64,000 nt of DNA, from positions 558,001 to 622,000 of the forward strand of contig NZ_JAGIYY010000001.1 in the NCBI RefSeq assembly GCF_017813335.1, written 5' to 3'. This stretch comes from Tianweitania sediminis. GTDB taxonomy: Bacteria; Pseudomonadota; Alphaproteobacteria; Rhizobiales; Rhizobiaceae. Positions 1-64,000 of this stretch are shown here, in pieces. The notes below the pieces were generated by a model. That model was given only the letters and a program-made list of their open reading frames with translations, ran no database searches and was not told the DNA's origin. A program made the translations under genes and the position numbers. Within the stretch, counting starts at the first letter, position 1; the number at the start of each line of letters is the position of its first letter.

Positions 1-10
1 TTCGCGGCGG

Positions 11-970
11 CTAACCACCAGCGGCGCGGCGCCAGTTCGCTGGATGGTCCATGACTTGCCCAAACGGCGGCGCCAGATCCGATCCGTTGGCAGGTGGGGA
101 AACCACAGGGCCAGGAACCGTTGACTGCTTGGGAAAAGTTCGGGCTTGGAGGCGGCGTTCATGAGGGTTCCATTCCAACGTAAAGGTACCCGGACGGGCA
201 GCCCGGCTCTTGTCCACGGTGAGCAGGAGCCCAGGTGGTCCGAGCGAGCCCTGCAAAGGGCCGGTCAGAGTTTGCCGCAGTGTGGCCGGTGCCGGTTCCA
301 CGCGCAGGCGAACGGGCGCAGCCGTTGGCGTGGGCTCTGCCGACTGGCGCAAAAGGAAAACCGGCCGGCCAGCAGCCCTTGCGCGGCGATGCAGCCGGCG
401 CGTTGCCGTCAGGTCCAGCATGCGCGGATTGCCGCGTAGTTCCAGGATCACACCCGCCAGATCCGGCAGGCGGGCCGCTTCCTCGCCGATCCACAAAGCG
501 TCGGAAAGCTTTGGCGCTTCCGCAAACAGGAGCTGCGTGGGGCTGATGCCATAGGCGCGGTGAAGACCGGCGGCGTAAGGAAATCCGGCTTCCGAAAACA
601 CTTCCGCCGTACCCAGCCACAACAAGGGCAGGCGCTTGTCGGGGGTCTGGGATAAAAGCGCGACGCCCAGGGCCAGCGCAAAGCCCGCCGCAACTCCGGA
701 GGCACGCGCTGTTTGGGCATGGATCTCGGTTAGGGCTGCCAGCGGCAAGCCGCCGCCCAAGAGCGTGTCTAACGGTTCAACACCAACCGGCAGGAGGTCG
801 CCATCGGGCAAGCCTCGTCCGTCGCGGCGAACCAGAACGGCCGTGTCGTCCAGCGCGTCCGGCGTTTTGGCGCCCCCGCCGGTTAACCGTTCCGGTGGAA
901 CGCCTTCGATCCTGGCAATTTCCCGACGCAAGGCGCAAAGCGTTTCTTGCGCGGCGGCATGCATCGCCAT
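11..970 (-). CDS. imuA: ImuA, SOS-inducible RecA-like partner of translesion synthesis
   Basis: ImuA is a degenerate RecA-fold protein that works with ImuB and the error-prone polymerase DnaE2 in damage-induced mutagenesis. The 319-aa product has the family's early LDTLLGGGLP segment (about residues 67-76), a central core, and a variable proline-rich C-terminus. The ATG at 970 is preceded 23 bases upstream by a GTTC-N7-GTTC LexA site, as expected for an imuA-imuB-dnaE2 cassette. The partner genes would lie beyond the left edge of the window, since the stop codon is at 11-13. Identification rests on recognising the protein plus the SOS box; the absent neighbours leave some doubt. Confidence 0.82.
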   Translation of the reverse strand: MAMHAAAQETLCALRREIARIEGVPPERLTGGGAKTPDALDDTAVLVRRDGRGLPDGDLLPVGVEPLDTLLGGGLPLAALTEIHAQTARASGVAAGFALALGVALLSQTPDKRLPLLWLGTAEVFSEAGFPYAAGLHRAYGISPTQLLFAEAPKLSDALWIGEEAARLPDLAGVILELRGNPRMLDLTATRRLHRRARAAGRPVFLLRQSAEPTPTAAPVRLRVEPAPATLRQTLTGPLQGSLGPPGLLLTVDKSRAARPGTFTLEWNPHERRLQARTFPKQSTVPGPVVSPPANGSDLAPPFGQVMDHPANWRRAAGG

Positions 971-992
971 CGCGGCCGGCTCCGATCAGTTC

Positions 993-1007
993 GTTCTCTT
1001 TATGTTC
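993..1007 (-). promoter_or_regulatory. LexA (SOS) box upstream of imuA
   Basis: The plus strand reads GTTCTCTTTATGTTC, an exact match to the alphaproteobacterial direct-repeat LexA operator GTTC-N7-GTTC (GAAC-N7-GAAC in the direction of imuA). It lies 23 bases from the imuA start, where bound LexA would block the promoter. Confidence 0.8.
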
Positions 1008-1153
1008 TAATAGATTCCAAAGGGCCCCCGGAGAGTCAAGCGCAGCTCAAGAGAATTTATTCCTGACGCGGAGTGGAACCGGATGTGCCGCAGCGGAATA
1101 GGCCTCGTAAGGCGGAAAACGAAGGTCTATATGCCGCTGCAAAAGGATACCGA

Positions 1154-1576
1154 ATGGCCCGTCTCTACCAAACCCGTCAGTGGCATGACCAACTCTCCCC
1201 TTCCATCGAGGAGTTCGAAATGCTGGCGCTGGAAACCTATGCTCACCTCCCGCAGGAGTTCCGGACGCTGACGGGCGAGATCATCATCCAGATCGCCGAG
1301 TTTCCCACAGAGGAGATCATGGACGACCTGGCGCTGGAAACACCGTTCGATCTCCTGGGCCTTTTTGAAGGCCGCGGCATTGCCGAGCGCTGGACGCCGC
1401 AAACTGGAGAATCGCCGAACAAGATCACCTTGTACCGTCGCGCCATTCTCGACTACTGGTCAGAAAACGAGGAAACGCTGGGCGACATCGTGAGCCATGT
1501 GCTGATCCACGAGATCGGCCACCATTTCGGCCTGTCGGACGACGACATGGAGCGGATCGAGGAAGCGGCGGAATAA
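1154..1576 (+). CDS. Zincin-like metallopeptidase family protein
   Basis: The 140-aa protein belongs to the small zincin-fold family (MMP-like, PF06262). Its C-terminal motif HEIGHHFGLSDDD supplies the HExxHxxGxxD zinc ligands and catalytic glutamate. There is no signal peptide, so it is probably cytoplasmic; its substrate is unknown. I chose the ATG at 1154 because AAAAGGA lies 6-7 bases upstream and family members begin with a similar short basic segment. The frame is open further upstream to 1073, but that part looks non-coding. It is convergent with the DUF1737 gene, with one base between the stops. Confidence 0.82.
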   Translation: MARLYQTRQWHDQLSPSIEEFEMLALETYAHLPQEFRTLTGEIIIQIAEFPTEEIMDDLALETPFDLLGLFEGRGIAERWTPQTGESPNKITLYRRAILDYWSENEETLGDIVSHVLIHEIGHHFGLSDDDMERIEEAAE

Positions 1577-1577
1577 C

Positions 1578-1784
1578 CTACTGTTCGCCAAGCTTCATGT
1601 CGGGATGGTAGTCCTTGCCGGCAACTTCCTTTACGACCGCCTGGCCGCACCGCATGATGCCGCTCGCAGCATCGAAAGCATAGGTCGGAGATCCCGCCAG
1701 TTCCCAGCCCGCATTCAAGGCAGCCGTGACCTTGTGGCAGAAGCTCGAATCATCCGGGCCGCTCAGGAAGCGATACAATTTCAT
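1578..1784 (-). CDS. DUF1737-type small protein
   Basis: A 68-aa protein starting MKLYRFLSGPDDSSFCHKV, matching my memory of the DUF1737 family (small proteins with a Tyr/Phe-rich start and a GWxL segment). The ATG overlaps the stop of the upstream CitE-like gene in an ATGA arrangement (1781-1784), so the two are translationally coupled. No catalytic motif is visible. The function is unknown; constant linkage to the lyase would suggest an accessory role, but that is inference. Confidence 0.7.
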   Translation of the reverse strand: MKLYRFLSGPDDSSFCHKVTAALNAGWELAGSPTYAFDAASGIMRCGQAVVKEVAGKDYHPDMKLGEQ

Positions 1785-2662
1785 GGCTGTTCGTTCCCTT
1801 CCTTGTCTCCCGCCAGAAGGCGCTCGGCCTGGGCAAGGTGAAGCCGTTCCACCATGCGCCCGTTGATCTGAATAACACCCTTGCCGGGTTGATCCGCAAA
1901 AGCATCCACAATGGCCTGGGCCTCCGCGAGCTCTTTGGGGTTGGGCGCGAAGATGGCATTGGTAGACGCGATCTGGGCCGGGTGGATCAGCGTCTTGCCG
2001 TCGAACCCCATGTTGCGCGCTTCCCGGCATTCGGCGGCGAACGCGTCGAGATCGCGAAAATCGTTGCTGACGCCGTCAAGAACGGCAAGGCTTCCGGCGC
2101 GCGCGGCCATCACCATCTGGCTTAACGCAGGAACAAGGTAGCGCCGATCCGGGGTCATGCGGATGCCTGTGTCCTTGGCCAGATCATTTGTTCCGGCTAC
2201 GAAACAACCGAGACGAGCGGCGCGGTCGCGGCCGAGTGCTGCAATGGCGCCGATGTTCAGCATGGCCTTTGGCGTTTCGATCATGGCCCAGACGCCGATT
2301 CGCTTGGATGCATCGATCTCGTCCAAAGCGTCATCGGCCGCCAGAATGTCACGTGGCGTGTCGACCTTCGGCAAAAGCACGGCATCGGGGCGGCAGGCTT
2401 TCACCGCTTCCAGGTCGCTGGAGCCCCATTCGCTGTTCAGCGCGTTGATGCGGATCACCAGTAGTGCCGGCTGGTCCGGTTTGGCTGCAAAAAACGCGCA
2501 CAGGCGTTCGCGGGCAGCGGCCTTTTCTTCCGGAGCCACCGCATCCTCCAGGTCGAGGATCACGGCATCGGCGGCAAGCGTGCCGATCTTTGCCAAGGCC
2601 TTCGGGTTGGAGGCCGGCACATACAGCACAGAGCGCAGCGGAGCAGCAGGGTCCCTTGTCAT
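1781..2662 (-). CDS. HpcH/HpaI aldolase / CitE-like CoA-ester lyase
   Basis: This 293-aa TIM-barrel protein of the citrate lyase beta-subunit-like family cleaves or forms C-C bonds on acyl-CoA esters such as malyl-CoA or citramalyl-CoA. Visible family signatures are LRSVLYVPASN at the N-terminus (CoA/phosphate region), ILDLEDAV with metal-binding acidic residues near residue 37, the WAMIETPKA strand, and FDGKTLIHPAQI near residue 220. It is a stand-alone CitE-like protein, since no citrate lyase alpha or gamma subunit is nearby. The ATG at 2662 fits the family start. It runs into a DUF1737 gene with a 4-base overlap. The exact CoA substrate cannot be read from the sequence. Confidence 0.82.
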   Translation of the reverse strand: MTRDPAAPLRSVLYVPASNPKALAKIGTLAADAVILDLEDAVAPEEKAAARERLCAFFAAKPDQPALLVIRINALNSEWGSSDLEAVKACRPDAVLLPKVDTPRDILAADDALDEIDASKRIGVWAMIETPKAMLNIGAIAALGRDRAARLGCFVAGTNDLAKDTGIRMTPDRRYLVPALSQMVMAARAGSLAVLDGVSNDFRDLDAFAAECREARNMGFDGKTLIHPAQIASTNAIFAPNPKELAEAQAIVDAFADQPGKGVIQINGRMVERLHLAQAERLLAGDKEGNEQP

Positions 2663-2779
2663 TCCCTGTCATTGCCACCGGGGATCCCGGAAGTCACGCA
2701 GGTTTGCATGGTCACTGTCGCTCCAGTTGCTAGATTGGGGAACACCAGGCTCAGCCAGCCTCATGCAAGGGAAGCTCCT

Positions 2780-3385
2780 ATGCCCTTTTCTCGACCGCTT
2801 ACCGCTCTTTTTGCCACCGCCTCACTCGTATTGGCGACACTGCCGGCGCATGCCGAAACACGCTCCGCCATCTTTGCTGGCGGCTGCTTCTGGTGTGTGG
2901 AGTCCGATTTTGACAAGGTGCCGGGGGTGCTGTCCACCACCTCTGGCTATACGGGCGGCGATCTCCAGAACCCCACCTATGAAAACCACCACGGGCACAA
3001 GGAAGCCGTGCAGATCGAGTATGATGATACAAAGGTCGATTACGCGACCTTGCTCGACGTGTTCTGGCATTCCGTGGATCCCACCGACGGCGGCGGGCAG
3101 TTCTGCGATCGCGGTGACGCTTATGAAACCGCGATCTTCACCGGCAGCCCGGAAGAAAAGAAACTGGCGGAAAGCACCAAGGCTTCCGCCGCTGAGGCCT
3201 TGAAGCAGCCGATCGTCACGCCGATCGTGGCAGCGGGAACATTCTGGCCGGCGGAAGACTACCACCAGGATTATTACACCAAGAACTCGCTGCGTTATAA
3301 GTATTACCGATATGCTTGCGGGCGCGACCAAAGGCTGGAAGAGCTTTGGGGTGCCGACGCCCACAAGGGCATTCCAAGCCACTGA
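2780..3385 (+). CDS. msrA: Peptide-methionine (S)-S-oxide reductase MsrA, exported form
   Basis: MsrA reduces methionine-S-sulfoxide in damaged proteins. The catalytic motif GCFWC (Cys36 nucleophile) is followed by the family's TSGYTGG and Y-x-YH-x-H features and an FWPAEDYHQDYY segment near the C-terminus. Residues 1-25 form a clear Sec-type signal peptide with an AHA-E cleavage site, so this copy should act in the periplasm. I chose the ATG at 2780 because it begins the signal peptide and has AAGGGAAG upstream; the longer open frame from 2672 is unlikely. It is convergent with osmC. Confidence 0.93.
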   Translation: MPFSRPLTALFATASLVLATLPAHAETRSAIFAGGCFWCVESDFDKVPGVLSTTSGYTGGDLQNPTYENHHGHKEAVQIEYDDTKVDYATLLDVFWHSVDPTDGGGQFCDRGDAYETAIFTGSPEEKKLAESTKASAAEALKQPIVTPIVAAGTFWPAEDYHQDYYTKNSLRYKYYRYACGRDQRLEELWGADAHKGIPSH

Positions 3386-3405
3386 CGAGGCTAAGCCAAG
3401 GACGC

Positions 3406-3436
3406 AAAAACGCCGGCGCGCACGTGGCGCACCGGC
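3406..3436 (-). terminator. Rho-independent terminator of osmC
   Basis: Ten-base arms at 3412-3421 and 3427-3436 pair with one mismatch around a five-base loop. Read on the minus strand the stem is followed at once by five Ts (3410-3406), 10 bases past the osmC stop. Confidence 0.6.
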
Positions 3437-3445
3437 TTCGCGTGA

Positions 3446-3883
3446 TCAGGCGAGCTTGGCGTCCAGGCTGACTTTGATGGCGCCAAGCGCCTTGGACACC
3501 GGGCAGCCTTCCTTCGCCTTGGTTGCGAGTTCCTGGAACTTGGCATCATCAATGCCCGGAACCGTGCCGGTGAGTGCGATGGCGCTTTCGGTGATCTCGA
3601 AGCCGCCACCTGCAGCAGGGCCGTAATGCACGGTTGCCACCGCATCGAGCTTTTCCGCGGGGGTGCCGTTTTCGGCCAGGAAATGCGACAGCTGCATGGC
3701 AAAGCAGCCGGCATGGGCGGCAGCGATTAGCTCTTCCGGATTGGTGCCGGATTTGCCGCTTTCATCCTGGAACCGGCCCTTGAACGAATAAGGCGTGCCG
3801 GCAAAGGCACCGCTTTGGGTTTCGAGCGTTCCGGTTCCTTCGGTGAGAGAACCCTTCCAAACGGCGTTGGCTGTGCGCTTCAT
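3446..3883 (-). CDS. osmC: OsmC-family hydroperoxide reductase
   Basis: OsmC/Ohr proteins detoxify organic hydroperoxides with a two-cysteine mechanism. The 145-aa product carries both expected cysteines: one in AAAHAGCFAMQLSH, preceded by TNPEELIAAAHA, and one in KEGCPVSKAL near the C-terminus. The TNPEEL and CPVSKAL spacing fits the OsmC subgroup better than Ohr. The ATG at 3883 has AGGAG about 9 bases upstream; the open frame extends to 3934 but that extension is basic and unlike the family. A hairpin terminator follows. With msrA opposite, the locus is an oxidative-damage pair. Confidence 0.88.
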   Translation of the reverse strand: MKRTANAVWKGSLTEGTGTLETQSGAFAGTPYSFKGRFQDESGKSGTNPEELIAAAHAGCFAMQLSHFLAENGTPAEKLDAVATVHYGPAAGGGFEITESAIALTGTVPGIDDAKFQELATKAKEGCPVSKALGAIKVSLDAKLA

Positions 3884-3975
3884 GCTTTCGAACTCCTGCG
3901 GCTGATGGTTTCGCGTCCGGCTGCGCCGGCGCATGCTGCTTCAAGATAGGGTGTGGGGCCGACGGGTTCCACGAC

Positions 3976-4434
3976 CTATTGGCAGACGTCCACCCAACTT
4001 GCGCCGGTAAGCGACATCAGGCGCTCGGGGGACAGCCGCACGGCCGCATTTGTCGCGCCCGCGGCGGGAACCACCTCTTCAAACGGCTGGAGACTTGTGT
4101 CGCAGAATATGGGCAAGGGATGAGGCAGGCCGAATGGGCAAACGCCGCCCACCGGATGGCTCGTGAGCTCAACCACCTGCTCAGCGTCCAGCATGCGCGC
4201 CTTGCCACCAAAGCGGTCGCGGAACTTGCGATTGTCCAGGCGCGCCGTTCCACTCGCAACGATCAGCAGGTTTGTGTGGCCAACCCGAACCGCCAGCGTT
4301 TTGGCAATCTGCTCGGGCGCGACGCCATGCGCCGTTGCCGCCAGGGCGACTGTTGCCGAACTGTCTTGCGTCACCACCACTTCGATATCGGGGGCGTGCT
4401 CGGCAAAGAAGGTGCGAACAGTGTCCAAGCTCAT
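3976..4434 (-). CDS. YbaK/ProX-like aminoacyl-tRNA deacylase
   Basis: The 152-aa protein is of the YbaK/EbsC (INS-superfamily) type, which hydrolyses mischarged aminoacyl-tRNAs such as Cys-tRNA(Pro). Typical elements are QIAKTLAVRVG near residue 45 (with the conserved lysine), the LIVASGTARLDNRKF strand-turn, and GGVCPFGL near residue 108, which forms the substrate pocket. The start ATG (4432-4434) shares one base with the TGA stop of ubiH (TGATG), so translation is coupled. Linkage to a ubiquinone gene is common in Rhizobiales gene order as I remember it, but no joint function follows from it. Confidence 0.82.
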   Translation of the reverse strand: MSLDTVRTFFAEHAPDIEVVVTQDSSATVALAATAHGVAPEQIAKTLAVRVGHTNLLIVASGTARLDNRKFRDRFGGKARMLDAEQVVELTSHPVGGVCPFGLPHPLPIFCDTSLQPFEEVVPAAGATNAAVRLSPERLMSLTGASWVDVCQ

Positions 4435-5681
4435 CAGATTGGCTGGCCCTGCAAGAGCTTCGGCGCCGGGCCGGCAAAGCCGGATGCCTGGTCGATAAAG
4501 AAGCTTTTCAGGCGAGGCAGGCGGTCCACGATTCCAAGCCCGAATCCGCGCAGCGCCCGCACGGGAGCGATGTCGTTGGAAAACAGCCGGTTCAGTAGGT
4601 CGGTGGTGACGCCCATCTGCACCGTGTCGAAGCGGCGCCAACGCTGGTAAGCTTCCAGCACGTCGAGCGCGCCGATGTCTCGGCCAAGGCGATCTGCTTC
4701 CACCACCACCTGCGCTAACGCCGCGGCGTCCTTAAAGCCAAGGTTAAGGCCCTGGCCGGCAATGGGATGGATGCCGTGCGCTGCGTCACCCACCAGAGCA
4801 AAGCGCGGCTTCACGAAATCGCGTGCGAGCGTCAGGCCAAGCGGCCAGGCACGGCGCGGACCTTCCACGCGGATCTCGCCAAGCTTCAAGCCGAAGCGGC
4901 GCTCAAGTTCCAGTTCGAAGATCAGATCATCTTCCGCAACGAGGCGCTCGGCGTCTTCCGTGCGCTCTGTCCAAACGATGGAGGAGCGATCGCCGGTCAG
5001 CGGCAGTGTTGCAAAGGGGCCGGCGGGGAGGAAATGTTCTTCCGCGCGTCCGTTGTGCGGCCGCTCATGCTTGACGGTGCAAACGATGCCGGACTGGCCA
5101 TACTCCCATTTCACCACCTTGATGCCGGCGAGGTCGCGCAGCTTGGAGCGAACGCCGTCCGCAGCAATGAGGAGCCGCGTTGTCCGGGTTTGGCCGTCGC
5201 TCAGCGCGACATTGATCGTGGCGCCATTCTGCTCAAAGCCGCTGACGCCGGTCCCTTCCTTGAGCTCGATGCCGAGCGTTTCCGCCTTTCGCCGAAGCGC
5301 CCCGTTGAGATCCACATTGGCCACCATGTGGGCAAAGGGTTCGCCATCCGTTGTCGTGCCGTCGAAGGTCAGGAAGACGGGTCGCACCGGATCGGCCGTG
5401 CGCGAGTCGGTGACGATCATGTCGTTGATCGCCTGGGCGCCAGAGGCGAGTTCGTCCCAAACCCCGAGCGCGGTGAGCATGCGCCGCCCCGCGGCGGCGA
5501 TGGCGGAAGCGCGGCCGTCCTTTTCCCAGCTATCGGCCGGTGCTGCATCCACCAGCATGATCTGCAGGCTGGGTCGGGCGTGCTTCATTGCAACGGCCGT
5601 TGCCAAACCGACGTAACCAGCGCCCGCAATAACGACGTCAAGTTGCGCAGCTTCGGCGGAAGATGGGTTTTCGAAGGCCAT
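4434..5681 (-). CDS. UbiH/UbiF/VisC-family FAD monooxygenase (ubiquinone biosynthesis)
   Basis: A 415-aa class A flavoprotein hydroxylase that adds hydroxyl groups to the ubiquinone ring. It shows the dinucleotide motif GAGYVGLATAVA near residue 19, the DG motif in AADGVRSKLRDLAG, and the second FAD motif GDAAHGIHPIAGQGLN, which together define the family. I chose the ATG at 5681 (GGGAGAAG upstream) because the preceding open frame back to 5918 does not look like protein. The ybaK-type gene overlaps its stop. Ring-position specificity (UbiH, UbiF, UbiL or UbiM) cannot be assigned from sequence alone. It is divergent from tesB. Confidence 0.87.
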   Translation of the reverse strand: MAFENPSSAEAAQLDVVIAGAGYVGLATAVAMKHARPSLQIMLVDAAPADSWEKDGRASAIAAAGRRMLTALGVWDELASGAQAINDMIVTDSRTADPVRPVFLTFDGTTTDGEPFAHMVANVDLNGALRRKAETLGIELKEGTGVSGFEQNGATINVALSDGQTRTTRLLIAADGVRSKLRDLAGIKVVKWEYGQSGIVCTVKHERPHNGRAEEHFLPAGPFATLPLTGDRSSIVWTERTEDAERLVAEDDLIFELELERRFGLKLGEIRVEGPRRAWPLGLTLARDFVKPRFALVGDAAHGIHPIAGQGLNLGFKDAAALAQVVVEADRLGRDIGALDVLEAYQRWRRFDTVQMGVTTDLLNRLFSNDIAPVRALRGFGLGIVDRLPRLKSFFIDQASGFAGPAPKLLQGQPI

Positions 5682-5769
5682 TCGGCTTCTCCCTTGATTG
5701 GCGGGCTGGCTTGACTTGCCATGGGACCTGTTCGTAACCGAGGCACAGCCGAACAGCCAGAGGTGTCGC

Positions 5770-6651
5770 ATGTCGAAGGTCATGCAGGATTTGCTTGATA
5801 TTCTCGATCTTGAGACGCTGGAACTCAACCTGTTCCGAGGTCGCAGCCCGCAATCTGCATGGCAACGGGTGTTTGGCGGCCAGGTGATCGGCCAGGCTCT
5901 GGTTGCCGCGCAGCGCACGGTAGACGTGGATCGGCACGCGCATTCCCTGCATGGCTATTTCATGCGGCCGGGCGACCCGAAAGTGCCCATCATCTATGAA
6001 GTGGACCGCATCCGTGACGGCCGCTCCTTCACCACCCGTCGCGTCGTGGCGATCCAGCATGGGCACGCGATCTTTTCTCTGGAAGCCTCGTTCCAGGTGG
6101 ATGAGCCCGGCCTCAACCATCAGTTTCCGATGCCGCTCGATGTCGCGCCCCCCGAAACCCTGGAGTCGATGATCGACCTGGTGCAACGCTATGGCCAGCG
6201 CTTGCCCGAAAATGTGCGCCGCTTCTGGGCGCGCGAACGGCCGCTCGACATCCGCCCCGTGGGCATCGCGCATTACACCACCCGCGATCCGCTGCCCCCC
6301 TTCAACAATGTCTGGATCAAGGTCAACAACGCCACCGAGATCCCCCGTGCGCAGCAGTTTGCCATGCTGGCCTATGTGTCGGACATGACCCTGCTCGACA
6401 CCACTACCTTCCCGCACGGGCGCTGGGGCTTTGATCCTGACATCCAGATGGCGAGCCTGGATCACGCGATGTGGTTTCACCGTCCTCCGGCCACGATGGA
6501 CCAGTGGTTCCTTTATACCCAAGACACCCCCTCAACGATGGGCGCGCGCGGCTTCACCAGGGGACAGATCTTTTCGCGCGACGGGGTCCTGATTGCTTCC
6601 GTTGCACAGGAAGGCTTGATCCGGCTGCATGAAGTGCCGGCATCTGCCTAG
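5770..6651 (+). CDS. tesB: Acyl-CoA thioesterase II (TesB)
   Basis: TesB hydrolyses medium and long acyl-CoAs to free fatty acid and CoA. The 293-aa product is a double hot-dog protein: an N-terminal half with FRGRSP and RVFGGQVIGQALVAA, and a C-terminal half with MTLLDTT, the MASLDHAMWFHRP segment holding the conserved aspartate/histidine region, and GQIFSRDGVLIASVAQEGLIR ending with the conserved Gln. Length agrees with E. coli TesB (about 286 aa). The start at 5770 matches the family; the frame is open further upstream without a plausible leader. It is divergently transcribed from ubiH. Confidence 0.92.
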   Translation: MSKVMQDLLDILDLETLELNLFRGRSPQSAWQRVFGGQVIGQALVAAQRTVDVDRHAHSLHGYFMRPGDPKVPIIYEVDRIRDGRSFTTRRVVAIQHGHAIFSLEASFQVDEPGLNHQFPMPLDVAPPETLESMIDLVQRYGQRLPENVRRFWARERPLDIRPVGIAHYTTRDPLPPFNNVWIKVNNATEIPRAQQFAMLAYVSDMTLLDTTTFPHGRWGFDPDIQMASLDHAMWFHRPPATMDQWFLYTQDTPSTMGARGFTRGQIFSRDGVLIASVAQEGLIRLHEVPASA

Positions 6652-6765
6652 ATCGTAACCTGCAGCCTAAAAGTTAGGCATATGGCAGATGCGCGGTTCG
6701 CCTCACCAGGCATGCCGCAGCCGATCCACGCTTATTTTTCAGAATTCCTCTCCTGAAAGCCGAAC

Positions 6766-6780
6766 TGGCACGGAGCTTGA
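6766..6780 (+). promoter_or_regulatory. Candidate sigma-54 promoter of glnK-amtB
   Basis: TGGCAC-N5-TTGA at 6766-6780 matches the -24/-12 consensus TGGCAC-N5-TTGC with one mismatch (the last C). It lies 83 bases before glnK, a gene usually driven by sigma-54 and NtrC under nitrogen limitation. No clear NtrC enhancer was seen. Confidence 0.5.
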
Positions 6781-6863
6781 TTCCTCGTGAGCACTTGCCG
6801 CCGAACAGGGGGCAGAGGGACATGACGGGCATGAGCCCGCCAAGCGCAGGGGTGAACGATCGA

Positions 6864-7202
6864 ATGAAAATCGTGATGGCAATCATCAAGCCGTTCAAGC
6901 TGGACGAGGTTCGCGAGGCGCTGACCGCCGTCGGGATCCAGGGCCTGACGGTCACAGAGGTCAAAGGCTACGGCCGCCAGAAGGGGCATACGGAGATTTA
7001 CCGCGGCGCAGAATACGCCGTGAGCTTCCTGCCGAAGATTAAGATCGAGGTGGCGGTCGGTGCCGATCTCGTGGATCGCGCGGTGGAAGCCATCACGGGA
7101 GCCGCCAAGACCGGGCAGATCGGGGACGGCAAAATCTTCGTGTACTCGATTGACCAGGCAGTGCGGATCCGCACCGGCGAAACCGACACCGACGCGCTTT
7201 GA
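6864..7202 (+). CDS. glnK: PII nitrogen regulatory protein GlnK
   Basis: PII proteins sense 2-oxoglutarate, ATP and ADP and gate the ammonium channel AmtB. The 112-aa chain has the exact family length when started at 6864 (MKIVMAIIKPFKLDEV). The T-loop contains YRGAEY with Tyr51, the uridylylation site, and the B- and C-loop signatures TGQIGDGKIFV and IRTGE are intact. It sits 29 bases before amtB with no terminator between, the classical glnK-amtB operon, and a candidate sigma-54 promoter lies upstream. The frame is open from 6777, but that extension is not PII-like. Confidence 0.95.
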   Translation: MKIVMAIIKPFKLDEVREALTAVGIQGLTVTEVKGYGRQKGHTEIYRGAEYAVSFLPKIKIEVAVGADLVDRAVEAITGAAKTGQIGDGKIFVYSIDQAVRIRTGETDTDAL

Positions 7203-7231
7203 GCCGCGGCCCGCACTTCAAGGAGATTTCC

Positions 7232-8614
7232 ATGACGCTTTCGAACCGCCTCCTTTCGGCTGCGCGCACCGGCATGACCGCCGCGCTTGCCCTCGGCGCC
7301 TTCGGCACCCTGGCTGCCTTCGCCCAGGAAACTGCACCCGCGGCAGTCGATGCCGCTGCTGCAGCCGCTCCTGCAACCACCATCGACAAGGGCGACACGA
7401 CCTGGATGATGCTGTGCACCATCCTCGTTCTTTTCATGCTGCTGCCCGGCTTGGCCCTTTTTTACGGCGGCCTGGTGCGCACCAAAAACATGCTTTCGGT
7501 TCTTATGCAGTGCACCGTGATCTTCGCCCTCGTGTGTGTGATCTGGGTTCTTTACGGCTATTCCTTCGCGTTCGGCGGCTCCACCAGCCCTTACTGGGGC
7601 GGGTTGGGCAAGCTGTTCCTGTCAGGCGTGACGCCTGACTCGGAAGCGGCAACCTTTTCCGAAGGCGTGATGATCCCCGAATACGTGTTCATCTGCTTCC
7701 AGATGACGTTCGCGTGCATCACGCCGGCGCTGATCATCGGTGCCTTTGCCGAACGGATCAAATTTTCCGCCGTTCTGCTTTTCACCGTTCTTTGGGTCAC
7801 GCTGGTTTATTTCCCGATCGCCCATATGGTCTGGGACGCCAATGGCCTGATCTTCGGCTGGGGCGCACTGGACTTCGCTGGCGGCACAGTTGTGCACATC
7901 AACGCCGGCATCGCTGCTCTCGTTGGCAGCCTCATGATCGGCAAGCGCACGGGCTACGGTCGTGACAACATGGCGCCGCACTCGATGACCCTCACCATGG
8001 TGGGTGCGTCGATCCTGTTTGTTGGCTGGTTCGGCTTCAATGCCGGTTCCAACCTCGAGGCGAACGGCGGCACAACGCTGGCGATGATCAACACCTTCAC
8101 CGCGGCTGCCGGTGCCATTCTTGCCTGGTCGGTCGTGGAAGGATTGACCCGCGGCAAGGCATCCATGCTGGGCGCAGCGTCGGGCCTGATCGCGGGCTTG
8201 GTTGCCGTCACTCCGGCTGCGGGCCTAGTGGGCCCCGTGGGCGCCATCGTGCTCGGCGCGATCGCTTCGGTGGTCTGCTACTACTTTGTGGCCGTCGTGA
8301 AGGTGAAGAGCGGCTATGACGACTCACTTGACGTGTTCGGGATCCATGGCGTGGGCGGCATCATCGGCGCGATCGGAACCGGCATCTTTGCTTCGCCATC
8401 GCTAGGCGGCATCGGCTATGCGGATGGTGTCACCATGGGTGGTCAGGTCTGGACGCAGATCCTCGCGGTGCTGGTGACCATCCTCTGGTGCGGGATCGTG
8501 TCGGCTATTCTTTACAAGCTTGTGGATGTGATTGTGGGCTTGCGGCCGACGCTTGAAGCAGAGCAGCAGGGCCTCGACCTCACGTCGCATGGCGAAGTGG
8601 CCTATCATTCCTGA
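7232..8614 (+). CDS. amtB: Ammonium transporter AmtB
   Basis: An Amt/Rh-family ammonium channel of 460 aa with an N-terminal signal peptide (residues 1-31, ending AFA-Q) and about 11 membrane helices. Family signatures include LFYGGLVRTKNML, the AFAERIKFSAVL segment, FAGGTVVHINAGIAAL with the first pore histidine, and FGIHGVGGIIGAIGTG with the second. A strong AAGGAG lies 8 bases before the ATG at 7232, so I reject the longer frame at 7199. It is co-transcribed with glnK, whose PII product plugs the pore when nitrogen is sufficient. A hairpin terminator follows. Confidence 0.96.
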   Translation: MTLSNRLLSAARTGMTAALALGAFGTLAAFAQETAPAAVDAAAAAAPATTIDKGDTTWMMLCTILVLFMLLPGLALFYGGLVRTKNMLSVLMQCTVIFALVCVIWVLYGYSFAFGGSTSPYWGGLGKLFLSGVTPDSEAATFSEGVMIPEYVFICFQMTFACITPALIIGAFAERIKFSAVLLFTVLWVTLVYFPIAHMVWDANGLIFGWGALDFAGGTVVHINAGIAALVGSLMIGKRTGYGRDNMAPHSMTLTMVGASILFVGWFGFNAGSNLEANGGTTLAMINTFTAAAGAILAWSVVEGLTRGKASMLGAASGLIAGLVAVTPAAGLVGPVGAIVLGAIASVVCYYFVAVVKVKSGYDDSLDVFGIHGVGGIIGAIGTGIFASPSLGGIGYADGVTMGGQVWTQILAVLVTILWCGIVSAILYKLVDVIVGLRPTLEAEQQGLDLTSHGEVAYHS

Positions 8615-8639
8615 TCGCAGCCATTGAGCGATCCGCTGA

Positions 8640-8664
8640 CGGCCCGGCAACGCCGGGCCGTTTT
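8640..8664 (+). terminator. Rho-independent terminator of glnK-amtB
   Basis: A perfect 9-bp GC stem (8640-8648 with 8652-8660) and a three-base loop are followed by TTTT, 26 bases after the amtB stop. Confidence 0.85.
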
Positions 8665-8756
8665 GCTGTTGCAGCTCCTTCGCAGGAAAGGCTTGGCAGT
8701 CTAACCCCGGCTATTGTAAGCAGATGAAAATTCAGATTTTTTGTCGATGAGATCCC

Positions 8757-9476
8757 GTGGCCAATCCTTTGGTTCTTTTTTTGTCGCGGCGTGATGATCT
8801 CAGCGACGATGAGATTGCCGCCATCAACGCCCTGACGTCCAACACGCAGGACTTCGAGGCAGGCACGTCGATTATCCGGCAGGGCGAACGGCCGCAATCC
8901 AGCCTCCTGGTCACCGAAGGCCTCGCCATCCGTTCGCATTATCTTGCCGATGGCAAGCGCATGATCAGTGCCCTTCATGTGCCGGGCGACTATGTCGACC
9001 TGCATTCGCTGCTTCTTGACCAGATCGACCACGACGTCGTTGCCCTGACGGCCTGCCGTGTGGCGCTGACGCCGCATGGGGAGCTGCGGCGCATCACGGA
9101 GCGCCTTCCGCACCTCACGCGTCTGCTTTGGCTTTCCACGGTGATCGACGCGGCAATGCACCGTGCCTGGATTGTTGCGCTCGGGCGCATGTCGCCGCTG
9201 AATCACATGGCGCACTTCCTTTGTGAGATGTATTCCAGGCTGGAAGTGGTTGGGCTCACGGAAGGGTATACGTTCAAGCTGCCGATCACCCAGATTGACC
9301 TCGCGGATATGCTGGGACTGTCCGTGGTTCACGTAAATCGAACCCTGCAGGAACTGCGCGCCACCGGCTCCATTTCATGGCTCGGCTCCACCGTCAGCAT
9401 CAAAGACTGGGACGCATTGCGGGCCCTTGGACAGTTCGATCCCGCTTATCTGAACCTGCAGAAGCGGCCTCGCTGA
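8757..9476 (+). CDS. Crp/Fnr-family transcriptional regulator
   Basis: A 239-aa regulator with an N-terminal cyclic-nucleotide-binding-fold domain (residues about 20-120) and a C-terminal winged helix whose recognition segment reads ITQIDLADMLGLSVVHVNRT. The N-terminal cysteine cluster of Fnr is absent, so it is not an oxygen-sensing Fe-S protein; the effector is unknown. The best in-frame start is GTG at 8757; the ATG at 8747 is in another frame. It sits alone between the amtB terminator and the ftsK promoter region. Confidence 0.8.
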   Translation: MANPLVLFLSRRDDLSDDEIAAINALTSNTQDFEAGTSIIRQGERPQSSLLVTEGLAIRSHYLADGKRMISALHVPGDYVDLHSLLLDQIDHDVVALTACRVALTPHGELRRITERLPHLTRLLWLSTVIDAAMHRAWIVALGRMSPLNHMAHFLCEMYSRLEVVGLTEGYTFKLPITQIDLADMLGLSVVHVNRTLQELRATGSISWLGSTVSIKDWDALRALGQFDPAYLNLQKRPR

Positions 9477-9546
9477 GCTCCGCGCCATCTTCATCCCGTT
9501 GCGTCACCAACCTGGACTGCCGACCTGCCGCGCAAGCCGTGCATGG

Positions 9547-9561
9547 TTAACGCCGCTTTAA
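9547..9561 (+). promoter_or_regulatory. CtrA-binding site upstream of ftsK
   Basis: TTAACGCCGCTTTAA is a perfect TTAA-N7-TTAA CtrA box, 57 bases before the ftsK ATG at 9619 and in the 142-base gap after the Crp-family gene. It suggests cell-cycle control of ftsK. Confidence 0.7.
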
Positions 9562-9618
9562 ACGTCTTCTCGATAGGGTGCGGTCGAACCGTCAGGAGCT
9601 AACGGCCTGACGCTCGTC

Positions 9619-12600
9619 ATGATCGAGGAACGGCGGATGCGCACAGGGCTATCGGCACCCTATTCAGAAATGAATGACGGCTACGGTGCGGGGGCATTTC
9701 TGAAGCGCCAGCTGGGCCGTCTGCTCGGCCTTGTGCTGCTTGGCGGAACCGCGCTCGGCGTTGCCGCCCTTGCCACATGGAACGTGGCCGACCCGAGCTT
9801 CAGCCACGCCACCGACAATCCGATCACCAATGCGATCGGCTATCCCGGCGCGGTTTTTGCCGATCTCGCAAGCCAGTTCTTCGGCCTTGCCGCTTTGGCG
9901 GCGCTCGTGCCCGTTGTTGCCTGGGGCATTCTTCTTTTGAGTGGCAGGCGCATCGACCGCAAGCCGTTGCGCGGCTTCGTTTGGTTCCTCGGCGCCGTGT
10001 TCGCCGCCGGCGTGGCAGGCTGCATCCCGCCGAGCGCTACCTGGCCCCTTCCAACGGGTTTGGGCGGCGTGTTCGGGGACATTGTCCTCAAGCTGCCGGC
10101 CTTGGCGCTTGGTGGCTACCCGCAGGGCGTTGCCGCCACCGTCCTGGCTGTCGTGCTTTGCGTCCCCGCGCTGGCCGGGTTGGCCTTTGGGGCCGGTCTC
10201 GTGGGACGCACCACAGCGCCTATTGCTGACGACGTGTTCGACGACGAAGAGGATACAGCATCCGCTGGCAGCTTCGACGACGAGGAGGACGCAGGCGGCG
10301 GTTCGGTTGTGATGGGCGCGCTGACCCATTGGTGGCTGTCGGGTCGGGCGATGCTCCGGCGCGCATCTGGTTCCGGCGAACGCCATGCTCCGGCCCGAAG
10401 CACACTGCGTCAGGCTATGGGTCGTATCGATCGCGATCTCGATATTGTTGCAGAACCGGTTGTGCCTTCCAGCCGCCGGGTGGAGCCAGGCTTCGGCGCA
10501 GCCGAGGATGAGTTCGACATGGACCGCCTGGTGGGCGTAACCCAGCCTGCTGCGCAACCGCGTCACGCCCCTGTCTCCGCGCCTTCGGTGGAAGCGCCTG
10601 CACGGCGCCCCATCGTGGTGGATGCGCCGGCTCCTCCGATCCAGCAGCAGCCAGCCCGGGTGGAGCCGGACTGGTCGAACTGGACGCCGGTTCAGGAGCG
10701 ACCCAACGGCCACGTCCAGGCCTTCCGTTCCATGCCCGGTGCGGTGCGCGGCGTCCGCAAGCCGGAAGCGCCGGCCGCCGCCATGACGCAGGCGGCCGAA
10801 CCACAATTCGAACCCTCGACCTTTGCGGACGAGGAGGACGACGCGCCCTTCGATCTGCCGTTCGATGAAAGCGATCTGGCGCTGGATGCACCTTTTGAGG
10901 TTCAGTCGCGGCGGGAAGCGCCGGACCAGCTGTTCGATGCACCGCAGATGACCCGCGGAGAAGCCACGGCCCGCGGCATCCAGCGCACCGATGCTGCGGC
11001 TTCGTCGCGTGTGGTGGAAGCGCCCCTGCCAAGCCGCGCCAAGATCGATGCGCCGGCGCCACGCCCTATCCCGGCTCCCGTTCCGCCGCGTGCGCCGGCC
11101 ATCGTGGCCGCAAGCGACAGCGGCAGCTTTGAAAAGCCGTCGCTCGCCTTTTTGGCAGAACCCAAGAACATTGGCCGCGACCCGACCTTGTCGAAGGATG
11201 CGCTGGAACAGAATGCGCGCTTGCTTGAAGGCGTTCTGGAAGACTTCGGCGTCAAGGGCGAGATCATCCATGTGCGGCCCGGTCCGGTGGTGACGCTTTA
11301 CGAACTGGAACCGGCGCCTGGCATCAAGTCGTCTCGCGTGATCGGACTGGCCGATGACATTGCCCGCTCCATGAGCGCCATTGCCGCCCGCGTGGCCGTT
11401 GTGCCGGGGCGGAATGCGATCGGCATCGAATTGCCGAACGCCCGCCGTGAGACCGTTTACCTGCGCGAGCTGCTGGCAAGCGCCGAGTTCGAAACCTCCA
11501 AGGCCAAGCTTGCCTTGGCGCTTGGCAAGACCATCAATGGCGAAGCCGTGATTGCCGACATTGCCAAGTTCCCGCATCTGCTTGTGGCCGGCACCACCGG
11601 TTCGGGCAAGTCGGTCGCGATCAACACCATGATCCTGTCGATCTTGTATCGCCTGCGGCCCGAAGAATGCCGCCTGATCATGATCGATCCGAAGATGCTG
11701 GAATTGTCGGTGTACGACGGCATTCCCCATCTTCTGACGCCGGTCGTCACCGACCCCAAGAAGGCGGTGGTGGCGCTGAAATGGACTGTGCGGGAAATGG
11801 AAGACCGCTACCGCAAGATGTCCAAGGTGGGCGTGCGCAACATCGAGGGCTTCAACCAGCGCGTGGCTCAGGCTCAAGCCAAGGGCGAAGCCATCAGCCG
11901 AACCGTGCAGACCGGCTTTGACCGCGAAACCGGCGAAGCGGTTTATGAAACGGAAGCACTCGACCTGCAGCCGCTGCCCTTCATCGTGGTGATCATCGAT
12001 GAAATGGCCGACCTGATGATGGTGGCCGGCAAGGACATCGAAGGCGCCGTGCAGCGCCTGGCGCAGATGGCGCGTGCCGCCGGCATCCACGTGATCATGG
12101 CCACCCAGCGCCCGTCGGTCGACGTCATCACCGGCACCATCAAGGCGAACTTCCCGACCCGTATTTCTTTCCAGGTCACGTCCAAGATCGACAGCCGCAC
12201 CATCCTTGGCGAGATGGGCGCCGAACAGCTGCTCGGCATGGGCGACATGCTTTACATGGCCGGCGGCGGGCGGATTCAGCGCGTGCACGGTCCGTTTGTT
12301 TCGGACGACGAGGTCGAAAAGGTGGTGGCCCACCTCAAGACGCAGGGCGCGCCGGAATATCTCGACGCCATCACCGAAGACGACGAAGACGAGGAGGACG
12401 ATGCGCCTTCCGCGAAGGGCTCAGGCGGCGGCTCGTCGGGCGGCGGCAATTTCGAGGACTCGGAAGACCCGTATGACCAGGCAGTGGCCGTTGTGCTGCG
12501 CGACGGCAAGGCCTCGACCTCTTACATCCAGCGCCGCCTCGGGATTGGCTACAACCGTGCCGCTTCCATCATCGAGCGGATGGAAAAGGAAGGGATCGTT

Positions 12601-12663
12601 GGCCCGGCCAATCACGCGGGCAAGCGCGAGATTCTCGTGCCCACGGAGGACGACAAGTTCTAG
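9619..12663 (+). CDS. ftsK: DNA translocase FtsK
   Basis: FtsK couples septation with chromosome dimer resolution and terminus segregation. The 1014-aa protein has four N-terminal membrane helices (about residues 30-200), a long acidic and proline-rich linker (about 200-520), the RecA-like motor with Walker A GTTGSGKS at residues 658-665 and Walker [15 protein letters not shown], and a C-terminal gamma winged helix ([15 protein letters not shown] onward) that reads KOPS sites. The ATG at 9637 (MRTGLSAP) has a better-spaced GAGGA and may be the true start. A CtrA box precedes the gene; lolA follows, as is usual in Rhizobiales. Confidence 0.95.
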
Positions 12664-12790
12664 TGAGCGCCGTGCGAGGTCCTTGGCGTCACGCACCCGA
12701 CGCCATACCTGATGCGTGTTGAGCCCCAAAGAAGCCGACATGGCTGCTTATGGGTGTTCGAAACGAATCGCGACCATCAAGGAGCCCCTC

Positions 12791-13480
12791 ATGCGCCAGC
12801 AGTTGTCCCGCAGCCTCGCCGCTTCGTCGGACCGTCGTTCCGTTCTCCGGCTGATGGGCGCCGGCACTCTCGCCGCCCTGCTGCTGGCCAGCCCGCTGGG
12901 CGGTTTGGCTCCGGCCAAAGCGGCTCCGGATGCCGCCGCGGCGCAGAAGGTTGCGGATCATTTCAGTCGTGTTCGCACCATGTCGGGCGAGTTCGTGCAG
13001 TTCGGCCCGCGCGGCGAGCAAACGGGCGGCAAGTTCTACATGGAGCGCCCCGGCAAGATCCGCTTCGATTACGAAGGCAAGAATGGCTACCGTGTCACGT
13101 CGGACGGCACGTCGGTGGTGATTTTCAACGACAAGATGCGCACCGCCGACCTTTACCCCTTGTCCAAGACACCGCTGAAGCTGCTGCTCGACAGCCGCAT
13201 CGACCTGTCCGGCAACAAGCTAAAATCCGTGAAGCAGGAAGCGGACCTGCTGACGATCACGCTCAGCGATCGCAGCGTGTTCGGCAACGCCACCATCACC
13301 ATGATGTTCGACCCGAACAGCTATGAGCTGAAGCAGTGGACGGTCACCGATGCGCAAGGCAAGGACACGACCGTGATGATCTTCAACACGCAGGAAGGGG
13401 TGAACCTCAATTCCAGCCTGTTTGCGATCAACTATAACCAGGTCGACCAGATGAACAGCAAGAAGTCCAGCAACCGCTAG
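12791..13480 (+). CDS. lolA: LolA-family outer-membrane lipoprotein carrier protein
   Basis: A periplasmic LolA-like chaperone of 229 aa that would carry lipoproteins from LolCDE to the outer membrane. After a signal sequence (about residues 1-39, with a DRRSVLRLMG stretch that looks Tat-like and an AKA-A cleavage site) comes the half-barrel region with MSGEFVQFGPRG, GKFYMERPGKIRFDYEG and GTSVVIFNDK. AAGGAG precedes the ATG at 12791 by 7 bases; the upstream open frame back to 12716 is not used. It follows ftsK in the conserved order ftsK-lolA-xthA and ends at a hairpin terminator. Confidence 0.88.
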   Translation: MRQQLSRSLAASSDRRSVLRLMGAGTLAALLLASPLGGLAPAKAAPDAAAAQKVADHFSRVRTMSGEFVQFGPRGEQTGGKFYMERPGKIRFDYEGKNGYRVTSDGTSVVIFNDKMRTADLYPLSKTPLKLLLDSRIDLSGNKLKSVKQEADLLTITLSDRSVFGNATITMMFDPNSYELKQWTVTDAQGKDTTVMIFNTQEGVNLNSSLFAINYNQVDQMNSKKSSNR

Positions 13481-13503
13481 CCATCCCGTCCTGCGCAGAA
13501 AGA

Positions 13504-13530
13504 ACAGCCGCCTTTCGGGCGGCTGTTTTT
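13504..13530 (+). terminator. Rho-independent terminator of lolA
   Basis: A perfect 9-bp stem (13504-13512 with 13518-13526), loop TTTCG, and a following T run, 24 bases past the lolA stop. Confidence 0.88.
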
Positions 13531-13630
13531 CGTTGCAGAACCCTGTTCTGCGGTAGCGCGGCGGTTGCTTGTGCCCCTTCCGGCTGGCAGGGTCTCGCCG
13601 CTCCCCATCCCTGCAGATCGATCGCTCCCC

Positions 13631-14440
13631 ATGCCCTTTTCGCTCGCCACCTGGAACATCAACTCGGTTCGGTTGCGCATGCCGATCGTGGAGCGCTTTC
13701 TACGAACCTACCAGCCCGACGTGCTTTGCTTGCAGGAGATCAAGGTTCCGGACGAGCTGTTCCCGACAGAAGCCTTTCATGCGATCGGCTATGAACACGT
13801 CACCTTCCATGGGCAGAAGGGTTACCATGGCGTCGCCACGGTGGCGCGGCACAAGATCGACCTCGAGGAAAAGCGCAACTTCTGTGAGATGGGCGATACT
13901 CGCCACATGTCGACGCGCATCGAAATCGCGGGCAAATCGATCCTGCTGCACAACTTCTATGTTCCGGCGGGCGGCGACGAGCCGGATCCTGCAAAGAACC
14001 CAAAATTCCGCCACAAGCTCGATTTTGTACAGGAAATGCATTGTATGGAGGCGCTTGCGGGCGAGAACACGGCGTCCATTCTCGTAGGCGATCTCAACAT
14101 CGCGCCGCTGGAAAACGATGTGTGGTCACACAAGCAGATGCTGAAGGTCGTCAGCCACACGCCGGTGGAAACGCAGGGGTTGGAAGCGATGCGGCAGGCT
14201 TGCGGCTGGGAGGACCTGATGCGCCACCACATCCCGGCAGACCAGAAGCTTTACACCTGGTGGAGTTATCGCTCTGCAAACTGGCAAGTGGCCGACAAAG
14301 GGCGGCGGCTCGACCATGTATGGGGCTCGGCCAACCTGAAGCCGCTGTTGACCGATATCGAGGTGGTGCGTGACGCGCGTGGCTGGGACCGCCCTTCCGA
14401 CCACGTGCCGGTGATCGCGCGGTTCGCACTGGACGTTTAG
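13631..14440 (+). CDS. xthA: Exodeoxyribonuclease III / AP endonuclease
   Basis: XthA removes 3' blocking groups and cleaves at abasic sites in base-excision repair. The 269-aa product has all EEP-superfamily motifs: ATWNINSVRLR at the start, LCLQEIKV with the metal-binding Glu, YHGVATVAR, the catalytic GDLNIAP, and the C-terminal SDHVPVIARF with the catalytic His. The start at 13631 (MPFSLATW) matches family N-termini; the frame is open from 13565 with a low-complexity extension that I reject. It lies directly after the lolA terminator. Confidence 0.95.
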   Translation: MPFSLATWNINSVRLRMPIVERFLRTYQPDVLCLQEIKVPDELFPTEAFHAIGYEHVTFHGQKGYHGVATVARHKIDLEEKRNFCEMGDTRHMSTRIEIAGKSILLHNFYVPAGGDEPDPAKNPKFRHKLDFVQEMHCMEALAGENTASILVGDLNIAPLENDVWSHKQMLKVVSHTPVETQGLEAMRQACGWEDLMRHHIPADQKLYTWWSYRSANWQVADKGRRLDHVWGSANLKPLLTDIEVVRDARGWDRPSDHVPVIARFALDV

Positions 14441-14490
14441 GGCCGCGGGCCTCTTCAATGGGCCCGGTTGCTACGAAGAGGGGATGCATC

Positions 14491-14880
14491 ATGGCGCGCC
14501 GCGATTTTGATCCTTCCACCACGAAACCGGACGGGCGTGCTGCCCGCACCGCACGGTTGTTCAACCCGGAGGTAGAGGGGCCTTGGCGCGGCTCCCTCCC
14601 TGGCGATGCGCTTGGCGGCGCCGTCACGGTGCTCGCCTATGGCAACGAAACGCCAGGTCAAGGACCCAGGCTCCACGTGCATCCCTATGACGAAACCTTT
14701 CTCGTGATCATGGGGCGGGCCCGGTTCTTTGTGGGAGATCAGGTGATCGAGGCTGGAGCGGGCGAGGCGGTGCTCGGTCCTGCGGGCGTTCCGCACCGGT
14801 TCGAGAATCTCGGTCCGGGCCGTTTGCAAACGATCGACATCCACCATTCGCGGCAATGGATCCAAACCGATCTCGATTGA
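14491..14880 (+). CDS. Cupin-domain protein
   Basis: A 129-aa single-domain cupin. The beta-barrel metal motif 1 is seen in GPRLHVHPYDETFLVIMGRA (two His and the Glu-like position) and motif 2 in GPAGVPHRFENLG. No partner domain or signal peptide is present. GAGGGG precedes the ATG at 14491. Substrate and role are not readable from the sequence; cupins range from isomerases to dioxygenases and sugar-binding proteins. It is convergent with a cNMP-domain gene. Confidence 0.75.
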   Translation: MARRDFDPSTTKPDGRAARTARLFNPEVEGPWRGSLPGDALGGAVTVLAYGNETPGQGPRLHVHPYDETFLVIMGRARFFVGDQVIEAGAGEAVLGPAGVPHRFENLGPGRLQTIDIHHSRQWIQTDLD

Positions 14881-14916
14881 CGGTTCTGCGCCTGAAAATG
14901 GCGCGGTGGACTTCCC

Positions 14917-15372
14917 TTATTCGCCGAACCGGCTCGACAACCGGGCGATCTTTGCGACGAGTTCCTGAAGGTCGGCCGCTATACGCTCATGCAGAAGATG
15001 CGCCGCATCCGGATATTCCTCCAGGATGCGGCGAAACAAGCGGCGGTTGAGCCGGATCAGGCTGACATCAGTGGCCGCGATCGCGCTTGTGGGGCGACTG
15101 GTGTCGGTGATCAGGGCGAGTTCGCCAAGGATAGCGTTACGCCCCAGCACCTGCAGTTCAACAGCGGCGTTGCCCACGCCATGCACCAGTCGCACGGAGC
15201 CAGAAACGATGAGAAACCCGCAATCGGCCGAATCTCCTTCGGCGTAGATCAACCGGCCGGCGGCGACGTTCAAGTTTTCCGCGCCGAAAGCCAGCAGCCG
15301 AAGCTGCTCCTGGGTGAAACCCTCGAACAGCGCCGCACCGGCTAAGATCCGGATATCGTCATCCAGCGCCAT
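14917..15372 (-). CDS. Cyclic-nucleotide-binding-domain protein without DNA-binding domain
   Basis: A 151-aa protein made almost entirely of one Crp-like cNMP-binding beta-roll (LIYAEGDSADCGFLIVSGSV, and the phosphate-binding-cassette region around ILGELALITDTSRPTSAIA) followed by a short helix. There is no helix-turn-helix, so it cannot act as a Crp-type regulator by itself. The RPTSAIA segment resembles functional phosphate-binding cassettes. It lies 60 bases upstream of, and in the same direction as, the CenR-like gene only by order on the map: the regulator lies to its right and is transcribed toward it. Confidence 0.75.
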   Translation of the reverse strand: MALDDDIRILAGAALFEGFTQEQLRLLAFGAENLNVAAGRLIYAEGDSADCGFLIVSGSVRLVHGVGNAAVELQVLGRNAILGELALITDTSRPTSAIAATDVSLIRLNRRLFRRILEEYPDAAHLLHERIAADLQELVAKIARLSSRFGE

Positions 15373-15432
15373 TCACACGTTGATCCTTGGCGACCCGTTC
15401 CCTGGAGGTCCACCACTTCTCACCGGCGATGG

Positions 15433-16116
15433 TTAAGGAACGAGCTTATACCCGCCGCTTTCTGTCACAAGAATTTCAGCATTGGAAGGATCGCGCTCGA
15501 TCTTCTGCCGCAGCCGGTACACGTGGGTCTCAAGCGTGTGCGTGGTGACGCCGGAATTATAGCCCCAAACTTCCTCGAGCAGGATGTCACGCGTCACCAC
15601 CTTCTGGTCGGCGCGGTACAGGTACTTGATGATCGAGGCTTCCTTTTCCGTCAGGCGAATCTTGCCGTTCTTGTTGTCCAGCAAGAGCTTCTGGCTTGGC
15701 TTGAAGGTGTAGGGCCCGACGGTGAAGGTCGCGTCCTCGCTTTGCTCGTGCTGGCGCAGTTGGGCGCGGATACGGGCGAGCAGAACGGCGAACCGGAACG
15801 GCTTGGTGACATAATCGTTCGCGCCGGCTTCCAACCCGAGGATGGTATCTGAATCGGTATCCTGGCCGGTGAGCATGATGATCGGCGCCTTGTAGCCACC
15901 CTTACGGAGCATCTTCACAGCTTCCCGCCCATCCATGTCCGGCAGGCCGACGTCCATGATCAGCAGATCCACCATGCGGCTGCGCGCCGTGGCAATGCCT
16001 TTGCCGGCCGTCGGCTCTTCGATAACCTCGAACTCTTCATACATGCCGAGCTGCTCGGCGAGCGTGGTACGCAGGTCGTCGTCATCATCGACAATGAGGA
16101 TGGTGCGAGAAGTCAT
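15433..16116 (-). CDS. cenR: OmpR-family response regulator, CenR/OtpR-like
   Basis: A 227-aa two-component regulator with a receiver domain (acidic pocket LIVDDDDD, phosphoacceptor Asp55 in LIMDVGLPD, YVTKPF lysine) and a C-terminal winged helix (ILLEEVWGYNSG and THTLETHVYRLRQKIE). It closely resembles the conserved Rhizobiales regulator called CenR or OtpR, linked to cell-envelope integrity. No kinase gene is adjacent, which is usual for this regulator. The ATG at 16116 gives MTSRTILIVDDD; an ATG at 16140 adds eight residues and is less likely. It is divergent from an L,D-transpeptidase gene across 90 bases, a plausible target. Confidence 0.8.
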   Translation of the reverse strand: MTSRTILIVDDDDDLRTTLAEQLGMYEEFEVIEEPTAGKGIATARSRMVDLLIMDVGLPDMDGREAVKMLRKGGYKAPIIMLTGQDTDSDTILGLEAGANDYVTKPFRFAVLLARIRAQLRQHEQSEDATFTVGPYTFKPSQKLLLDNKNGKIRLTEKEASIIKYLYRADQKVVTRDILLEEVWGYNSGVTTHTLETHVYRLRQKIERDPSNAEILVTESGGYKLVP

Positions 16117-16206
16117 CAGCCAGTTCCGTTGTTTACACAATCAAATGAGAAGCGGGATGAATTTGGCAATATGCTGAACGTGTTCCAAGGCAGGGGAAGG
16201 CTCACA

Positions 16207-16764
16207 GTGAAGTGTTCAACAGTGAAGAGTGGCCGCACTGACCGAAGCCGCCTCCTTGTGGTTCGGCCGAGACCCTCCCGACCAACGCAGGGTCTCCTGT
16301 CGGTGGGCAACACTGTTTTTCCGTGCGCGCTCGGCCGTGGTGGGATCACCGCAAACAAGCGGGAAGGTGATGGTGGCACTCCGCTGGGTCGCATGCGCCT
16401 CTTGTCCGGCTTTGTTCGCGATCGACGCTTTGCTTTCTGCAGCCCGCTGCCGCTCCAGCGGATCACCCGGGATCTCGGCTGGTGCGAGGTGCCGGATGAC
16501 CGTAACTACAACCGCCCCGTCCGCATCCCCTACGGCGCCAGCCATGAGCGCATGATGCGCAACGACGCACTCTATGACGCCTGCATGGTGCTCGACTGGA
16601 ACATCCGGCCACGCAAGCGTGGGCGCGGCAGCGCGATCTTTTTCCACCTGGCACGGCCGGGCTTCACGCCAACGGAAGGCTGCGTGGCGGTGACCCCGAA
16701 GGTGATGGCGCGCTTGCTGCCGCGCTTGTCGCCCCGCTCGGTGATGGTGGTGCAAAGAAACTAG
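16207..16764 (+). CDS. L,D-transpeptidase family (YkuD fold) protein
   Basis: L,D-transpeptidases make 3-3 peptidoglycan crosslinks or attach proteins to the wall. The catalytic signature FFHLARPGFTPTEGCVAV, with His147 and nucleophile Cys159 counted from the GTG at 16207, is intact, and KREGDGGTPLGRMRL is a typical front strand. I chose the GTG at 16207 because AGGGGAAGG lies 7 bases upstream; ATGs at 16171 or further up lack a ribosome site. A 9-base direct repeat (ACAGTGAAG at 16204 and 16219) spans the start and offers a second in-frame GTG at 16222. No signal peptide is evident. It shares its upstream region with cenR. Confidence 0.78.
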   Translation: MKCSTVKSGRTDRSRLLVVRPRPSRPTQGLLSVGNTVFPCALGRGGITANKREGDGGTPLGRMRLLSGFVRDRRFAFCSPLPLQRITRDLGWCEVPDDRNYNRPVRIPYGASHERMMRNDALYDACMVLDWNIRPRKRGRGSAIFFHLARPGFTPTEGCVAVTPKVMARLLPRLSPRSVMVVQRN

Positions 16765-16854
16765 ACGCCGCTTCTCCTTGTCAGCACGTTCTGCCCTGCC
16801 TGGGATCGCTTTCCCGCTTCGTGCATTCCTTTTCGCTGCAGAAAGGAACCCAAC

Positions 16855-17097
16855 ATGGCTCTGTCCGAAAAAGCGTTGTCCATCCTCACCTTTGCCGCTT
16901 ATCACCGCCTGGCAAGCGGGATGATCGTTCGCGATGTCGTTCTCGAGGACGGCGCCGGCCACAAAGCAGATGCAGACGGTGTCGCTGAAATGAAGGAGGC
17001 GGGGCTGCTTGAGGTGAACGACACGCGCGGCACGCTGACGGACCAGGGCGAAGCCATGCTCTCCAAGGTCGTTGAAGCGATCAGGGGCGTGGGCTAG
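16855..17097 (+). CDS. Conserved-looking small hypothetical protein
   Basis: An 80-aa soluble protein (MALSEKALSILTFAAYHRL), largely helical by composition, with an acidic middle and a winged-helix-like ending (GLLEVNDTRGTLTDQGEAML). AAAGGAA lies 9 bases before the ATG. I do not recognise a family. Its TAG stop overlaps the TAG stop of the convergent methyltransferase gene (shared CTAG at 17094-17097). Codon use matches its neighbours, so I believe it is a real gene. Confidence 0.65.
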   Translation: MALSEKALSILTFAAYHRLASGMIVRDVVLEDGAGHKADADGVAEMKEAGLLEVNDTRGTLTDQGEAMLSKVVEAIRGVG

Positions 17098-17747
17098 CCG
17101 AGCGACCAAACCGTCGTGCGCTTGACCTCGGCGTCTTCCAGGGCCCGGGTGACCGCAACCTCGTATACGGCTTGTTCAACCAGATGCTGCCGCGGCAAGT
17201 AGCTTCGACCCGGGTCTCCCACCAGAACGGTGGCGCCGCGCATAGCTAGGTTCTGAAACCAGGGCAGGAGTTGCTCGGCAAAGTTGCGGTCATAAAAAAC
17301 ATCTCCCGCCAGAACGACCTGCCAGCCTTCGTCGACGCCGATGAGATCCTGAGTGCGGGAGGCGAGCTGCACCTTGTTCGCTTCGGCGTTCAAGGACATT
17401 GCCTGGGCGCAGAACGGGTCGATGTCGGCTGCGTCTACCCAGGCAGCGCCGGCCTTGGCGGCGGTGATTCCCACCAACCCTGACCCCGACGCGAAGTCGA
17501 GCACGCTTTTGCCGCGAACGAGTTCGGGATGATCGAGCACAAAGCGCCCGAGGCCCTGTCCGCCGGCCCAGGCAAAGGCCCAGAAAGGCGGCGGCAGCCC
17601 AATTGCCTCCAGCTCCTCTTCCGTGCGCAGCCACAGGTCGTGGGCTTCCGTTGCGAGGTGGAGTACGATTTCCGGCACATGCGGCGGGCGCATCACGGTA
17701 GTGTTGGCCAAAATGAAAGCGCGGGCAGCGCTCGGCGACAGGGTCAC
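17094..17747 (-). CDS. Class I methyltransferase, ETF-beta lysine methyltransferase-like
   Basis: A 217-aa seven-beta-strand SAM methyltransferase. Motif I is VLDFASGSGLVGITAAKAGA, followed by VDAADIDPFCAQAMSLNA and the post-I motif LAGDVFYDRNFA, whose DVFYD resembles the D-x-F-Y-[ED] of METTL20-type enzymes. The N-terminal AHDLWLRTEEELEAIGLPPP is typical of alphaproteobacterial homologues that methylate the electron-transfer flavoprotein beta subunit. The GTG at 17747 follows the EVE stop by 2 bases; an ATG at 17789 inside the EVE gene is the alternative. It is the last gene of the tsaD operon. Substrate assignment is inference from similarity. Confidence 0.75.
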   Translation of the reverse strand: MTLSPSAARAFILANTTVMRPPHVPEIVLHLATEAHDLWLRTEEELEAIGLPPPFWAFAWAGGQGLGRFVLDHPELVRGKSVLDFASGSGLVGITAAKAGAAWVDAADIDPFCAQAMSLNAEANKVQLASRTQDLIGVDEGWQVVLAGDVFYDRNFAEQLLPWFQNLAMRGATVLVGDPGRSYLPRQHLVEQAVYEVAVTRALEDAEVKRTTVWSLG

Positions 17748-17749
17748 GC

Positions 17750-18175
17750 TCAGTTCTTCACGCCACCCATGCGACAGACTTCCTGCCATTCAGCGGGCGT
17801 CACCGGCTGAACGGACAAGCGCATGGAGGTGACCAGCGACATGTCGGCGAGCTTCGGGTTGGCCTTGATGGCCTTCAAGGTTACGGGCTGCGGCACGTCC
17901 TCCACCGCGCGGATACCGACGCAATCCCAGCGCGGGTCTTCCGTGGTGGGGTCCTGATGTGACAGGGCAGAGACTTCCACGATGCCGACGACCTCGAGCC
18001 CCTCGTTGGAATGGTAGAAGAAGCCGCGGTCGCCGATCTTCATCGCGCGCATGTTGTTGCGCGCCTGGTAGTTGCGCACGCCGGTCCAGGTTTCGCCAGC
18101 CTTCCCCTTCGCCTTCTGCTGTTCCCAAGACCAGGTCGAAGGTTCGGACTTGAAGAGCCAATATTGCTCGGTCAT
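17750..18175 (-). CDS. EVE-domain protein
   Basis: A 141-aa EVE (PUA-like) protein; such domains bind modified bases in RNA or DNA. It shows the family start YWLFKSEPSTWSW, the GVRNYQARNNMRAMKIGDRGFFYHSN core, and the VGIVEVS strand. It overlaps yciI by four bases (ATGA at 18172-18175) and is followed two bases later by the methyltransferase start, so it lies inside the tsaD-gpsA-yciI-EVE operon, an arrangement common in alphaproteobacteria. Biological role is unsettled. Confidence 0.9.
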   Translation of the reverse strand: MTEQYWLFKSEPSTWSWEQQKAKGKAGETWTGVRNYQARNNMRAMKIGDRGFFYHSNEGLEVVGIVEVSALSHQDPTTEDPRWDCVGIRAVEDVPQPVTLKAIKANPKLADMSLVTSMRLSVQPVTPAEWQEVCRMGGVKN

Positions 18176-18468
18176 TGCGCTTCAGGCTTGTTGAAGACCC
18201 AGTTCCAGCCGCGGATCTCCACATTTTGGAACAGGCCGGCCTTGGCGTAAGGGTCGTTCTCGGCAATCCGCTGCGCGGCATCCCTGCTCTCAGCGTCCAC
18301 GATCACAATGGAGCCGGTGGGCTTGATGTCTTCGCCAAGCGTCGGGCCGGCCAGAACCAGCTTGCCCTCGGCATTGAGCGCGTTCAGGTATTCGACATGC
18401 GCCGGCCGGTTGTCGAGGCGAACCTGCAGATGATCCGGCTTGTCCGTGCAGTAAATGGCGTAGTTCAT
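18172..18468 (-). CDS. YciI-like protein
   Basis: A 98-aa ferredoxin-like-fold protein of the YciI family, recognisable by MNYAIYCTDKPDHLQVRLDN at the start, RPAHVEYLNAL with the conserved His, and DPYAKAGLFQNVEIRGWN at the end (the His-Asp pair proposed as an active site). Biochemical function of stand-alone YciI proteins is poorly known. It is between gpsA (46 bases upstream) and the EVE gene (4-base overlap). Confidence 0.88.
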   Translation of the reverse strand: MNYAIYCTDKPDHLQVRLDNRPAHVEYLNALNAEGKLVLAGPTLGEDIKPTGSIVIVDAESRDAAQRIAENDPYAKAGLFQNVEIRGWNWVFNKPEAQ

Positions 18469-18514
18469 GGCACAACTCCCTTTGCGGCTTCCATGCGCAT
18501 CCGCGCGCGCCCGG

Positions 18515-19501
18515 TCAATCCGCTTCGTGGCGAAGCGGCCGGGTCATCAAGGCAGTCACCGCCTCGCGGATTGTCTGCTCGCCCTTCAAGATCGCATCGA
18601 CCGCTTCGATGATGGGTGCGTCGACCCCGCGCTCTCTCGCGATCCTGACGGCAATCGCAGCCGTTGCAACGCCTTCCGCGAGCGGCCGGCCGTTGAGGTC
18701 CTCGCTGCGTCCCAACGCTTCTCCATAGGCAAAGTTACGCGATTGGCTTGAGCCGCATGTGAGCATCAGGTCGCCCAAGCCGGACAAGCCCATCAGGGTT
18801 TCGCTGCGCCCCCCGAGCGCTTCGCCCAGGCGCCGCAACTCCACGAAGCCGCGGGTGATGAGAGCCGCCTGCGCGCTGGCGCCGAGCCCTGCGCCCGCGG
18901 CAGCACCGGCAGCAAGCGCCAGCACGTTCTTCAAGGCGCCGCCGACTTCCACGCCCGTAAGGTCGTCGCTCGAATAACAGCGCAGTCGCGGTGTCGACAG
19001 CGCCGCGGAGAGTCCGGCAGCAAGTGTGCGGTCCTGTGCTGCGACCGTGACCGCCGTGGGGAGCCCACGGGCGAGGTCGGTAGCGAAGCTTGGGCCTGAC
19101 AAGGACGCTGGCTGGTTTCCCGGCAGAACCGAACGAAGAACCTGCGAAGGCAGTTCGCCGGTGTCGCGCTCAATCCCTTTCGCACAGATCACCACGGGAA
19201 CGCCGCCGGGAATCGCGGAAGCAAGCGAGCCCAGCACCGCACGCAAGGTTTGGGCCGGGACAACCGCCAGAACAAGGGTTGCTCTCTCAAGGGCAACGGC
19301 CGCGTCGCTTGTGGCTCGAAGTGTCGGGTCGAGGCTGATGCCGGGAAGATAGCGGGGGTTCTCGCCGCGGCTGTTGATGGCTTCGATCGTCGCGGCATCG
19401 CGCGCCCAAAGCAGCGTTTCGCGGCCGGCTGCGGCAAAGGTGTTGGCCAGCGCCGTTCCCCAGGCGCCGCCGCCCAGCACAACGGTCCGCCCCCTCTTCA
19501 T
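18515..19501 (-). CDS. gpsA: Glycerol-3-phosphate dehydrogenase [NAD(P)+]
   Basis: GpsA makes sn-glycerol-3-phosphate from DHAP for phospholipid synthesis. The 328-aa product has the Rossmann motif [17 protein letters not shown] at the N-terminus, [12 protein letters not shown], the [12 protein letters not shown] loop, and the catalytic-lysine region [17 protein letters not shown], where the family usually reads ExxGALKN. The start ATG overlaps the tsaD stop (ATGA at 19498-19501), giving coupled translation in the tsaD-gpsA-yciI-EVE operon. Confidence 0.95.
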
Positions 19502-20589
19502 GCCTTGGCACCCCGGCGGCCGGATCCGACCAGTGGCACAGCATCGCGGTCGAGCGGCCAGCGCGAGCGCGGCCTAAAGCGCATGGGGTCGTCATCAACA
19601 AGTCCGCAGGCGAGGCGTTCAGCGGCGGCCCAGGCAATCATCGCCGCGTTGTCCCCGCAAAGCCGCATCGGCGGCGCAATGAAACGAAAGCCGTGGCGGG
19701 CGGCGAGCGTGGTAAGACCATTTCGCACGGCGGTGTTCGCCGCCACCCCGCCTGCCACCACCAGCGCGGGTTCGGCGGCATCGGCATAAAGCTCTCGGAA
19801 CCGGAGCAGGGCACGCCCGACCCGATCATCGAGCGTGTCCACGATCGCGCGCTGAAACGAAGCGGAAATGTCTGCCCGGTCCTGTCCCGACAAAGGTGCA
19901 ATTGCGGTTGCAGCCTGTCGCACGGCGGTTTTCAGCCCGGAAAACGAGAAGTCCAGCCGTTGCTCGCCTTTCAGCGGCCGCGGAAAAGCGAAGCGTTTTG
20001 CGTTTCCGGCTTCCGCCGCGCGCTCCACGTTGGGACCGCCGGGGAAAGGCAAGCCGATGAGCTTTGCCGTTTTGTCGAAGGCTTCGCCCAGAGCATCGTC
20101 GATAGTGGTGCCCCAGCGCTGGTAGTCGCCAACACCCCTCACAAGCACCAGTTGGGTATGGCCGCCGGAAACCAGGAGCAAAAGGTAAGGAAATGCCACG
20201 CCGTCCGTCAAACGCGCGGTCAGCGCATGACCTTCCAGATGATTGACCGGCAGGAGCGGCTTGCCGGTAGCGGCTGCAAGCGCCTTGGCCGTCATCAGGC
20301 CGACGATAAGGCCGCCCACGAGCCCGGGCCCAGCCGTTGCGGCAATTGCATCCACGTCGCCGAGCTTGAGATCCGCGTCACGCAAGGCTGCCGCGACAAT
20401 GTCGTCCAGCGCTTCCACATGGGCGCGGGCCGCGATTTCGGGCACAACGCCGCCAAAGGCGGCATGCTCGTCGACCTGGCTCAAGACGATGTTGGACAGG
20501 ATCGTGCCGGCGCCTGCTTCATCGCGTTCCACCACCGCCGCGGCGGTTTCGTCGCAGCTCGTTTCGATGCCGAGAACGCGCAAGCGCAC
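19498..20589 (-). CDS. tsaD: tRNA N6-adenosine threonylcarbamoyltransferase TsaD
   Basis: TsaD transfers threonylcarbamoyl to A37 of ANN-decoding tRNAs with TsaB and TsaE. The 363-aa protein begins [16 protein letters not shown], carries the metal-binding HLEGHAL motif and the [14 protein letters not shown]-grasp strand of the ASKHA fold, and ends with the [10 protein letters not shown] and [13 protein letters not shown] motifs. I chose the GTG at 20589 (GGGAAGG 8 bases upstream); the open frame to 20673 runs into the hemC promoter region and is not family-like. It is divergent from hemC across about 100 bases and heads its operon. Confidence 0.94.
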
Positions 20590-20687
20590 CGTTGAAGCCT
20601 TCCCGTGATTGCCGCTGGCGCCGTTCCCCGTTAGGAGGAGCGCCAAGCCCATTCGATCGGGCGCGACTATCACGGACGCCGTTCTTC

Positions 20688-21614
20688 ATGCAAACAGACC
20701 TCATCCGCATTGGCACCCGCGGCAGCGACCTCGCCCTGGCGCAGGCGCGTGAAACGCGGACCCGGCTGATGGTGGCGCATGGTTTGCCGGAAGACGCGTT
20801 CGCCATCGTCGTGATCACCACCACGGGCGACCGCATCACCAACCGCCCCCTGTCGGAAGTCGGCGGCAAAGGCCTTTTCACCAAGGAAATCGAAGAAGCG
20901 CTGCTCGACCGGCGCATCGACCTTGCGGTTCATTCGTCCAAGGACATGCCGACCCTTCTACCCGAGGGGCTTGAACTTTCCGCCTTCCTCCAGCGCGAAG
21001 ATCCCCGCGACGCCTTTATCGGCAAGACCGCGCCTACGATCGAAGGTCTGCCGGAGGGCGCCGTTGTCGGATCAGCGTCGCTGCGACGCCAGGCACTCCT
21101 CAAGCGCATGCGGCCCGATCTCCAGGTCGTGCTGTTTCGCGGCAATGTGCCGACCCGGCTAGCCAAGCTCCACGCTGGCGAGGTGGATGGCACGCTGCTG
21201 GCGCAGGCCGGCTTGAAGCGCCTCGGGCTCGAAGCGGCCACCACGGATCTCCTGCCGCTCGACACCTTTCCGCCCGCACCAGGGCAGGGCGCAATCGCCA
21301 TCGAGACACGGGTTGGCGACGGCCGGATCGCTGCCATCCTGCAGCCGATCCACCATGCCCCAACCGGCGCGGCACTAGCCTGCGAACGGGCGTTTCTCGG
21401 CGCGCTGGACGGTTCCTGCAAAACGCCCATCGCTGGCTATGCCAAAGTCGACGGTGAGGCTCTTTCGTTTCACGGCATGATCCTGACGCCGGATGGCGTT
21501 GAAGCGCATGAGATCCGGCTCAACGGCACGCTTGCGGATGCGGTCGGCATCGGGGCGGAAGCGGCTGCTGATCTCCGAGAACGGGCAGGGCCGCACTTTT
21601 TCGCGACATGGTAG
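20688..21614 (+). CDS. hemC: Porphobilinogen deaminase (hydroxymethylbilane synthase)
   Basis: HemC joins four porphobilinogens into hydroxymethylbilane. The 308-aa chain shows [15 protein letters not shown] at the N-terminus, VHSSKDMPT with catalytic Asp, [12 protein letters not shown] with the substrate-binding arginines, and [14 protein letters not shown] with the cysteine that carries the dipyrromethane cofactor. The ATG at 20688 matches the family; the open frame upstream is rejected. HemD starts inside its last codons. The order hemC-hemD-mic60-hemY is characteristic of alphaproteobacteria. Confidence 0.96.
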
Positions 21615-22339
21615 AACGTCGTTTGGCGCGGGTTCTCGTAACACGCCCTGAACCCGGCGCCAGCCGCACCGCCGCGCTTTTGAAGCAGCGCGGCTTTGCT
21701 CCCCTGGTGCTGCCGCTCACGGAAATCTTCCCCGTCGACGGCTTCATTCCCGACCACCCTTTCCACGCCGTGGCAGTGACCAGCGCCAATGCCGCTCGGA
21801 TGATGGAGTCCAGCAACATCGCTAAGCTTCGGCACGCACCCTGTTACGCAGTGGGTGCGCAAACGGCCGCGGCATGCCGCGACGCCGGCTTCTCCCATGT
21901 GTTGCAGGAAGGGGGAACCGCCGACGCACTTGCTGACCGGCTGATCAAGGACATGCCGGCCGGGGCCGGGATCCTTTACCTCTGCGGATCACCCCGCAAG
22001 CCGGTGCTGGAAACGCGCCTGCGCGCGGCGCAATGCCATGTTGAAGCCGTTGAAGTCTACCGGACCCATCGCCTCATTCCAGCGGAAGCGTGCCGAGGCC
22101 GGCTTGCCGAAACAGGGTTCGACGCCGCCCTGCTTTACTCCGCGGAAGGGGCGCGAGCGCTCCTTGCCCTTCTGGCCGACCTGCCAGCGCAGAGCTTTTC
22201 TGGTGCACGCTTCATTTGCTTGTCGGCGGATGTTGCGGCTGTCTTGCCGAGGGAATGGCAGGTTTTTGCGGCCATCCAGCCGGTGGAAGAGGAGCTTCTG
22301 GCCGTACTCCAGGCGCAGTTTCTTCCGGAAAACCGCTGA
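21608..22339 (+). CDS. hemD: Uroporphyrinogen-III synthase
   Basis: HemD cyclises hydroxymethylbilane with inversion of ring D. The 243-aa protein is weakly conserved as is normal for HemD, but has the expected [19 protein letters not shown] start, the [11 protein letters not shown] segment, [33 protein letters not shown] and VYRTHRLIP linker, with [19 protein letters not shown] in the second domain. Its ATG overlaps the hemC stop by 7 bases. A stem-loop lies between it and mic60. Confidence 0.92.
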
Positions 22340-22354
22340 TCGTGAATCAGGGCA

Positions 22355-22375
22355 AGGGTCTTTTCGAAAGACCCT
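22355..22375 (+). other. Perfect stem-loop between hemD and mic60
   Basis: AGGGTCTTT and AAAGACCCT form a 9-bp perfect stem around TCG, 16 bases after hemD. No T run follows, so it is not a standard intrinsic terminator; it could be a processing or stability element. Confidence 0.55.
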
Positions 22376-22450
22376 GCTGTGCTAGATCGCACAAAGAGAT
22401 GTTGCGTGCGGCATCGCAAATGTCGGTGTGTAGAACGCGGAGACGACAGG

Positions 22451-23971
22451 ATGGTGAAACCCCCGAGCAAACGGCACTCCAAGAGCGGCCGCGAGCCCGT
22501 CACCATTGATCACGAATCGACGGAAGCCAAGATTACGGCTTCGCCCGGTGATGGTGGCCCGTTTGAGGGCTCGCCTGCTGGCAGTGCCTCGTCGTTCAGT
22601 GAAGCAGAAGGTTCGGCTTTGTCGGGGCAACCTGAACGTGGACCTGCCACGCAGCCCGGCCAAACACATGAAGGCGCTGCCGGCACAAGCGCGCAAGCAG
22701 ATCGACCCGTTGAAGACGATGCCCTGATCGACACGCATTTCGATGCGCAGCCGCAGCAAGGCGAAAGCACTACGCCGGCACACTCCTCCAGTGACATGCT
22801 GCATGCGGACCGACAGGACGCAGCAACCGCCGATGCGTCTTCCGCAAACGATGTCGGGCGGTCCGGAACAGATGAGTCCCAGCTTCCCCCAGACCCCTAC
22901 GACACGCCGGAGCCGGATGTGAGCACCCCCGTTTCAGACAACAACTCCACGAACCGCCGCGCTGGCGCCGGCATCGGTGCGCTTCTGGCGGCGGCGGTAG
23001 CGGGCGGCATCATCTCGCTTGCCGGCTACACTGCGCTTGAAACCGCCGGCGTGTTTGGCGCCGAAACGGGCCGATCCGCGGCAGACATCCAGTCGCTCCG
23101 GCAGGACGTCGCGCAGCTGCAAAGCGAAGCCGGCGCCGGGGCAAACGCCGGCGACATCGAGGAGCTCCGCAGCCAGGTCGCAGCCCTTCAGGAGGCGAGC
23201 GGCAACGATGGCTCCGAGCAGATCGACGCACTCGCCACACGGGTGGAGGATCTTTCGGCGCAGCTGTCGCAGGTCGCGGAGAATTCCGCACCCCAGGATC
23301 TCGGACCCATCACCGGGCGGCTCGACTCGCTCGAAACAGCCGTGCAGAACGCGACGCAAACGCAAGGCGGGTTCGAAGAGCGCTTCAGTTCCCTGCAATC
23401 GTCCATCGACTCCATGCAGTCGTCGATCGCCACGCTGGAGCAGCGGGTGGAGGAACGTGCCAACCACCCGCGCCTCGCCCTTGCCATTACGGCTTCTGCG
23501 TTGAAGGCGGCCATTGATCGAGGTCAGTCCTTCCAAACCGAGCTCGAGGCTTACACGCAAGCGGCTTCCGATCCTTCGGAAGTCGAGCCCCTGCGCGACA
23601 TGGCCGAAAGCGGCGTTCCGACCCGAGCCGCCATTGCCGATTCGCTGCCGCAAGCCGCTGATGCCATGGTTGCCGCCGGGCGCAGCACGCCGGAAGATGG
23701 CGGCGTCTTTGATCGTCTCTGGTCCAGCGCCGCCAGCGTCGTGGACGTCCGGCCCGTGGGGGCAAACGTTCAGGGCAATGCGCCGGCGGCGGTCGTTGCG
23801 CGTCTCGAAGCGGCGGTTCGGGCCGGCGATTACGCCCGCGCGCTCAACGAATATGAAGCGCTGCCGGACGCGTCCAAGCAGGCCGGTGCCGATTTCATCG
23901 CCAAGGTGCGCGCGCGCCAAACGGCGGATGATCTTGTCAGCAAGGCCTTGAACGAAGCGCTGAAGGCCTAG
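22451..23971 (+). CDS. Alphaproteobacterial Mic60 (mitofilin-like) inner-membrane protein
   Basis: This 506-aa protein matches the bacterial orthologue of mitochondrial Mic60, known for shaping intracytoplasmic membranes. It has a disordered acidic N-terminal region (about 1-165), one membrane helix (GIGALLAAAVAGGIISLAGY, about 174-193), a predicted coiled coil (heptads from about 210 to 330, such as IEELRSQVAALQ), and a C-terminal mitofilin-type helical domain (about 340-506). Position in hemC-hemD-mic60-hemY is diagnostic. The ATG at 22451 follows GGAG; the frame from 22379 is not used. Sequence conservation in this family is low, so the call leans on architecture and synteny. Confidence 0.82.
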   Translation: MVKPPSKRHSKSGREPVTIDHESTEAKITASPGDGGPFEGSPAGSASSFSEAEGSALSGQPERGPATQPGQTHEGAAGTSAQADRPVEDDALIDTHFDAQPQQGESTTPAHSSSDMLHADRQDAATADASSANDVGRSGTDESQLPPDPYDTPEPDVSTPVSDNNSTNRRAGAGIGALLAAAVAGGIISLAGYTALETAGVFGAETGRSAADIQSLRQDVAQLQSEAGAGANAGDIEELRSQVAALQEASGNDGSEQIDALATRVEDLSAQLSQVAENSAPQDLGPITGRLDSLETAVQNATQTQGGFEERFSSLQSSIDSMQSSIATLEQRVEERANHPRLALAITASALKAAIDRGQSFQTELEAYTQAASDPSEVEPLRDMAESGVPTRAAIADSLPQAADAMVAAGRSTPEDGGVFDRLWSSAASVVDVRPVGANVQGNAPAAVVARLEAAVRAGDYARALNEYEALPDASKQAGADFIAKVRARQTADDLVSKALNEALKA

Positions 23972-23979
23972 GAACAACC

Positions 23980-25653
23980 ATGCTGCGTTTGCTTGCCTTC
24001 CTTCTTGTCATCTTCGCGCTCGGACTAGGGTTTACCTGGCTCGCCGATCGACCGGGCGAGATGCTGTTGACCCTGGGCGGCTATCAGTACCGCGTCTCGA
24101 TCATGGTGGCTGCGGTGGCCGTGGTGGCCATCGTTGCCGGCGTGATGCTCCTTTGGTGGATCCTGAAGGAACTCTGGAACAGCCCTTATGCCGTGACACG
24201 CTATTTCCGCGGACGGCGGCGGGATCGTGGCTACGAAGCGCTTTCCACGGGTCTGATTGCAGCCGGATCCGGTGATGCGGTGAAGGCGCGCCAGATGCGC
24301 AAGCAGGCGGTGAAGCTGATCAGCAGCGATCGGGAACCTCTGGTTCATCTCCTTGATGCGCAAACCGCGATGTTGGAAGGCGATCACGACGGTGCTCGCA
24401 AGAAATTCGAGGCGATGCTGGACGACCCGGACATGCGCCTGCTCGGCTTGCGCGGCCTTTACCTGGAAGCCGAGCGGCATGGCGACCACGCCGCCGCAAG
24501 GCATTATGCCGGGCGCGCGGCGGCTGCCGCGCCGCAACTTGCTTGGGCATCCGACTCGGTTCTGGAAGAAAAGGTCGAACAAGGCGATTGGGATGCCGCG
24601 CTCAAGATTGTGGAGGCCCAGAAGTCCACCAAGCAGATCGACCGCGACGTACTTAACCGCCGCAAGGCCGTGATGCTCACCGGCAAGGCAATGGCGCTGT
24701 TCGACACCCAATTCGATCAAGCCAAGGCAGCGGCGCTCGAAGCCAACCGTTTGCAGCCGGAATTCGTCCCGGCCGCCGTGATGGCGGCGCGCGCTTATTT
24801 CCGCGGTGACGATCTTCGCCGGGGGTCCAAGCTCCTGGAGCATGTTTGGAAGCGCAACCCTCATCCGGAAGTGGCGCAGGCCTATGTTTTCGCACGCTCA
24901 GGCAACTCCACGCATGACCGGCTTCAGCGGGCGCAGAAGCTGCAGTCCATGCGGCAAAACAATGTAGAATCGGCCCTCATCGTCGGTCGCGCCGCGCTTG
25001 ATGCACGCGAATTCACCCTCGCCCGTGAGCAGGCGGAAGCAGCCCTGCGGCTGGAGCCGCGGGAAGCCGTTTACCTGCTTCTGGCCGACATCGAGGAAGC
25101 TGATGTCCGCAACCAAGGCAAGATCCGCGAGTATCTCGGCAAGGCTTTGCGCGCGCCGCGAGATCCCGCCTGGGTGGCCGACGGCATTGTTTCGCAAACA
25201 TGGGCGCCGGTTTCGCCGGTGACGGGCCGCCTGGACGCTTTTGAATGGAAGGCGCCGGTGGATCGTGCGTCGCCTGTTATCGAGCAGCACCATCCGGAAA
25301 ACGAAGCGGAACGGTATCAGCCTGAAATCCTGCCGGCCCCAACCACCGTTGTTCCTTCGCCGGGTGTGGAGGAGCCGGAAGACCGGCCTGCTGATAGCGT
25401 CGAGCCCCGAGCGGAAATGGATGGGCTGATCGACGTCACGGACGAGCCCATGCCGGAACCCGCGCCCGAGGAGGAAGCCTCCCCGGCGCCGATCAACGGC
25501 GATGCGCCTGTTCAGCCCGCTGCGAACGAGCCTGTCATCGGGGAGCCAGAGCATGAGCGCGAGGATCTTGCGCTGCCGCGTCCTCCGGATGATCCGGGCG
25601 TCGACGGCAAGGATGACGGCAAAGCCGCTTCTAGCCGCTTCCGCTTGTTCTAG
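23980..25653 (+). CDS. HemY-like membrane-anchored TPR protein
   Basis: A 557-aa protein with two N-terminal membrane helices (about residues 2-20 and 38-62), the HemY_N-type segment VTRYFRGRRRDRGYEALSTG, and TPR-like helical repeats to about residue 400. The last 150 residues are proline- and glutamate-rich and probably disordered. It is the HemY-family protein of the heme operon, not the protoporphyrinogen oxidase that shares the name in Gram-positives; its exact role is unclear. It starts 8 bases after mic60, so the two are co-transcribed. Confidence 0.88.
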   Translation: MLRLLAFLLVIFALGLGFTWLADRPGEMLLTLGGYQYRVSIMVAAVAVVAIVAGVMLLWWILKELWNSPYAVTRYFRGRRRDRGYEALSTGLIAAGSGDAVKARQMRKQAVKLISSDREPLVHLLDAQTAMLEGDHDGARKKFEAMLDDPDMRLLGLRGLYLEAERHGDHAAARHYAGRAAAAAPQLAWASDSVLEEKVEQGDWDAALKIVEAQKSTKQIDRDVLNRRKAVMLTGKAMALFDTQFDQAKAAALEANRLQPEFVPAAVMAARAYFRGDDLRRGSKLLEHVWKRNPHPEVAQAYVFARSGNSTHDRLQRAQKLQSMRQNNVESALIVGRAALDAREFTLAREQAEAALRLEPREAVYLLLADIEEADVRNQGKIREYLGKALRAPRDPAWVADGIVSQTWAPVSPVTGRLDAFEWKAPVDRASPVIEQHHPENEAERYQPEILPAPTTVVPSPGVEEPEDRPADSVEPRAEMDGLIDVTDEPMPEPAPEEEASPAPINGDAPVQPAANEPVIGEPEHEREDLALPRPPDDPGVDGKDDGKAASSRFRLF

Positions 25654-25752
25654 CCTCGCGGAACTCCACCTCACTCCGGCTTGCGGTGCGATCCCCGCGC
25701 CATGGTCCGGTTCAGCCGCAACCAAGCCCATGCACCGGAAACAGGCAGGCAG

Positions 25753-26235
25753 ATGTTTGAGCGACTGAGATCCTTTCTGAAAGGCCTGCCGGCCAAGGAA
25801 ACCACAGGATTGGGCGCCGATGATCCGCGCGTGGCCGTGGCGGCTCTGCTGATTCATGTCATGGATGCCGATGGCGTGCGCAGCGAAGAAGAACGCGCTG
25901 CCATGAAGCGGGCGCTGCAGGAAAGTTTTGGCTTGGAAGGCGGCGAACTCGAATCGGTGGTGAAGGCCGGGGAGCACGCGGAACAGGAATCGGTGGATTT
26001 TTACGCTTTCACCAGCGTGGTGAACCGCGAACTCGACGAGCAGCAGCGGCTCGAACTGATTGCGTTGATGTGGCAGATTGTTTTTGCCGACGGATCACCG
26101 CATGAATTGGAAGACAATGTGGTGTGGCGCGTCGCGGAACTGATCGGCGTCGAACGGCGCGCCCGCATGGAAATGCGCATCAAGGCAAGCGGGCGCACAC
26201 CCCTGCTTCAGGACGGCGACAGCCAAGGGAACTAG
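25753..26235 (+). CDS. TerB-family tellurite-resistance-like protein
   Basis: A 160-aa all-helical TerB (DjlA-like) domain protein, recognised by VAVAALLIHVMDADGVRSEEE in the first helical pair and the mirrored LIALMWQIVFADGSPHELED in the second, each with conserved acidic residues that coordinate metal in TerB. Actual tellurite resistance is not implied, since no other ter genes are present. The ATG at 25753 is preferred over an upstream one at 25681, which overlaps non-coding-like sequence. The amidotransferase gene starts 8 bases after it. Confidence 0.83.
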   Translation: MFERLRSFLKGLPAKETTGLGADDPRVAVAALLIHVMDADGVRSEEERAAMKRALQESFGLEGGELESVVKAGEHAEQESVDFYAFTSVVNRELDEQQRLELIALMWQIVFADGSPHELEDNVVWRVAELIGVERRARMEMRIKASGRTPLLQDGDSQGN

Positions 26236-26243
26236 TCTGCGAA

Positions 26244-26975
26244 ATGAAGGGCGCGGAAAAGGCGAAGATCCTGATCGTTCTGCACCAGGAGCGCTCCAGC
26301 GCCGGACGGGTGGGGCAGGCTCTTCTGGAAGAAGGGTTCGAACTGGATATCCGTCGCCCCCCTTTGGGCGATCCGCTGCCGTCCACCCTTTCCGACCATC
26401 GCGGCGCGGTGATTTTCGGCGGGCCGATGAGCGCCAACGATCCCGACGAATTCGTGAAGCGCGAGATTGACTGGCTCGCCGTTCCCCTCAGGGAGAACAA
26501 GCCTTTCCTCGGCATCTGCCTCGGCGCCCAGATGCTGTGCAAGCATCTAGGCGGCACGGTCGGCCCGCATCATGACGGGCATGTCGAGATCGGCTGGTAT
26601 CCGATCCACCCGACGCCCGAAGGCAAGGCGCTGCTGGATTGGCCGGAAATGGTTTACCATTTTCACCGGGAAGGCTTTTCCTTGCCGCGCGACGCGACGC
26701 TGCTGGCCACCGCCGATGCTTATCCGAACCAAGCTTACCGCTATGGCCACCATGCATTCGGCATCCAGTTCCATGCCGAGCTGACGCGGGTGATGATGCA
26801 ACGCTGGATCGTGCACGGCGCACACCGCTTCACCTTGCCGGGCGCGCAACCGGGACGCGACCACCTTGGCGGCCGCATGATCTGGGACATGCACCTGAAA
26901 CGTTGGTTGGGTGACTTCCTGGCGGAGATCTTCGGCACGACGCGGCAAAAGATCGCGGTTCCAAAATACGGCTGA
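26244..26975 (+). CDS. Class I glutamine amidotransferase-like protein
   Basis: A 243-aa GATase1 domain protein. The nucleophile elbow GICLGAQMLCKHLGG holds the catalytic Cys, and FGIQFHAELT supplies the His-Glu pair (His-Ala-Glu in place of the common His-Pro-Glu). The early GAVIFGGPMSANDPD forms the oxyanion region. It resembles GMP-synthase-like stand-alone amidotransferases, whose amide acceptor is unknown. It lies 8 bases after the TerB-like gene. The start at 26244 is chosen because the frame upstream is the antiparallel-looking shadow of terB. Confidence 0.82.
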   Translation: MKGAEKAKILIVLHQERSSAGRVGQALLEEGFELDIRRPPLGDPLPSTLSDHRGAVIFGGPMSANDPDEFVKREIDWLAVPLRENKPFLGICLGAQMLCKHLGGTVGPHHDGHVEIGWYPIHPTPEGKALLDWPEMVYHFHREGFSLPRDATLLATADAYPNQAYRYGHHAFGIQFHAELTRVMMQRWIVHGAHRFTLPGAQPGRDHLGGRMIWDMHLKRWLGDFLAEIFGTTRQKIAVPKYG

Positions 26976-27002
26976 TCCGATCGCAGCTCTGTCTGACCGA
27001 CT

Positions 27003-27440
27003 CTAGTGGGCGAGGCAGGCCGCGCAGGTGCCCCGCATTTCGATGATGGTCTTTTCCAGCTTGAACCCGTTGCTGCCAGCCCAGCCGGTAAGCCGCTCTT
27101 CCACCGCCTCGTCGGTGAACTCTTCCACGCGACCACAGCGTTCGCAGATCGCAAACGCGATCACGCCGTGTCCATGAGGGTGGCTCCCCGGCCCATGGTC
27201 GTGCCGATGGCTGCAGGCCACAAAGGAGTTCAAGCTTTCCAGCCGGTGAACAAGGCCAAAGGCGATCAACTTTTCCAGCGCCCGATAAACCTGAAGCGGC
27301 GCGCGGAACCCGTCATCGCGGAGATGATCGAGCAGGGAATAGGCGCTCAAGGGCGCGGCAGAATTCTGCAGGGCAGAGAGAACCAGCTGCTGGTTCTTGG
27401 TCAGTGCGTGGGAAGGGGCTGCGGGCGCTGCTGCGGCCAT
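27003..27440 (-). CDS. zur: Zinc uptake regulator Zur (Fur family)
   Basis: A 145-aa Fur-family repressor. It shows the N-terminal winged helix (LTKNQQLVLSALQN, FRAPLQVYRALEKLIAFGLVHRLESLN), a histidine-rich metal-sensing loop (HRHDHGPGSHPHGHG) and two CxxC pairs, CERC and CAAC, for the structural zinc. Divergence from znuCBA identifies the metal as zinc. The 132-base gap between them contains a palindromic AT-rich site that could serve as operator for both. Confidence 0.9.
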   Translation of the reverse strand: MAAAAPAAPSHALTKNQQLVLSALQNSAAPLSAYSLLDHLRDDGFRAPLQVYRALEKLIAFGLVHRLESLNSFVACSHRHDHGPGSHPHGHGVIAFAICERCGRVEEFTDEAVEERLTGWAGSNGFKLEKTIIEMRGTCAACLAH

Positions 27441-27493
27441 AAAAGCGATGGTCCTTCGTAATCAGAGTGCCGGTTGCATCGGCGGCTGGTCGA

Positions 27494-27505
27494 ATGTAAT
27501 AACAT
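27494..27505. promoter_or_regulatory. Candidate Zur operator
   Basis: ATGTAATAACAT is one substitution from the perfect palindrome ATGTTATAACAT and is the only AT-rich palindrome in the zur-znuC gap, where zinc-bound Zur would shut off both promoters. Resembles alphaproteobacterial Zur sites; not proven. Confidence 0.5.
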
Positions 27506-27572
27506 CACGTGCTGCCGATCTCAAGTCGGTCCCTTTTTTGCAGGCGGTGTAGCCGCATCCGATAGCCGGTCC

Positions 27573-28409
27573 ATGTCTGACGCTGCCATCACCTTCGATA
27601 ACCTGACGCTCGGATATAACAGCCATCCGGCTGTGCATCATCTCTCCGGAACGGTGACGCGCGGCGCGTTGACTGCGGTGGTGGGCGCCAACGGGTCGGG
27701 CAAGTCTACCTTGATGAAAGGCATCGCCGGCATCCTGAAGCCGATGGCCGGCGCAGTGCAGGTGAACAACAAGGCCCGCATGGCTTACCTGCCGCAAGGC
27801 ACGGAACTTGACCGCTCCTTTCCTGCCCGCGTCATTGATCTCGTGTCCATGGGCCTTTGGCCGCGGCGCGGCCTTCTTGGTCGCTACAGCCGCAGCGACT
27901 GGCAAAAAGTGGAAGCGGCGATTGCTGCCGTGGGCCTGGTGGGCTTCGAGGCGCGATCGCTCGACACCCTGTCAGGCGGACAGTTGCAACGCGCCCTTTT
28001 CGCGCGCGTGGTGCTGCAGGATGCTGAACTGATCCTCCTCGATGAGCCGTTCAACGCGGTTGACCAGCGCACCATTGCCGATCTTCTCGCGTTGATGCAG
28101 CACTGGCATCGGGAACATCGGACTGTTCTGGTTGTGGTGCATGACCACGACCTCGTCCGGCAGCACTTGCCGGAAGCCCTTCTTTTGGCACGGCGCCCGA
28201 TCGCCTGGGGTCAATCAGCCGTGGTTCTGAACAGCGAGAACCTCGCGAAAGCGCGCCATTTCGACGAAGCCTGGGACGAGAACGCACCGTGGTGCGCACC
28301 GGGCGAGCATGCGCACGACCATGTCCACGACGCCCCGCATGCCCATGTTCACCACGACCATGGGCATCACGAACATGGGCATCACGACCTGCACAAGGGT
28401 GCCGCGTGA
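27573..28409 (+). CDS. znuC: Zinc ABC transporter ATP-binding protein ZnuC
   Basis: A 278-aa ABC ATPase with Walker A GANGSGKS (residues 38-45), signature LSGGQLQRALFARV, and Walker B ILLDEPF. The last 35 residues are a histidine-rich tail (HAHDHVHDAPHAHVHHD and more), absent from most ABC ATPases but seen in some ZnuC proteins, probably binding zinc in the cytoplasm. The ATG at 27573 is chosen over upstream alternatives at 27474 because it gives the normal ABC N-terminus. Its stop overlaps the znuB start (TGATG). Confidence 0.93.
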   Translation: MSDAAITFDNLTLGYNSHPAVHHLSGTVTRGALTAVVGANGSGKSTLMKGIAGILKPMAGAVQVNNKARMAYLPQGTELDRSFPARVIDLVSMGLWPRRGLLGRYSRSDWQKVEAAIAAVGLVGFEARSLDTLSGGQLQRALFARVVLQDAELILLDEPFNAVDQRTIADLLALMQHWHREHRTVLVVVHDHDLVRQHLPEALLLARRPIAWGQSAVVLNSENLAKARHFDEAWDENAPWCAPGEHAHDHVHDAPHAHVHHDHGHHEHGHHDLHKGAA

Positions 28410-29284
28410 TGGAAAGCGCGTATCAGTTTCTCGTTGCTCCCTTTGTCGAGTTCGAGTTCATGCAAAGGGCGCTGGCAGGCGCCATTCTTCTGGCGCTGGG
28501 TTCGTGCCCGATCGGCGTGTTCCTGATGCTGCGACGCATGAGCCTGACGGGCGACGCCATGGCGCATGCCATCCTGCCGGGCGCAGCGGTCGGCTTTCTC
28601 TTGTTTGGCCTGGAACTCGTGCCCATGACCATCGGCGGGCTCGTCGCCGGCGTGGTGGTGGCACTTGGCGCCGGCGCGGTATCGCGCCTCACGGTTCAGA
28701 AGGAGGACGCCTCCATGGCCGCCTTCTACCTGATCTCGCTGGCGCTCGGTGTGTTGATCGTCTCCATGCGCGGCTCCAGCGTCGATCTTCTCCATGTGCT
28801 GTTCGGCACCGTTCTGGCGCTGAACGACGACGCGCTTTTCCTGATCGGCGGCATCAGCGTGGTCACGCTCGTTTCGCTGGCAATCTTTTGGCGCGCTCTG
28901 GTCGCCGAGTGCCTCGACCCCTTGTTTCTGCGTTCCGTATCCTCGCTCGGACCGCCGGTGCATTTCCTGTTTCTCGGGCTTGTGGTTTTGAACCTCGTTG
29001 GCGGGTTCCAGGCACTCGGAACGCTGCTTGCGGTGGGCTTGATGATGCTGCCGGCAGCCGCCGCGCGTTTCTGGACCACGCGGCTCGAACCGCTGTGCCT
29101 CTTGGCGATTGCCATCGGCATTGCATCCTGCGTCGCGGGCCTGCTGATTTCCTACCACGCGTCGCTGCCGTCCGGCCCGGCGATCATCCTTTCGGCCGGG
29201 ATTGTTTATCTCCTTTCCATGATCATCGGCCCGCGCGGGCTGATCCCTACCCGCCTGCGCCCGGCCGCTCACCGCACAGCCTGA
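28409..29284 (+). CDS. znuB: Zinc ABC transporter permease ZnuB
   Basis: A 291-aa membrane protein of the ABC-3 metal permease family with about eight hydrophobic helices. Recognisable segments are LMLRRMSLTGDAMAHAILPG (the cytoplasmic coupling region with its conserved Gly) and GTLLAVGLMMLPAAAARFW. The ATG lies within the znuC stop. It forms the channel of ZnuABC. The frame is open further upstream to 28289 but overlaps znuC and is not membrane-like. Confidence 0.94.
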   Translation: MESAYQFLVAPFVEFEFMQRALAGAILLALGSCPIGVFLMLRRMSLTGDAMAHAILPGAAVGFLLFGLELVPMTIGGLVAGVVVALGAGAVSRLTVQKEDASMAAFYLISLALGVLIVSMRGSSVDLLHVLFGTVLALNDDALFLIGGISVVTLVSLAIFWRALVAECLDPLFLRSVSSLGPPVHFLFLGLVVLNLVGGFQALGTLLAVGLMMLPAAAARFWTTRLEPLCLLAIAIGIASCVAGLLISYHASLPSGPAIILSAGIVYLLSMIIGPRGLIPTRLRPAAHRTA

Positions 29285-29303
29285 CCCCCAGGAGCAATTA
29301 GCC

Positions 29304-30299
29304 ATGATCAAGCACAGCTTCCTTGCTGCCACCGCAATACTCGCGATTACGTTCCCGCTGTCGCCGGCGTCGGCGGCCGAGCCGCTCAAGGTCGTGGCGA
29401 GTTTCTCAATTCTCGGAGATCTCGCCAGCCGCGTCGGTGGCGATGCGGCCGAGATCACGACGCTGGTTGGGCCGAACGGGGATGCGCATGTTTATGAGCC
29501 GAGCCCCGCTGATGCCGTGGCGCTGAAAGCTGCGGATGTGATCCTCGCCAATGGCCTTGGGCTCGAAGGTTTCCTGCCCCGCCTGGTGCAAGCCAGCGGG
29601 ACAAGGGCAGCGCTTGTGGAACTCGCAACCGGCGTGGCGCTCATCGACACGGCCGAGCACGAGCACCGCGACAGCCATGAGGAAGCCCACGGCGACAAGC
29701 ACGGGCACGAGGACGGGCATGGGCATGAGGAAGCGCATGCCGCGGACCATCACGACCACAATCACGGCGACCATGACCCGCATGCGTGGCAATCAGTGGA
29801 GAATGCGAGAATCTATGTCCGCAACATCGCGGACGCGTTTTGCCGCGTGGATGCCGACCGCTGCGACAACTACCGCGCCAATGCTGAAGCCTATGATGGC
29901 GAGCTTGTCGCCCTGGACGAGGAGATCAGGGCTGCCGTTTCCGCCGTTCCCGCGGAAAAGCGCGTGGTGATCACCGGACATGAAGCGTTCGGCTATTTCG
30001 CCGACGCTTACGGCATGACGTTTCTGGCGCCGGAAGGCGTGTCCACGGCATCGGAAGCCTCAGCCGCCGACGTCGCCGCCTTGATCAAGCAGGTTCGCGA
30101 AGACAAAGCATCTGCCATCTTCCTGGAATCGATCTCAAACCCGCGGTTGATTGAGCAGATTGCGCGCGAAACCGGCGTGACGGTGGGCGGCGAACTTTAT
30201 TCCGACGCGCTTTCCGAAGCAGACGGTCCGGCCGCGACTTATCTCGACATGATGCGCCACAACGTGCGGGTCATTCGCGCGGCCATCTCCGGCAGCTGA
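29304..30299 (+). CDS. znuA: Zinc-binding periplasmic protein ZnuA
   Basis: A 331-aa cluster-9 substrate-binding protein. The signal peptide (1-25, ASA-A) precedes KVVASFSILGDLASRVGGD. A charged histidine-rich loop (about residues 118-160, with HEHRDSHEEAHGDKHGHED) is diagnostic of ZnuA as against manganese-binding homologues, and HDPHAW follows it. VVITGHEAFGYFADAYG carries another metal ligand. CAGGAG precedes the ATG. It is the last gene of znuCBA, 19 bases after znuB. Confidence 0.94.
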   Translation: MIKHSFLAATAILAITFPLSPASAAEPLKVVASFSILGDLASRVGGDAAEITTLVGPNGDAHVYEPSPADAVALKAADVILANGLGLEGFLPRLVQASGTRAALVELATGVALIDTAEHEHRDSHEEAHGDKHGHEDGHGHEEAHAADHHDHNHGDHDPHAWQSVENARIYVRNIADAFCRVDADRCDNYRANAEAYDGELVALDEEIRAAVSAVPAEKRVVITGHEAFGYFADAYGMTFLAPEGVSTASEASAADVAALIKQVREDKASAIFLESISNPRLIEQIARETGVTVGGELYSDALSEADGPAATYLDMMRHNVRVIRAAISGS

Positions 30300-30443
30300 T
30301 TTTCCAAGGACGGGCGCGGCTACCCGCCATGCTTCCGGTTTTTTGACTTCCAAAGGCTGGTCTTTCGGCTTAGGCGTTCGCGGCGGGCAGACGCGGAAGA
30401 GCATCCGGCCGTCGTGCTTGCCTGAACTCCAAGGGAGGATTTT

Positions 30444-31565
30444 GTGGATCGTCGCTCATTTTTCCGTACCGCAGGCCAGGCTTCAGCCGGTGCTGCGGCT
30501 GCAACCGTGCTTGCCGCACCTGCCATTGCGCAATCGCAACCCAAGATCAGTTGGCGCCTGACGTCGGCTTATCCGAAGAGCCTCGACACGTTGTATGGCA
30601 TCAGCGAACAGCTGTCCAAGCGCGTGTCCGAAGCCACCGATGGCAACTTCACCATCCAGCCATTTGCGGCCGGTGAAATCGTCGGCGCCTTGCAGGCAAC
30701 CGATGCCGTCACGGCTGGCACCGTGGAATGCGCCCACACGCTGTCATCGTTCTCGATCGGCAAGGATCCGGCCTTTGCCTTCGACACATCGCTGCCGTTT
30801 GGTTTGAACACGCGCCAGCATATCAGCTGGCTTTATTACGGCGGCGGACGCGAACTCGTGAACGAGTTCATGGACGAGTACAACATCCACGCCATTCCGG
30901 CCGGCAACACCGGCGCGCAGATGGGCGGCTGGTTTCGCAAGGAGATCAAGTCGCTCGACGACCTGCAGGGTCTCAAGATGCGCATCGCCGGTCTCGGCGG
31001 CACCATCATGTCGCGGCTGGGCGTCGTGCCGCAGGTGATCGGCGGCGGCGATATCTACCCGTCGCTCGAGCGTGGGACGATCGACGCTGCAGAGTTTTCT
31101 GGCCCGTACGATGACGAGAAGCTCGGCTTCCAGAAGGTCGCGCCGTTCTATTATTATCCTGGCTGGTGGGAAGGCACGGCCAACGTGATGCTCGCCATCA
31201 ACAAGGACAAGTGGAACGAGCTCCCGAAGCAGTACCAGGCGCTCGTGGAAGCCGCTTCCTCCGAAACCATGTCGCATTGCGTCGCCAAATACGACGCGCG
31301 CAACCCGGAAGCGCTTTACCGCCTCGTTGCCAATGGCGCGCAACTGCGGCCCTTCCCGCAGGATGTGCTTCAGGCGGCCTTGACGGAGTCGCGCAAGCTT
31401 TACGACGAATACGCGGCCAGCAATCCCAAGTTCAAGAAGTTCTACGACAGCTGGCTGCCGTTTTCGCAGAAGCAGCAGGTGTGGTGGCGCGTGGCGGAAA
31501 TTCCATTCGACAGCTTCGCTTCCGCCAGTGCCGGCCAGCAGCAGCAACAGCAGCCGCAACAGTAA
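30444..31565 (+). CDS. TRAP transporter substrate-binding protein, TakP-like (2-oxoacids)
   Basis: A 373-aa DctP-family periplasmic receptor. The N-terminus is a Tat signal (MDRRSFFRTAGQ, cleavage near AIA-Q). The GNTGAQMGGWFRKEIKSLDD segment and GGGDIYPSLERGTIDAAEF closely resemble TakP of Rhodobacter, which binds 2-oxo monocarboxylates. The gene starts with GTG at 30444 after AAGGGAGG. It ends in a glutamine run (six Gln, Pro, two Gln). No DctQ or DctM membrane subunits are nearby, so it is an orphan receptor in this window. A terminator follows. Substrate is inferred from similarity. Confidence 0.85.
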   Translation: MDRRSFFRTAGQASAGAAAATVLAAPAIAQSQPKISWRLTSAYPKSLDTLYGISEQLSKRVSEATDGNFTIQPFAAGEIVGALQATDAVTAGTVECAHTLSSFSIGKDPAFAFDTSLPFGLNTRQHISWLYYGGGRELVNEFMDEYNIHAIPAGNTGAQMGGWFRKEIKSLDDLQGLKMRIAGLGGTIMSRLGVVPQVIGGGDIYPSLERGTIDAAEFSGPYDDEKLGFQKVAPFYYYPGWWEGTANVMLAINKDKWNELPKQYQALVEAASSETMSHCVAKYDARNPEALYRLVANGAQLRPFPQDVLQAALTESRKLYDEYAASNPKFKKFYDSWLPFSQKQQVWWRVAEIPFDSFASASAGQQQQQQPQQ

Positions 31566-31571
31566 AAAAGT

Positions 31572-31600
31572 AAGGGGTGCCCGCAACGGCACCCCTTCTT
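31572..31600 (+). terminator. Rho-independent terminator of the TRAP receptor gene
   Basis: A perfect 10-bp stem (31572-31581 with 31588-31597), a six-base loop, and a T-rich tail, 6 bases past the stop. Confidence 0.85.
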
Positions 31601-31929
31601 CCTTTCAGCCTGAAACGTTTCCTTGTCGCCGTGCAAGCGACGTGTGGCCCTTTCGCCTCATCGCGCCTGTTGCATTCCGGCCCGGCAATTCGATTGCCCC
31701 GACTGAGCAACCCGGCCCGGGAAAACGGTGGCCGTTCCCGCGAACGCGCTTGTCGCCTTCCGCAGCAGAATCCTGAGGCAAGTTGCGCTTGTGGCGAAAG
31801 ACTTTCCTGCAACTTCGCCGCTGTGCAGCATCAAAAGGAAGTCTTCGCCGGCCGGCTGACATTAAGATAGCATGTTTTGCGTGGACGGCTTCGTTGTTCG
31901 AGCTCGGCGTGAAGGGTGGAAGGTGAGGA
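31601..31929. other. Intergenic region before the E2 gene, no gene seen
   Basis: About 330 bases between a terminator and the E2 start. Short open frames exist on both strands but none has a ribosome site or recognisable protein. It presumably holds the promoter of the E2-E3-racemase operon. I saw no E1 subunit remnants here. Confidence 0.6.
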
Positions 31930-33258
31930 ATGGGTATTCTCAGGATCAAGATGCCGGACATCGGCGAAGGGATCGCCGAAGCCGAACTGGTGGAATGGCA
32001 TGTCGCGGTTGGCGACCCCGTGCAGGAAGACCAGCTGATTGCATCCGTGATGACGGACAAGGCAACGGTGGAGATTCCGTCCAGCGTGTCAGGCACCGTG
32101 GTATCGCTCGGAGGCGAAGTCGGCTCCAAGCTTGCGATCGGCAGTGAACTGATCCGCATGGAAGTCGTGGGCGCAGGCAACGTGTCGGACAATGACGCGC
32201 AGCCGCCGGCCGCGTCCGAGCCGGTGGGCGTGCATGCTTCCGCTCCCGCTGATGAAGCGCCGCAGCCGGAGCCGAAGGCGGAAGATAAGCCTGTTGAAGC
32301 GCCAAAGCCCGCACCGGCACCGGCGAGGCCCGCGGTTTCCGCGCCAGTCGGCGGGGCCGTCGCACCGCGCGCTGAGGGCGAAAAGCCGCTCGCTTCGCCG
32401 GCCGTCCGGGCGCGTGCGAAGGAAGCCGGCATCGACCTTCGTCAGGTGGCGGGCTCGGGCCCCGCCGGGCGCATTACCCATGCCGACCTGGATGCCGTGT
32501 TCGAGAAGGGCGGTGCGCAGAGCGGCGGATCAGCCAAGCGCGGTTTGGCTCCCGACACTTCGATGAAGGACATCAAGGTGGTCGGCCTGCGCCGCATGAT
32601 CGCCGACAAGATGGCGGCATCCAAGAAGCATATCCCGCACATCACCTATGTGGAAGAAACCGACGTCACCAAGGTGGAGGAGCTGCGCGCGACGCTGAAC
32701 AAGACCAAGCGCGACGACCAGCCCAAACTGACGCTCTTGCCGTTCCTAATCAAGGCGATGGTGATCGCCATCCGCGACCAGCCGGGTGTCAACGCGATCT
32801 TCGACGACGAGGCGGGCGTGATTCATCAATATGGCGGCGTCCATATCGGCATGGCGGTGCAAACGCCAAACGGCTTGATGGTGGCCAACGTCAAGCATTG
32901 CGAAGCCCGCGACCTGTGGGACACGGCCGCCGAGGTGAACCGGCTGGCGGACGCGGCGCGCAAGGGCACGATCACACGCGACGAGTTGCGCGGATCAACC
33001 ATCACCATCACCTCGCTGGGTGCACTCGGCGGCATCAGCCACACCCCGATCATCAACCATCCGGAAGTCGCAATCGTCGGCGTGAACAAGATGCAGATCC
33101 GACCGATGTGGGACGGCACGCAATTCGTGCCACGCCAGATGATGAACATGTCATCGTCGTTCGATCACCGCATCATCGATGGCTGGAACGCGGCGACCTT
33201 TGTTCAGCGCATCAAGACGCTGCTCGAAGAGCCCGCACTGCTCTTCATGGAAGGCTGA
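31930..33258 (+). CDS. bkdB: Branched-chain 2-oxoacid dehydrogenase E2 (dihydrolipoyl acyltransferase)
   Basis: The E2 core passes acyl groups from E1 to CoA. The 442-aa protein has one lipoyl domain (lipoylated Lys44 in MTDKATVEIPS), an alanine/proline-rich linker, a peripheral subunit-binding domain (ASPAVRARAKEAGIDLRQV, about residues 157-190), and a catalytic domain with SSSFDHRIIDGWNA (His near 413). A single lipoyl domain with TDKATVEIPS is typical of branched-chain, not pyruvate, complexes. GTGAGGA precedes the ATG. The E3 gene starts 3 bases after the stop. No E1 alpha or beta genes precede it. Confidence 0.88.
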   Translation: MGILRIKMPDIGEGIAEAELVEWHVAVGDPVQEDQLIASVMTDKATVEIPSSVSGTVVSLGGEVGSKLAIGSELIRMEVVGAGNVSDNDAQPPAASEPVGVHASAPADEAPQPEPKAEDKPVEAPKPAPAPARPAVSAPVGGAVAPRAEGEKPLASPAVRARAKEAGIDLRQVAGSGPAGRITHADLDAVFEKGGAQSGGSAKRGLAPDTSMKDIKVVGLRRMIADKMAASKKHIPHITYVEETDVTKVEELRATLNKTKRDDQPKLTLLPFLIKAMVIAIRDQPGVNAIFDDEAGVIHQYGGVHIGMAVQTPNGLMVANVKHCEARDLWDTAAEVNRLADAARKGTITRDELRGSTITITSLGALGGISHTPIINHPEVAIVGVNKMQIRPMWDGTQFVPRQMMNMSSSFDHRIIDGWNAATFVQRIKTLLEEPALLFMEG

Positions 33259-33261
33259 GCC

Positions 33262-34653
33262 ATGACCGATCGCAAATGCAAGGTGCTCGTTATCGGCGGC
33301 GGCCCAGGAGGCTATGTGGCTGCCATCCGCGCCGGCCAGGCCGGCATGGACACGGTGCTGGTGGAAGCCGCGACCGTCGGCGGCACCTGTCTCAACGTTG
33401 GCTGCATTCCGTCCAAGGCGATGATCCATGTCGCCGAGCAGTTCGAGGCGGCCCACCGCTTCACCAGCCCGAATGCCCTCGGGATCAGCGTCTCGTCACC
33501 GTCTTTCGACCTGCCAACCGCGATGAAGTGGAAGGACAGCGTGGTGGGCAAGCTCACAGGCGGCGTCGCCGGTCTCCTGAAAAAGGCGAAGGTCACCGTG
33601 ATCAACGGCGCGGCCTCGTTCAAGGATGGCAAAACGGTTCTCGTTACCAAGGCTGACGGCTCGACAGAAACGATCACGCCCGAACATACGATTATCGCCA
33701 CGGGTTCGGAATCGGTCGAACTGCCGTTCCTGCCGTTCGGTGACGATGTGATTTCGTCCACCGGTGCGCTGGCACTGGAAACGGTGCCGGAAAGGCTCTG
33801 CGTCGTGGGCGGGGGCTATATCGGGCTTGAGCTCGGCATCGCCTATTCAAAGCTTGGAAGCGCAGTGACCATCGTCGAAATGGCCGATCGCATCTTGCCG
33901 CTTTACGACTCCGAGCTCACTGCCCCGGTCGCCAAGCGGCTGGAGGAACTCGGGATCACCGTGCTCACCGGCGCCAAGGTGACGGGAGCAAAGGACGGCA
34001 AAGTTGCGGTCACCGACGCCAGCGATTCTCACATGGAGATCGAGGCCGACAAGGTGCTGGTGACCGTGGGACGGCGCCCGAACACCAGAGGCCTCGGCCT
34101 GGACAACCTCGTCCTCGACATGGAGCGCGGCTTCATCAAGATCGACGATCGCTGCCGCACCTCCATGCGCGGCATCTATGCGATCGGCGACGTGACGGGC
34201 GAGCCGATGCTTGCTCATCGCGCCATGGCGCAGGGCGAGCTTGTTGTCGAGGTGATCGCCGGCAAGAACGACCTGTGGGACAAGCGCGTCATCCCGGCGA
34301 TCTGCTTCACGGATCCGGAAATCGTTTCCGCGGGGTTGCAGCCAGACGAAGCGAAGACTGCCGGGTTTGATACGGTGGTGTCTCTTTTCCCGTTCCGCGC
34401 CAATGGTCGCGCCATGACCATGGAACGCGAAGATGGCTTCGTGCGCATTGTGGCGCGAAAGGACAACCATCTGGTGCTCGGCATCCAGGCGGTGGGCGCC
34501 GGCATCTCCGAAATGGCGGCCGGTTTCGGGCTGGCAATCGAGATGGGCGCTCGCTTGGAGGATATTGCCGGCACCATTCATTCGCATCCGACGCGCGGCG
34601 AAGCCTTCCAGGAAGCGGCGCTGAAATCGCTCGGCCACGCGTTGCACCTTTAG
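33262..34653 (+). CDS. lpdV: Dihydrolipoyl dehydrogenase (E3)
   Basis: A 463-aa flavoprotein that reoxidises the E2 lipoamide with NAD+. It has the FAD motif [19 protein letters not shown], redox disulfide [13 protein letters not shown] (Cys43, Cys48), NAD-binding [10 protein letters not shown], and near the C-terminus [14 protein letters not shown] with the catalytic His-Glu dyad. It directly follows the E2 gene, so this is the complex-specific E3 and not the general one shared by PDH and OGDH. Confidence 0.94.
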
Positions 34654-34698
34654 CTGTCGGGAGCTACCAGTTCGCCCAACTCGGAACTGGGAGGAAGC

Positions 34699-35790
34699 AT
34701 GGGACCGTTGGCCGGGCTACGGATCGTTGAAATGGCTGGGCTGGGACCTGGCCCGTTCTGCGGCATGCTTTTGTCCGATATGGGCGCGGACGTGATCCGC
34801 ATCGATCGGCCGGGCAACCAAAGCTTGGTGGGCGTTTCCTACGACATCATGCATCGCGGCCGCCGCCTCGTCGAACTCAACCTCAAGGATGGCGCGGAGC
34901 GGGACCAAGCCCGCGCGCTGATCAATAAGGCAGATGGCCTGATCGAGGGGTTTCGCCCCGGTGTCATGGAGCGCCTGGGGTTGGGCCCTGAAACATTCGA
35001 GGCGTCCAATCCAAAACTCGTTTTCGGCCGCATGACGGGGTGGGGCCAAACCGGTCCGCTGGCGCAAACCGCCGGCCACGACATCAACTATCTGTCGATC
35101 ACCGGTGCGCTCGCGACAATCGGGCCGCGGGAAAAGCCGGCCATTCCGCTGAACCTCGTCGGCGACTTCGGCGGCGGCGCCCTTTACCTCGCCTTCGGCA
35201 TGGTTTGCGGTCTCCTGGAGGCGAAGTCGTCCGGTCGGGGGCAGGTGATCGATGCCGCCATTTCCGACGGCGCGGCGCATTTGATGGCCATGATGTATTC
35301 AATGCACAATGAAGGGCGCTGGAACACAGCCCGAGAAAGCAATCTCCTGGATGGCGGCGCGGCCTTTTACGAGACCTACCCGTGTGCCGATGGCAAGTTC
35401 ATCTCAGTGGGTGCCATCGAGCCACGCTTCCAGAAGGTTCTGCTCGACGCTCTCGGCATCAGCACGGCGCTGATCGTCCATGACCTCCAAGCACCGGAAA
35501 ACAAGAAGCTGCGGGAGGAACTGGCGCGTGTGTTTGCCTCCCAGCCGCGGGCTTATTGGGTGGAACTGCTCGAAGCCCTTGATGGCTGTACGGCGCCCGT
35601 GCTCGACATGGCGGAAGCGCCGGAGCATCCGCACAACAAGGCACGCGACACGTTCGTGACGCACCAGGGTGTGCGTCAGCCAGCGCCGGCACCGCGCTTC
35701 AGCCGGACTGTGCCTGAGCTGCAGAACTGGTCACAAACGGAGCCGGTTCGCGCGGATACCGTGCTCGACCAGTGGAAGCGGCGGCACTAG
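34699..35790 (+). CDS. Alpha-methylacyl-CoA racemase (CaiB/BaiF family)
   Basis: A 363-aa class III CoA-transferase-fold enzyme. The racemase rather than transferase subgroup is indicated by AGHDINYLSITGAL (catalytic His) and NLVGDFGGGALYLAFG (catalytic Asp), with GPGPFCGMLLSDMGADVIRI at the N-terminus. It would epimerise 2-methylacyl-CoAs, which fits the adjacent branched-chain 2-oxoacid dehydrogenase genes whose products are branched acyl-CoAs. GGGAGGAAG precedes the ATG, and the gap to lpdV is 45 bases, so co-transcription is likely. Confidence 0.87.
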   Translation: MGPLAGLRIVEMAGLGPGPFCGMLLSDMGADVIRIDRPGNQSLVGVSYDIMHRGRRLVELNLKDGAERDQARALINKADGLIEGFRPGVMERLGLGPETFEASNPKLVFGRMTGWGQTGPLAQTAGHDINYLSITGALATIGPREKPAIPLNLVGDFGGGALYLAFGMVCGLLEAKSSGRGQVIDAAISDGAAHLMAMMYSMHNEGRWNTARESNLLDGGAAFYETYPCADGKFISVGAIEPRFQKVLLDALGISTALIVHDLQAPENKKLREELARVFASQPRAYWVELLEALDGCTAPVLDMAEAPEHPHNKARDTFVTHQGVRQPAPAPRFSRTVPELQNWSQTEPVRADTVLDQWKRRH

Positions 35791-35891
35791 GAAGTGCCCT
35801 TTCGAGCACATTTTCCGTGCTACGAAAATCTTTATGCAACCAGCTGCCACCCGTTCTAGTTTGACGTGCTTGAAAATCCAGGGAGGCTTGG

Positions 35892-36221
35892 TTGCACGTT
35901 CCGCAGGAACTCAGAAGCGCGGATCAATCGGCAGAGCTGCTGAGTGTTCTGGCCAATTCTCATCGGTTGAGGATCATGAACCACCTCCTGGCCGAGGAGA
36001 TGGCCGTTCATGAGGTTGCCGATCGCGTTCAGCTAAGCCAGTCCGCGATTTCGCAGCATCTGGCTCGGTTGCGGCGGGCGGGTGTCGTGAGCACGCGGCG
36101 CGATCGCCAGACCATCTATTATTCAAGCCAGTCCGAAATCGTCCGGCACCTGATCGACGCGTTGGACGGCCACTTCAATCCTCCCAATCCCGAACCGAAC
36201 AGCCCAAGCGAAGAGGATTGA
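35892..36221 (+). CDS. ArsR-family regulator, NolR-like
   Basis: A 109-aa winged-helix protein. VHEVADRVQLSQSAISQHLA is the helix-turn-helix and RRDRQTIYYSSQS the wing. It has no cysteines at the ArsR/SmtB metal positions, and the EEMAV-x(9)-LSQSA-SQHL stretch closely follows rhizobial NolR, a metal-free repressor. The start is TTG at 35892 with GGGAGG 5 bases upstream; no ATG fits. It stands alone, convergent with the aldolase gene. Its target is not evident. Confidence 0.8.
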   Translation: MHVPQELRSADQSAELLSVLANSHRLRIMNHLLAEEMAVHEVADRVQLSQSAISQHLARLRRAGVVSTRRDRQTIYYSSQSEIVRHLIDALDGHFNPPNPEPNSPSEED

Positions 36222-36236
36222 GCGGCGAGACGCCGA

Positions 36237-37007
36237 TCAATGCCGGTAGGACGGATCCTTGCGGTCCAACTGAGCCTTCAGCGCGTCGAAATGCGCAAAC
36301 GCCATGTCGTTGTAGTCGCGCCAGCCTTGCGCCGTTTTTTCCGCGATCTCATCGGACATGACGTTCAGCGGCTGCCCGCTGGCATAGGCCAGCATCAGCG
36401 TCTTGGCTGCGCGTTCAAAGAAGTAGAGGTCCTCGAAGGCTTCCGCAATCGTGGCGCCCGTGGTGGTGACGCCGTGGTTGCCCATCAGCAGGACCTGATG
36501 GTTGCCGAAGCAGGCAGCCAGGCGCTCGCCTTCTTCCGCCTCGTCGGCGATGCCGCCAAAGCCGAGGTCGACGCCCATCTTGCCGAAGAAGCGGGCCGTG
36601 TTCTGATCGATCGGCTTCATGGTGGGGTCCTTCAGCGAAGCCAGGGCGGTCGCATAAGGCGGATGGCAATGCAGGAGGACGCGGGCGTTGGGGCGAAGCC
36701 GGTGCAGGGTTCCATGGATCGTCCAGGCGGACGCATCCGGCGCGTTCGGACCCTTCATGACGTCAGGATCGTCTGCGTCGAGCAGAAGAAGGTCGCTGGC
36801 GCGGATCTGGCTGAAATGTTTCCAGCGCGGGTTCATCAGAAAGCGACGCCCGTCCGCGGACACGGCGGCGCTGAAGTGGTTGCCAACCGATTCGTGCCAG
36901 TCGAACTCCGCCGCCAGCCGGAAAGCGGCGGCCAAGTCGACACGCAGTTCCGCTTCCCGCGCGTCCTCGCCGGCACGCTCGAGCCGGCTTACGGTTGCCG
37001 AACTCAC
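36237..37007 (-). CDS. Class II aldolase/adducin-family protein
   Basis: A 256-aa zinc-dependent class II aldolase-fold protein. The metal-binding histidines are in VLLHCHPPYATAL and MGNHGVTTTGATIAEAFED. The substrate may be a sugar phosphate or a 2-hydroxy/2-oxo acid; family membership does not decide. It starts with GTG at 37007, overlapping the dioxygenase stop (GTGA), so the two proteins are made together and probably act in one pathway, under the divergent LysR-type gene. Confidence 0.85.
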   Translation of the reverse strand: MSSATVSRLERAGEDAREAELRVDLAAAFRLAAEFDWHESVGNHFSAAVSADGRRFLMNPRWKHFSQIRASDLLLLDADDPDVMKGPNAPDASAWTIHGTLHRLRPNARVLLHCHPPYATALASLKDPTMKPIDQNTARFFGKMGVDLGFGGIADEAEEGERLAACFGNHQVLLMGNHGVTTTGATIAEAFEDLYFFERAAKTLMLAYASGQPLNVMSDEIAEKTAQGWRDYNDMAFAHFDALKAQLDRKDPSYRH

Positions 37008-38131
37008 TTGAAGCGTCCTTCGGTGGTCAGCGCACGATAGGTGGAGCGCATTTCGCCGCGATCCGTGTAGCAGCCGCGCAAATAGCGGTCGCCGCTGGTG
37101 GCAGAATAAGCGGCGCGTCCATGCACGATGCGGTGGTTGTCAAACACGATGCATTGCCCCGCGCTGAGTCGGAAGCGCATCAGGTACTTGTCGGATTGCA
37201 GCATTTTGCCGAAGCGGACGAAGGCCGGATAGTAGCGGTCAAGGAAGCTTTGATCGAGATCGAAGATATCGGCCATGTGCTGGCTGATCGTCACGCCCGA
37301 AACTTCGCCATGGCTGTCGAGCTCGATCACGTGCTGGCGCGAACGCACGTCATAGTCATCGTGCTCGCAGTAATAGGGGATCGGCGTTTCGGACAGGATT
37401 TTGAAGTCTTCCGGGTGCTCGCGGCGAAGGTCGTTGGCGACAGCCGCACCATCGAGGAAGAGATTGGCGCCGCCTTCCACCGAGTTGGCGCGCACATGGA
37501 GGAACTGGACACCGGGCGCGACGTCTTCCGCCGGCGTATCAGTGTGCAGTTCCAGCGCCTTGGCCGTGTAGGCGAGGTTGGTCGGCTTGATGTGCGTGCG
37601 GACGTCGAAATACTCGCCGAAGAAGGTTGGCCGGACATGGCCAATCAGGCGCGCGGTTTCCGTCAGGCCTTCGTTGGAATCCGGCATGTCGTTGATGATG
37701 GCAACCCCTTCCACCAGCATCGCCTTGATCCATTCTGCAACAAGCGCCTTGTCTCGCATCAGCTCGGGCTGCGAAAACCGCGCAATCTTCTCGTAGTGAT
37801 CGGCAAACCAGACCTTGCGGGGCAAATCCGCCGGATCAAAACGGCGCTCGCCCTTGGCGTATTTGGCGAGGAAATCGAGCGTGTGGCGCGTGACGTGCTC
37901 TTCGCCACGCCAGGAGATTTCCAGCGAACCCTCGACCACGCGGGCAGTTTGGGGCTGGGGCGCGTCCTTCTGGTGAAAAATGTCGAAAGTGCGCTCGCGC
38001 GTTTGGCTGTCGAACGAAGTCGGGCAATTGTCGCGAAGCCAGTAGTAGTTGAAATATGCCGTGGACCCGTCCTTCAACGGAACGCGCAAACCGTTGGCTT
38101 CCAGTGTGACCGGGCTGACGATCTGGTCCAT
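37004..38131 (-). CDS. TauD/TfdA-superfamily dioxygenase of the gamma-butyrobetaine/trimethyllysine type
   Basis: A 375-aa Fe(II)/2-oxoglutarate oxygenase. The N-terminal domain (about 10-95, NYYWLRDNCPTSFDSQTRER) is the zinc-ribbon-like DUF971 domain of butyrobetaine and trimethyllysine hydroxylases. The catalytic domain shows the iron-binding ELHTDTPAEDVAPG (HxD) and distal NHRIVHGRAAY, with a downstream Arg in RYLRGCYTD for 2-oxoglutarate. Whether it acts on trimethyllysine, butyrobetaine or a related betaine is not readable. It is coupled to a class II aldolase and divergent from a LysR regulator. Confidence 0.84.
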   Translation of the reverse strand: MDQIVSPVTLEANGLRVPLKDGSTAYFNYYWLRDNCPTSFDSQTRERTFDIFHQKDAPQPQTARVVEGSLEISWRGEEHVTRHTLDFLAKYAKGERRFDPADLPRKVWFADHYEKIARFSQPELMRDKALVAEWIKAMLVEGVAIINDMPDSNEGLTETARLIGHVRPTFFGEYFDVRTHIKPTNLAYTAKALELHTDTPAEDVAPGVQFLHVRANSVEGGANLFLDGAAVANDLRREHPEDFKILSETPIPYYCEHDDYDVRSRQHVIELDSHGEVSGVTISQHMADIFDLDQSFLDRYYPAFVRFGKMLQSDKYLMRFRLSAGQCIVFDNHRIVHGRAAYSATSGDRYLRGCYTDRGEMRSTYRALTTEGRFK

Positions 38132-38239
38132 GTCTTGTTCTCCAATGATCTAAGCGAACCTTGGAGGGGAGGATGACGCTGGCGCCAGCGCGCGGGAAGA
38201 CCTAGAAATCTCAAGTTAGTATAAGCTTGGGGTTATGAT

Positions 38240-39160
38240 GTGATCCGCAGCCTGCCTCCGCTTCGCCTGCTCACCGTGTTTGAAACGGTGCTGCGCAACG
38301 GCAGCATTCGCGCGGCTGCTTCGGAGCTCAACGTTTCGCAGCCCGCCGTCAGCCAGGCCCTGCGGCAGCTGGAAGACCATGTCGGAACACGCTTGCTCGA
38401 CAGGACGACGCGGCCGCCGGGTCTCACGGAAGCCGGTCGGCTCCTGCAAAGCGCAACAACGGAAGGGCTCGGCCGCATTGCTGAAGCGTTGCAGGACATC
38501 CAGCGCCTGAGCGGCACGGCGGAACAGTCGGTGACCATTGCGTGTTCCGTGGGCTTTGCCACCTACTGGTTGATGCCACGGCTCGCCGGCCTCTATGAAA
38601 CGCATCCCGGGATCGCCGTAAATGTGCTGACCACCAGCCAAGGCGCGCCGCGGCTCACGGCCAGCGTCGACATGGCAATCCGCTTCGGCAGCGGCTCGTG
38701 GAGCGACGGCGAAGTCCATCGCCTGTTTCATGAGCGCGTGGAGCCGGTTTGTAGTCCGGAACTGGCCGAGCGGCTGCCGCGCGAGGGTGCGTTGCAAGCC
38801 GCAACCCTGATCCATGTCGACGTGGACGACGAAAGCTGGACCCGATGGGCGACTTACCTACGTGCGATCGGGCAGTTGCCGGACAACCGGCGACCCGGCC
38901 TCCGGTTCACCAACTATGTGCAGGCAACACAGGCAGCCCTCAGTCATCAGGGGGTGATGCTCGGCTGGCGTTCCATTACCGGCGATCTGGTGAAACAGGG
39001 CCGGCTGGTGGTTCTTTCTGAGCCGCATTATCGCCCGGGCAGCGCGTTCTTCCTTGTTGCAGCGCATCGGCCCACCCATCAGCGGGCGAGCCAAACGGTT
39101 GCCGCCTGGTTGAGGAGCCTCGGCGACAGCGACCCATCCGGCGCTGCGAGAGCAATCTGA
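38240..39160 (+). CDS. LysR-type regulator, GcvA-like
   Basis: A 306-aa LysR-type regulator. The N-terminal helix-turn-helix is in GSIRAAASELNVSQPAVSQA (about residues 21-40), then a linker helix and a substrate-binding domain. The LPPLRLLTVFETV start and the SVDMAIRFGSGSW motif place it in the GcvA/AmpR-like subgroup. It starts with GTG at 38240 (CTTGGGG upstream); an ATG five bases earlier reads at once into a stop. It is divergent across 108 bases from the dioxygenase-aldolase pair, its probable target. Confidence 0.85.
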   Translation: MIRSLPPLRLLTVFETVLRNGSIRAAASELNVSQPAVSQALRQLEDHVGTRLLDRTTRPPGLTEAGRLLQSATTEGLGRIAEALQDIQRLSGTAEQSVTIACSVGFATYWLMPRLAGLYETHPGIAVNVLTTSQGAPRLTASVDMAIRFGSGSWSDGEVHRLFHERVEPVCSPELAERLPREGALQAATLIHVDVDDESWTRWATYLRAIGQLPDNRRPGLRFTNYVQATQAALSHQGVMLGWRSITGDLVKQGRLVVLSEPHYRPGSAFFLVAAHRPTHQRASQTVAAWLRSLGDSDPSGAARAI

Positions 39161-39242
39161 GCGGAAGGCAGCTGCCCCTTCTTTCTGCGCTCCACGGAGC
39201 GAAGCTCTTGCGGAGCGTGCCTGCTAATGACATGCGTTCATT

Positions 39243-40202
39243 ATGAACGCTGTTGTTTCTCCTCGTCCTCGACCGGCCGACACGCATTCCCCGCTTCTGT
39301 CTTACGGCGGGCAGAAACCGCCGGCACCGGCCTGGTTCGCTCAAGCGCTGGCCAATGAACCAGAGGCGCTTTTTCTCGACATCGACGGGAGCTCGATCGA
39401 GGTGCTGCGGTGGGGCACTGCCACCGCCAAGGCTCCGCTTCTGCTTCTCCACGGCAATGGCGCCAGTGCAGACTGGTGGCGCTTCATCGCGCCGTTCCTC
39501 AGCCAGGACCGGCAGGTCGTCGCTTGTTCGTGGCCTGGCATGGGGCATTCGGATTGGCGCGGCCACTATGCCATCGACGACTTTGTCCAACTCGCAGATG
39601 CGGTTGCCGAACAAGCTGGCCTGCTCCAGGCGAAGGTGCCGCCGGTTCTGGTCGGCCACTCCTATGGCGGCATGGTGACCTGCCTCAGCGCTGCCCGGGC
39701 GGTGGTGCCATGGTCGGCCGCGGTGATCATCGACAGCCTTCTTGTTGATTTCCATTCACGACAAGGCTGGGACGTGCTTGGCGACCCCGCGCGCGCTGCC
39801 AGCCAGACGTGGCCGAAGGCCAACATATTCGGGTCCCTCGAGGAAGCCCTGACGCGCTTTCGCTTCCTGCCGCCGCAGCCTTCGGTCAGCGACTACGTCA
39901 CGGACTTCATCGCCCGCAGTGCGCTTAAGCGGGTGGGCGATGCCTGGACATGGCGCACCGACCCGAAGCTGCGCTTTCTCGGCATACAAGACGGGCGCCT
40001 CGATGAAGCGCTGCCGCGCATCAAGTGCCCTTTGACGCTGATCCGCGGCGAACTTTCGGCGCTCGTTTCTGCCAAGGGCATGGAAACAATGGCGGCGGTT
40101 GCGCCGGCTGAAACGCGCTTCATCGCCGTGCCGGAAGCCTACCACCATGTGCCGGTGGACCAACCCCTGGCGCTGGTGGCGGCGTTACGCGCGGTTCTCT
40201 GA
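39243..40202 (+). CDS. Alpha/beta-hydrolase
   Basis: A 319-aa alpha/beta-hydrolase. LLLLHGNGASADWWRF holds the oxyanion HGNG, VLVGHSYGGMVTCLSA the nucleophile Ser, and the catalytic His is in AYHHVPVDQPLAL near the C-terminus. No signal peptide or lid insertion typical of lipases is seen. The substrate is unknown. The ribosome site before the ATG at 39243 is weak. It lies 82 bases after the LysR gene in the same direction. Confidence 0.82.
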   Translation: MNAVVSPRPRPADTHSPLLSYGGQKPPAPAWFAQALANEPEALFLDIDGSSIEVLRWGTATAKAPLLLLHGNGASADWWRFIAPFLSQDRQVVACSWPGMGHSDWRGHYAIDDFVQLADAVAEQAGLLQAKVPPVLVGHSYGGMVTCLSAARAVVPWSAAVIIDSLLVDFHSRQGWDVLGDPARAASQTWPKANIFGSLEEALTRFRFLPPQPSVSDYVTDFIARSALKRVGDAWTWRTDPKLRFLGIQDGRLDEALPRIKCPLTLIRGELSALVSAKGMETMAAVAPAETRFIAVPEAYHHVPVDQPLALVAALRAVL

Positions 40203-40258
40203 GGAAAACAATTCCCGGTTTCGCGCGTTGAGGCTCCTTCATGCAAAGGAGGCACGCA

Positions 40259-41230
40259 ATGAGCGCAGGCGACATCAAGGCCGTAGAAGAAAAGCAGCGC
40301 AGGATCCAGAAGGACGTGGATGCCAAGGATGCGCAATCCGATGGCGGAAGCGGCAGCGACGAGGCGATGCAGGCTGGGGCGCGCGCTTATCCCGTGCCGC
40401 CCTTTCCCAAGCAGCATCATCCGAAGCCGGGCGAAGAACGCAAGATCGACCCCGCGCCGATGTATGATGCGCCGTTCTACAAGGGTTCGGGCAAGCTCGA
40501 CGGCAAGGTGGCGCTGATCACGGGCGGTGACTCAGGCATCGGACGCTCAGTGGCCGTGTTGTTCGCGCGCGAAGGGGCGGATGTCGCAATCGCCTATCTC
40601 AGCGAAGACAAGGACGCGGCCGACACCAAGGCCGCCGTGGAAAAGGAAGGACGGAAAGCGATCCTCATTGCCGGCAACGTGGCTGACCGGAGCTTCTGCC
40701 AACAGGCCGTCGACCAGACGATCGAGGCGTTTGGCGCGCTCGATATCCTCGTCAACAACGCCGCGTTTCAGATCCATACGAACGACTTCGAGGATCTCAC
40801 CGAGGAGCACTTCGACACCACGCTGAAAACCAACCTGTATGGGTACTTCCACATGGCGAAAGCTGCGGTGCCCCATCTCAAGCCGGGCTCTGCGATCATC
40901 AACACGGGGTCGATCACGGGCATCGAGGGCTCAAAGGAATTGATCGATTATTCCATGACCAAAGGCGGTATTCACGCTTTCACCAAAGCCTTGTCCAGCA
41001 ATCTGGTCAGCAAGGGCATTCGGGTCAACTGCGTCGCACCCGGACCTGTGTGGACACCACTGAACCCGTCGGACCGGGACGCTGAAGGTGTCTCGAAATT
41101 CGGCTCGCAAACGCCCATGAAACGGCCGGCGCAACCGGAAGAGATCGCGCTGGCCTATGTGTTTCTCGCGTCGCCGCAGATGTCGAGCTACATCACCGGC
41201 GAAATTCTGCCGATCGTCGGGGGCTACTGA
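40259..41230 (+). CDS. SDR-family oxidoreductase with N-terminal extension
   Basis: A 323-aa short-chain dehydrogenase. A charged, flexible N-terminus of about 80 residues precedes ALITGGDSGIGRSVAVLFA (NADP-binding TGxxxGIG), NNAAF, and the catalytic GSITGIEGSKELIDYSMTK (Ser-Tyr-Lys). This build resembles E. coli YghA and stress-linked general-stress SDRs. The ATG at 40259 has an excellent AAGGAGG at 40246-40252, so the ATG at 40241 is not the start. Substrate unknown. A 600-base gap follows. Confidence 0.87.
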   Translation: MSAGDIKAVEEKQRRIQKDVDAKDAQSDGGSGSDEAMQAGARAYPVPPFPKQHHPKPGEERKIDPAPMYDAPFYKGSGKLDGKVALITGGDSGIGRSVAVLFAREGADVAIAYLSEDKDAADTKAAVEKEGRKAILIAGNVADRSFCQQAVDQTIEAFGALDILVNNAAFQIHTNDFEDLTEEHFDTTLKTNLYGYFHMAKAAVPHLKPGSAIINTGSITGIEGSKELIDYSMTKGGIHAFTKALSSNLVSKGIRVNCVAPGPVWTPLNPSDRDAEGVSKFGSQTPMKRPAQPEEIALAYVFLASPQMSSYITGEILPIVGGY

Positions 41231-41412
41231 GGCGCTTCGGTGCTTTCAGAACGCTCCGGCGAGTGGTTCGGAGCTGCCCAAGCCCAGAAAACAGCGTCTC
41301 CTTGCTGGGGAGACGCTGCGGCTCCGGCTTGCTGCACCTGCTGCGGCGCCGGCCTGCGCTTGATGTCTTTCGCTCGCGCGATCTGCTTGCTGAACGGGTA
41401 GGCACTTTTCAT
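41224..41412 (-). CDS. Doubtful small ORF, 62 aa
   Basis: MKSAYPFSKQIARAKDIKRR opens a 62-aa frame with a strong GGGAGGAAG ribosome site 6 bases before the ATG at 41412. The rest is Ala/Gln/Pro-rich and I recognise no family. A stem with a minus-strand T run lies inside the frame, and its end overlaps the SDR stop. The ribosome site argues for translation of at least the first part; the hairpin argues against the full frame. Confidence 0.3.
   Translation of the reverse strand: MKSAYPFSKQIARAKDIKRRPAPQQVQQAGAAASPQQGDAVFWAWAAPNHSPERSESTEAPQ
41288..41318 (-). terminator. Stem-loop with minus-strand T run
   Basis: Perfect 10-bp arms (41292-41301 with 41309-41318), a seven-base loop, and TTTT on the minus side (41291-41288). 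It could end a minus-strand transcript from the gap at its right. It is not a good plus-strand terminator for the SDR gene. Confidence 0.45.
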
Positions 41413-41586
41413 GACGCTTCCTCCCACGGCATTCGCAGTGATGCCTGCGGGTACTGTGCGCCGGATATGATCAGGGTGCCATATCTTTTGAGAGGAGCTC
41501 GATCACATCCGCGGGGGTGTGAAGGATCTCAGCGCGCGGGCTTTTTCGCGGGAGCCGGGTTCAGTTCGGAAGAGGTGGAAGCCCCC

Positions 41587-41704
41587 CTAGTCGGCCTCGT
41601 GAAGGCCATCGACTGCCATCGCAAGGATGTCCTCGCGACGTCTGGCGCGAGATCGCAGCTTCGGAGAGCTTCTTATTTGATTTGTCGCTAATATAGAATC
41701 GCAT
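41587..41704 (-). pseudogene. Possible frameshifted small ribbon-helix-helix-like gene
   Basis: AGGAAG sits 7 bases before an ATG at 41704 opening MRFYISDKSNKKLSEAAISR. About 25 codons in, the frame continues into low-quality sequence, whereas the adjacent frame reads REDILAMAVDGLHEAD and then a stop at 41587. Joined, the two give a 39-aa strand-helix-helix protein resembling a CopG-type fold. A one-base loss is the simplest reading; a chance pairing of frames is possible. Confidence 0.3.
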
Positions 41705-41831
41705 TCGGGAGCTTCCTGGCTGCTGAAGGACAAAGACAGCCAACGGTTCCCCTGTTTTCACACTCTTGCGTTCGCAAACACCAATCCCTCCCATTGCAGC
41801 AGAGCTTGTCCGCCGCTAGGTCTCGCATGAG

Positions 41832-43313
41832 TTGATCAAAGCAGGCGAAGTAGTGGACGATCATCAGGACGAAGAAGAGCGGATCGACCGGGAACTGGTT
41901 CGCACAGGAGATGGTCCCGATCCGTTTTCAGCTGCAGTGCGTGCCACCCGCATGCCGATGCTCATTACGGATCCACGACAAGCCGACAATCCGATCGTTT
42001 TCGTCAACAATGCCTTTTTGCGCCTGACGGGTTACAGCCGCGACGAGGTGATCGGCCAGAACTGTCGCTTCCTGCAGGGACCGGGCACCAATCGCGACGA
42101 CGTCGCAAAGGTCCGCGCCGCCGTCAGCAGGATGTCGTCCATCGAGATCGACCTGCTCAACTACAGGAAGGACGGTACGAGTTTCTGGAACCGCCTGCTC
42201 CTGTCCCCCGTGTTTCACGACGAGGAACTCACTTATTTCTTCGCGTCCCAATTCGACGTGACGCGGGAAAAGCAGGAGATCAACGCGCTGCACGGCAACC
42301 GTGACAGCCTGGAAGAAGAGCTGCGCTCGCGCATCGTTGACGTCGGTCTGGCGGAAGAGCGACTGCGGTTCACCCTTCGCGCCGGGAAGCTGGGCTTCTG
42401 GACCCTGGACCTCAAAACCAACCGCCTCGTTGCTTCACCGCTGTGCAAGCAGAATTTCGGACGGCAGGCGTCCGCTACCTTCACCTTCGACGATCTCAAC
42501 CAGTCCATTGCTCCCGAACATCTGGAAGCCTGGCGGGAAAGCTTGGCAGAAGCTCTTTTGCCTCCGGGCGAGATGAAGGTCGAATACAAAATCAACACAC
42601 CGGATGAGGAACAGCGCTGGATCGAGCTGCGCGGGCAAACCGCCTTTGACAGCAGCGGAACGCCGCACAGCATGAGCGGGGTGTCCATCGACATCAGCGA
42701 GCGCAAGCAAGCGGAGGAACACCGTAATCTTCTGGCGCGCGAGCTCAACCATCGCGTGAAGAATTCGCTGGCAACGGTGCAGGCGATCTTCGGCCAGACC
42801 CTGAAAACGGCCTCCACCATCGAGGAAGCACGCCAGGCCGTGTCGTCGCGCATCCAGGCTCTTGCCGGTGCACAGGACGTTTTGATCGAGCAGGGCTGGA
42901 CGCGATCCGAACTAAGCCATGTTCTGAAGAATGCCCTCCGACCCTTTGAAGACGGCCATGGCCGCATCCATTACGGCGGCCCGCGTGTGGCCGTGTCGGC
43001 TGCTGCAACAACGGCCTTCAGCTTGGCGCTCCACGAATTGGCGACGAATGCGCTGAAATATGGCGCGCTTTCCAACGAAAGGGGCCGCGTTGCCATCGAG
43101 TGGCAGGTAGAAAAGGGGCAGTTCAACCTCACCTGGCGCGAAAGCGGCGGCCCGCCCGTGTCGCTGCCGCAGCGGCGAGGGTTCGGATCAACGATGATCG
43201 AGCGCGCCCTGGCATCCTCCGTGCAGGGCACGGCGGAGATCGCCTACCCGCCGACCGGCGTTGTTTTCCGGGTTACCACGGAACTGCGGCACCTCCGCCC
43301 CGAGGAGCTGTAG
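41832..43313 (+). CDS. LOV-PAS-HWE blue-light histidine kinase
   Basis: A 493-aa sensor kinase. Residues about 30-145 are a LOV domain with the flavin-adduct motif GQNCRFLQGPGTNRDD (Cys78), followed by a linker helix, a second PAS domain (about 170-290, ending VSIDISERKQAEEH), and an HWE kinase domain: ELNHRVKNSLATVQ with His307, ALHELATNALKYGALS as N-box with the H and E, and LTWRESGGP with the W-x-E. Blue light should form the Cys-FMN bond and alter autophosphorylation, as in Brucella LOV-HK. No response regulator is adjacent. The start is TTG at 41832 or GTG at 41853; neither has a strong ribosome site. Confidence 0.92.
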   Translation: MIKAGEVVDDHQDEEERIDRELVRTGDGPDPFSAAVRATRMPMLITDPRQADNPIVFVNNAFLRLTGYSRDEVIGQNCRFLQGPGTNRDDVAKVRAAVSRMSSIEIDLLNYRKDGTSFWNRLLLSPVFHDEELTYFFASQFDVTREKQEINALHGNRDSLEEELRSRIVDVGLAEERLRFTLRAGKLGFWTLDLKTNRLVASPLCKQNFGRQASATFTFDDLNQSIAPEHLEAWRESLAEALLPPGEMKVEYKINTPDEEQRWIELRGQTAFDSSGTPHSMSGVSIDISERKQAEEHRNLLARELNHRVKNSLATVQAIFGQTLKTASTIEEARQAVSSRIQALAGAQDVLIEQGWTRSELSHVLKNALRPFEDGHGRIHYGGPRVAVSAAATTAFSLALHELATNALKYGALSNERGRVAIEWQVEKGQFNLTWRESGGPPVSLPQRRGFGSTMIERALASSVQGTAEIAYPPTGVVFRVTTELRHLRPEEL

Positions 43314-43347
43314 CGTCTGCACACGCGAGCCCGCAACGGGCTCGCTG

Positions 43348-43596
43348 TCAGTTGATGGAGGGAAACTGCGCCTTCATGCGGTTGCGGGTGTAGATGATGG
43401 CGTCTTCCGTGTCGGCATTGGCTTCATGCACGGAAATCTTGGCGAGGGCCAACGCCATCATGGCAAAAGCATAATCGGCACGCTCCAGCACGTCGGTTGC
43501 GACTTCAACGAAGCTGCCGCGGTCGGAGCGAAGCAGTCGAGCCAGGTCCGCATGATTAAAGCTGGGGACACGCTGTTCGGACGCCTTGTGTTTCAC
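43348..43596 (-). CDS. Small hypothetical protein
   Basis: An 82-aa soluble protein (KHKASEQRVPSFNHADLARL) with two or three amphipathic helices. It begins with GTG at 43596 (GAGG 6 bases upstream); the frame is open to 43665 but the extension is Cys-rich and unlike the rest. It is convergent with the LOV kinase, 35 bases apart, and 200 bases downstream of the coiled-coil operon in the same direction, so it could be its last gene. No family recognised. Confidence 0.55.
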   Translation of the reverse strand: MKHKASEQRVPSFNHADLARLLRSDRGSFVEVATDVLERADYAFAMMALALAKISVHEANADTEDAIIYTRNRMKAQFPSIN

Positions 43597-43796
43597 GGGG
43601 AGCCTCGTCACGCACGAATCGTCGATCCAACCTGCCGGACTGAGGAAGGTGTGGCAACGCTGCATTCGCGCGAGGCTGGTGGGAAGCTGGATTGTGGAGT
43701 TTCAATGACTTGCCACAGTCAGGATGATGCCGGCCTGGACATCAATGGACAGCTGATGCGCCGCATGTGCGTGCCGCGCGTTTCGGCGTGTGGCCG

Positions 43797-44270
43797 TCAG
43801 GAATGGCTTTGGCGGCCTTGTTCACCTGCAACAAGCAGGCCGAGATGCTTGATGTAGCTCGTTGTTTCGAACGCGCTGCTGCGGGCTTCCGCCAGGAGCT
43901 CGTTCATCTGCCGAAGCTCCATCCGCTGAAGCGCGCAGAGCTGCATGCTGTTGGCCAGCATCTGCAGTGTTTTCTCGTAGTTGGCTTCTGACTGCCGCAG
44001 CAGGGCGGCGAGATCTTCGATCCGTTCCATCAGCCGGCGCTTGTCGGCTTCCGCTTGTCGGGCATCGCGCTCGGCCGTTTCTTCCAGCCGGGCGAAGCTT
44101 CGCTCGTAGAAGGCGATCTTGCTGGCAGCGGCCTGGACCATTTCAAGCAAGGGCCCAAGCGACTTTGCATCCTCGACAGCTTGCTGCGGGCGCTGCGGGG
44201 TTTCCGGACGCGGAAGCGACGGCTCGCTTTCCGCAGTCTCCATCAGGTCAAGTTCAAGGCCAAGGTCCAT
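43797..44270 (-). CDS. Coiled-coil protein C of the CtrA-box operon (unassigned)
   Basis: A 157-aa protein. An acidic proline-containing head (1-30) is followed by one long charged helix with heptad pattern (about 40-145; ARLEETAERDARQAEADKRR, ERIEDLAALLRQSEANYEK). There is no membrane segment, signal peptide or enzyme motif. It starts at ATG 44270 with GAGGA upstream and only 26 bases after the preceding coiled-coil gene, so it is the third gene of that operon. I cannot assign a family; structural or scaffolding function is inferred from form only. Confidence 0.7.
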   Translation of the reverse strand: MDLGLELDLMETAESEPSLPRPETPQRPQQAVEDAKSLGPLLEMVQAAASKIAFYERSFARLEETAERDARQAEADKRRLMERIEDLAALLRQSEANYEKTLQMLANSMQLCALQRMELRQMNELLAEARSSAFETTSYIKHLGLLVAGEQGRQSHS

Positions 44271-44296
44271 ATGCGTCCTCCCCGAGAGGACGAGAA

Positions 44297-44767
44297 TCAG
44301 CCCGCACGAAGTTGCGCGTTCTTTTCCCGTTTGATGCTGCCGCCGAAGCCGTTGACGATCGCCTGGTTCAGCCGCGTCAGCCAGGTTTCGGCTTCGATGG
44401 CGCGTGCTTCAAAGGCCTTGGCGCGCTGGTTCGCCGCGCGGATCTCTTCTTCGGCGCTGTTGAGGCGCGCAGCCATCTGGATGCTGGCATCACGATGCGC
44501 CGCGTTCATGGCTTCGATCTCAAGTTCGAGCACCTGAACGCGCTCTTCGCTGGCCTTGATCGCCTCGCAGGCTTCCTGGACGAGGAGCAGGGAAGACGCC
44601 CATTCCGGCTTGCGGGGCTCGTCTTCCCGCTCGAAACGATAGGTCGGCTTTGCGGCAACGGACGCTTCCCGCACCTGGCGCGGCTCGTAGTCCATTTCCT
44701 GGCTGGCTTCACTGGAAGCGGTGCCTTCCCAGGCATCATTGCCCACGACGTTCACTGCACGGCTCAT
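44297..44767 (-). CDS. Coiled-coil protein B of the CtrA-box operon (unassigned)
   Basis: A 156-aa protein with a disordered N-terminus (1-65, MSRAVNVVGNDAWEG) and a helical, glutamate/alanine-rich C-terminal half with coiled-coil periodicity (about 70-145; EERVQVLELEIEAMNAAHRD, AEEEIRAANQRAKAFEARAI). GAGGAG precedes the ATG at 44767. The gene lies 37 bases after coiled-coil gene A and 26 before gene C. No enzyme or membrane feature. Function unknown; probable partner of the other two because of shared form and transcription. Confidence 0.72.
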   Translation of the reverse strand: MSRAVNVVGNDAWEGTASSEASQEMDYEPRQVREASVAAKPTYRFEREDEPRKPEWASSLLLVQEACEAIKASEERVQVLELEIEAMNAAHRDASIQMAARLNSAEEEIRAANQRAKAFEARAIEAETWLTRLNQAIVNGFGGSIKREKNAQLRAG

Positions 44768-44804
44768 TTTGAACTCCTCGTTCCAGCGCGCGAAAGTTAC
44801 GGAA

Positions 44805-46289
44805 TTAGTCATTGTCTTCATTCGAAGGCTTCGGCCCGACAGGCAGGAAGCTCACGTTGGATTGCGGCTCGGATTGCTTTGGATCGTCCAGCGCCATCGG
44901 CTGGAAGGACCGATTGGCGCGCTTCAGGGACTCGTTCAGGCGCTGCAGGGAAGCCCGGCTCTCGCGCGCAATGTTCAGCGCGCCTTGCGCCAGCGTGCGT
45001 TCCGCCCGTTCATTTTCGAGCTCTTCCACAAGCCGGCGATGCGATGCTTCCAGAGCCGCCCGCTCCAGCTCGAATTCCTTGGTGAGCTCTTCCACCCGTT
45101 CCGACCGAGCGCGCGCCTTTTCCAGCGCGCTTGTAAGAGCGACTTCTTTGGCGGAAAGCGCCTTCGTGAGCATGTCGCAGCGCTTCACGAGGCTTTCCGC
45201 CGAACGCTGGGTTTCCGAGAGCTCCGCAGCCTTGGCCGCAAGCCTTTGTTCCAGGCTGGCGTTCTGGCGTTCGGCCGCCTCGCATTGCTTTTCGAGGTTG
45301 CGCACGAGACTATCCGAATTGCGGAGGGCCGCGTCCTTTTCCGAAATCAGATGGCGGGACTGCCCGACGACCTGCTCCGCGGAGGTCACACGGGCGGTCA
45401 AAGCTTCCAGCCGCAGCACCAGAGACGCTTTTTCGGCGCTGAGAGCAGACAGTGTCAGGTCGTGCGCATGCTCGCGCTGCTGGCGGGCCGCTTGCTCGGC
45501 TTCGAGTTTCTGCTGGAGCTCCGCGATCCTTGTTTGGCGCTCCTGCGCCTGGCGGTCGCTCTCGTTCAAGCGCGACTGGAGGTCGACGCGGTCCATGACC
45601 TGTTTGTCGATTGCGCCCTGCAGCCGCTCCAATTCGCGTTCCAGCGTGGCGCTGCGGTCGGCGTGCAGGATCGCTTGTTCCTGCGTAAGCTGCAACTCCG
45701 CGGCGCGCTCGGCAAGGAGCTCGCTCAGTTCTCCGACCTCGGCATCCAGGCGCTGGCGGTTTTCGCGCTCGGTTGCAAGCTGCTGGTCGGCATTCGCAAG
45801 CAACTTCTGGGTTTCTGCCAGCTTCGACCGGTCGGCTGCCGCGGAGGCATGCACGTGATCGAGATCGTCTTCCATCGCCTTGTTGCGATTGAACAGCACG
45901 TGGTAGTCGTTTGAGAGCGTCGAGAACTTTTCAGCGTTCTGCTGCAGTTCTCGCTGGAAGCGGGCGCGCTCCTCGCTTTCGCGCCGGAGCAGTGCCTCGA
46001 GTTCGAGCACCCGGGCCTTAGCCTTCGGCAGTTCCGTGGAAAGCTCCTCGATCGGCTTGGACAAGAGATGGAAGTCGTCCGAAAGGGACTTCAGGTCTTC
46101 CAAACGGTCCGCCATGTAACTGAAGCGGACATGCAGGAGCTCGTTGCGCTCGCCCACCTTTTGCAGCGCTGGGGTGGGGGCCGCTGCGGGGGCAACCTGC
46201 GGCTGCGGGTCCACAGCTTCCGACGCAGTTCCCGAGGAACTGTCGGCGCTGGCACGCTTGCGCAAAAGGAAGTCCCACGGCGCGGTCAT
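44805..46289 (-). CDS. Long coiled-coil protein A, CtrA-box operon leader (unassigned)
   Basis: A 494-aa protein whose residues about 45-455 are nearly continuous heptad-rich coiled coil (ELSTELPKAKARVLELEALL, LSETQRSAESLVKRCDMLTK). A 40-residue proline/alanine head and a tail ending NVSFLPVGPKPSNEDND flank the rod. Head-rod-tail layout and length recall bacterial intermediate-filament-like proteins such as crescentin (430 aa), but I see no true sequence match. No ATPase head, so it is not an SMC protein. The ATG at 46289 has GGGAGAA upstream, and a perfect CtrA box lies 28 bases above it. It heads a three-gene coiled-coil operon beside minCDE. Confidence 0.8.
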   Translation of the reverse strand: MTAPWDFLLRKRASADSSSGTASEAVDPQPQVAPAAAPTPALQKVGERNELLHVRFSYMADRLEDLKSLSDDFHLLSKPIEELSTELPKAKARVLELEALLRRESEERARFQRELQQNAEKFSTLSNDYHVLFNRNKAMEDDLDHVHASAAADRSKLAETQKLLANADQQLATERENRQRLDAEVGELSELLAERAAELQLTQEQAILHADRSATLERELERLQGAIDKQVMDRVDLQSRLNESDRQAQERQTRIAELQQKLEAEQAARQQREHAHDLTLSALSAEKASLVLRLEALTARVTSAEQVVGQSRHLISEKDAALRNSDSLVRNLEKQCEAAERQNASLEQRLAAKAAELSETQRSAESLVKRCDMLTKALSAKEVALTSALEKARARSERVEELTKEFELERAALEASHRRLVEELENERAERTLAQGALNIARESRASLQRLNESLKRANRSFQPMALDDPKQSEPQSNVSFLPVGPKPSNEDND

Positions 46290-46317
46290 CTTTTTCTCCC
46301 GTGCGCCGACTCTACCC

Positions 46318-46332
46318 TTAACGCTTCATTAA
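46318..46332 (-). promoter_or_regulatory. CtrA-binding site of the coiled-coil operon
   Basis: TTAACGCTTCATTAA is a perfect TTAA-N7-TTAA, 28 bases upstream of coiled-coil gene A and the only such site in its upstream gap. Confidence 0.7.
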
Positions 46333-46446
46333 GCAATAACGCCCGGGGCTTATCCTCTTCATTCCTTGGGCTTGTTGCATGCGAGTCACTGCGCGCGGAG
46401 GCGTCAAAGATGCAGTTGTGAAAGGAGGGGCACGGCACCGGGCGGG

Positions 46447-46632
46447 CTACTGCAATCCGGATGCGTCGACCAGATTAACCGGAGCCGGTGCGGGTGGCGC
46501 AGCCTGATCGCCAACCAACCCGCTCAGTTCGAGCTGCTGCTCCTTCGGAAGCATCGCAGAAACCGCGGCTGCGACGAGCAGCACGAGCATGAAGATCGGA
46601 ATGTACCATTCTGGCGCGCGAAAGCGGTGCAT
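46447..46632 (-). CDS. Small single-pass membrane protein
   Basis: A 61-aa protein (MHRFRAPEWYIPIFMLVLLV) with a short basic cytoplasmic N-terminus, one hydrophobic helix (about residues 10-28) and an Ala/Pro-rich periplasmic tail. GGGAG lies 9 bases before the ATG at 46632. It sits between minE and the coiled-coil operon, all on the minus strand, with a near-match CtrA site upstream at 46711. No family recognised. Codon use and ribosome site make it a credible gene. Confidence 0.62.
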   Translation of the reverse strand: MHRFRAPEWYIPIFMLVLLVAAAVSAMLPKEQQLELSGLVGDQAAPPAPAPVNLVDASGLQ

Positions 46633-46710
46633 CGAGTGAGGTCTCCCGTGATCCACATTCGCGTATCACGGAAACAAGATGCGTCGCGGCCAAGCCGCCG
46701 GCAAGGCGGC

Positions 46711-46725
46711 TTAAGGATTCGTTTA
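46711..46725 (-). promoter_or_regulatory. Near-match CtrA site upstream of the small membrane protein
   Basis: TTAAGGATTCGTTTA matches TTAA-N7-TTAA with one mismatch, 78 bases before the ATG at 46632. It also contains a GANTC methylation site. Weaker than the four perfect boxes. Confidence 0.35.
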
Positions 46726-46747
46726 CTTTAAGGTTAAAACGGCGGGG

Positions 46748-47014
46748 CTAAACCGCAAGCGCCGCCGAACGGGCATTCGGGATCTGGATATCGATCTCCA
46801 ACGTGGAGGTCGTGTCGCCGCGATCCATCCGCACATGCACGTCGTCATGGTCGATCTGGATGTGGCGCGCGATCACGGCCATGATCTCCTCGCGCAGCTT
46901 GCCAACCAGATCGGGCTGGTTGCGGCTTTTGCGCTCATAGGCCAGCAGGAGCTGGAGGCGCTCACGGGCAACCGGCGCGCTGCCGCGCCGCTTGAAGATG
47001 TCGAACATGCTCAT
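46748..47014 (-). CDS. minE: Cell division topological specificity factor MinE
   Basis: MinE drives pole-to-pole oscillation of MinD. The 88-aa protein has the membrane-targeting start [10 protein letters not shown], the anti-MinCD helix/strand [20 protein letters not shown], and the dimerisation region [20 protein letters not shown]. Its ATG overlaps the minD stop by 4 bases (47011-47014). Last gene of minCDE. Confidence 0.95.
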
Positions 47015-47826
47015 GCCGCTTTCCTTCCGAGCAGTCGGTCGAGGAGGCCGCGCTTGTCTGTTGGCAGCACCATCGGCACCGTTTCACCTTGCAGCCGCTT
47101 GGCTGCCTCGAAGTAGGCTTTTGCCGCGATATTGGACGGCTCGTTCACAGTCACTGGCGACCCAAGGTTGGATGCGCGCAGAACGGCCTGGCTTTCCGGA
47201 ACGATGCCGAGCAGCGGCGTCGAGAGGATCTCCAGAACGTCGTCGATGTTGAGCATCTCGCCGCGTGCGGCCCGGGCAGGGTCGTAGCGCGTCACGAGAA
47301 CATGCTTCTTCACTTCTTCACCCCGTTCGGCCTTGAGCGTGCGCGAGTCGAGCAGCCCGATGATGCGGTCGGAATCGCGAACCGAAGAAACTTCCGGGTT
47401 GGTCACGATTACAGCTTCATCGGCAAAGCGCATGGCGAGCTGGGCGCCGCGCTCGATGCCGGCCGGGCTGTCGCACAGCACATAATCGAACTTGGCGCGC
47501 AGCGGCGCGATGACCTTGGCCACGCCTTCTTCCGTCAGCGCGTCCTTGTCGCGCGTTTGAGAGGCCGGCAGGAGATAAAGCGACTCGAGGCGCTTGTCGC
47601 GGATCAACGCCTGCGTGAGCTTGGCCTGGCCCTGGGTGACGTTGACCAGATCGAAAACGACACGGCGCTCGGCACCCATGACCAGGTCGAGATTGCGCAA
47701 ACCGACGTCGAAATCGATCAACACCACCTTCAAGCCGGTTGATGCCAACGCCGCCCCCAACGCGGCCGTCGACGTTGTTTTGCCCACGCCTCCCTTGCCG
47801 GAGGTAACAACCACTACCTTCCCCAT
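47011..47826 (-). CDS. minD: Septum site-determining ATPase MinD
   Basis: A 271-aa ParA-like ATPase with deviant Walker [12 protein letters not shown] near residue 9, [18 protein letters not shown], and Walker B-like [16 protein letters not shown]-terminal amphipathic membrane-targeting helix is present (LLDRLLGRK). It recruits MinC and is displaced by MinE. The ATG at 47826 is chosen because it begins the standard [13 protein letters not shown]; the upstream frame to 47985 overlaps minC. Confidence 0.97.
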
Positions 47827-47846
47827 TTCCGTGTCTCCCGTCGGGT

Positions 47847-48605
47847 TCAGTTGAGGGTCGTGACGCAAACCACGCCACCCTCGAGATAAGCTTGGATCGG
47901 CCGCCCGATATGCGTGGCTTCCATGTCTTCGGCGGTGCGGTACCAGCCGTCCACGGACAGAAGCTCGGCCTCGTTGCGGCGGCAAAAGATGCGCGCGTCT
48001 TCCTTGCCATTGGCGCCGGCAAAGGCGCGGCCGCGCAAAGTGCCGTAGATGTGAACGGATCCGCCGGCGATCACTTCTGATCCCGAAGCCACGGATCCGA
48101 GCACGACGATGTCGCCTTCCGGATGGTAGATCGACTGGCCGGAGCGCACCGGCTGGTCAAGGATCAGCGTGTTGGCAGCTTCCAGATCTTCCGGCTCTTC
48201 AGTCACGACGGCTTCCGGTTCCGGCGCGGGCTTGTCGTCCGCTCGGGGCACATCGACCGTGACAGGACGCGCGCCCTTCAGCAAAGGTGGCAGGCTTGGA
48301 TCGAGATCTTCGCGGCCCGCTTCGTCGATGGCGTAGATCCGGATACCGCGGCGGCTAAATTCCGCTACCAGCTCGGCGATCTCTGCGTCGTTCGGCTTCA
48401 AAAGGTTGAGGTCCAGCACCACCGGCCGACCCGCAAAAAAGCCCGGTGAATTCGCAGTCCAATCATCCAGCCCGCCGAACCACTCGTCCAGCGGCGCTTC
48501 GGGAGCCAGTGCGAAGGCCATGAAGGATCGCGCGGGAAAGCGGATCGACTTTCTTTTGGCAGGAGGGGCAGGAAGCTCGGCTTCCGGTTCGGGTGCGCAG
48601 TGCAA
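47847..48605 (-). CDS. minC: Septum site-determining protein MinC
   Basis: MinC blocks FtsZ ring formation away from midcell. The 252-aa protein has an N-terminal FtsZ-inhibiting domain (about 18-110; SIRFPARSFMAFALAPE) and a C-terminal beta-helix domain that binds MinD (VRSGQSIYHPEGDIVVLGSV, GSVHIYGTLRGRAFAG). The only in-frame start is TTG at 48605, with AAGGA 9 bases upstream; that ribosome site overlaps the proximal CtrA box. First gene of minCDE, with 20 bases to minD. Confidence 0.93.
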   Translation of the reverse strand: MHCAPEPEAELPAPPAKRKSIRFPARSFMAFALAPEAPLDEWFGGLDDWTANSPGFFAGRPVVLDLNLLKPNDAEIAELVAEFSRRGIRIYAIDEAGREDLDPSLPPLLKGARPVTVDVPRADDKPAPEPEAVVTEEPEDLEAANTLILDQPVRSGQSIYHPEGDIVVLGSVASGSEVIAGGSVHIYGTLRGRAFAGANGKEDARIFCRRNEAELLSVDGWYRTAEDMEATHIGRPIQAYLEGGVVCVTTLN

Positions 48606-48618
48606 GGCAGGCAGGTCC

Positions 48619-48633
48619 TTAATGAACAGTTAA
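48619..48633 (-). promoter_or_regulatory. Proximal CtrA-binding site of minCDE
   Basis: TTAATGAACAGTTAA is a perfect TTAA-N7-TTAA beginning 14 bases from the minC start; its minus-strand TTAAGGA also contains the minC ribosome site, so CtrA here would lie at or below the transcription start, a repressor-like position. Confidence 0.7.
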
Positions 48634-48650
48634 CCCTAGGCGCCGGCTGG

Positions 48651-48665
48651 TTAACAAGCTGTTAA
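48651..48665 (-). promoter_or_regulatory. Distal CtrA-binding site of minCDE
   Basis: TTAACAAGCTGTTAA is a second perfect TTAA-N7-TTAA, centred 32 bases (about three turns) from the proximal box, suitable for cooperative binding. Confidence 0.7.
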
Positions 48666-48821
48666 GCAGCGACATTGACAGCGGCGGCTTGCCCGTAGCT
48701 GGCGGCGACCATCGTCTTGCTTCGAGGCGCTCAGCCTCTTGGCGTTTTCTCGCCCTGCCGTAACTTATGTGATGGCGAGGGGGGCACTTGGCGGTCAGGG
48801 TTGGGCTACAAAGGAGTGCCA

Positions 48822-49436
48822 ATGGAAACCTCTCGGAGCGATGGCCTACTCCCTGACCAGTTGCCGGAGCGGGCGATCACGGTCTCATCAAGCAGCCAAG
48901 CCAACATGTCCGCCGAGATGGTCGATCTCATTCCGGCGCTTCGGGCTTTCGCTCGCACTTTCTGCAGTCGTCCAGATGAAGCCGACGATCTGGTTCAAGA
49001 GACCCTCGTCAAGGCGATTGCCAGCATCAACCAGTTTCAGCCCGGCACCAAGCTGAAGTCGTGGCTGTTCACGATCATGCGCAACACCTTCTACACGCGG
49101 ACGCGGCGCGCAAAGCGCGAGCAGCCGGGTGGTGCCGACTGCATCTCCAGCTATCCGTCAGGAGAAGCGACCCAGGAGTGGTCGTTGCGCGGTGCGGAAA
49201 TCGAACGGGCCATCGCTGCATTGCCGGAACAACAGCGCGAAGTTCTGATCCTCGTCGGTGTGCTTGGGGTGAGCTACGAGGAATCGGCGCGGATCTGCAA
49301 TTGCGCCATCGGGACAATCAAGAGCCGGATGAACCGCGCACGGCAGTCGCTTCTTGAACTTCTGGGAGAGACCACGCCGGAAGCGGCCATTGAACGCTCC
49401 TCTCCGCTCGTTGATCCCGGCGTTTCGCCCAATTGA
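48822..49436 (+). CDS. ECF-type RNA polymerase sigma factor
   Basis: A 204-aa sigma-70 family factor of the ECF class. Region 2 contains ARTFCSRPDEADDLVQETLV and KSWLFTIMRNTFYTR; region 4 contains LPEQQREVLILVGVLGVSYE and CAIGTIKSRMNRARQSL. It lacks regions 1 and 3. AAGGAG precedes the ATG at 48822. No anti-sigma or PhyR gene is adjacent, so this is not the usual EcfG locus, although the sequence resembles the EcfG-like alphaproteobacterial group. Divergent from minCDE. Confidence 0.88.
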   Translation: METSRSDGLLPDQLPERAITVSSSSQANMSAEMVDLIPALRAFARTFCSRPDEADDLVQETLVKAIASINQFQPGTKLKSWLFTIMRNTFYTRTRRAKREQPGGADCISSYPSGEATQEWSLRGAEIERAIAALPEQQREVLILVGVLGVSYEESARICNCAIGTIKSRMNRARQSLLELLGETTPEAAIERSSPLVDPGVSPN

Positions 49437-49467
49437 ACAAGCAGCCAAGTTGAGCTGATCGAAGAAT

Positions 49468-49504
49468 GAAAGCCGCCCGGCGGGGAATCGCCGCAGCGGC
49501 TTTC
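49468..49504. terminator. Bidirectional terminator between ECF gene and sugar dehydrogenase gene
   Basis: Outer 9-bp arms GAAAGCCGC and GCGGCTTTC enclose an inner CGGCG/CGCCG stem; short T runs flank both sides. It lies between two convergent stops (49436 and 49508). Confidence 0.65.
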
Positions 49505-49507
49505 GTT

Positions 49508-51295
49508 TCAGTCGCGGGCAAAGGTGCCGACGATCTCGCCTTGTGCGACCACCTTGCCCTTCATGGCCTCGATTACCGCATCCCGCTTGGCGCCGGGGTC
49601 AAGTTCCAGCGACGGTACGGACAGGGCAAAGACTTGGAAGTGGTAGTGGTGCGCAGGATCGCCCACGGGCGGCTTCGGGCCGAAATAGCCGGTGCTGCCC
49701 CTGCTGTTCGTTCCTTGCTTCACATCCGGCATGTCCGGAATCACCACGTCAGTCGGCATGCCTTCGCGTAGCTTGGTCACGTCGGCCGGGATGTCGTAGA
49801 CGATCCAATGTACGAACGGCTTCGGCTGCGCCGCATCCGGATCTTCCGCGAGCAGGACGAAGGACTTGGCGCCATCGGGCGCATCGCTCCATTCCACCGC
49901 AGGCGATGCATTGTCGCCATCGGCAGCGAACGTCACGGGTATCGCTTCATCCCGCGGAAAGCTGGCGGTCACCTCCAGAGCTTCGGACTGCGAGGGTTCC
50001 AGAATGGCATTCGCCAGCTCGGACGGTGTCGGCTCCGGGAAGCTGTTTGGCACCGGTTGAGCCTCTTGAGCGGCGGCTTGATCACCGGTGTAGGCAATGC
50101 GGTAAATCACGCCGTTGCTGTCATCGGACACAAACATGGAGCCATCCGGCGCCACCGTCAGTCCGGCAAGGCGGCCAAGATAACCGAAGCCGTTCTCGCC
50201 TTCATTGAGGAAGCCGGTGACGAAGGGTTCGACCGCCACCGGACGATCATTCTCGAAACGGACCCGTGCGACTTCGTAGCCGCTCGGCGGACGGCGGTTC
50301 CATGAACCGCGCATGGCGATAAAGGCGTCGCCGCGGTATTCCTCTGGAAAGGCTGCGCCCTTGTAGAACGCCATCTGCATGGGCGCGCTGTGCGGCGTAT
50401 ATCCCGCCAAGGGCTTCTCGGTTTCGCGGGCAAGTTGTTCGAGAGACACGCCTTCCGGCGGGTTGTCCTGCGGGTTGATTTCACCCATGCCGTAGATGTA
50501 GGGCCAGCCATAATCCTTGCCCTTCTCGATCAGATTGACCTCCTCGATCTGCGCCTCGTCTCCGAGCCAGTCGATGCCATGGTCGATGCCGTAAAGATCG
50601 CCTGTTCCAGGCTGCCAATCGAAGCCGATCGTGTTGCGCAGGCCCTTGGCCAAGATGGTGCGGGACGATCCATCCTTCTTGGCGCGAAGCATGGTGGCAT
50701 TTTCGGGATTGCTTTCAGCGCAGGCGTTACAGGTGCTGCCCACCGAAATGTAAAGCATGTCGTCCGGACCGATCGCAATCGTGCGGTTCGGATGCTGCCC
50801 GGCGTCCGGCAGATCGTTAATGATGCGGCGTAGCGGGCTGAAGCTGCCGTCATCTTCGACGTCGGCAACGTAGACGTCGTTCACCGTCACGAGGAACACT
50901 TGGTTCCCGTCGAAAGCGATCCCGTGCATGCCGTCACGGCTCGCTACCGTGCGGGTGGTGTCCGCTTCGCCGTCACCATCACCGTCCTCGACGAGGATCA
51001 CGTCGCCGACTGTTCTGCGGGTGGCGTAAAGCCGGTCTTTCGGCCCCACCGCCAACATGCGCGGGTTCACGAGGTCGCGCGCGAAGACCGTTACTTGGAA
51101 GCCGTCCGGCGCCTTAAGCATGTTCTGGAGTTCTGCGTCGCCGGGAACCGTAAGTTTCTCCGGCTCAAGGATCGTGCCCTGGATCGTCACGTCGGAGTAT
51201 TGCCCGACCTTGCCCTGTGGTTGAGCGGAAGCTGTGCCCACAAGGGCTAACAAAGATGTGGTCAGTGCAAGGGTTCGCATCGTCGGCTTAGGCAT
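49508..51295 (-). CDS. PQQ-dependent sugar dehydrogenase fused to a PEBP (YbhB/YbcL) domain
   Basis: A 595-aa exported protein with a signal peptide (about 1-23, ASA-Q). Residues about 60-430 are a six-bladed soluble sugar/sorbosone dehydrogenase propeller (LVNPRMLAVGPKDRLYATRR, DGMHGIAFDG, YISVGSTCNACAESNPE, GLRNTIGFDWQPGTGDLYG). After a linker, about 455-595 form a Raf-kinase-inhibitor-like PEBP domain (VLLAEDPDA, GYFGPKPPVGDPAHHYHFQV). This two-domain combination in one chain is unusual to me. The ATG at 51295 follows GGAG; the frame to 51535 is not used. Sugar substrate unknown. Confidence 0.85.
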   Translation of the reverse strand: MPKPTMRTLALTTSLLALVGTASAQPQGKVGQYSDVTIQGTILEPEKLTVPGDAELQNMLKAPDGFQVTVFARDLVNPRMLAVGPKDRLYATRRTVGDVILVEDGDGDGEADTTRTVASRDGMHGIAFDGNQVFLVTVNDVYVADVEDDGSFSPLRRIINDLPDAGQHPNRTIAIGPDDMLYISVGSTCNACAESNPENATMLRAKKDGSSRTILAKGLRNTIGFDWQPGTGDLYGIDHGIDWLGDEAQIEEVNLIEKGKDYGWPYIYGMGEINPQDNPPEGVSLEQLARETEKPLAGYTPHSAPMQMAFYKGAAFPEEYRGDAFIAMRGSWNRRPPSGYEVARVRFENDRPVAVEPFVTGFLNEGENGFGYLGRLAGLTVAPDGSMFVSDDSNGVIYRIAYTGDQAAAQEAQPVPNSFPEPTPSELANAILEPSQSEALEVTASFPRDEAIPVTFAADGDNASPAVEWSDAPDGAKSFVLLAEDPDAAQPKPFVHWIVYDIPADVTKLREGMPTDVVIPDMPDVKQGTNSRGSTGYFGPKPPVGDPAHHYHFQVFALSVPSLELDPGAKRDAVIEAMKGKVVAQGEIVGTFARD

Positions 51296-51373
51296 CTTGT
51301 TGTCTCCGATAAACAGTGCTTGCGAGGGGTCTGGTTGGCGTTGGCAACGCGTGCCCACCCGCGCTAGCGACGG

Positions 51374-51404
51374 AAAAGGTCCGGCATCGCTGCCGGGCCT
51401 TTTT
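51374..51404 (-). terminator. Terminator of the SDR-ADH transcript
   Basis: Ten-base arms (51377-51386 with 51391-51400, one G-T pair) and a four-base loop. On the minus strand TTTT follows, 14 bases past the SDR stop; a T run is present on the plus side too. Confidence 0.65.
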
Positions 51405-51413
51405 GATGAGGGG

Positions 51414-52199
51414 TCAGTTTCCTGAGCCGGGTTCCGCCATCTTGCGGTGCTGCTCGGCCAGCATGCCTGAAGGCGTGACTGTCGCGATGGCAGACTGGAT
51501 CTTGTTTTTCCAGCCGCTGACCGTGTCGCCATCACCGCGCATCATGGCATCGTAGCCCGTGCGCGCCACCATAGCCGGATCGTCCTTTTTGCCCTGCCCA
51601 ACGGATGTATCGAGCATGTCGGCGCGTTCGAAGAATTCCGTATCCGTTGGTCCCGGCATCAAGCAGGTAACGGTGACGGCCGTGTCCTGAAGTTCGTTGC
51701 GCAACGCAAAGGCAAAGCTGTCCACGAAGGCCTTGGTGCCGTTGTAGACTGCCTGGAACGCGCCCGGCATGAAGCCTGCGATCGAGCCCGTGAACAGGAT
51801 CTTGCCGTGGTTGGCGCTACGCATGTCGCGCCCGATCTTGTGCACAAGATAGATCGTGCCGGTGATGTTGGTATCCACGACATGGCGGATGTCGGTGAAA
51901 TCCTGGTCCAGGAAGGCGTGACCTAGACCGCGGCCGGCATTGGCCATCAGAATGTCCACCGGCCGGCCGCCCGCCTTCACGGCTTGGTAGAGCTGGTCGA
52001 CCCCATTGATCGTTGCCAGATCGGCCTGAACAGCCTTCACGTCGTTTCCGGATGGGCGGAGCTGGTCTGCGGCGCTTTCGATTTCCGCTTCATCCGCAAC
52101 AACGATCAGGTCATAGCCGTCGTTGGCGCAGATCTTGGCGAGCTCCAGCCCGATCCCGGTGGATGCGCCGGTGACAACAGCGAGTTTCTTGCCTGCCAT
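51414..52199 (-). CDS. SDR-family NAD(P)-dependent oxidoreductase
   Basis: A 261-aa classical short-chain dehydrogenase. AVVTGASTGIGLELAKICA is the cofactor site, ILMANAGRG the NAG motif, and ILFTGSIAGFMPGAFQAVYN continues to TKAF, giving the Ser-Tyr-Lys triad. The C-terminal region is extended by about 30 residues relative to minimal SDRs. It starts 9 bases after the alcohol dehydrogenase gene and ends at a terminator, so the two form an operon. Substrate unknown. Confidence 0.87.
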   Translation of the reverse strand: MAGKKLAVVTGASTGIGLELAKICANDGYDLIVVADEAEIESAADQLRPSGNDVKAVQADLATINGVDQLYQAVKAGGRPVDILMANAGRGLGHAFLDQDFTDIRHVVDTNITGTIYLVHKIGRDMRSANHGKILFTGSIAGFMPGAFQAVYNGTKAFVDSFAFALRNELQDTAVTVTCLMPGPTDTEFFERADMLDTSVGQGKKDDPAMVARTGYDAMMRGDGDTVSGWKNKIQSAIATVTPSGMLAEQHRKMAEPGSGN

Positions 52200-52208
52200 G
52201 TGAGGTCC

Positions 52209-53378
52209 TTAAGGCTTGAGAACGACTTTGATGCAGCCGTCCTGCTTGTTGTTGAATGTGTCGTAGAGAGCGGGGCCTTCTTCGAGGCTGGCGCGATGGG
52301 TGATCACGAACGACGGATCAATGTCGCCATTCTCGATGCGCTTCAGCAATTGCGGCAGGTAAGCCTGCACCGGCGTTTGGGCCATCTTGAAGGTAAGGCC
52401 GCGGTTGATGGCCGAGCCGAACGGGATCTTGTCGAGGAAACCGCCGTAAACGCCAACAACCGACACCGTGCCAAAGTTGCGGCAGCAATGGATCGCCTGA
52501 CGCAGCACATGCGGGCGGTCCGTGCCAAGGAAAGTCGCGACCTTGACGCGGTCAATCACCGCATCGAGCCCTGAACTGATCAGCGGCTCGGTTCCAACGG
52601 CGTCGATGCACGCATCCGCACCCCGACCCTTGGTCATGTCGATGATGCGCTCGTAGATGTCATCTTGAGCGAAATCGAGCGTTTGGGCGCCGGCCGAGCG
52701 CGCCATTTCAAGACGCTCAGGAACCGTGTCGATTGCGATCACCCGTTCGGCGCCCAAAAGGAACGCGCTGCGGATCGCCATCTGGCCCACCGGACCGCAA
52801 CCCCAGATCGCGATCGTGTCGCCCGGCTGAATGTTGCAGAAGTCAGCGGCCATGTAGCCCGTTGGAAAAATGTCGGACAGGAAAAGCGCCTGTTCGTCGG
52901 TCATGCCGTCCGGCACCTTCACGGGACCGACGTCGGCGTAGGGGACGCGCAGATATTCGGCCTGGCCGCCGGCATAGCCGCCCAGCAGATGCGAATAGCC
53001 GAACAGGCCGGCAGGGGAATTGCCCCAAAGCTCCATGGCCTTGCTGCGGCTCGGGTTGGAGCGCTCGCAGCCAGAATAAAAGCCGCGCTTGCAAAAGAAG
53101 CATTCGCCGCAGGAAATGGTGAAGGGGACGACGACGCGGTCGCCGACTTTCAGGTCGCCGGCATCCTTGCCCACCTCAACCACTTCGCCCATCGCCTCAT
53201 GGCCGACGACGTCGCAGCTGTGCATGTCGGGAATGACACCGTTGTAAAGGTGCAGGTCCGAGCCGCAGATCGCGCAGGCCGTTACCTTGATGATGGCATC
53301 TCGCGAATCCTCAAGCTTCGGATCCGGCACCGTTTCGCAACGGATATCGTGTTTGCCATGCCAGGTGAGGGCCTTCAT
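52209..53378 (-). CDS. Zinc-dependent alcohol dehydrogenase (formaldehyde-dehydrogenase-like MDR)
   Basis: A 389-aa medium-chain dehydrogenase. [13 protein letters not shown] and [12 protein letters not shown] hold the catalytic zinc ligands, [15 protein letters not shown] the four structural-zinc cysteines, and [20 protein letters not shown] the Rossmann motif. Length and the [20 protein letters not shown] segment resemble glutathione-independent formaldehyde dehydrogenase-like proteins of soil bacteria. AAGGAGA precedes the ATG at 53378. It is first in an operon with an SDR and divergent from a ferritin-like stress gene. Confidence 0.88.
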
Positions 53379-53457
53379 GCGCTGTCTCCTTGTGCTGTCC
53401 CCTTTCAATCTCCGTTGTCGTCAGTGGTTCCGGACGGAAAGGTCACGGCCGGCGAAC

Positions 53458-53482
53458 GGAACCTTGCGGCGGGGTCGAAGTT
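53458..53482 (+). promoter_or_regulatory. Candidate EcfG (general stress) promoter
   Basis: GGAAC-N16-AGTT at 53458-53482 resembles the alphaproteobacterial EcfG consensus GGAAC-N16/17-CGTT, with one mismatch. It would start transcription about 25 bases before the YciE-like gene. Confidence 0.45.
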
Positions 53483-53514
53483 TGTGACGCGACCCCTCAA
53501 CAGGAGAAAGCGCA

Positions 53515-54009
53515 GTGGCCAAGGAAAAAACGCTCAACGATCTTTTCTACGACACGCTGAAAGACATCTATTACGCCGAACGCAAGATCCTGAAGAACCT
53601 GCCGAAGATGGCGCGCGCCGCGCAGTCGCAGGAGCTCAAGGACGCTTTCGAGAAGCACAAGGAACAAACGGAAGGCCAGATCGAACGCCTGCAGCAGGTC
53701 TTCGAGATCATTGGCAAGCGGGCCTCGGGCAAGACCTGCGATGCGATCGAAGGCATCATCTCGGAAGGCGAGGAGATCATGGACGAGTACAAGGGCATGC
53801 CTGCTCTTGATGCCGGCATCGTTTCCAGTGCCCAGGCGATCGAGCACTACGAGATCACCCGTTATGGTACGCTGAAGCGTTGGGCCGAACAGCTGGGCAT
53901 GAATGATGCTGCCAAGCTTCTCGATGAAACGCTCCAGGAAGAAAGCCAGACCGACGAACTGCTCAACCAGGCGGCGGAGAAGGTCAACAAGGAAGCCATT
54001 GCGGCTTGA
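53515..54009 (+). CDS. YciE/DUF892 ferritin-like protein
   Basis: A 164-aa four-helix ferritin-like protein of the DUF892 family, recognised by TLNDLFYDTLKDIYYAERKI at the start, the second-helix ELKDAFEKHKEQTEGQIERL with metal-binding Glu and His, and AIEHYEITRYGTLKRWAEQL in the second helix pair. These proteins are stress-induced in many alphaproteobacteria; function may concern iron or oxidative protection. The start is GTG at 53515 with CAGGAG 8 bases upstream. A candidate EcfG promoter is above it. Confidence 0.92.
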   Translation: MAKEKTLNDLFYDTLKDIYYAERKILKNLPKMARAAQSQELKDAFEKHKEQTEGQIERLQQVFEIIGKRASGKTCDAIEGIISEGEEIMDEYKGMPALDAGIVSSAQAIEHYEITRYGTLKRWAEQLGMNDAAKLLDETLQEESQTDELLNQAAEKVNKEAIAA

Positions 54010-54017
54010 TGGCTGCC

Positions 54018-54045
54018 GGCGGGCGGGAGATGGCTCCCGCCCGCC
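54018..54045. terminator. GC-rich hairpin between yciE-like gene and crtZ
   Basis: Eleven-base perfect arms (54018-54028 with 54035-54045) lie between convergent stops at 54009 and 54049. The flanking T runs are weak, so termination is probable but not certain. Confidence 0.5.
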
Positions 54046-54048
54046 CCC

Positions 54049-54564
54049 TTAATGCAGGTTTCGCGAGGGTGGCTGCGCGTCGCCGGTATCATCGCGAAGC
54101 GCACTCCGTCTCTCGGAAAGGTCCTTTTTCAGGACGTCCACCGGCGGCGCATATAGAAAGCCGAACGATACGGCGCCTTCCTTGCCGTCCACCGCATGAT
54201 GCAAGCGGTGCGCCTGGTACAAGCGCTTGAGATAACCCTTGCGCGGCGGCTTCTTGAACAGCCAGCGCTGGTGAACCAGCCCATCGTGGAAGACGAAGTA
54301 GAGCGCGCCATAGATCGTAACCCCGAGCGCGATCCACGTCAGAAGCGGCACCCATGTGCCCAACGCAAACAGCCCGATCGAGATGCCGGCGAATACGAGG
54401 GCATAAAGATCGTTTTTCTCGAAGACGTGATCATGGTCTTCGTGGTGGGACTTGTGCCAGCCCCAACCCCATCCGTGCATCACCCAGCGATGAAGCGCAT
54501 AAGCGCCCAGTTCCATCAGCACCACGGTGCCGATAACCAAAAGGGCGGCCACAAAGGGGTTCAT
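54049..54564 (-). CDS. crtZ: Beta-carotene hydroxylase CrtZ
   Basis: CrtZ hydroxylates both beta-ionone rings to give zeaxanthin. The 171-aa membrane protein carries all four histidine boxes of the diiron hydroxylase family: HRWVMHG, HKSHHEDHDH, HDGLVHQRW and HRLHHAVDG, with hydrophobic helices between. The ATG at 54564 overlaps the fni stop (ATGA), so the two are coupled. With crtE opposite and crtXYIB beyond, it completes the zeaxanthin pathway. Confidence 0.95.
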   Translation of the reverse strand: MNPFVAALLVIGTVVLMELGAYALHRWVMHGWGWGWHKSHHEDHDHVFEKNDLYALVFAGISIGLFALGTWVPLLTWIALGVTIYGALYFVFHDGLVHQRWLFKKPPRKGYLKRLYQAHRLHHAVDGKEGAVSFGFLYAPPVDVLKKDLSERRSALRDDTGDAQPPSRNLH

Positions 54565-55619
54565 CGAAGGTCTCCTCGTGTGCTCTGCATCGGCGCGCGC
54601 CGCAGGCTCGCCAGATCCTGAGAGCCGGTGCAAAAGCACGCCACGCGCAGCTGTTCCACCGTGATCTCAAACGCCTCGATAACAGCTTCCGGCGAGATCA
54701 AGGCGGTTTCGAGGACGTAGGCGGCCTGGCCAATGAGATCGGCCCCGAGACGAATGGCCTTCGCGGCGTCGAGCCCTGTGCGAATGCCGCCGGACCCGAT
54801 CAAAAAAATGTGTGGTGCAGCGGCTCGTGCCTGCGCCACTGCCTCGGCAGTGGGGATGCCCCAATCCGCAAAGGGCTGTGCAACCCGACGATGCCGATCC
54901 GTTTGCCCCCGATGCCCTTCGATGGCCGCCCAGCTTGTGCCGCCGGCGCCCGCCACATCGACCGCCTGCACCCCCGCCTCCACCAGGCGTCGCACGACCT
55001 GCGGGGACAAACCGGCTCCCACTTCCTTGGCGACAACCGGGACCTGAAGGCCTGCGCTGAGCCGGTTGATCGAGTCGAGAACACCGCGCCAATTGGTGTC
55101 CCCGCCCGGTTGCAGTGCTTCCTGAAGCGGGTTCAGGTGGACGATCAGCGCATCGGCGCCGATCGCTTCCACCACGCGCCGCGCCTGGTCAAAGCCTTGA
55201 GGGCCAAGGAGTTGCGCGGCGCCGATGTTGGAAAGCAGCGGAACGGACGGGAGGAAATCGCGCAGCCGCTGGGACAAGCCGCTGTTGCTGCCGCCTTCAA
55301 GGGCCACGCGCTGCGACCCCACCGCAAAGGGTATTCCCAGCGCCTGCGCAGCCACGGCAAGATTGTGGTTGATCTGCTCGGCGCGGACGGCACCGCCCGT
55401 CATCGAACTGATCATCAACGGGGCAGAGAGGTCGTACCCAAGCCAGCGTGTGGACAGATCGATATCCGCCAGAGCGATCTCGGGCAGGGCGCAGTGCACG
55501 AAGCGGATGTCGTCGAAGCCGGTCCGGGCCGAAACAACCCCCGCTCCCGCCAGAACGAGATCCAAATGGCTGTCCTTCCGCGACAACAAACCCGAAGGCG
55601 GCGCTGCCTTGGCATCCAT
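54561..55619 (-). CDS. fni: Type 2 isopentenyl-diphosphate isomerase
   Basis: This FMN- and NADPH-dependent enzyme interconverts IPP and DMAPP, supplying the starter for CrtE. The 352-aa TIM-barrel protein begins SRKDSHLDLVL, shows LMISSMTGGAVRA (FMN phosphate site), the HLNPLQEALQPGGDTNWRG substrate loop, VVAKEVGAGLS, and GSGGIRTGLDAAKAIRLGAD (second FMN site). It is divergent from crtE (97 bases between starts) and translationally coupled to crtZ. Confidence 0.95.
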   Translation of the reverse strand: MDAKAAPPSGLLSRKDSHLDLVLAGAGVVSARTGFDDIRFVHCALPEIALADIDLSTRWLGYDLSAPLMISSMTGGAVRAEQINHNLAVAAQALGIPFAVGSQRVALEGGSNSGLSQRLRDFLPSVPLLSNIGAAQLLGPQGFDQARRVVEAIGADALIVHLNPLQEALQPGGDTNWRGVLDSINRLSAGLQVPVVAKEVGAGLSPQVVRRLVEAGVQAVDVAGAGGTSWAAIEGHRGQTDRHRRVAQPFADWGIPTAEAVAQARAAAPHIFLIGSGGIRTGLDAAKAIRLGADLIGQAAYVLETALISPEAVIEAFEITVEQLRVACFCTGSQDLASLRRAPMQSTRGDLR

Positions 55620-55716
55620 TCATCCGCTCCTACTTCGAGTTGATCGAGATAGGTATTGCATTGTACGCCGGATGCCAGTCCTTTTGGAGGAAGTTGGCGC
55701 ACCCGGAGGAGGCCTG

Positions 55717-56658
55717 ATGCTGAAGCAGCCCCGTGACTCGGCTCGGGAGGAGTTGGAGCACCTGAAGGTGCGTATCGAACGGCACCTGGTGGCGCTGGTC
55801 GGCTCCGCCCATCCCAACGAGCCGGTTTTGCGCACGGCTGTTCGGGAAAGTGTTCTGAGCTCCGGCAAGCGGCTGCGTCCGATGATGGTCGACCTTGCCG
55901 CCCGCGACCTCGGCTTCGTTTCGGACGTGTCGCTGCATGCGGGCTGTGCCATCGAGCTGATCCACACCGCGTCCTTGCTGCTCGACGATCTGCCTTGCAT
56001 GGATGATGCGCTGACGCGCCGCGGCCAGCCGACCATCCATATCCGCTATGGCGAAGACGTTGCTATCCTGGCGTCGATTGCCTTGTTGAGCGATGCATTC
56101 GCCTTGCCGAGCCGTCTTCCGGATCTCACCGGCGACCAGAAAAGCGACTTAGCGGGGGTGCTGGCGCAGGCCGTCGGCATGAACGGCCTGGTTTCCGGCC
56201 AGTTTTCGGATCTTCGCACCGCAGGGCGCCCGGGGGAAAGTATTCAGGACCTCAACGATCGAAAAACTGGCGCTCTTTTCGTGGCGGCCATGCGCATGGC
56301 GGGCATTCTTGCCAACGCATCGCCTTCGAGCCAACAGGCGCTAGGCGTGTTCGGCGTGGAACTTGGCCGCGCCTTCCAGTTGTTCGACGACCTGCTTGAT
56401 GTTGCTGGTGATCCAGAACGGATGGGCAAGAACAACGGCATGGACCATGGCAAGACGATCGCCGCCCAGCAATCCACCAGCGAAGCCCTGATGGCGCAGG
56501 TTCACAGCCATCTTTCGAACGCCGTGGCTGCCCTGGAGCGCGTTCCGGGCGGCGCCCCTCGCTTGCTGGCTTTCACCAATTTCCTTTTTGGCGACCCGGA
56601 CGATCTCCGGAGCAACCCGTCCACCAGCGGTGCACTTTTGCCAGGCCTTCTGGCCTGA
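55717..56658 (+). CDS. crtE: Geranylgeranyl diphosphate synthase CrtE
   Basis: CrtE condenses IPP with allylic diphosphates to GGPP, the first committed carotenoid precursor. The 313-aa protein has the first aspartate-rich motif LLDDLPCMDD (Asp90, 91, 96, 97) and the second FQLFDDLLDVAGD, plus GKRLRPMMV for substrate binding. GGAGGAGG precedes the ATG at 55717, so the long upstream frame that overlaps fni antisense is rejected. It is convergent with crtB, the stops being 11 bases apart. Confidence 0.93.
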   Translation: MLKQPRDSAREELEHLKVRIERHLVALVGSAHPNEPVLRTAVRESVLSSGKRLRPMMVDLAARDLGFVSDVSLHAGCAIELIHTASLLLDDLPCMDDALTRRGQPTIHIRYGEDVAILASIALLSDAFALPSRLPDLTGDQKSDLAGVLAQAVGMNGLVSGQFSDLRTAGRPGESIQDLNDRKTGALFVAAMRMAGILANASPSSQQALGVFGVELGRAFQLFDDLLDVAGDPERMGKNNGMDHGKTIAAQQSTSEALMAQVHSHLSNAVAALERVPGGAPRLLAFTNFLFGDPDDLRSNPSTSGALLPGLLA

Positions 56659-56669
56659 ACCCGATCCGG

Positions 56670-57599
56670 TCAGATCAAGGGGCGCTGCCAAAGGTCCGGT
56701 GAGCGTGGCGAGGTCCCGCCGCCGCGCCGCGACCCAACAGCCATAGCGGCACCCCGCGCGGTGAAGCCGATCTTGTCGCGCTTGGTGGTGCGCACACGGA
56801 TATCCCAGGCAGCCTCTCTCTTTGCCACCACCTTTAGGCCGATCGCCCGGTACACCAGGAGCGCCGTGGCAATAGCCCAGGCCGCGCGCAGGGGAAGCGC
56901 CGGCAGCCCCTGTTGGGCAGAGGCGTAAAAGGGCTCGGCGGCCGCAACCAGCCGCTCGGCCAATCGCGCAAGCCCTGCGCGGTGTTGCGGCGCCGCCATC
57001 GTTTCGGAAGCGATGCCTTCTTCGGCAAGCCAGCTCAGCGGCAGGTAAACGCGGTCGTTTTCGGCATCTTCAACGATGTCGCGCGCGATGTTGGTGAGCT
57101 GGAAGGCAAGGCCAAGGTCGCAGGCACGGTCCAGAACAAGCGGATCGCGCACGCCCATGATCTGCGCCATCATGATCCCCACCACGCCGGCGACGCCGTA
57201 GCAGTAACCGAGCAGGTCATCGAGCGTCTGGTAGCACTTGCCTTCGGCATCGGCCTGGAACCCGTCGAGATGGGCTGCGGGAAGCGCCGGCACGATGCCA
57301 TACCGGTGCGCAACCTCGGCCAGGGCCGCGAAAGCCGGATGATCGCTGGTTTCGCCGCTAAGGGCAGCCGAGGTCGATCGGCGTAGGGCGGTTAGCCGCT
57401 CTTGCGGGTCGCCCACGCCCGCCGACTGACCATGGCCGAGCACCTGCCCGTCCACGACGTCGTCGCAATAGCGGCACCAGGCATAAAGCTTTGCCACATC
57501 GCGGCGCGTGGCTTCGTCAAACAACCGTGACGCCGCCGCGAAGCTCTGCGAGCCACGTGCAATCGCCTGGTCGGCGTAGGCTTGCGTGGCGTCCGTCAT
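56670..57599 (-). CDS. crtB: Phytoene synthase CrtB
   Basis: CrtB joins two GGPP head to head to make phytoene. The 309-aa protein shows SFAAASRLFDEATRRDVAKL, the first aspartate motif YCDDVVDG, and the second AFQLTNIARDIVEDAENDRV, ending with a basic tail. Its ATG overlaps the crtI stop (57596-57599), and it is the last gene of crtX-crtY-crtI-crtB. Confidence 0.95.
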   Translation of the reverse strand: MTDATQAYADQAIARGSQSFAAASRLFDEATRRDVAKLYAWCRYCDDVVDGQVLGHGQSAGVGDPQERLTALRRSTSAALSGETSDHPAFAALAEVAHRYGIVPALPAAHLDGFQADAEGKCYQTLDDLLGYCYGVAGVVGIMMAQIMGVRDPLVLDRACDLGLAFQLTNIARDIVEDAENDRVYLPLSWLAEEGIASETMAAPQHRAGLARLAERLVAAAEPFYASAQQGLPALPLRAAWAIATALLVYRAIGLKVVAKREAAWDIRVRTTKRDKIGFTARGAAMAVGSRRGGGTSPRSPDLWQRPLI

Positions 57600-59080
57600 C
57601 CGGCCGGCTGGATCATCAGTTGCGCGGTGGCCTTGGCCGAACCGATCACGCCTGGCACACCAGCGCCTGGGTGGGTGCCGGCGCCCACGAAATAAAGGTT
57701 CTGGATGACATCATCGCGGTTATGCGGCCTGAACCAGGCGCTCTGGGTGAGGATCGGCTCCAGCGAAAAAGCAGAGCCCAGATGGGCGTTGAGTTCGTCA
57801 CGGAAGTCGAACGGCGTGAAGTGCCGGACGGTGACAAGCTGGGAGCGGAGGCCCGGCATGTAGCGCTGTTCAAGGTAATCGAGGATCCGGTCGCGATAAA
57901 GCGGCCCTTCCGTGTTCCAGTCGATCTCCGCGCTCCCGAGATGGGGAACGGGCGCCAGCACGTAATAGCTCCCGCTGCCGGAAGGTGCCAGTGATGGATC
58001 GGTGACGGACGGCGCATGAAGATACAACGAGAAATCGGTGGCGAGCTTCGGACCAGAAAAGATCTCGTTGATCAAGGGACGGTAGCGGGGCCCGAAGCAG
58101 ACCGTGTGATGTGCCAGTTGATCGTGGATCTTGTTCAAGCCGAAATAGATCACGAACAAGGACATCGAGTGCCGCTTGGCAGCGAGCTGTGCGCCGCGCT
58201 TCTGGCCGCGCGCGTGGTTGCCCATCAGCTTCCCATAGGTGTGAACGACATCGGCGTTGGAGGCCACCAGATCGACGTCCAGCCTGTTGCCCCCGGACAG
58301 AACCGCCCGAGCCTTGTTTCCGTCGAACACGATTTCGTCCACCGGCGCATTGAACCGCAACTCACCGCCGAGATCGCGGAAAAGCCGCACCAGCCCCTGC
58401 ACCAGAGCTCCGGTACCGCCGCGGGCAAACCACACGCCGCCCTTGCGTTCCAGCGCGTGGATCAGGGCGTAAATCGCGGAGGTCGAAAACGGATTGCCGC
58501 CCACCAGCAGCGAATGAAACGAAAACACCTGGCGGAGATGCTCATCCTGAATGAAGCGGGCCACCACCGCATACACGCTGCGCCAAGCCTGTAACTTCGT
58601 CAGCTGAGGTGCAACTGCAATCATGCTGCGGATATTCAGGAAAGGCACCGCGCCCAGCTTCTCGTAGCCTTCGCGGTAAAGCTCGTGTGAATAAGCAAGG
58701 AAGCGTTTGTAGCCGTCCACGTCGGCGGGGTTGCGGGCGCGGATCTGCTCGTCGAGCGCATGCTGGTCGTCAAGGTAGTCGAAGGTGGAGCCGTCTTCCC
58801 AGGCGAGCCGGTAAAACGGTGTGACGGGAAGAAGCTCGGCATAATCTTCCATCCGCCGGCCGCTGAGCTCGAACAGCTCACGGATGCAGTTCGGATCGGT
58901 AATGACAGTGGGACCGGCGTCGAACACAAAGCCCTGGTCTTCATAAACGTAGGCGCGCCCCCCAGGCTTGTCGCGCTTTTCGAAAATCGTGGTCTGGATG
59001 CCCGCACTTTGCAGGCGGATGGCCAGCGCCAACCCGCCGAAACCGGAGCCGATCACGGCTGCTTTGCGCATGTCAGGCAT
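57596..59080 (-). CDS. crtI: Phytoene desaturase CrtI
   Basis: CrtI introduces four double bonds into phytoene to give lycopene. The 494-aa flavoprotein has the FAD motif VIGSGFGGLALAIRLQSAGI at the N-terminus, DAGPTVITDP, the MSLFVIYFGL strand, and the C-terminal bacterial-type signature FVGAGTHPGAGVPGVIGSAK. It overlaps crtY by 8 bases upstream and crtB by 4 downstream. Confidence 0.96.
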   Translation of the reverse strand: MPDMRKAAVIGSGFGGLALAIRLQSAGIQTTIFEKRDKPGGRAYVYEDQGFVFDAGPTVITDPNCIRELFELSGRRMEDYAELLPVTPFYRLAWEDGSTFDYLDDQHALDEQIRARNPADVDGYKRFLAYSHELYREGYEKLGAVPFLNIRSMIAVAPQLTKLQAWRSVYAVVARFIQDEHLRQVFSFHSLLVGGNPFSTSAIYALIHALERKGGVWFARGGTGALVQGLVRLFRDLGGELRFNAPVDEIVFDGNKARAVLSGGNRLDVDLVASNADVVHTYGKLMGNHARGQKRGAQLAAKRHSMSLFVIYFGLNKIHDQLAHHTVCFGPRYRPLINEIFSGPKLATDFSLYLHAPSVTDPSLAPSGSGSYYVLAPVPHLGSAEIDWNTEGPLYRDRILDYLEQRYMPGLRSQLVTVRHFTPFDFRDELNAHLGSAFSLEPILTQSAWFRPHNRDDVIQNLYFVGAGTHPGAGVPGVIGSAKATAQLMIQPAG

Positions 59081-60242
59081 GGATGCGTGTGTCCTCGGCT
59101 GGAGTTTGAATGAGGGCGCGAAGGGCTTCGCCCACCGGCACGGGCGGCTTGCCGCTCAAGATGCGCAGCTTGTCGAGCGGCGTCAGCGACCCGGCATAGA
59201 AACGCTCGATGAGCGGCTGCGGCAAGCGATAAAAGCGCTGCATTACCCGCCAGCGATCTTCTGGCCGGCCAGCCAGAAACAGCATGCGGTTGAGGGCGCG
59301 GAAGAAGCGCCGATCCCGCCATAGGGCAGCGGACAAGGTGTCGATCCGCTGTCGCAGGGCATCGGGGGTAAGTTGGTCAAGCGCGGCCACCACATCGGCC
59401 ACGCGAACTGCGTCCGGAAGCGAATAGCCGGTGGTCGGATGAAAAAACGCGCCAGCGAGGCCGATCTGCGGCGCCGCATGCTGCCGGTTCCGGTGTGCGG
59501 GATCGCCGGCAAGCGCGATCGGCAAAACACCCTGCTCGCGGCGCACAACCTCCTGCACGGTCCAGTTGCGGCCAGAGCAGTAGTCGGCGATCCTCCGTTC
59601 GAGGCCGGCAATATCGAGCGCCGCATCGTCGAGATAACCCGTGTCTTCCACCAGCACCGCGTCGGCCGAGAAGGGAAGGAGGTACGTGAAACGATAGCCG
59701 CTATCCTGTGGCGTCGTGGCATCCATGATCACCGGCATAGCCAGCCCATGCCCGCCAGCAATCCGCAGTTCGAGACCGAGAAAGGACTGGAAGCGGATTC
59801 GAAGGGCCGGATCCGGCTTGAAGCCGCTCGCGTCGACCACTGCGCCAGCCTCCAGTTCGGTGCCGTCGTCTAGCCGAACGGAGGTGGCAGCGATCTCGCG
59901 CACCGGGGCGTTGAAGCGGATCTGATCCTCGCCGAGCGCCTTCGTCAGCACATCGTGGAAGCGCCCAGAAGGAATGCTGTTATAGCCGGCGGACAGCGTA
60001 CGCTCCAGGCCAGGAAAGCGGACGCTTTGATGGGGCCAATGGTGCGCCACCATCGGATGCAGGAACTTCCGCTGCTCCCCCGACAAGTCGTTGTCGTGGA
60101 AGGACCAGGTGTGGTTGCCGCCAAGCCGCGCATCCTTTTCGAGGATGACAACCTTCAGCGCCGGCTTTGCTTCTTTCAGGCGCAGCGCCAGCAAGCCGCT
60201 GGCAAGGCCGCCGCCGACAAGGAGGAGATCGGCCGTTTTCAT
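59073..60242 (-). CDS. crtY: Lycopene beta-cyclase CrtY
   Basis: CrtY forms the two beta-rings of beta-carotene. The 389-aa protein has LLLVGGGLASGLLALRL (dinucleotide motif), VVDASGFKPD, YRFTYLLPF and GLAGAFFHPTTGYSLPDAVR near the C-terminus, typical of proteobacterial CrtY. The ATG at 60242 overlaps the crtX stop (ATGA); the frame to 60512 lies inside crtX and is rejected. Confidence 0.94.
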   Translation of the reverse strand: MKTADLLLVGGGLASGLLALRLKEAKPALKVVILEKDARLGGNHTWSFHDNDLSGEQRKFLHPMVAHHWPHQSVRFPGLERTLSAGYNSIPSGRFHDVLTKALGEDQIRFNAPVREIAATSVRLDDGTELEAGAVVDASGFKPDPALRIRFQSFLGLELRIAGGHGLAMPVIMDATTPQDSGYRFTYLLPFSADAVLVEDTGYLDDAALDIAGLERRIADYCSGRNWTVQEVVRREQGVLPIALAGDPAHRNRQHAAPQIGLAGAFFHPTTGYSLPDAVRVADVVAALDQLTPDALRQRIDTLSAALWRDRRFFRALNRMLFLAGRPEDRWRVMQRFYRLPQPLIERFYAGSLTPLDKLRILSGKPPVPVGEALRALIQTPAEDTRIHA

Positions 60243-61519
60243 GCAGCGAGCCGTTCTGTCGCCCGTATCACGGGAGCGCGCGTTGTGATCGCTGCTTCGA
60301 TGATCGCGGCGGCCCGTGCTGCGCCCCCGCCGGTACGCATCTCTTCCGCCAGCGGCTGCATGGCAGCCTGGAAGGCCGACTTGTTCTGGAGGAGGGCCCG
60401 GAGCGCGGTTTCGATGCGGCGCGAACCGGCGCGCGCGGGGACCCCCTCGCCAACCCCGCACCGCTTCACCCGCGCCGCCATGCCCGGCTGATCGAAGGCA
60501 AGCGGGATGCACAGCATCGGCACCTTTGCGGTGATGGCGTCGAGCACGGTGTTGACGCCGCCGTGGGTGATCACGAGGTCCGCCCGCTGCATTGCCTCGC
60601 TTTGCGAAACGCGATCCACCACGAAATCGGCGTCAATCGTTGCGGCCTGAGCGTCGGTCAACCCGCCGCAATGGGCCACCAGCAGTTGCAGGTGGAGGCG
60701 GCGGCAGGCCTTCGCAATCTTGTGCCACAAGCCAAGCCGATGCCCCTGCAAGGTTCCGAGTGAGGCAAACACGAAGGGCCATTTGGAATCGAGCGGCGGC
60801 AAGGTCGCGCCTTGCGCAGGCGCCGGCCCAGTCCGCAAGGGCCCAACATAATGAAAGGAGGGGGGCAGCGCCTGACGCGGGAGGTCCAAGTCCGCGGTCA
60901 GCTGGGAGATCTGCGCCAGGGGCGAGAGGCAGTCGCTCAACGTCTGCTTGCGCGTGCAGCCGAGCCGTTCCGCTTCCTGCGCAATGACGTTGTGATGCGC
61001 GGCCGTCATCCAATCGGCGATGCGCGCGGCGATGCGGTTGCGGTGGAGCGCCTGCTCGCCTTGGTCGAAGCTGAAAGGAAGAACCGGAAGCGGCACCAGC
61101 GGTTCACGGTTGATCGGCACGGCGGCGGCCACCGCAACAAAGGGCAGGCGGAGATGTTCCGCCACAAGGCTGCCGGCTGCTTCCATCTGGTCGCAGACGA
61201 TCCCATCGACCTGAAGCGCCCGCAGCATGGCCGGCGCCTGCCGGCAAAGGTCATGCGTCATCGCTGCCATGTCGCGGATGGTGCGGCGTATTCCAAACAC
61301 GAGATCCGGCGACCGCGCATGCGTGACGACACTTTCCGGGGTCCAGGCACAGGCGCTTTCATCCAGCGCGGCAAGCTGAAGCCCTTTCGGCAACTTGTCG
61401 GCGAGGCGCGGATGTCCAACGAGAACGCATTCATGGCCGAGCTTTGAAAGCTCCCCTGCAATGGCACCCATGACGTCGAGATGGCTGAAGAAGGGAGGGG
61501 AAAAGAACGCGATGCGCAA
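60239..61519 (-). CDS. crtX: Zeaxanthin glucosyltransferase CrtX
   Basis: CrtX transfers glucose from UDP-glucose to the zeaxanthin hydroxyls. The 426-aa GT1-fold protein starts RIAFFSPPFFSHLDVMGAIA and carries the nucleotide-sugar motif ITHGGVNTVLDAITAKVPML followed by CIPLAFDQPGMAARV. Start is TTG at 61519 with a weak AGGA upstream; no ATG fits. It leads crtX-crtY-crtI-crtB with overlaps throughout. It is divergent from a DUF2585 gene. Glucosylated zeaxanthin is the expected end product. Confidence 0.92.
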   Translation of the reverse strand: MRIAFFSPPFFSHLDVMGAIAGELSKLGHECVLVGHPRLADKLPKGLQLAALDESACAWTPESVVTHARSPDLVFGIRRTIRDMAAMTHDLCRQAPAMLRALQVDGIVCDQMEAAGSLVAEHLRLPFVAVAAAVPINREPLVPLPVLPFSFDQGEQALHRNRIAARIADWMTAAHHNVIAQEAERLGCTRKQTLSDCLSPLAQISQLTADLDLPRQALPPSFHYVGPLRTGPAPAQGATLPPLDSKWPFVFASLGTLQGHRLGLWHKIAKACRRLHLQLLVAHCGGLTDAQAATIDADFVVDRVSQSEAMQRADLVITHGGVNTVLDAITAKVPMLCIPLAFDQPGMAARVKRCGVGEGVPARAGSRRIETALRALLQNKSAFQAAMQPLAEEMRTGGGAARAAAIIEAAITTRAPVIRATERLAA

Positions 61520-61612
61520 TGGGGCCGCGATCCTGCTGCTTCGGAAGAGTTATGCAGGACATAGGCGCATCATGCAAATCGCCTAGATGTCCTACAGGGC
61601 GCTGTCAAAGCT

Positions 61613-62260
61613 GTGATCGGCACCCATATATTAGCCGTTGCGAAAAGTTCCGGACCCGCCTTGTTGAAGTCGCTCGCAGAAACCGCCGGAGCCGTTCGCC
61701 GCCGGAAGAAGTTCATCCCGAAGCCAGCAACATGGGCTGTTTACATCGGCGTCATCCTCGCGATCGTGCTGGTGAAGGCTCTGCTGCTCCATCTTTTCGG
61801 CCGGAGCCTGATCTGCCCCTGCGGTGTCAAACTGTGGCTGCAGGCATCGACGGGCGAAGAAAACTCGCAACATGTCGCTGACTGGTACTCCATTTCGCAC
61901 CTGATCGCCGGCATGGGATTTGCCGCCGTGATGATTTGGACCTCGCCGAAATGGCCGTTTGGCTGGAAGCTCGTTGCAGCCGCAGCCTTCAGCGCCGGCT
62001 GGGAGATCGCCGAAAACACGCCCTGGATCGTGGCCGCCTTCGCCAACATGGCACATGGCGAACATTACACCGGAGACACGATCCTCAACTCGATGTTCGA
62101 CACGATCTTCGTGCTTGCGGGGTTTGGGGTCGCGTTGTCGCTGCCGCGTTTTACAACGATCGTGCTGGCTGTTGTTCTGGACGTTGCGACCTATGCCGCG
62201 ATCGGGGACAGCCTGGCGGTCGGCACGCTGCGGTTTGCCGGATCCTTGGTTTCACCTTGA
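61613..62260 (+). CDS. DUF2585 (UPF0314) membrane protein
   Basis: A 215-aa integral membrane protein with about five helices. LICPCGVKLWLQASTGEENS, then HVADWYSISHLIAGM, GWEIAENTPWI and YTGDTILNSMFDTIFVLAGF match the DUF2585 family, whose conserved Cys-x-Cys, Asp-Trp-Tyr, Glu-Asn-Thr and Gly-Asp motifs are all present. The GTG at 61613 may start too early: residues 1-38 are a basic extension. Function unknown; Rhizobiales-typical. Divergent from crtX. Confidence 0.82.
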   Translation: MIGTHILAVAKSSGPALLKSLAETAGAVRRRKKFIPKPATWAVYIGVILAIVLVKALLLHLFGRSLICPCGVKLWLQASTGEENSQHVADWYSISHLIAGMGFAAVMIWTSPKWPFGWKLVAAAAFSAGWEIAENTPWIVAAFANMAHGEHYTGDTILNSMFDTIFVLAGFGVALSLPRFTTIVLAVVLDVATYAAIGDSLAVGTLRFAGSLVSP

Positions 62261-62432
62261 CCGTGCCGGTGGAGAAAAGGCGCATCTCTCTTGCATCCAG
62301 GACGACCGCCACCGGTTTGGTGAACAAAAACCAAACAACAAGGAAAGCAGAACCGCTTTAAACTGCAAGTATCCGTAAGACGTTTTTTAATCGGTGTCGG
62401 CTAAGTTGTGCCTCAGACTTGGGGGCACATCC

Positions 62433-64000
62433 ATGATTGATTTTCTGAAGTCGAAGAGCGGAAACATCGCTCTTTCTGCAGCCGTGATGCTTCCTGCGCT
62501 GGTTGGCGGCGTCGGGATGGCTATTGATTATTCCAGACTGACGGACGCCCGTTCCGTACTTCAGCAGTCAGCGGATGCTGCTGTTCTTGCGGCTGCCAAG
62601 ATGCCGCACAACGACGCTCAGCGCCGTCAGGTCTTCGAACAAGTTCTTAGAACGAATTCAGGCGGCGATCTTAGGATTTCGAAGCTGGATCTGGCGATCA
62701 GGGACACGCTGAACGAGGTTGAGCTGACCGGCACGGCGACCGCCGACGTGGACCTGATCTTCCTCCACCAGATGGGCCAGCACGCCGTGACGGTGAAGGC
62801 GTCAGCCTATCAGGCGACCAAGAACATTGCGGTTTCGCTTGTGCTCGACAACACGGGATCCATGGGCCAGGCCGGCATCGACGCGCTGAAGAAAGCGTCA
62901 CATGCTCTTGTCAGCGCGGTGGAAAGCAGCGCCGGCGACCGCACCGATATTCACATGAGCCTGGTGCCGTTCGTCACGGCCGTCAACATCAAGGCTGATG
63001 GGTTCGACGAAAGCTGGATCGATAAGGACGGGAAGTCGCTTTACAACGGCTGGACGTTCTTGAATCCAGCCTTGCGCGAGGCTCGCAGAAATGGCGAGCG
63101 GCTTGCCGCCCTTCCCGACAACTATGCCGATGAGATCAACGGCGTTGATCAGGCCTGCAACAACCAGGGTGAAGGGCAGCCGGCGATCGAAAAACGCGAA
63201 GCGTGCCAGAAGCGTGCGGACGCGAAGGTTTACCCACATGCGAGCAAACTGTTCGCGCTGTCCGGAACCACCTGGAAAGGGTGCGTGGAAGCCCGCCCCA
63301 GTCCGTACAACCTTTCGGTTGATGCACCGTCGGCGGCGAAGCCCGACACCTTGTTTGTACCTTATTTCGCACCCGACGAGCCCGGCGTCTCAACCTCGGC
63401 GGGCGGCAATGATGCTAACACGTTCAACAATTCCTGGCTGAACGACGCCATCACAGGCGCCGACTCGCTCGTGCAGCGCTCCACGCTGAAATATGTGCGT
63501 CCCGACGTGAAGACCATTCAAGAAGCCAAGGGCGTCACGCGTGGCCCCAATCGGTCGTGCCCGACGCCGGTGACGCCGCTCACCACCGACTTGTCCAAGA
63601 TCCGGGCGGGCATCGATGCCATGCAGTTCTGGAATGGTTCGGGCACCAACATTCCCGAGGGTCTTGCATGGGGCTGGCGCATGCTGACGCCGAACGCCCC
63701 CTTCCCGCAGGCTGAAGCGCTCCAGTTTGGCGACGTCACGAAATACATCGTTCTGATGACTGACGGACGCAACGTCGCTTATGGCGGAAAGAACACGATC
63801 AACAAGTCCGATTACAGCTCGTATGGCTTCCTTGCCTCGGAACGCATCGGTGGCACCACGGATCAGGGCAAGGCGGAAACCAAGCAGAACGAGTGGACGC
63901 TGCAGCTATGCGAAGCGGTGAAGAAGACGGGCATCCAGATCTTCACGGTTGTTTACAACGAAAAAGATCAAGGCGTGCAGAACATGTTCAAGAAATGCGC
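62433..64000 (+). CDS. TadG-like Flp pilus-associated VWA protein (partial at window end)
   Basis: The frame opens at ATG 62433 (MIDFLKSKSGNIALSAAVML) and is still open at base 64000, so at least 522 codons. The N-terminus has a TadE/TadG-type single helix (about 10-35), then ASA-like pseudopilin spacing, QQSADAAVLAAAK, and a von Willebrand A domain from about residue 130 with MIDAS LVLDNTGSMGQAG (DxTxS) and VLMTDGRNVAYGGK. Such proteins are envelope components linked to Flp pilus assembly. No other tad genes are in the window. The C-terminus lies outside. Confidence 0.85.
   Translation, partial: MIDFLKSKSGNIALSAAVMLPALVGGVGMAIDYSRLTDARSVLQQSADAAVLAAAKMPHNDAQRRQVFEQVLRTNSGGDLRISKLDLAIRDTLNEVELTGTATADVDLIFLHQMGQHAVTVKASAYQATKNIAVSLVLDNTGSMGQAGIDALKKASHALVSAVESSAGDRTDIHMSLVPFVTAVNIKADGFDESWIDKDGKSLYNGWTFLNPALREARRNGERLAALPDNYADEINGVDQACNNQGEGQPAIEKREACQKRADAKVYPHASKLFALSGTTWKGCVEARPSPYNLSVDAPSAAKPDTLFVPYFAPDEPGVSTSAGGNDANTFNNSWLNDAITGADSLVQRSTLKYVRPDVKTIQEAKGVTRGPNRSCPTPVTPLTTDLSKIRAGIDAMQFWNGSGTNIPEGLAWGWRMLTPNAPFPQAEALQFGDVTKYIVLMTDGRNVAYGGKNTINKSDYSSYGFLASERIGGTTDQGKAETKQNEWTLQLCEAVKKTGIQIFTVVYNEKDQGVQNMFKKC

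Follow-up and report, generated by a model that had tools for sequence, protein, structure and literature searches.

Three adjoining minus-strand genes in the window (the whole 64 kb stretch of DNA that was analysed) encode a member of the crescentin family and two small rod-like proteins that are paralogues of each other. They probably form an operon for a CtrA-timed, intermediate-filament-like crescentin cytoskeleton with two dedicated accessory rods, a reading to which we give a rough probability of 0.66. Crescentin is the protein that bends curved bacteria. The accessory-rod reading is based on homology, the conserved trio, paralogy, the lack of any MreB match and the promoter boxes; from these we infer binding, membrane or wall coupling, curvature and timing. 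An earlier note, made from the sequence alone, had described the three minus-strand genes, their sizes, gaps of 37 and 26 bases and a box 28 bases before the first gene, all of which were confirmed when the ORFs of the window were read. Its proposal of a coiled-coil cytoskeletal operon is supported, in that gene 1 is a crescentin by its Rod_CreS match and the trio is conserved. The features of the region are the following.

44805..46289, minus strand: creS-like gene (gene 1), 494 aa, matching Pfam PF19220 Rod_CreS (E 3.1e-71); head at residues 1-86, crescentin rod at 87-445 and tail at 446-494 with a QSNVSF motif.
44297..44767, minus strand: ORF2, downstream of creS, 156 aa, a small rod with a disordered head; a length of 174 aa would result from an alternative upstream ATG at 44821.
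43797..44270, minus strand: ORF3, 157 aa, a second small rod and ORF2 paralogue.
46318..46332, minus strand: perfect CtrA-type box, TTAA-N7-TTAA, 28 bp before the creS ATG.
46748..48605, minus strand: minE, minD and minC (longest ORFs), the next genes upstream of creS, named from the Pfam domains MinE, CbiA/AAA_31 and MinC_C.
48619-48633 and 48651-48665, minus strand: two perfect CtrA-type boxes before minC, from the motif scan.
9547-9561: perfect TTAA-N7-TTAA box directly upstream of ftsK, in which FtsK domains were found.

Within the operon, no sigma-70 promoter site was predicted (0.3 in shuffles), and the four predicted terminators were not in excess of the 4.6 found in shuffles. Between minE and creS lies a 61-aa minus-strand ORF (46447-46632) with one hydrophobic segment as judged by eye; no relative of it was found among the ORFs of the other creS loci fetched.

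Gene 1 is, on its sequence, a member of the crescentin family, matching the whole PF19220 model above its curated cut-off (240.7 bits against 100). Profile positions 1-359 align to residues 87-445, so that model and rod are of equal length. The head-rod-tail form, likened to crescentin in the earlier note, is thereby borne out, and two further statements in that note, that gene 1 had no match that could be named and that it was undescribed, fail; it belongs to a family with Hyphomicrobiales members already in print. A remote-homologue search, which the note had proposed, recovered crescentin both as PF19220 and as PDB 8AFL (Caulobacter crescentus crescentin), the latter matched by the six-member family profile A4 with an E value of 4.6e-21. 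In this match, A4 positions 41-462 align to 8AFL residues 21-442, and the printed alignment is gapless. A phmmer search of PDB with the single window sequence gave no match at 0.001. Ungapped identity between the window protein and CreS is 84/422 (19.9%), the best of 101 offsets. The heptad phase of the two proteins agrees across most of the rod, with a weak stretch at approximately CreS residues 255-276; in its 35-residue windows this analysis did not resolve a stutter near the rod end. Short hydrophobic and basic N-termini recur in the family (MTAPWDFLLRKR, MSSPLSFFFRR, MSWLSLRK) and are a candidate membrane-attachment feature, while the tail motif SNVxPF is present in most members, the window form being SNVSF. 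Other identities were considered and rejected: an undescribed family, given the Rod_CreS match; an SMC/Rad50 protein, for which NCBIfam matches were far below their cut-offs (SMC_prok_B at 41 bits against 567) and are attributable to the coiled coil; and carriage on a plasmid, as tblastn of plasmids gave no match.

The two small proteins are paralogues on sequence grounds, with a profile-profile match between ORF2 and ORF3 at 98.1% probability (E 1.2e-13). The alignments show a common start resembling DW-x3-L-x-LVE-x-A and a common end resembling A-E-x-[WY]-L-x-R. Structure prediction, suggested in the earlier note as a check, gave for each a single long helix behind a disordered head. AlphaFold2 places the ORF2 helix at residues 55-155 (mean pLDDT 77.7), the residues before it being mostly below 50, and the ORF3 helix at 38-156 (mean pLDDT 85.6) after a low-confidence head. 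Of the two, ORF3 is by far the less conserved. With BLASTP it separates by clade, and ORF3 homology between clades rests on the profile. When all 3876 ORFs in the loci were scored, the iterated ORF3 profile, built from the same 34 members that it scores, gave those members at least 81.5 bits and ORF2 members 25-58, with no match to creS. The best ORF outside the trio reached 37.9 bits when second copies of the same loci were set aside.

The trio is conserved. Each of the 35 non-duplicate core loci (33/33 from named genomes, one from genome G617 (L040) and the window) has an ORF2 homologue downstream of creS, and by the iterated profile an ORF3 homologue follows directly in 34/35 (32/33 named), the exception being Beijerinckia sp. 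L45. The mutual linkage on which the earlier note had wished its operon to be judged is thus conserved. Since creS alone was used to find the loci, the partners played no part in their selection; the loci are mutually related, and the conservation counts are therefore non-independent. Four duplicate loci (L038, L039, L042 and L043, equal to L079, L080, L085 and L056) were left out of the counts. Pairwise distances correlate among the three proteins (r 0.90-0.94, rho 0.67-0.77), which is explicable by shared ancestry alone.

PF19220 exceeded the cut-off in 6/397 genomes of the order and, in the class, in 1/385, the window's own; an earlier draw from the order gave 2/150 above the cut-off and some weaker match in 30/150. 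A protein search found creS in 3/151 genomes of the same family and in one of three of the genus, the genus-mates G001 and G002 giving none. Nor was it found in the 96 genomes covered alike by searches of the family and of the order of G155, a genome chosen as a candidate member of the Caulobacterales, being one of 3/115 matching a holdfast marker family. The genome searches scored the best first-look candidates per genome (four for PF19220, nine for ORF2), which leaves room for weak relatives to escape them. Scanning named genomes with A4 turned up 33 loci, comprising 16 from Aureimonas, 13 from Methylobacterium, one each from Fulvimarina endophytica and Beijerinckia, and two from Beijerinckiaceae metagenome-assembled genomes (MAGs). 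A tree of 35 CreS proteins places the window protein among the Aurantimonadaceae rows, as sister to F. endophytica (100/100), a join to be taken with care since both are long branches. Several of the strains have 'Leaf' in their names, and 29 of the 33 named trio loci (L056-L088) are from Aureimonas (16) or Methylobacterium (13). From these names, a link between curvature and the leaf surface is possible.

The perfect CtrA-type box that the earlier note placed before gene 1 was confirmed at 46318-46332. The 64 kb window contains four perfect TTAA-N7-TTAA boxes where 0.04 are expected, and 0/100 dinucleotide shuffles reach four; the boxes stand before ftsK (9547), creS (46318) and minC (48619 and 48651). 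A shape gene thus has a promoter box of the kind that also precedes ftsK and minC. The consensus determined by ChIP-seq is TTAA-N7-TTAAC (PMC7200025), and direct repression of minCD by CtrA is reported in S. meliloti (PMC4433202). Amongst relatives the box stands in part. Near-boxes are enriched before creS, with a site within one mismatch in 22/37 loci (two divergent PF19220 loci included) against 1.9 expected from mononucleotide shuffles, but perfect boxes are present in only 3/37. In a fixed 340-base promoter window, near-boxes precede creS in 12/30 cases and other ORFs in 25/414 (Fisher p 5.6e-7, a value that overstates the case, given the relatedness of the loci and the one site common to seven Aureimonas); the figures for perfect boxes are 3/30 and 5/414. 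The creS sample is 30, five core loci out of 35 having yielded no promoter row for creS; a locus was dropped where its gene model lacked this ORF or too little upstream sequence was available. Control of the creS operon by CtrA, whether as activation or as repression, is plausible from these sites.

No MreB (PF06723) was found at E 1e-30 in any of the 35 genomes searched (33 named, G000 and G617), several of which are drafts or MAGs in any one of which a gap could hide the gene. The same search matched 8/14 control genomes, Caulobacter among them. In the first eight creS genomes to be found, apparent MreB genes were rejected: the PF06723 matches reached at most 63.7 bits, on ORFs of 420-780 aa, and of five that were checked four were Hsp70 and one FtsA. 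The result agrees with the reported absence of MreBCD, or the Rod complex, in Rhizobiales, which are described as growing from the pole (PMC8546619).

These observations may be combined as follows. CreS would form a stable filament on the inner membrane, held there by its short hydrophobic-basic N-terminus, and the filament would curve the cell. ORF2 and ORF3, as paralogous short head-rod proteins, would act on the same CreS filament, binding it possibly via the CreS tail motif SNVxPF, and could link it with the membrane or with wall synthesis. This is the job suspected of MreB in Caulobacter; here MreB, for which no gene was found, seems unable to do the anchoring. CtrA would time expression, so that production of the filament falls at the proper point in the cell cycle. 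The presence of the trio in two clades in which no MreB was found makes ORF2 and ORF3 good candidates for crescentin's missing helpers. The first 27 residues of Caulobacter crescentin are reported to be needed for membrane attachment, and direct binding to lipid or membrane could not be shown, another component, possibly MreB, being proposed (PMC10873595, 2024). The same source reports that C. crescentus crescentin also curves E. coli cells (PMC10873595), so that dedicated partners are not needed everywhere. A more specific form of the proposal, that crescentin in these polar growers without MreB is a three-part, CtrA-timed system in which the two paralogous rods act as the adaptor that joins the filament to membrane or wall synthesis, is put forward tentatively and seems to us rather less probable than its opposite.

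Alternatively, a crescentin homologue may have been re-used, for example in cell stiffening or in organisation of the growing pole, and be served in that role by ORF2 and ORF3. The Caulobacter filament is proposed to slow circumferential elongasomes (PMC10873595); with no Rod complex in Rhizobiales, a filament acting in this way would have no target, and both polar growth in the group (PMC8546619) and the lack of an MreB match in the 35 genomes favour re-use. We nevertheless regard it as unlikely, since creS of Chelatococcus reniformis, also of the Hyphomicrobiales, restores curvature to C. crescentus, and curved cells are reported for four Hyphomicrobiales species that carry creS (PMC12700997).

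The accessory-rod reading also assumes that the small rods serve CreS. They could instead be a separate coiled-coil pair with another target, merely co-transcribed with creS. When the 397 genomes of the order were searched with ORF2, six matched, of which four are creS-positive (G000, G578, G617 and G697). In the other two, G680 and G758, no PF19220 gene was found at 1e-12, nor was creS found by the core model in the stretches around their ORF2-like genes; ORF2-like proteins can therefore exist without crescentin. In G680 there are two such genes in tandem (L100 7458-8505, plus strand), with no crescentin gene in the 16.5 kb stretch read. Extra copies also occur away from the creS operon: two Methylobacterium and a single Beijerinckiaceae MAG carry ORF2/ORF3-like ORFs on the strand opposite to creS and upstream of it (L069 5275-6356, L070 6464-6997 and L086 5370-6388, all minus strand). 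These cases favour a separate pair. It is nevertheless made still less probable than re-use by the fact that the genes directly adjoin one another in all 35 core loci, drawn from two clades, and that a BLASTP comparison of 16 of these loci, showing clusters of at least three loci, gave no other gene family common to both clades. Only creS and ORF2, plus antisense shadows, occurred in both clades, ORF3 forming one cluster per clade at that cut-off, and the flanking families were confined to Aureimonas. Two large unlabelled clusters were discounted, the example shown for each lying across creS on the opposite strand. Beside the divergent PF19220 genes of G620 (100.5 bits) and G091 (128.8 bits), no ORF2 was found. 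Downstream of the former is an ORF that by eye resembles an L,D-transpeptidase (L041 7239-7844, minus strand).

The earlier note had further set the operon next to minCDE, and suggested a scaffold acting with division or polar growth, which may be read as a division-site or polar scaffold working with MinCDE. The two do adjoin in the window, and the promoter regions of creS and minC both contain perfect CtrA-type boxes. The link is unsupported elsewhere: no min gene was found near creS in the 40 other loci fetched (four of them second copies; flanks up to approximately 10 kb), the window being the single case, and such a scaffold is very improbable. A relative of phage tail tape-measure proteins left by a prophage is hardly credible, since, although a grouping of crescentin-like proteins with alphaproteobacterial tape-measure proteins is reported at a low support of 81% (PMC12700997), none of the three proteins matched PHROGs at 0.01, no relative was found in viral contigs (by a single-sequence scan that detects close relatives only) and the genes are conserved as a trio.

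The preferred reading, a crescentin cytoskeleton with two accessory rods, bears on an open question in the field, namely how crescentin is attached to the membrane and slows wall growth (PMC10873595). ORF2 and ORF3 provide a short list of candidate crescentin adaptors, and creS genomes in which no MreB was found offer a natural test of whether crescentin bends cells that grow from the pole. Crescentin-like proteins have been reported in 13 Hyphomicrobiales families, C. reniformis providing the gene that restores curvature (PMC12700997, 2025), and the window protein is from the same order and has the same Pfam domain. The crescentin gene itself is thus already known, and what appears to be new is a creS operon with two accessory rods, which we did not find in print. 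Operon partners and CtrA boxes are absent from the section of that paper on Hyphomicrobiales proteins; in its main text 'operon' occurs in the reference list only and 'MreB' and 'Methylobacterium' nowhere, and CtrA is named five times (PMC12700997). Among the matches listed from open-licence literature, searched by titles and the starts of abstracts, there was no report of creS operon partners.

Compared with C. crescentus crescentin (8AFL and relatives, PF19220), the window protein is alike over the whole rod domain, with a rod of equal length in the profile alignment, and the two have in common the head-rod-tail anatomy and a conserved rod end, LAxGALxxARxxRxxLQ. They differ in that the window protein is only approximately 20% identical, that creS of the window type is followed by two conserved small rods, and that no MreB was found in the genome here. 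Within the window's own family, the tail of most members carries an SNVxPF-type motif.
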